This document shows positions 1-11,346 of a DNA stretch of 11,346 nucleotides, one piece after another. Location of the stretch: positions 1-11,346 of the forward strand of contig CANBUA010000143.1 of the NCBI GenBank assembly GCA_947372535.1, given 5' to 3'. This DNA is from Burkholderiales bacterium (GTDB lineage Bacteria > Pseudomonadota > Gammaproteobacteria > Burkholderiales > Burkholderiaceae). The translations under genes and the position numbers were made by a program. The notes beneath the pieces are model-generated. The model searched no databases and had not been told where the DNA came from. It worked only from the letters and a program-made list of their open reading frames with translations. Each line of letters opens with the position of its first letter. The first letter of the stretch is position 1.

Positions 1-422
1 GACAGGAAGTGGCTTTGGGCGATGTCGCAGGCGCGTGTCCAGGCCATGCAGGCATCGAGCACGTCGAAGCAATCGACCGAGTCCATGTCCAGGGCCTGGG
101 CCACGAAATAGGCATCGCCAGGTTCGATGAAGCCGCGGCAATTGCCGGCATAGATCAGCAGGTCGATGTCCTGGGGTTCGCAGCCGGCCTGGTCCATGGC
201 TCGGCGGGCGGCCTTGACCATCAGGTCGAGCGGTCGCTCGTCGTCGGCAAACCAGAATCGGTTGGTGATGCCGGTGCCCTCCATCATGCCGCTGACATAA
301 GTCAAGGCTTGATCGAGGTTGCCGTCGAAGATGGCTTCGCTGTTTTTCCTGACCTCGTCGAGCACGTCCTGGTTGCTCATTTGTCTTGAGGCCGGCAGGA
401 AGGTGATGCCGTCGATGTTCAT
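1..422 (-). CDS. FabH-like (KAS III) condensing enzyme, C-terminal part outside window
   Basis: Only the first 140 residues are in the window; the reading frame runs off at position 1. The order of segments fits KAS III. A segment ITNRFW lies near residues 52-57, followed by a helix and QDIDLLIYAGNCRG near 84-97. The putative nucleophile is Cys125 in the motif LDACMAW, matching the FabH cysteine position near residue 112. KAS III enzymes start chains by condensing an acyl-CoA with malonyl-ACP, and relatives perform acyl transfer or late condensation; which applies here cannot be told. The His and Asn of the triad would lie beyond the edge. The start ATG at 422 has no clear Shine-Dalgarno; a second ATG at 380 (Met15) is an alternative. 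It sits 55 bases after the double-dehydratase gene, with a hairpin between. The fold assignment is fairly secure; the substrate is unknown. Confidence 0.8.
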   Translation of the reverse strand, partial: MNIDGITFLPASRQMSNQDVLDEVRKNSEAIFDGNLDQALTYVSGMMEGTGITNRFWFADDERPLDLMVKAARRAMDQAGCEPQDIDLLIYAGNCRGFIEPGDAYFVAQALDMDSVDCFDVLDACMAWTRACDIAQSHFL

Positions 423-448
423 GTCAGTGGTCCAGATAGGTTGAGGGT

Positions 449-470
449 GGCAGACGGCCGGGCCGCTGCC
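449..470 (-). other. Intercistronic GC-rich hairpin
   Basis: Arms 449-453 (ggcag) and 466-470 (ctgcc), plus inner arms 455-459 (cggcc) and 461-465 (ggccg), form a near-perfect 10-bp stem with one bulged base and a minimal loop. It begins 7 bases after the dehydratase stop codon. No T-run follows in the transcribed direction, so it does not look like an intrinsic terminator. It may protect or process the mRNA, or lower expression of the downstream KAS III gene. It could also be chance in GC-rich DNA. Confidence 0.4.
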
Positions 471-477
471 GTTGAAA

Positions 478-1362
478 TCAGCGCGGGTCGGTCATGGCCA
501 CCAGGCTGCCGATACGCAGGATCACCTGATCGCCCAGAAGCGCCTGACCGCTGAAGATCACGCCGTTGCTCAGCATCCGTTCGATGCGCGCCTCGACAGT
601 GAGGGCCACACCGAAAGGCAGGTCGGCCAGCAGTTCGGTCTCACCCACCGAGCCCAGCACGATGTCCATGGGTTGGCGGGTGGCCTGCGACAGGAAGAAC
701 AGCGCAATGCCGGCCTGGCCGATCGATTCGATGATCAATCCATGCGGATAGGTGGTGGGCAGGTGTTCCAGGAACAGCGGCGAAGCCCGGTTAACCACCT
801 TGGTCGCGCGCACCGATTGGCCAGGCACGTGGTCCTGGATCGAATCGATCAACAGGAAGGGGTAGCGGTGCGGCAGGATGCTGCTGAGCTCGCGGTGAGC
901 GATGGGGCGCTCACCAGGCGTTGGGGCCTGTGGCACACCGGCTTGGGCCAGGGCGCGCGAGCCCGGCGTGCAGATCAGGGTGGCGCGCGCCTTGGGCTTG
1001 TCACCCACGCGTGCCAAGGCGGAGATCTCCAGGCAATCGCTGCCCGCCTTTTTGACCGATGCGACCAGCTCGACCACATCGCCCGGCAGCACTGCATCGA
1101 GGTACTGGATGCGCTTGAGCAGGTCCACCGAGGCGGCTTGGCCAAACACCGTGAACGCCAGCTTTTCAGCCAGTTGCATCAAGCGTTCGGCGACCAGGAC
1201 GCCAGGGTAGATCGGGTTGCCCGGGTAGTGGCCCAGCGCAAAGATGTCCGTGCCGCTGACGAGCAGGTGATCGCGGATCTCCTGGACCTCGACGGCGTGC
1301 GCCAGAACGGGGACCGCAGACGCGGCGGCCACAGGTGCTTCTTGAAGGGTTGTTTCGTTCAT
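478..1362 (-). CDS. Double FabZ-like hotdog protein (fused 3-hydroxyacyl-ACP dehydratase domains)
   Basis: This 294-residue protein has two FabZ-type hotdog domains; single FabZ proteins are about half that length. Domain 1 (about residues 25-130) contains GHYPGNPIYPGVLVAE with His45 and Glu59, 14 residues apart as in FabZ, so it looks catalytically complete. Domain 2 (about 155-290) starts with the FabZ signature LPHRYPFLLID and has EHLPTTYPHGLIIESIGQAG with His200 and Glu212. These are only 12 residues apart, so two residues are missing from the active-site loop and its activity is doubtful. The expected reaction is removal of water from 3-hydroxyacyl-ACP in the cytoplasm, giving a trans-2-enoyl chain. 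The ATG at 1362 lies 6 bases after the preceding stop. One active and one altered domain parallels the active/inactive ketosynthase pairs upstream. No ketoreductase that would make its substrate is visible in the window. Confidence 0.88.
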   Translation of the reverse strand: MNETTLQEAPVAAASAVPVLAHAVEVQEIRDHLLVSGTDIFALGHYPGNPIYPGVLVAERLMQLAEKLAFTVFGQAASVDLLKRIQYLDAVLPGDVVELVASVKKAGSDCLEISALARVGDKPKARATLICTPGSRALAQAGVPQAPTPGERPIAHRELSSILPHRYPFLLIDSIQDHVPGQSVRATKVVNRASPLFLEHLPTTYPHGLIIESIGQAGIALFFLSQATRQPMDIVLGSVGETELLADLPFGVALTVEARIERMLSNGVIFSGQALLGDQVILRIGSLVAMTDPR

Positions 1363-1368
1363 GATGGG

Positions 1369-1764
1369 TTACCAGTACCAGACGCAATCGAATCGGCTGA
1401 TGAGCAAGGGCATGTCGCGCTGGCGCATGGGTTGGACGCCCGGCACCAGGACGTCGTCAGGCAGGAGGTCGGCTTCCCAGGCATAGACGGGAACGCCGCG
1501 TGTGAGCAGTTGCTCGACACTGGACTCGTAGTGGGAGATGTCGTTGACGAGCACGTCGCCAATGGACAATTCGACGCGAGGCTGGTCGCGGCGTGCGTAC
1601 AAGGTCGCATCGCCTTTGAGCAGCAGCGCGGTGTTGGCGCCCAAGGTTTGCATCACCCTTGAGAGCCAGACGATGTGCCCGTACTGCTCTTCCACGCTCC
1701 CACGATATGCCCGCTCCACGATGGCCAGCGAGCTTTTGGAGCGCACCCTCCGATGGCCGCTCAT
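1369..1764 (-). CDS. DsrF/TusC-like small protein, copy 2
   Basis: This 131-residue protein is of the DsrE/F/H type. It has an N-terminal strand SLAIVERAYRGS, a long helix (EEQYGHIVWLSRVMQTLG), then the strand-loop LLLKGDATLYA and a later strand LLTRGVPVYAWEADL. That order matches DsrF/TusC. The only cysteine is Cys127, in the C-terminal tail DCVWYW. Standard DsrF/TusC proteins are not known for a C-terminal cysteine, so this is unusual. In the family, the E, F and H subunits assemble into hexamers that pass persulfide sulfur in the cytoplasm. The ATG at 1764 overlaps the stop of the E-like gene (ATGA), implying coupled translation and probably an E-F complex. It is roughly 55-60% identical by eye to the F-like copy at 2201-2608. 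Family assignment is by pattern only. Confidence 0.78.
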   Translation of the reverse strand: MSGHRRVRSKSSLAIVERAYRGSVEEQYGHIVWLSRVMQTLGANTALLLKGDATLYARRDQPRVELSIGDVLVNDISHYESSVEQLLTRGVPVYAWEADLLPDDVLVPGVQPMRQRDMPLLISRFDCVWYW

Positions 1765-2195
1765 GACTTGACCCCGAGCACCAGCGAGACATCCGCGCTG
1801 CTGAGGTAGTGCTGGAAGGTCGCGGAGATCTTGACCTTGACCTGCTCGATCTGCTGAGTGGCGCCACGCTCTTCCATGCAGTAGCGGCAGACCAGCCAAT
1901 CGAGTTGACGGGCACCGTGGCGGCGGAACAGGGCCTGGATCAACTCGGCCGTGTTGGGGTTGAAGGCTTCCGCCTCCTTGGGCAGGAAAGAGTCCTTGGG
2001 ACGCACCAGCGTGGATTGAGACAGGCCCGTGGCGTGGCCGCAGGTCCACACCGTGACATGGTGTCCGCCGGCCAGCGCGGCATTGACCATGCGAAACAGC
2101 GAGGTGACGGTCTCGGATTGGTAGGGCGCGCCCATCATGCCGAAGAAGAAGCTGGGGGCGGGGCTTGGGCCTGGGCGTTGATCAGACGAGGTCAT
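1761..2195 (-). CDS. DsrE-like sulfur-relay protein, copy 2
   Basis: This 144-residue protein has the DrsE-family layout. The first strand SFFFGMMG (residues 15-22) is followed by helix ETVTSLFRMVNAALAGG, strand HHVTVWTCGHATG with Cys52, a variable insert, and strand-turn LDWLVCRYCMEERGA with Cys103 and Cys106. The cysteine after the third strand matches the persulfide-carrying cysteine of DsrE/TusD (Cys78 in TusD), here extended to CxxC. The expected role is a cytoplasmic sulfur acceptor or donor in an E-F complex. The ATG at 2195 follows the preceding stop by 5 bases, with GGTGAG just upstream. A GTG at 2204 overlapping that stop (GTGA) is an alternative adding three residues. The stop is fused to the start of the F-like gene. 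Compared with copy 1, it lacks the fourth cysteine and the long N-terminal extension. Confidence 0.82.
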   Translation of the reverse strand: MTSSDQRPGPSPAPSFFFGMMGAPYQSETVTSLFRMVNAALAGGHHVTVWTCGHATGLSQSTLVRPKDSFLPKEAEAFNPNTAELIQALFRRHGARQLDWLVCRYCMEERGATQQIEQVKVKISATFQHYLSSADVSLVLGVKS

Positions 2196-2200
2196 GGCGC

Positions 2201-2608
2201 TCACCAGTACCAGACGCAGTCGAGGCGGCGGATCAGGTCGATCAAGCCGGCGTTGTCCAGTGATTGCACGCCCGGCACCATGTCCTCAAGCGTCAAACCC
2301 AGGCGATCAAGGTCCCTGCCCCAGACATGCACGGGCACCTGGAGATCGAGCAGGGTCTGGATGCTGGACTCGTAATGGGACAAGGCGCTGATGTGGATGT
2401 CGCCCAGGCTCAGACCTTGGCGCGGCTGGCCCATGGTGGCGTACATGACGGTGTCGCCTTTGAGCAGGATGGACGTGGGCGCGCCCATGGCTTTCATGAT
2501 CTGGGTGAGCCAGACGATGTGGCCATATTGCTCTTCCAGGCTACCCCGGTAAGCCCGCTCCACGATGGACAGCGAGGTCTTGGAGGTGCGCAGTGGCGGC
2601 CGGCTCAT
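2201..2608 (-). CDS. DsrF/TusC-like small protein, copy 1
   Basis: This 135-residue paralogue of the gene at 1369-1764 shares the blocks IVERAYRGS, EEQYGHIVWL, ILLKGDTVMYA and SHYESSIQTLLDLQVPVHVW. It ends in the identical tail DCVWYW. Its single cysteine is Cys131, five residues from the end. The strand-helix-strand pattern fits DsrF/TusC, a non-catalytic or accessory subunit in characterised DsrEFH and TusBCD complexes. The invariant C-terminal cysteine suggests a direct part in sulfur transfer here. The ATG at 2608 overlaps the stop of the E-like gene (ATGA). Likely partner: the E-like protein immediately upstream. The assignment rests on sequence pattern only. Confidence 0.78.
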   Translation of the reverse strand: MSRPPLRTSKTSLSIVERAYRGSLEEQYGHIVWLTQIMKAMGAPTSILLKGDTVMYATMGQPRQGLSLGDIHISALSHYESSIQTLLDLQVPVHVWGRDLDRLGLTLEDMVPGVQSLDNAGLIDLIRRLDCVWYW

Positions 2609-3108
2609 GACTTGACGCCCATCACCAGACTGACCTCGGCCGCGCTCAGGTAGAACTGAAAGGTGAACGGAATCTTGACCTGTACCTCGGGGATGTGCTG
2701 AACCGCCCCGCACTCCTCCGTGCAGTAGCGGCAGACCAGCCATTGCAAGCGGTCTTTGCCGTAACGGCGGAACATCGCCTGGATCATCTCGCCGGTGTCG
2801 GGATTGAAGTCTTCACGCTCCTTGGGCGCGAAATAATCGCGCGGCCTGACCAGCGTGGTCTGCGACATCCCTGTGGCATGGCCGCAGGTCCACACCGTGA
2901 CGTCATGGCCCTGCTGCAAGGCCGACTCGGTCATGCGAAACAGGGAAGTCACGGTCTCGGTCTGCGACGGCGTGCCCACCATGCCGAAAAAGAAGCTGCG
3001 TGCTGAAGCGTCGGAGGGCTTGGCGGGCTGCGGGTGCATGGCGTCGGCCAGCAGGGCAGCACTGGCTTGGGCCGATGGTGCGTGCGTGAGGTGCGATGGA
3101 AGGTTCAC
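2605..3108 (-). CDS. DsrE-like sulfur-relay protein, copy 1
   Basis: With a GTG start this is 167 residues: an Ala/Pro-rich leader of about 37 residues, then the DrsE-type domain. Domain landmarks are SFFFGMVG, helix ETVTSLFRMTESAL, strand VTVWTCGHATG (Cys75), and LQWLVCRYCTEECGA with Cys126, Cys129 and Cys133. The CxxC lies at the position of the sulfur-binding cysteine of DsrE/TusD; the extra Cys133 is absent from copy 2. Expected role: cytoplasmic persulfide carrier, probably in complex with the F-like product whose start overlaps its stop. GTG 3108 is preferred because GGAAAG lies 7 bases upstream and it starts 16 bases after the previous stop. ATG 3039 (starting MHPQPAKP) would give a protein closer in length to copy 2. 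About 70% identical by eye to copy 2 over the domain. Confidence 0.82.
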   Translation of the reverse strand: MNLPSHLTHAPSAQASAALLADAMHPQPAKPSDASARSFFFGMVGTPSQTETVTSLFRMTESALQQGHDVTVWTCGHATGMSQTTLVRPRDYFAPKEREDFNPDTGEMIQAMFRRYGKDRLQWLVCRYCTEECGAVQHIPEVQVKIPFTFQFYLSAAEVSLVMGVKS

Positions 3109-3115
3109 GGGTCTG

Positions 3116-3121
3116 CTTTCC
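3116..3121 (-). promoter_or_regulatory. Ribosome binding site supporting the GTG start at 3108
   Basis: On the minus strand GGAAAG sits 7 bases before the GTG at 3108. The downstream ATG at 3039 has no comparable site. This is the reason for choosing the long form of the E-like protein. Confidence 0.45.
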
Positions 3122-3124
3122 GCG

Positions 3125-3454
3125 TCAGGAGTGCCAGATCGTCTTGACGGCTGGATCGGCCATCGTGGCCACCAGGTCGTCGACACCCGTGACGCTGCCG
3201 ATGTCGCGCGCCAAGGCATGCGGGATGCCGCGAAGGTCGAGCGACACGTCGTCGATGGTGATGCGCAGGGACGCGGTGAACTGCTGGCGCAAGCTCAGCA
3301 AGGCCGCGGCAGATTGGCCGCGCAGCCAGATGACCCCGTTCTGGATCAGGTGCAGGCGCACCGCCGTGCCGGCTTCCAGCAAAGCGCGCACGAGTGCAAG
3401 GAAGTCCTGCACATCACCGGCTTCCCATGGGGAATGTGTTTCGATCATGAGCAT
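3125..3454 (-). CDS. DsrE-superfamily protein without cysteine (DsrE/DsrH-like)
   Basis: With the start at 3454 the protein is 109 residues. It opens directly on a first strand MLMIETHSP, followed by helix VQDFLALVRALLEAG, strand AVRLHLIQNGVIWL, helix SAAALLSLRQQF and strand LRITIDDVSLDLRGI. This is the DsrE/TusD-type order. The segment where DsrE carries its cysteine reads IDDVSLDLRGI, and there is no cysteine in the whole protein. If the family call is right, it is probably a structural subunit or regulator instead of a sulfur carrier. ATG 3454 has GGTGAG 6 bases upstream; a longer version from ATG 3496 adds 14 residues but has no visible Shine-Dalgarno. It lies directly before the first E-like gene, so the five proteins may form an extended DsrEFH-like assembly. 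The family call is less certain than for the E/F genes. Confidence 0.65.
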   Translation of the reverse strand: MLMIETHSPWEAGDVQDFLALVRALLEAGTAVRLHLIQNGVIWLRGQSAAALLSLRQQFTASLRITIDDVSLDLRGIPHALARDIGSVTGVDDLVATMADPAVKTIWHS

Positions 3455-3460
3455 GCGCAG

Positions 3461-3466
3461 CTCACC
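3461..3466 (-). promoter_or_regulatory. Ribosome binding site supporting the start at 3454
   Basis: GGTGAG on the minus strand lies 6 bases before the ATG at 3454. This favours the short form of the cysteine-free DsrE-like protein over the ATG at 3496. Confidence 0.45.
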
Positions 3467-3534
3467 GCTGTCGCCTTCAAGGGTCTGTGGAGTCATGGCG
3501 TGTGGTCGTGTGGCAGTTCAGCAGGTGTGCGGGC

Positions 3535-4227
3535 TCAGCCGCAGCCGCCCGCGTGGTCCAGCATGGCGCGGTTGGGTTGATCGGTCGGTGGCTCGGCGGT
3601 TGGCTGCGCCGATGTGACCTGCGCCACCGCGCCGATGAAATCGGGCAAGCGGTCGATGCCCCAGAATTTTTCGCGACCCACGGTGAAGAATGGGACGCCG
3701 AATACGCTGCCGCGCACGCAATCCTTCAAACATTCAAGGCCTGCCCGGCGCACGTCCACGTCGAGGCTCGCGTGGCGCATCAAGGCACTGTCCAGCGACA
3801 AGGCCTGCCCTGCTTCAGCCACCGTGTCGGGATGGCAGATGTCGCGACCCTGCTGCCAACGCATGGCGGTGATCAGGTCGATGTAGTCGCGCCCTTTGCC
3901 TTGCTGTTCGGCCACCAGGTAGCCCAGGTGTGGCACCTCCCACACCGGCGCGCGGTCCATCGGCCACTGGATCTGCAGGCCGCGCCTGGTCGCCAGGCGC
4001 TTGACATCGCTCAGGATGTAGAGGTGCTTGTCCTTGGACATCGCGGTGTACAGAAAGGCCTCGCCCGCCGCCCCCAGCTCGGCCTGGTAATCGGCGTCGG
4101 GCTCCCAGAAGGGTTTGAGGTCCAGCCTGGCCAGGAGCTTGGGGTAATGCGTCTTCAGGTCATGCCAGGCCAGCCACGAATAGGGGCTGCGCAGCGAGAA
4201 GTAGAAGGTGGGCGCGGGCGCGGTCAT
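3535..4227 (-). CDS. DsbA-fold HCCA isomerase / kappa glutathione transferase-like protein
   Basis: This 230-residue protein begins TFYFSLRSPYSWLA (residues 7-20), the hallmark of 2-hydroxychromene-2-carboxylate isomerases and kappa-class GSTs. There is no CxxC as in DsbA; Ser14 sits at the place of the catalytic serine that activates glutathione. The C-terminal signature VFGVPFFTVGREKFWGIDRL, including the cis-proline, is also present. Characterised relatives use glutathione to isomerise or open aromatic-degradation intermediates. Here, beside ketosynthases and DsrE-like proteins, a thiol-adding or isomerising tailoring step is more plausible, by inference. After the fold there is a Pro/Gln-rich tail ending HAGGCG with Cys229, which the family does not need. 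The chosen ATG 4227 lies 11 bases after the upstream stop; a GTG at 4230 is an alternative. The family call is secure, the substrate unknown. Confidence 0.87.
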   Translation of the reverse strand: MTAPAPTFYFSLRSPYSWLAWHDLKTHYPKLLARLDLKPFWEPDADYQAELGAAGEAFLYTAMSKDKHLYILSDVKRLATRRGLQIQWPMDRAPVWEVPHLGYLVAEQQGKGRDYIDLITAMRWQQGRDICHPDTVAEAGQALSLDSALMRHASLDVDVRRAGLECLKDCVRGSVFGVPFFTVGREKFWGIDRLPDFIGAVAQVTSAQPTAEPPTDQPNRAMLDHAGGCG

Positions 4228-4238
4228 CACAGGCTCAC

Positions 4239-5243
4239 TCAGGTGTTGCGCTTGTCACCACGGATGGCGGCGACCACCTCGGCATCGAACTGCACCAGCG
4301 ACCAGTCGCGTCGGCTGTCAACCACCGCGTAGCCGTGCGTGATGTGGCCGGTGGCCGTGTGGACCAGGCCGCCATGGCGTTCCACGTAGCAATCCATGCG
4401 CGACTTGTAGGTCGTGTCCTTGAAGATGTCTTCCACGGTGAAGACCGTGTAGATGGTCTCTTCCATCATGGCTTCGTCCAGCATCTGCAGGTTGGCCGCC
4501 GGCACCACAGGGATCCACTTCTTGTTCTCCAGCAGGGTGCGGATGGAGATGCCGCGGTCGGCCACGAAAAGGTCCAGTACTTCTTCCATCAGGCGCAGGT
4601 AGCCCGAGTGCTGCATGCGGTCGTTGTAGTGGCAGTAGAAATAAGGGATGTGCCACTTCCACACGAAGGAATTGGTCTTGTCGGCGCCCAGGGCGGCTAG
4701 CACTTCGGGTGCGACCACGCCAGGTGAGCGGGCCAGGTTCAGGCTGGGGATGGACTTGCGCTCGCCGCGCTGGATGCGCGAGACGGTGTAGCGGTCGATG
4801 CGCGGGTCGCGCTCGGCCGTTCCGGCGTGCGCGGTGACCACGCTGTCGTCCAGTCGGAAAACCACGTTGACCGTGCCCGTCAGCGCCTTGACGGGCTTGC
4901 CATCGCGCTCGACCATCAGCTCGATGCCCAGCACAATTTCTTCATCGGTGGGCTTGCCCTTTGGGATCACATTGATGTCAACTGTGTCGTCCATGTGCAG
5001 CGCGTGCAGGATGCGCACATTGGAATTGACGATCTCCAGGCACAGGCCTTTTTCTTCGTACAAGGGACGGGGCGACAGTCCTTGTGTGCGGAAGTGCTCC
5101 AGCACGGCCTCTTCGACGCAGTACATCACGTGTTTGAAGCCGATCCAGGTGCAGATGTTGGAGCCTTCGAAGCGAGGCTTGACGCGGGCGGTGGTCTGCT
5201 CAAGCTGGATGGGCTGGGGGGCGGTCAAAGCGTTCATGGTCAT
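4239..5243 (-). CDS. Double-hotdog acyl-thioesterase-like protein
   Basis: This 334-residue protein has two 4HBT-type hotdog halves. In the first, NICTWIGFKHVMYCVEEAVLEHF (about residues 29-51) takes the place of the usual D..GH.nN..Y...ee motif, with strands VRILHALHMDDTVDINV following. In the second, YCHYNDRMQHSGYLRLMEEV (about 203-222) is a good match, with Asp208, His212 and Glu220/221 as candidate active-site residues. Such proteins hydrolyse acyl-CoA or acyl-ACP thioesters, so chain release or editing is the likely role. The first half lacks the Asp and may only be structural. The ATG at 5243 has a weak GGA upstream; ATG 5237 and a GTG at 5306, which would overlap the hydrolase gene, are alternatives. 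The 53-base gap before it is AT-richer than its surroundings and could hold an internal promoter, but I see no convincing boxes. Confidence 0.8.
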   Translation of the reverse strand: MTMNALTAPQPIQLEQTTARVKPRFEGSNICTWIGFKHVMYCVEEAVLEHFRTQGLSPRPLYEEKGLCLEIVNSNVRILHALHMDDTVDINVIPKGKPTDEEIVLGIELMVERDGKPVKALTGTVNVVFRLDDSVVTAHAGTAERDPRIDRYTVSRIQRGERKSIPSLNLARSPGVVAPEVLAALGADKTNSFVWKWHIPYFYCHYNDRMQHSGYLRLMEEVLDLFVADRGISIRTLLENKKWIPVVPAANLQMLDEAMMEETIYTVFTVEDIFKDTTYKSRMDCYVERHGGLVHTATGHITHGYAVVDSRRDWSLVQFDAEVVAAIRGDKRNT

Positions 5244-5296
5244 GTGTTCCGGTATGTGTGTTTTGAAAGACAGGGACTGAAAAGAAATCGTTGGAC

Positions 5297-6106
5297 TCAG
5301 GCGCACTGGGCGAGGCGGACCTCCACCGAGCAGACTTCATCAAGGAAGCGGTCGATGGCAGAGACCGTCATCTCCTGGCCATGGCTGAGCAGGAAATGGC
5401 CGCAATCGGGAAAGACCTGGAGGGCGGCGTTGGGCAAGGCTTCGACCAGCTCTAGGGCATCCGTGGGCGGTGACGAGTCGTCATCGGCACCCACCAGCGT
5501 GAGGATGGGCTGCTGAAGGCGGATCAGGGGCAGAAAAGGCGTACGGGCAAAAAGCTGCCAGAAGTGCATCCACACATAGCAACCAAAAGCATCGCGAGCC
5601 GTTTCGGTCATGCGGCGCAGTACGAGTGGATCGAGTTCGCGCTTGAGGCGCGCCTTGATGCTTTTCTCAACGAAGCCGCTGAAACGCGTGACATAGCGCT
5701 CGAACAGCGACCAGGTCACGTCTTCGTGGGAAGCCTTGTAGAAAGGCGAGATGAGCACGGCTGGCGCGTGGGCGCCTGGTCGGTCGTCCGAGGTCAGCAG
5801 GGCCAGCAAGGTGCTGGCACCAAAAGAATGGGCGATCCAGGCATCGGGTCGCAGGTCGAAGGCTTCACACGCGGCCAGCAACCAGGCTTCGGAGCGCACG
5901 TCCTGTCCCCAGAGCACGCCCTGCTGGCCGTTCCACGGCATGTCGAGCACGATGCAGCGGTAGCGCGCTTTGAGCCTGTCCACCACGGGACGCCAGACGT
6001 CCGCCGGCTCCATCATGCCGTGCACCAGCACAACCATGGGGGCACCAGCCGGGCCGTGGCAATGCGCGGTGACCTCATGGCCATGGACGCGGTGGACGAG
6101 CTTCAT
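5297..6106 (-). CDS. Alpha/beta hydrolase
   Basis: This 269-residue single-domain alpha/beta hydrolase has the oxyanion-loop motif VVLVHGMM (residues 25-32). The nucleophile elbow is AHSFGAS with Ser94, having Ala in place of the usual first Gly. The acid is in VGADDDSSPP (Asp208-210) and the catalytic His237 is in DCGHFLLSHGQE. The triad is complete and there is no signal peptide, so it acts in the cytoplasm. Enzymes of this type hydrolyse esters or thioesters, or cyclise and release acyl chains. In this operon a type II thioesterase or product-release role is plausible, alongside the hotdog protein encoded downstream. Its ATG overlaps the stop of the degenerate ketosynthase upstream (ATGA), so the two are probably co-translated. 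The fold is certain; the substrate is not identifiable. Confidence 0.88.
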   Translation of the reverse strand: MKLVHRVHGHEVTAHCHGPAGAPMVVLVHGMMEPADVWRPVVDRLKARYRCIVLDMPWNGQQGVLWGQDVRSEAWLLAACEAFDLRPDAWIAHSFGASTLLALLTSDDRPGAHAPAVLISPFYKASHEDVTWSLFERYVTRFSGFVEKSIKARLKRELDPLVLRRMTETARDAFGCYVWMHFWQLFARTPFLPLIRLQQPILTLVGADDDSSPPTDALELVEALPNAALQVFPDCGHFLLSHGQEMTVSAIDRFLDEVCSVEVRLAQCA

Positions 6107-7107
6107 GGCCGTGCCTGGCCCACGACGATGGCACCGGCGCGACGGTCCATCCAGGTGCCGCCGCCCACGATGACAGCGCCTGAACTGGTCTCATCGGCGG
6201 TCAGTTGTTCGCAGGCATGGATCAGGTGCAGCAGGCAGGCCGATCCGTAGGCTTGCCGCATCACCGCCTCCAGGTCCACCGCGGGACGAGGCGCATTGGC
6301 GCGAGACTCGACGAAGGACTGGCCAGGCACGTATTGCGCCTTGGTCGGGTGGGCATCGAACAGCTTGTAGAGGGCCGCCTGACCGGGTGCATCGGCGTGC
6401 ACGAAAACATGGTCGGAGAGGGATGCGAGCATGCGGCCACCACGTGCACTGACCGCATGGGGCGACTCCAGGATCACAGCGCCTGCGCCTTCCAGGATGG
6501 GCGATTCACCACTCATGTCATCGGGCAGGCGCTTGCCCGCCAACAGGCTGCGCAGGGCCAGGCCATCGGTCTCCACCGTGACCACCAGCATGCGGCTGGC
6601 GCGTCCGTTGCGGATCGCATTGGCCGCCAGAATGAGGGCATCGAGCGACGATGAAGCGCCCGAGCAAACCATCAGGTTGAGTGCTTTGAGACCAAAGCGG
6701 ATGGCCAATGTCGAGGCGACGATGTTGCTGGACGCATTGGGCAAGTCCATCGCGCTGGTGGCATCGACGTGTTCACGCCGGATGGTGTCGGCCGCACGAC
6801 AAACGGTGTCCAGGTTGCCGGAGTTGGAGGCCACGACCACGCCGAAGTCGGTGGCGTTCAAAGGCGTCATCTGCTCGTCGAGCAGCCCGGCGTTCATCAA
6901 CGCGGACCGGGCAGCACACAAGGCCAACAGCGTGGCGCGCTCTTTGTAGCGCAGACCCTTTTTACCGAGCTGAGGCGCTGGGTCGAACACGGGATCTGCC
7001 AAGGGCGTGCTGCTCAGGGCGCCGGCCAAGCTGGCATGTTGGGCAAAGCGTGGGATTTCCCAGCCACAGCCGGTCACGGCAATGGGCAATCGAGACACGG
7101 CGTTCAT
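6103..7107 (-). CDS. Degenerate FabF-like ketosynthase (chain-length-factor-like), second pair
   Basis: This 334-residue thiolase-fold protein is shorter than the roughly 410 of FabF. The segment IRFGLKALNLMVCSGASSSL (about residues 136-155) aligns with the nucleophile region of ketosynthases, but the catalytic Cys position holds Ala151; a Cys148 lies three residues earlier. The HGTGT motif is missing, and the usual GH(T)xGA region is reduced to AYGSACLL. The glycine-rich EGAGAVILES block is kept, as is a C-terminal GAVIVGGGTW. Loss of all catalytic residues with a kept fold is typical of chain-length factors that dimerise with an active ketosynthase. The ATG at 7107 overlaps the stop of the active ketosynthase upstream (ATGA), so these two are the likely heterodimer. 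What it controls, chain length or starter, is inference. Confidence 0.83.
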   Translation of the reverse strand: MNAVSRLPIAVTGCGWEIPRFAQHASLAGALSSTPLADPVFDPAPQLGKKGLRYKERATLLALCAARSALMNAGLLDEQMTPLNATDFGVVVASNSGNLDTVCRAADTIRREHVDATSAMDLPNASSNIVASTLAIRFGLKALNLMVCSGASSSLDALILAANAIRNGRASRMLVVTVETDGLALRSLLAGKRLPDDMSGESPILEGAGAVILESPHAVSARGGRMLASLSDHVFVHADAPGQAALYKLFDAHPTKAQYVPGQSFVESRANAPRPAVDLEAVMRQAYGSACLLHLIHACEQLTADETSSGAVIVGGGTWMDRRAGAIVVGQARP

Positions 7108-8252
7108 GCTGCTTTCTCCACGATGACGACGGCGTTGACGCCGCCAAAACCAAAGGCATTGACCTGCGCGAAACGCGCGTTGGGCAGCAACCTGGCCGCG
7201 CCCGTCACGATGTCCATGGACGCGGCTTCTGCCATGGGATGGCTCAGGCCAACCGTGGGCGGCAAAAGCCCTGTATTCAGGGATTCAATGGCCGTCACCA
7301 CCGCCAACAGGCCGGAGGCGCCGGAGGTGTGGCCGGTCATCGACTTCAGGGCTGACACCGGCACCCAGTTGGCGGCCGGGCCCATGGCCTCTTGCAAGGC
7401 AATCGCCTCGGTCTTGTCGTTGAGCATGGTGCCGGTGCCGTGCACCATGAGCAGGTCCACGTCGTCGGCCGTGACGGCACCACGCGCATAGGCATCCTGG
7501 ATGGCGCGGACGATGCCACCCGTGTCCGGCGCGGTCTCGTGGTTGGCGTCGCAGCTGGTGCCCACGGCGCGCAGCACGGCCAGCGGCTGGACCTGCCGGG
7601 CCGCGGCATGGGCCCGGGTCTCGACCACCACTGCCGCAGCACCATCGCCCATCAGCACGCCCTTGCGGTCACGCTCGAAAGGCTGCACGGTGTCGGGGTG
7701 CAAGGGGTTGACGCGGTCCAGCAGGCCGAACATGCTTTCCGTGATGGTGTCGCAGCCGCCCACGATGACGCAGTCGAAGGTGCCATCGCGGATGAAGTCC
7801 TCGGCCAGGGCCAACGCAAAGTTCGACGCCGAGCAGGCATTGGACACCGTGATCACGGGCAGGGCCGTGCCCAGCCTGTCGTTCAGCACGCGCTCGAAAT
7901 GGAGCTGGTCCAGTGACAAGGGTTGCTCTTCGGTCCAGAACAGTTCGAGCGAGCGCAACTCACGCAGGCCGGTGCCCACCACCACGCCGCAGCGGCCGGT
8001 GTCCAGCGGCAGCTTGGCTTCTTTGACGGCATCGGCCACGGCTTGGGCCAGCAGTTCGCTGGCGCGCAAGACACGGTCGCGTCCCTGGGGTCGGTCGGCG
8101 ATCTCGTAGGCGTACGACACGTTGAACTTGTCGGCCGGGAAAGACTGGAGCGGCTTGCGGCCGGACTCGCCGGCGCACATGGCCTGGAAGCCGAGCAGCT
8201 TGTCCGGGCCGACGCTGCTCACCATGGCAGAGGCAGAAATCACGAGGTTCAT
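7104..8252 (-). CDS. FabF-like beta-ketoacyl-ACP synthase, active, second pair
   Basis: This 382-residue ketosynthase has a complete active site: Cys140 in SNACSAS, His271 in HGTGTMLND, and Lys303 and His308 in LKSMTGHTSGAS. Landmarks MGDGAAAVVVE and the C-terminal FGFGGVNAVVIVE are also present. It should catalyse decarboxylative Claisen condensation of malonyl-ACP with an acyl chain. The ATG at 8252 starts the first strand (MNLVISASAM) and lies 31 bases after the upstream stop; an in-frame extension to 8324 would overlap the previous gene and adds nothing family-like. Its stop overlaps the start of the degenerate ketosynthase downstream (ATGA), as in type II polyketide KS-alpha/KS-beta pairs. 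The family is certain; polyketide versus fatty-acid-like use is inferred from context. Confidence 0.92.
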   Translation of the reverse strand: MNLVISASAMVSSVGPDKLLGFQAMCAGESGRKPLQSFPADKFNVSYAYEIADRPQGRDRVLRASELLAQAVADAVKEAKLPLDTGRCGVVVGTGLRELRSLELFWTEEQPLSLDQLHFERVLNDRLGTALPVITVSNACSASNFALALAEDFIRDGTFDCVIVGGCDTITESMFGLLDRVNPLHPDTVQPFERDRKGVLMGDGAAAVVVETRAHAAARQVQPLAVLRAVGTSCDANHETAPDTGGIVRAIQDAYARGAVTADDVDLLMVHGTGTMLNDKTEAIALQEAMGPAANWVPVSALKSMTGHTSGASGLLAVVTAIESLNTGLLPPTVGLSHPMAEAASMDIVTGAARLLPNARFAQVNAFGFGGVNAVVIVEKAA

Positions 8253-8283
8253 GGCTGTTCCAAAGTTGGGTGATCGGTAGTGA

Positions 8284-9390
8284 TCAAGTCCGCACCACCA
8301 GGCAACCGACGTGGCCGTCGTCACCGGTGGTCAAGGCGATGCCCGTGCGGCCGCTGCCTGGCTGGCCCAGAGTCACCAGCAAGCGCCCCAGGCCCAACGA
8401 AAATCCGGCGCTGTAGGTGTCGCCCATGGTGTCGACCAGGTCGTTGCCATGCACGGTCACGTCTCGCCCGAAGAGCCGATCGATGGCTTGGTGCTCGATG
8501 CGGCTGCTGGCCACATCGGCACTGCCGCCCAAGCTGCACGCGGTGATGTCCGAGCGTTTGAGGTCACATTGCGCCAGTGCCTCGTCGATGCAACGGATGA
8601 CGCCCGCCACGGAGTCCTGCTCTTGCAGTACCAGGGGATCGAAGTAGCGGCCGTATTGCAAGGCCATCAACTGCGCCACGGGCTGTTCGCCACGGGCTGC
8701 CATGTCGTCCAGACGCTCCAAGGCAAACATGGCGCAGCCCTCGCCCAAGGGCACGGGATGGCGTCGGCCATGCTTGACCAGCATCTCGTGGGCCCAGGCG
8801 TTTTGAGGGCACATTTCTTCCACCGCGCCGGTGAACAGCGTGTCCGCGTAACGGCGGCGCAGCATCAAGCTGGCGTACTTGATGGACAGCAGGCCCGACA
8901 GGCGCCCGCCCGAGATGGTGGCGTTGACCGAACGCGCCTTGAACCAGATGCCGCACTGGCCAGCCGCGCAGTTCATCACTGTGTTGGGGAACAAGGCTGG
9001 ATTGACCAGGAAGGGCCGGTCCTGCACCAGCGAATCGCGTGTGAAATCACTGGTGCTGCGGATGCTGCCCGTGCTGGTGCCGATGGCAAAGCCCACCCGC
9101 TCCGACTGGGCCTCGGTCCGCTCCGGCCGGTCGCGGTGCAGCAGCTTGGCGGTGCTGACGGCCAGGGCCGTGGTGCGGTCCATCGTGCGGATGCCTTTGC
9201 TGCCCAGCAACTCGGCCACCTCGAAGTAGGCGGGCCGGTAATCGATGCCGGTGGGAAACTCGTCTTTGGCGGTGTGGAGCGGATGCTGCTGCGTCTGCGT
9301 CCACATGCCGGATTGACTGAAAGCGGCCGCGCCGATGCCCAAGGGCGAAATCGCCTCCCAGCCCGCGACGGCAATGCCAAGTGAGGCCAT
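8284..9390 (-). CDS. Degenerate FabF-like ketosynthase (chain-length-factor-like), first pair
   Basis: This 368-residue protein has the ketosynthase fold but all catalytic positions are changed. The nucleophile segment SVNATISGG (residues 154-162) has Ile159 where FabF has Cys. The HGTGT segment reads CSLGGSADV, so His becomes Leu. The GHTxGAAS segment reads GDTYSAGF, so His becomes Asp. The N-terminal VAGWEAISPLG and the LGEGCAMFALE glycine turn confirm the fold. It is therefore expected to be non-condensing, a partner for the active ketosynthase just upstream (27-base gap). The ATG at 9390 has AAGGAA ending about 4 bases before it, a good site. A decarboxylase-type role (KSQ) seems unlikely because there is no Gln at the Cys position. 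Its exact role is inference. Confidence 0.83.
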   Translation of the reverse strand: MASLGIAVAGWEAISPLGIGAAAFSQSGMWTQTQQHPLHTAKDEFPTGIDYRPAYFEVAELLGSKGIRTMDRTTALAVSTAKLLHRDRPERTEAQSERVGFAIGTSTGSIRSTSDFTRDSLVQDRPFLVNPALFPNTVMNCAAGQCGIWFKARSVNATISGGRLSGLLSIKYASLMLRRRYADTLFTGAVEEMCPQNAWAHEMLVKHGRRHPVPLGEGCAMFALERLDDMAARGEQPVAQLMALQYGRYFDPLVLQEQDSVAGVIRCIDEALAQCDLKRSDITACSLGGSADVASSRIEHQAIDRLFGRDVTVHGNDLVDTMGDTYSAGFSLGLGRLLVTLGQPGSGRTGIALTTGDDGHVGCLVVRT

Positions 9391-9417
9391 GGTGTGTTCC
9401 TTGTTCCTGTCAGTGAA

Positions 9418-10623
9418 TCACTGGGTGTAGCGGGCGTAGACCGTGATGGCGTTGTTGCCGCCAAACGCGAATCCGTTGTTCTGCACGATGCGCAGGTCCG
9501 CCTGACGGGACGCGTTGGGCACGCAGTCCACTTTGCAGCGCGGATCGGTCTCGACGTGGTTGATCGTCGGCGGCATGAAGCCCTCTTCAATCGCCACGGC
9601 GCAGGCGATGCTGGCCAGCGCGCTGGCCGCGCCCATGGTGTGGCCGATCATCGATTTGATCGAGGACACGGGCGGTTTGCTTTCGCCGAAGACTTCATCA
9701 ATGGCGCCCGACTCGGTGATGTCGTTGGCCACTGTGCCGGTGCCGTGCGCGCAGATGTAGTCCACATCGGCCGCCGTGATGCCGGCGTTCTGGTGAGCCA
9801 GGCGGATGCAGCGGGCGATGCTGGCGCGATTGGGCGCGACCATGTGGTCGGCATCGCAGGTCAGGCCGTAGCCCAGCACCTCGGCATAGATGTGAGCGCC
9901 GCGTGCCAGGGCGCTGTCGAGCGACTCCAGCAACATGATGCCCGCGCCCTCACCCGTCAGGATGCCCTTGCGCTCCTTGTCGAAGGGCTGGCAGACATCG
10001 GGGGCGATCGTGCCCAGGCGGTAAAAGCCAGCGAAGGTCTTGCGGCAGATCGAATCGGCCCCGCCGCACAGCATGAAGTCCGTGTCACCCACGGCCACGC
10101 TGTCATACGCATAGCCGATGGCGTAGTTGCCGGCCGAGCAAGCCGTGGGGATGGTGATCGCCCCGCCTTGCAAGCCCAGCTCGCGCGCCACCGCAAAAGA
10201 GATGTGGTGCGAGGGCACCTGGCGGAGCAAGTCGTACGAGATCGAGCCATAGCCACCCCGCACTGCCTGCTCCGTCAGTTTGTCGATCACCTGGGACTCG
10301 CCGTCCGTGGTGCCGATCGAGACCCCGCAACGCCCTTCTGACAATTGCGTAGGGTCCATGCCTGAATCCTGGAGCGCCATGGCCGCAGCGGCCACCGCGA
10401 ACTGGGCGCTGCGGCCCAGCGAAGCGGGATCGACGCGGTGGATCCACTGCTCGGGGTCGAAGCCTCGTACTTCGCACCCACGGTTGGTGGCAAAACCCGT
10501 GGTGTCGAAGGACGTGATCTCCGAGACCCCGCATACCCCGTCACGCATGGCTTGGCCGAACGCCTTCACGCCGAGGCCGACACTGGTGACCGCGCCTATT
10601 CCTGTGATGACCACTCGTCGCAT
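9418..10623 (-). CDS. FabF-like beta-ketoacyl-ACP synthase, active, first pair
   Basis: This 401-residue protein is of standard FabF length. It starts with MRRVVITGIGAVTSVG and has Cys162 in PTACSAGNYA, His293 in CAHGTGTVAND, and Lys323 and His328 in SIKSMIGHTMGAAS. The C-terminal FAFGGNNAITVYAR is also typical. All four FabF active-site residues are present (Cys163, His303, Lys335 and His340 in E. coli FabF). It elongates ACP-bound chains with malonyl-ACP in the cytoplasm. The ATG at 10623 is preceded by GGGAG at a good spacing and lies 28 bases after the ACP gene, its probable carrier. The PNR segment and overall look place it near specialised KS sets rather than housekeeping FabF, but a housekeeping origin cannot be excluded from sequence alone. 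Confidence 0.93.
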   Translation of the reverse strand: MRRVVITGIGAVTSVGLGVKAFGQAMRDGVCGVSEITSFDTTGFATNRGCEVRGFDPEQWIHRVDPASLGRSAQFAVAAAAMALQDSGMDPTQLSEGRCGVSIGTTDGESQVIDKLTEQAVRGGYGSISYDLLRQVPSHHISFAVARELGLQGGAITIPTACSAGNYAIGYAYDSVAVGDTDFMLCGGADSICRKTFAGFYRLGTIAPDVCQPFDKERKGILTGEGAGIMLLESLDSALARGAHIYAEVLGYGLTCDADHMVAPNRASIARCIRLAHQNAGITAADVDYICAHGTGTVANDITESGAIDEVFGESKPPVSSIKSMIGHTMGAASALASIACAVAIEEGFMPPTINHVETDPRCKVDCVPNASRQADLRIVQNNGFAFGGNNAITVYARYTQ

Positions 10624-10651
10624 GGCTGCTCCCGATTCGGTTGATCTGATC

Positions 10652-10915
10652 TCACTCGCGCCAGCCGGCGGCTTCCTGCACGACCTCGTAGACGCCCAGC
10701 AGGTTGACCATGCGGGTCAAGGCCTCTTGCGGGATCTCGACACCGAAGGTCTTTTCCAGGCTGGCCAGGATCTCGATGGCGCGCAGCGAATCGGCGTCAT
10801 GCTCCTCCTTGAAGAGGCTGGTGGGCGTCATGTCGTTCGGTTCGATTTCCAGGATGTCCGAGACGATTTGCTTGATCAGCGCGCTGCGCTCTTCGGTGGT
10901 GACGGCGGTGTTCAT
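10652..10915 (-). CDS. Acyl carrier protein
   Basis: This 87-residue acidic ACP has the phosphopantetheine attachment serine at Ser43 in DADSLRAIEI, followed by a helix II that begins LRAIEILASLEKTFG and then the VEIPQEALTRM segment. Length and motif are normal for type II systems. The ending EAAGWRE includes a Trp not usual in AcpP, suggesting a pathway-specific carrier. It carries the growing chain between the ketosynthases and the dehydratase/thioesterase proteins encoded downstream. The ATG at 10915 has AAGGAA 9 bases upstream. An in-frame TTG at 10939 would overlap the previous gene and add residues with no family match, so it was not used. Confidence 0.92.
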   Translation of the reverse strand: MNTAVTTEERSALIKQIVSDILEIEPNDMTPTSLFKEEHDADSLRAIEILASLEKTFGVEIPQEALTRMVNLLGVYEVVQEAAGWRE

Positions 10916-10924
10916 GAAGAAAAT

Positions 10925-10930
10925 TTCCTT
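10925..10930 (-). promoter_or_regulatory. Ribosome binding site of the ACP gene
   Basis: AAGGAA on the minus strand lies 9 bases before the ATG at 10915. It lies in the 20-base gap after the upstream stop and supports the ATG start over the TTG at 10939. Confidence 0.5.
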
Positions 10931-10935
10931 GAAAG

Positions 10936-11346
10936 TCAAAGTGAGGTTGGGGAGAAAAGAAACGCCAGATGGCGGCGTTGATGGATCGCCAGCAGCAATA
11001 CCGGGCGAGGAGAGGTCAGGCAGCGCACGACCTGCAACATGGGCGCCACCGTGCCCACGGTGGCAAAGACGGTGTCAGGCGATGACGGATTGGCGATGTC
11101 ACTGGCGCCCAGCCAGTCACGCCAGCGCATGGCGATCGCCGCGGACAAGGCATCCTGGGTTCGCAGCACGGCCAGTTGAAGGTCATGGCGACGTGCACCC
11201 AGGGCGCTTGGCAGGCCAGCGATGAAGCGCTGCGTCGTCCGGGACGGCGCGATGGCGTCCTTGTCGACATGGCCCCAGCACGATGCAGCGATGCGCTGAC
11301 CACCAGCAACGGTGGCGCTCGATTGCAGGTGCAATGCCACAGCGCC
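10936..11346 (-). CDS. Probable degenerate ketosynthase, C-terminal part (5' end outside window)
   Basis: An open frame with strongly GC-biased third codon positions enters from the right edge and stops at 10936. No convincing start lies inside; the GTG at 11340 has no binding site, so the 136 visible residues are read as a C-terminal fragment of a longer protein. Aligned by eye to FabF-type proteins, GGQRIAASCWGHVDKDAIAP matches the segment after the glycine turn (RGAHIYAEVLGYG...DA...AP). GARRHDLQLAVLRTQDALSA matches the HGTGT region without its histidine, and VFATVGTVAPMLQVV takes the place of KSMIGHTMGAAS. If right, this is a third non-catalytic ketosynthase-like subunit. The similarity is weak and another protein type remains possible. 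It is 20 bases upstream of the ACP gene. Confidence 0.5.
   Translation of the reverse strand, partial: GAVALHLQSSATVAGGQRIAASCWGHVDKDAIAPSRTTQRFIAGLPSALGARRHDLQLAVLRTQDALSAAIAMRWRDWLGASDIANPSSPDTVFATVGTVAPMLQVVRCLTSPRPVLLLAIHQRRHLAFLFSPTSL

Follow-up and report, generated by a model that had tools for sequence, protein, structure and literature searches.

A putative ring-closing complex of DsrE-fold proteins in cinnamoyl-lipid-type synthase clusters

Introduction

Among the described systems closest to the proteins reported here are the sulfurtransferases DsrEFH of Allochromatium vinosum and TusBCD of Escherichia coli. Passages of PMC3397948 describe Cys78 of DsrE/TusD as a proven sulfur carrier, which in E. 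coli is the only cysteine required for transfer, and Cys20 of DsrH as required in vivo but dispensable for transfer in vitro. DsrEFH type II from cable bacteria and others, as presented in part of PMC13293266, is likewise a diverged DsrE-type heterotrimer with a conserved cysteine in subunit b, and it was missed by sequence-based annotation. Compared by its description only, it differs in its reported company of YeeE/YedE and TusA, often with DsrAB.

The synthases for youssoufene, skyllamycin, WS9326A, and globisporamic acid have two or three pairs of ketosynthase (KS) and chain-length factor (CLF), a cis-trans isomerase, and no enoyl reductase according to passages of PMC9381841, and our locus is of this type. 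One passage of a secondary paper, PMC9321520, states that Kcn17-Kcn18-Kcn19 from kitacinnamycin biosynthesis catalyze a 6pi closure leading to a benzene ring and that YssX, another cyclase reported to be used for youssoufene, likewise closes a ring; the same paper mentions a benzene-bearing product from a cluster without Kcn17-19 homologues. No DsrE-type polyketide cyclase appears in the titles and abstract openings among the matches listed in searches of the open PMC literature, and the available parts of PMC13311259 (which cites the kcn paper), PMC8358021, PMC10698177, and PMC12664062 yielded no mention of the gene triad described below.

Results

The window, which is the whole 11,346-nucleotide stretch of Burkholderiales DNA that was analyzed, carries five DsrE-type genes (D1 to D5), two of them with CxxC motifs, within a type II synthase operon. 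This confirms what the earlier note had observed, and the link to the synthase proved to be real and conserved. The genes of the window are listed below, with identities to the Streptomyces plasmid cluster L010 where available.

3..422 (-): KS III-like protein, truncated at the window end; KS III models match at 1.1e-16 or more weakly, under their cut-offs
478..1362 (-): double-hotdog FabA/FabZ-like dehydratase; FabA 4.9e-13; FabZ models 4.1e-31 and 1.1e-29, under their cut-offs
1369..1764 (-): D5, a second copy of subunit c, sharing 55% identity with D3
1761..2204 (-): D4, subunit b, DsrE/TusD-like, CRYC at 1878-1889
2201..2608 (-): D3, subunit c, DsrH/TusB-like
2605..3108 (-): D2, subunit b, second and diverged copy, DsrE/TusD-like, CRYC at 2722-2733
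3125..3496 (-): D1, subunit a, DsrE fold, cysteine-free, C-terminal end IWHS
3535..4230 (-): DsbA-fold protein corresponding to the cis-trans isomerase found in cinnamoyl-lipid clusters; PF01323 1.4e-15; 46% to the L010 DsbA protein
4239..5237 (-): double-hotdog thioesterase-like protein, kept in clusters; PF13279 1.8e-7; 53% to L010
5297..6106 (-): alpha/beta hydrolase, kept in clusters; PF00561 1.7e-16; 31% to L010
6103..7107 (-): KS-like protein without Cys-His-His motifs (CLF-like, pair 2)
7104..8252 (-): ketosynthase 2, Cys-His-His motifs present
8284..9390 (-): KS-like protein without Cys-His-His motifs (CLF-like, pair 1)
9418..10623 (-): ketosynthase 1, with the Cys-His-His motifs; 62% to L010
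10652..10915 (-): acyl carrier protein (ACP); PF00550 3.8e-11
10936..11346 (-): third KS-like/CLF-like protein, C-terminal part, truncated at the window end; 42% identity with a KS-like protein encoded at locus L001

The KS/CLF pairs, ACP, dehydratase, and DsbA-fold isomerase are those of a highly reducing type II polyketide synthase (PKS) of the cinnamoyl-lipid type. The low scores of the KS III-like protein are as expected for a fragment, and it shares 69-79% identity with the corresponding protein at four Burkholderiales loci and 55% with that of Monaibacterium. The protein at 10936..11346 has no Pfam ketosynthase match of its own; its L001 counterpart matches PF00109, and a third KS/CLF pair is seen in relatives of the window. 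There is no ketoreductase within the window, and a same-family SDR is present in five of seven extended relatives (Pfam was run on two). By analogy to YsfG (PMC9381841, in part), the DsbA-fold protein probably acts as the cis-trans isomerase.

The five DsrE-type genes represent an a-b-c triad plus an extra b and an extra c. The b-c pair is thus duplicated in the window, which would provide two catalytic subunits. The start of D2 is uncertain, with an open frame extending to 3219; D2 has Cys in place of the Arg of EERG (giving EECG), D4 keeps EERG, and D2 falls in a clade of six with support of 100/99. The window proteins have the fold of the DsrE/DsrF/DsrH superfamily: D1 and D4 resemble DsrEFH and TusBCD, D3 is DsrH-like (PDB 2hy5_C, E 9.8e-4), the three-subunit plan is the same, and Cys106 of D4 aligns, by sequence alignment alone, with the TusD cysteine at the Cys78 site. 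The assignment to DsrE/F/H-type proteins made in the earlier note was borne out. In profile searches, D2 matched Pfam DsrE at 8.6e-4 and D3 matched the DsrH and TIGR03011 models weakly, all below cut-off, and D5 had no Pfam match of its own. For the b subunit, a PDB search by sequence returned no relative; relatives were found by fold.

Of the 185 b sequences, 184 have Cys106, and the exception (P0061) is a short fragment. The second cysteine of the CxxC motif, Cys109, is equally invariant (184/185) and is missing from E. coli TusD and TusC, so that the b subunits differ from the single-cysteine DsrEFH/TusBCD proteins; they differ also in their PKS context and in the lack of DsrC/TusE in relatives' genomes. 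The W, CxxC, and G positions of b are near-invariant. D1 has no cysteine, and D3 and D5 have one each (131 and 127, respectively), neither of them at the site of A. vinosum DsrH Cys20. This is a weak test, as E. coli TusB is also cysteine-free, and, with Cys20 dispensable in vitro, its absence is no argument against sulfur delivery.

Other cinnamoyl-lipid-type synthase clusters, from Burkholderiales, from an alphaproteobacterium, and from actinomycetes, also contain the triad, and it is linked to type II PKS genes in 8/8 loci from named genomes. In Streptomycetaceae, 38 triad places were found and 30 were examined, with fetched flanks of 2.6-3.4 kb; two of the 30 repeat earlier loci (G008 is L008, and G322 is L009). 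The order a-b-c is present at all 30, and a PKS gene lies inside the fetched 2.6-3.4 kb at 28. The remaining two are G148, where the PKS block is ~2.4 kb off, and a contig of 4.2 kb that carries fragments of NRPS and P450 genes. A genome search for co-occurrence of b with the clusters' isomerase was positive: among 394 Streptomycetaceae genomes, b is found in 36, the isomerase in 80, and both in 35, compared with 7.3 expected (Fisher p 1.3e-26 at the genome level, kinship ignored). Conversely, 45 of the 80 isomerase-bearing genomes lack the triad. Together with the benzene-bearing product from a cluster without Kcn17-19 homologues, this indicates that the triad is not the sole route to the ring.

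The gene order of the window is almost that of two Streptomyces plasmid clusters, L010 and L011, in which the triad follows the hotdog protein. The window subunits are 27-43% identical to actinomycete ones by BLAST; for b, identities are 34-45%, and its function may therefore have drifted. A distant a-b-c triad, whose b also has CxxC, was found in Paraburkholderia fungorum, where none of the genes listed over 33.7 kb is a PKS gene; when 349 Pseudomonadota genomes were searched with this type of b, the sole match was the centre genome, by way of its PKS triad. NRPS-type matches were absent from four of five Burkholderiales regions (40-60 kb), and the fifth had one weak adenylation-enzyme match. 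To our knowledge, none of the Gram-negative triad clusters has a known product.

Kitacinnamycin Kcn17-Kcn18-Kcn19 are reportedly the subject of a study by Shi et al. in 2022. Like the window proteins, they are small proteins that act together, although they number three, whereas the window has five genes with a duplicated b-c pair. The gene order at G148 is ACP, KS, KS, CLF-like, hydrolase, hotdog, CLF-like, ACP, DH, DH, KR, isomerase, AarF, c, b, a, ORF, three NRPSs, ORF, ABC ATPase, ABC permease, P450, and glycosyltransferase (GT). Counted from ACP as 4, KR is at 14, the NRPSs at 21-23, P450 at 27, and GT at 28, which fits the published kitacinnamycin numbering, as does a second isomerase near place 33; the triad thus falls at 17-19, adjoining the same 12-gene type II PKS block. 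This match is one of gene order and count from our own ORF calls, not of kcn sequences. The NRPSs contain 4+1+4 adenylation motifs of both the A3 and A7 types, in agreement with the nine modules given in print, with other counts of 3+1+4 (A5 type) and 3+0+4 (stricter A3 pattern). The fit is poorer in that kcn7 is a KS in print but a CLF-like protein at G148, and in that the cluster is described as ~55 kb with 41 ORFs, compared with ~54.5 kb and ~25 genes from ACP to GT here. The window triad and the G148 genes in positions 17-19 are homologous, and from gene order we infer that kcn17-19 are the triad found here.

Discussion

We consider it probable, at roughly three in four, that the triad encodes a cyclase complex which closes a polyene into a benzene ring and whose ancestor was a DsrEFH/TusBCD-like sulfurtransferase. 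The computational evidence comprises the fold, triad plan, conservation, co-occurrence, and gene-order match to kcn17-19, whereas ring closure by Kcn17-18-19 itself is taken from the one passage of PMC9321520; the window's copy presumably does the same. The KS/CLF pairs, ketoreductase, and dehydratases would build an ACP-bound polyene, into which the DsbA-fold isomerase would introduce a cis double bond. The a-b-c complex would then hold the polyene and promote 6pi-electrocyclic closure to a cyclohexadiene, whose oxidation would give an ortho-substituted benzene as the predicted product. The relay cysteine of b, kept from the sulfurtransferase ancestor and now in an invariant CxxC, may take part. 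A more tentative proposal, which we regard as rather doubtful, is that a sulfur-relay heterohexamer became a pericyclase and uses the old persulfide cysteine for covalent catalysis: Cys106 would add to the polyenoyl-ACP to give a reactive shape, the CxxC dithiol/disulfide would take two electrons to yield the aromatic ring, and the two distinct catalytic subunits of the window, D4 carrying EERG and D2 carrying EECG, would perhaps each serve one ring size, chain length, or step.

The earlier note had proposed that these proteins supply sulfur to a chain on the ACP, so that a thio-lipid or thio-polyketide would be formed. In this reading, the complex would carry a persulfide on b Cys106. The DsrE fold, the DsrEFH-like three-subunit plan, and the invariance of Cys106 and its alignment with the TusD cysteine agree with such a role. 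Also in its favor, each of the 10 relatives' genomes encodes a single TusA, a possible donor, as do 11 of the 14 controls. However, none of the relatives' TusA genes is close to the triad, with eight on another contig and the other two ~120 kb and 4 Mb away; the usual acceptor, DsrC/TusE, is absent from 10/10 of these genomes (of the 14 controls, E. coli was the only positive); and none of 19 flanking proteins in Pfam belongs to a sulfur-transfer family. Given also the isomerase link (35/36) and the Kcn17-19 gene places, for which the role given in PMC9321520 is ring closure, sulfur delivery is not supported and appears unlikely. Some sulfur chemistry at the cysteine is nonetheless conceivable.

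About equally improbable is that the CxxC dithiol/disulfide of b makes the complex a thiol-redox aromatase oxidizing the cyclohexadiene to benzene, alone or along with ring closure. Such a role would agree with the invariance of Cys109 and with the failure to find, with one flavoprotein query, the flavin oxidoreductase that adjoins the triad in L009 in any of seven extended relatives' loci, but the oxidation could be spontaneous or due to an enzyme encoded elsewhere, the non-PKS triad of P. fungorum has CxxC too, and the kcn passage of PMC9321520 names ring closure alone. The close co-occurrence with the isomerase and the cysteine-free subunit a would also suit a scaffold, a chaperone, or an isomerase partner without chemistry of its own. 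This is very unlikely in view of the near-invariant W, CxxC, and G positions of b and of the statement in that passage that the three Kcn proteins catalyze closure.

If the ring-closing reading is true, a pericyclic enzyme that closes benzene rings would be tied to a well-known sulfurtransferase family, for which DsrEFH and TusBCD would serve as structural template and the CxxC as the site to probe. The annotation "sulfur relay (TusD component)," carried by 8 of 62 entries, could then mislead, and synthases of this kind would extend to Burkholderiales and an alphaproteobacterium.

Gene organization and distribution of the triad

The genes in the window form a single run on the minus strand. 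In reading order, they encode the end of a third ketosynthase (KS)-like protein, an acyl carrier protein (ACP), KS1, chain-length factor (CLF)-like protein 1, KS2, and CLF-like protein 2, followed by an alpha/beta hydrolase, a double-hotdog protein, a DsbA-fold protein, the five DsrE-type genes, a double-hotdog dehydratase, and the start of a ketosynthase III-like protein. Cys-His-His motifs are present in KS1 and KS2 and absent from both CLF-like proteins. The observation of the earlier note, five DsrE-type genes in a run with type II synthase genes, is confirmed.

A contig scan with two peptide patterns found eight loci with genes of the a-b-c triad type, in Cupriavidus basilensis, Cupriavidus campinensis, Paraburkholderia dilworthii, Collimonas humicola, and Janthinobacterium fluminis (all Burkholderiales) and in Monaibacterium marinum, Actinocrinis puniceicyclus, and Streptomyces niphimycinicus. 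Relatives of the window KS, ACP, CLF, or dehydratase flank the triad in 8/8 loci. In Monaibacterium, the triad is split (L006 with flanks, about 15055 to 18950 of the contig): a and b adjoin, and c lies about 3 kb on, past an AarF-like stretch.

The triad is rare in the Burkholderiales draw (1/399 genomes, that one being the genome on which the draw was centered) and commoner in Streptomycetaceae (36/394), where the a-b-c order is kept in all 30 places examined of the 38 found. Ten plasmid records matched, and four were opened; the triad lies inside PKS-NRPS clusters on the three Streptomyces plasmids. The fourth, P. fungorum pBIL, carries an a-b-c triad (L012, 17636 to 18775) that is distant kin of the window's and adjoins a metal-transporting ATPase within a metal- and mercury-resistance region; its gene table (33.7 kb, perhaps incomplete) lists no PKS gene.

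Cysteines and sulfur-relay partners

The earlier note was right about the DsrE/F/H-type family and about the operon. In subunit b, Cys106 lines up with the TusD relay cysteine. Of 185 aligned b sequences (D2, D4, the P. fungorum b, and 182 listed proteins that include two from the window itself), 184 have both Cys106 and Cys109; the exception, P0061, is a fragment. D1 (subunit a) has no cysteine, and D3 and D5 (both c) have one each, close to the protein end. Cys20 of Allochromatium vinosum DsrH is reported to be required in vivo and dispensable for in vitro transfer (PMC3397948). Because E. coli TusB has no cysteine, the missing DsrH-type Cys20 carries little weight. In D2, the second, diverged b (CRYC-EECG; window 2722 to 2733), Cys replaces the conserved Arg after CxxC, giving a third cysteine beside the motif; this replacement occurs in 5/6 members of the D2-type b clade.

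The genome search for relay partners covered DsrC/TusE and TusA. DsrC/TusE was not found in any of the 10 triad genomes searched; among 14 control genomes, the same search matched only in E. coli. TusA is present as a single copy in 10/10 triad genomes. In eight it lies on a contig separate from the triad; in the other two the distance to the triad is about 120 kb in one and about 4 Mb in the second. None of 19 flanking proteins belonged to a sulfur-transfer family in a Pfam search covering part of the flanks.

Correspondence with the kitacinnamycin cluster

The order on the Streptomyces plasmid clusters (L010/L011) is a near-copy of the window's: ACP, KS, KS, CLF-like, hydrolase, hotdog protein, a, b, c, CLF-like, ACP, two dehydratases, ketoreductase (KR), and DsbA protein, then NRPS genes. 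The window differs in having CLF-like 1 next to KS1 and the DsbA gene ahead of the triad. NBC_01431 has the same 12 PKS genes without an adjoining triad, which lies past the NRPS genes with KS-like and flavoprotein genes. In the Streptomycetaceae genome G148, the 12 PKS genes and an AarF gene are followed by c, b, and a on the opposite strand, an open reading frame, and three NRPSs, with ABC genes, a P450, and a glycosyltransferase farther along.

In the published kitacinnamycin cluster, the PKS set is given as kcn4 to kcn15 plus kcn33, with kcn7 a KS and kcn14 a KR, Kcn21 to Kcn23 as three NRPSs of nine modules, Kcn27 as a P450, and Kcn28 as a glycosyltransferase (PMC6510318); Kcn4 is the ACP, and Kcn17-Kcn18-Kcn19, like YssX, are reported to catalyze 6pi-electrocyclic closure to a benzene ring (PMC9321520). 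Counting the G148 ACP as 4, the published anchors fit except at place 7 (CLF-like in G148, KS in kcn7), and the triad falls at 17 to 19. A second DsbA-type isomerase of G148 (6337877 to 6338479) lies close to the place of kcn33, away from the main PKS block. The G148 NRPS motif counts are 4+1+4 (A3 and A7 types), 3+1+4 (A5 type), and 3+0+4 (stricter A3 pattern). Two further points speak against an exact match: the count does not reproduce the published size of about 55 kb and 41 ORFs (PMC6510318), and place 33 hinges on a 1.2-kb stretch in which no gene was called. By analogy of gene places, we infer that the window complex performs ring closure. The earlier proposal of a sulfur-containing product is most likely wrong, given the DsrC/TusE result (0/10) and the position of the triad at the ring-closing places.

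Relatives of the cis-trans isomerase (E below 1e-20) occur in 80 of the same 394 Streptomycetaceae genomes, including 35 of the 36 with the triad versus 7.3 expected (P = 1.3e-26, a value that treats genomes as independent, which kin genomes are not). The 45 isomerase genomes missing the triad are in line with expectation if other cyclases exist.

Proposed pathway and product handling

A polyene would be built on the ACP, the isomerase would set a cis bond, the DsrE-type complex would close the ring, and oxidation would yield the benzene; that CxxC takes part in ring formation is our guess. Besides a third KS/CLF pair, relatives' clusters encode a FabD-like protein, an MMPL exporter, and a LolA-like protein, suggesting extension of a ring-bearing lipid and its transfer to the envelope. 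By BLAST, 5/7 extended clusters share a gene pair in which a LolA-like protein comes after an MMPL-type exporter (L001, 15921 to 19162, with homologues in L003, L005, L006, and the Janthinobacterium region; Pfam was run on the C. basilensis pair), a hint of product export to the envelope. An AarF/UbiB-family gene also goes with many clusters (4/7 extended loci by tblastn, plus NBC_01431, NBC_00048, and G148):

AarF/UbiB-family genes
L009 (relative's locus), 26402 to 28315
L015 (relative's locus), 7775 to 9733
G148, 6288526 to 6290472

The C. basilensis copy forms a fusion with a class-III aminotransferase domain, and C. campinensis has a protein of similar length, 74% identical to this fusion.

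Among the matches listed, no description of the descent of such a cyclase from sulfurtransferases was found in the open literature. The window set is best filed as a new five-gene form of an already published, little-noted kind of cyclase.
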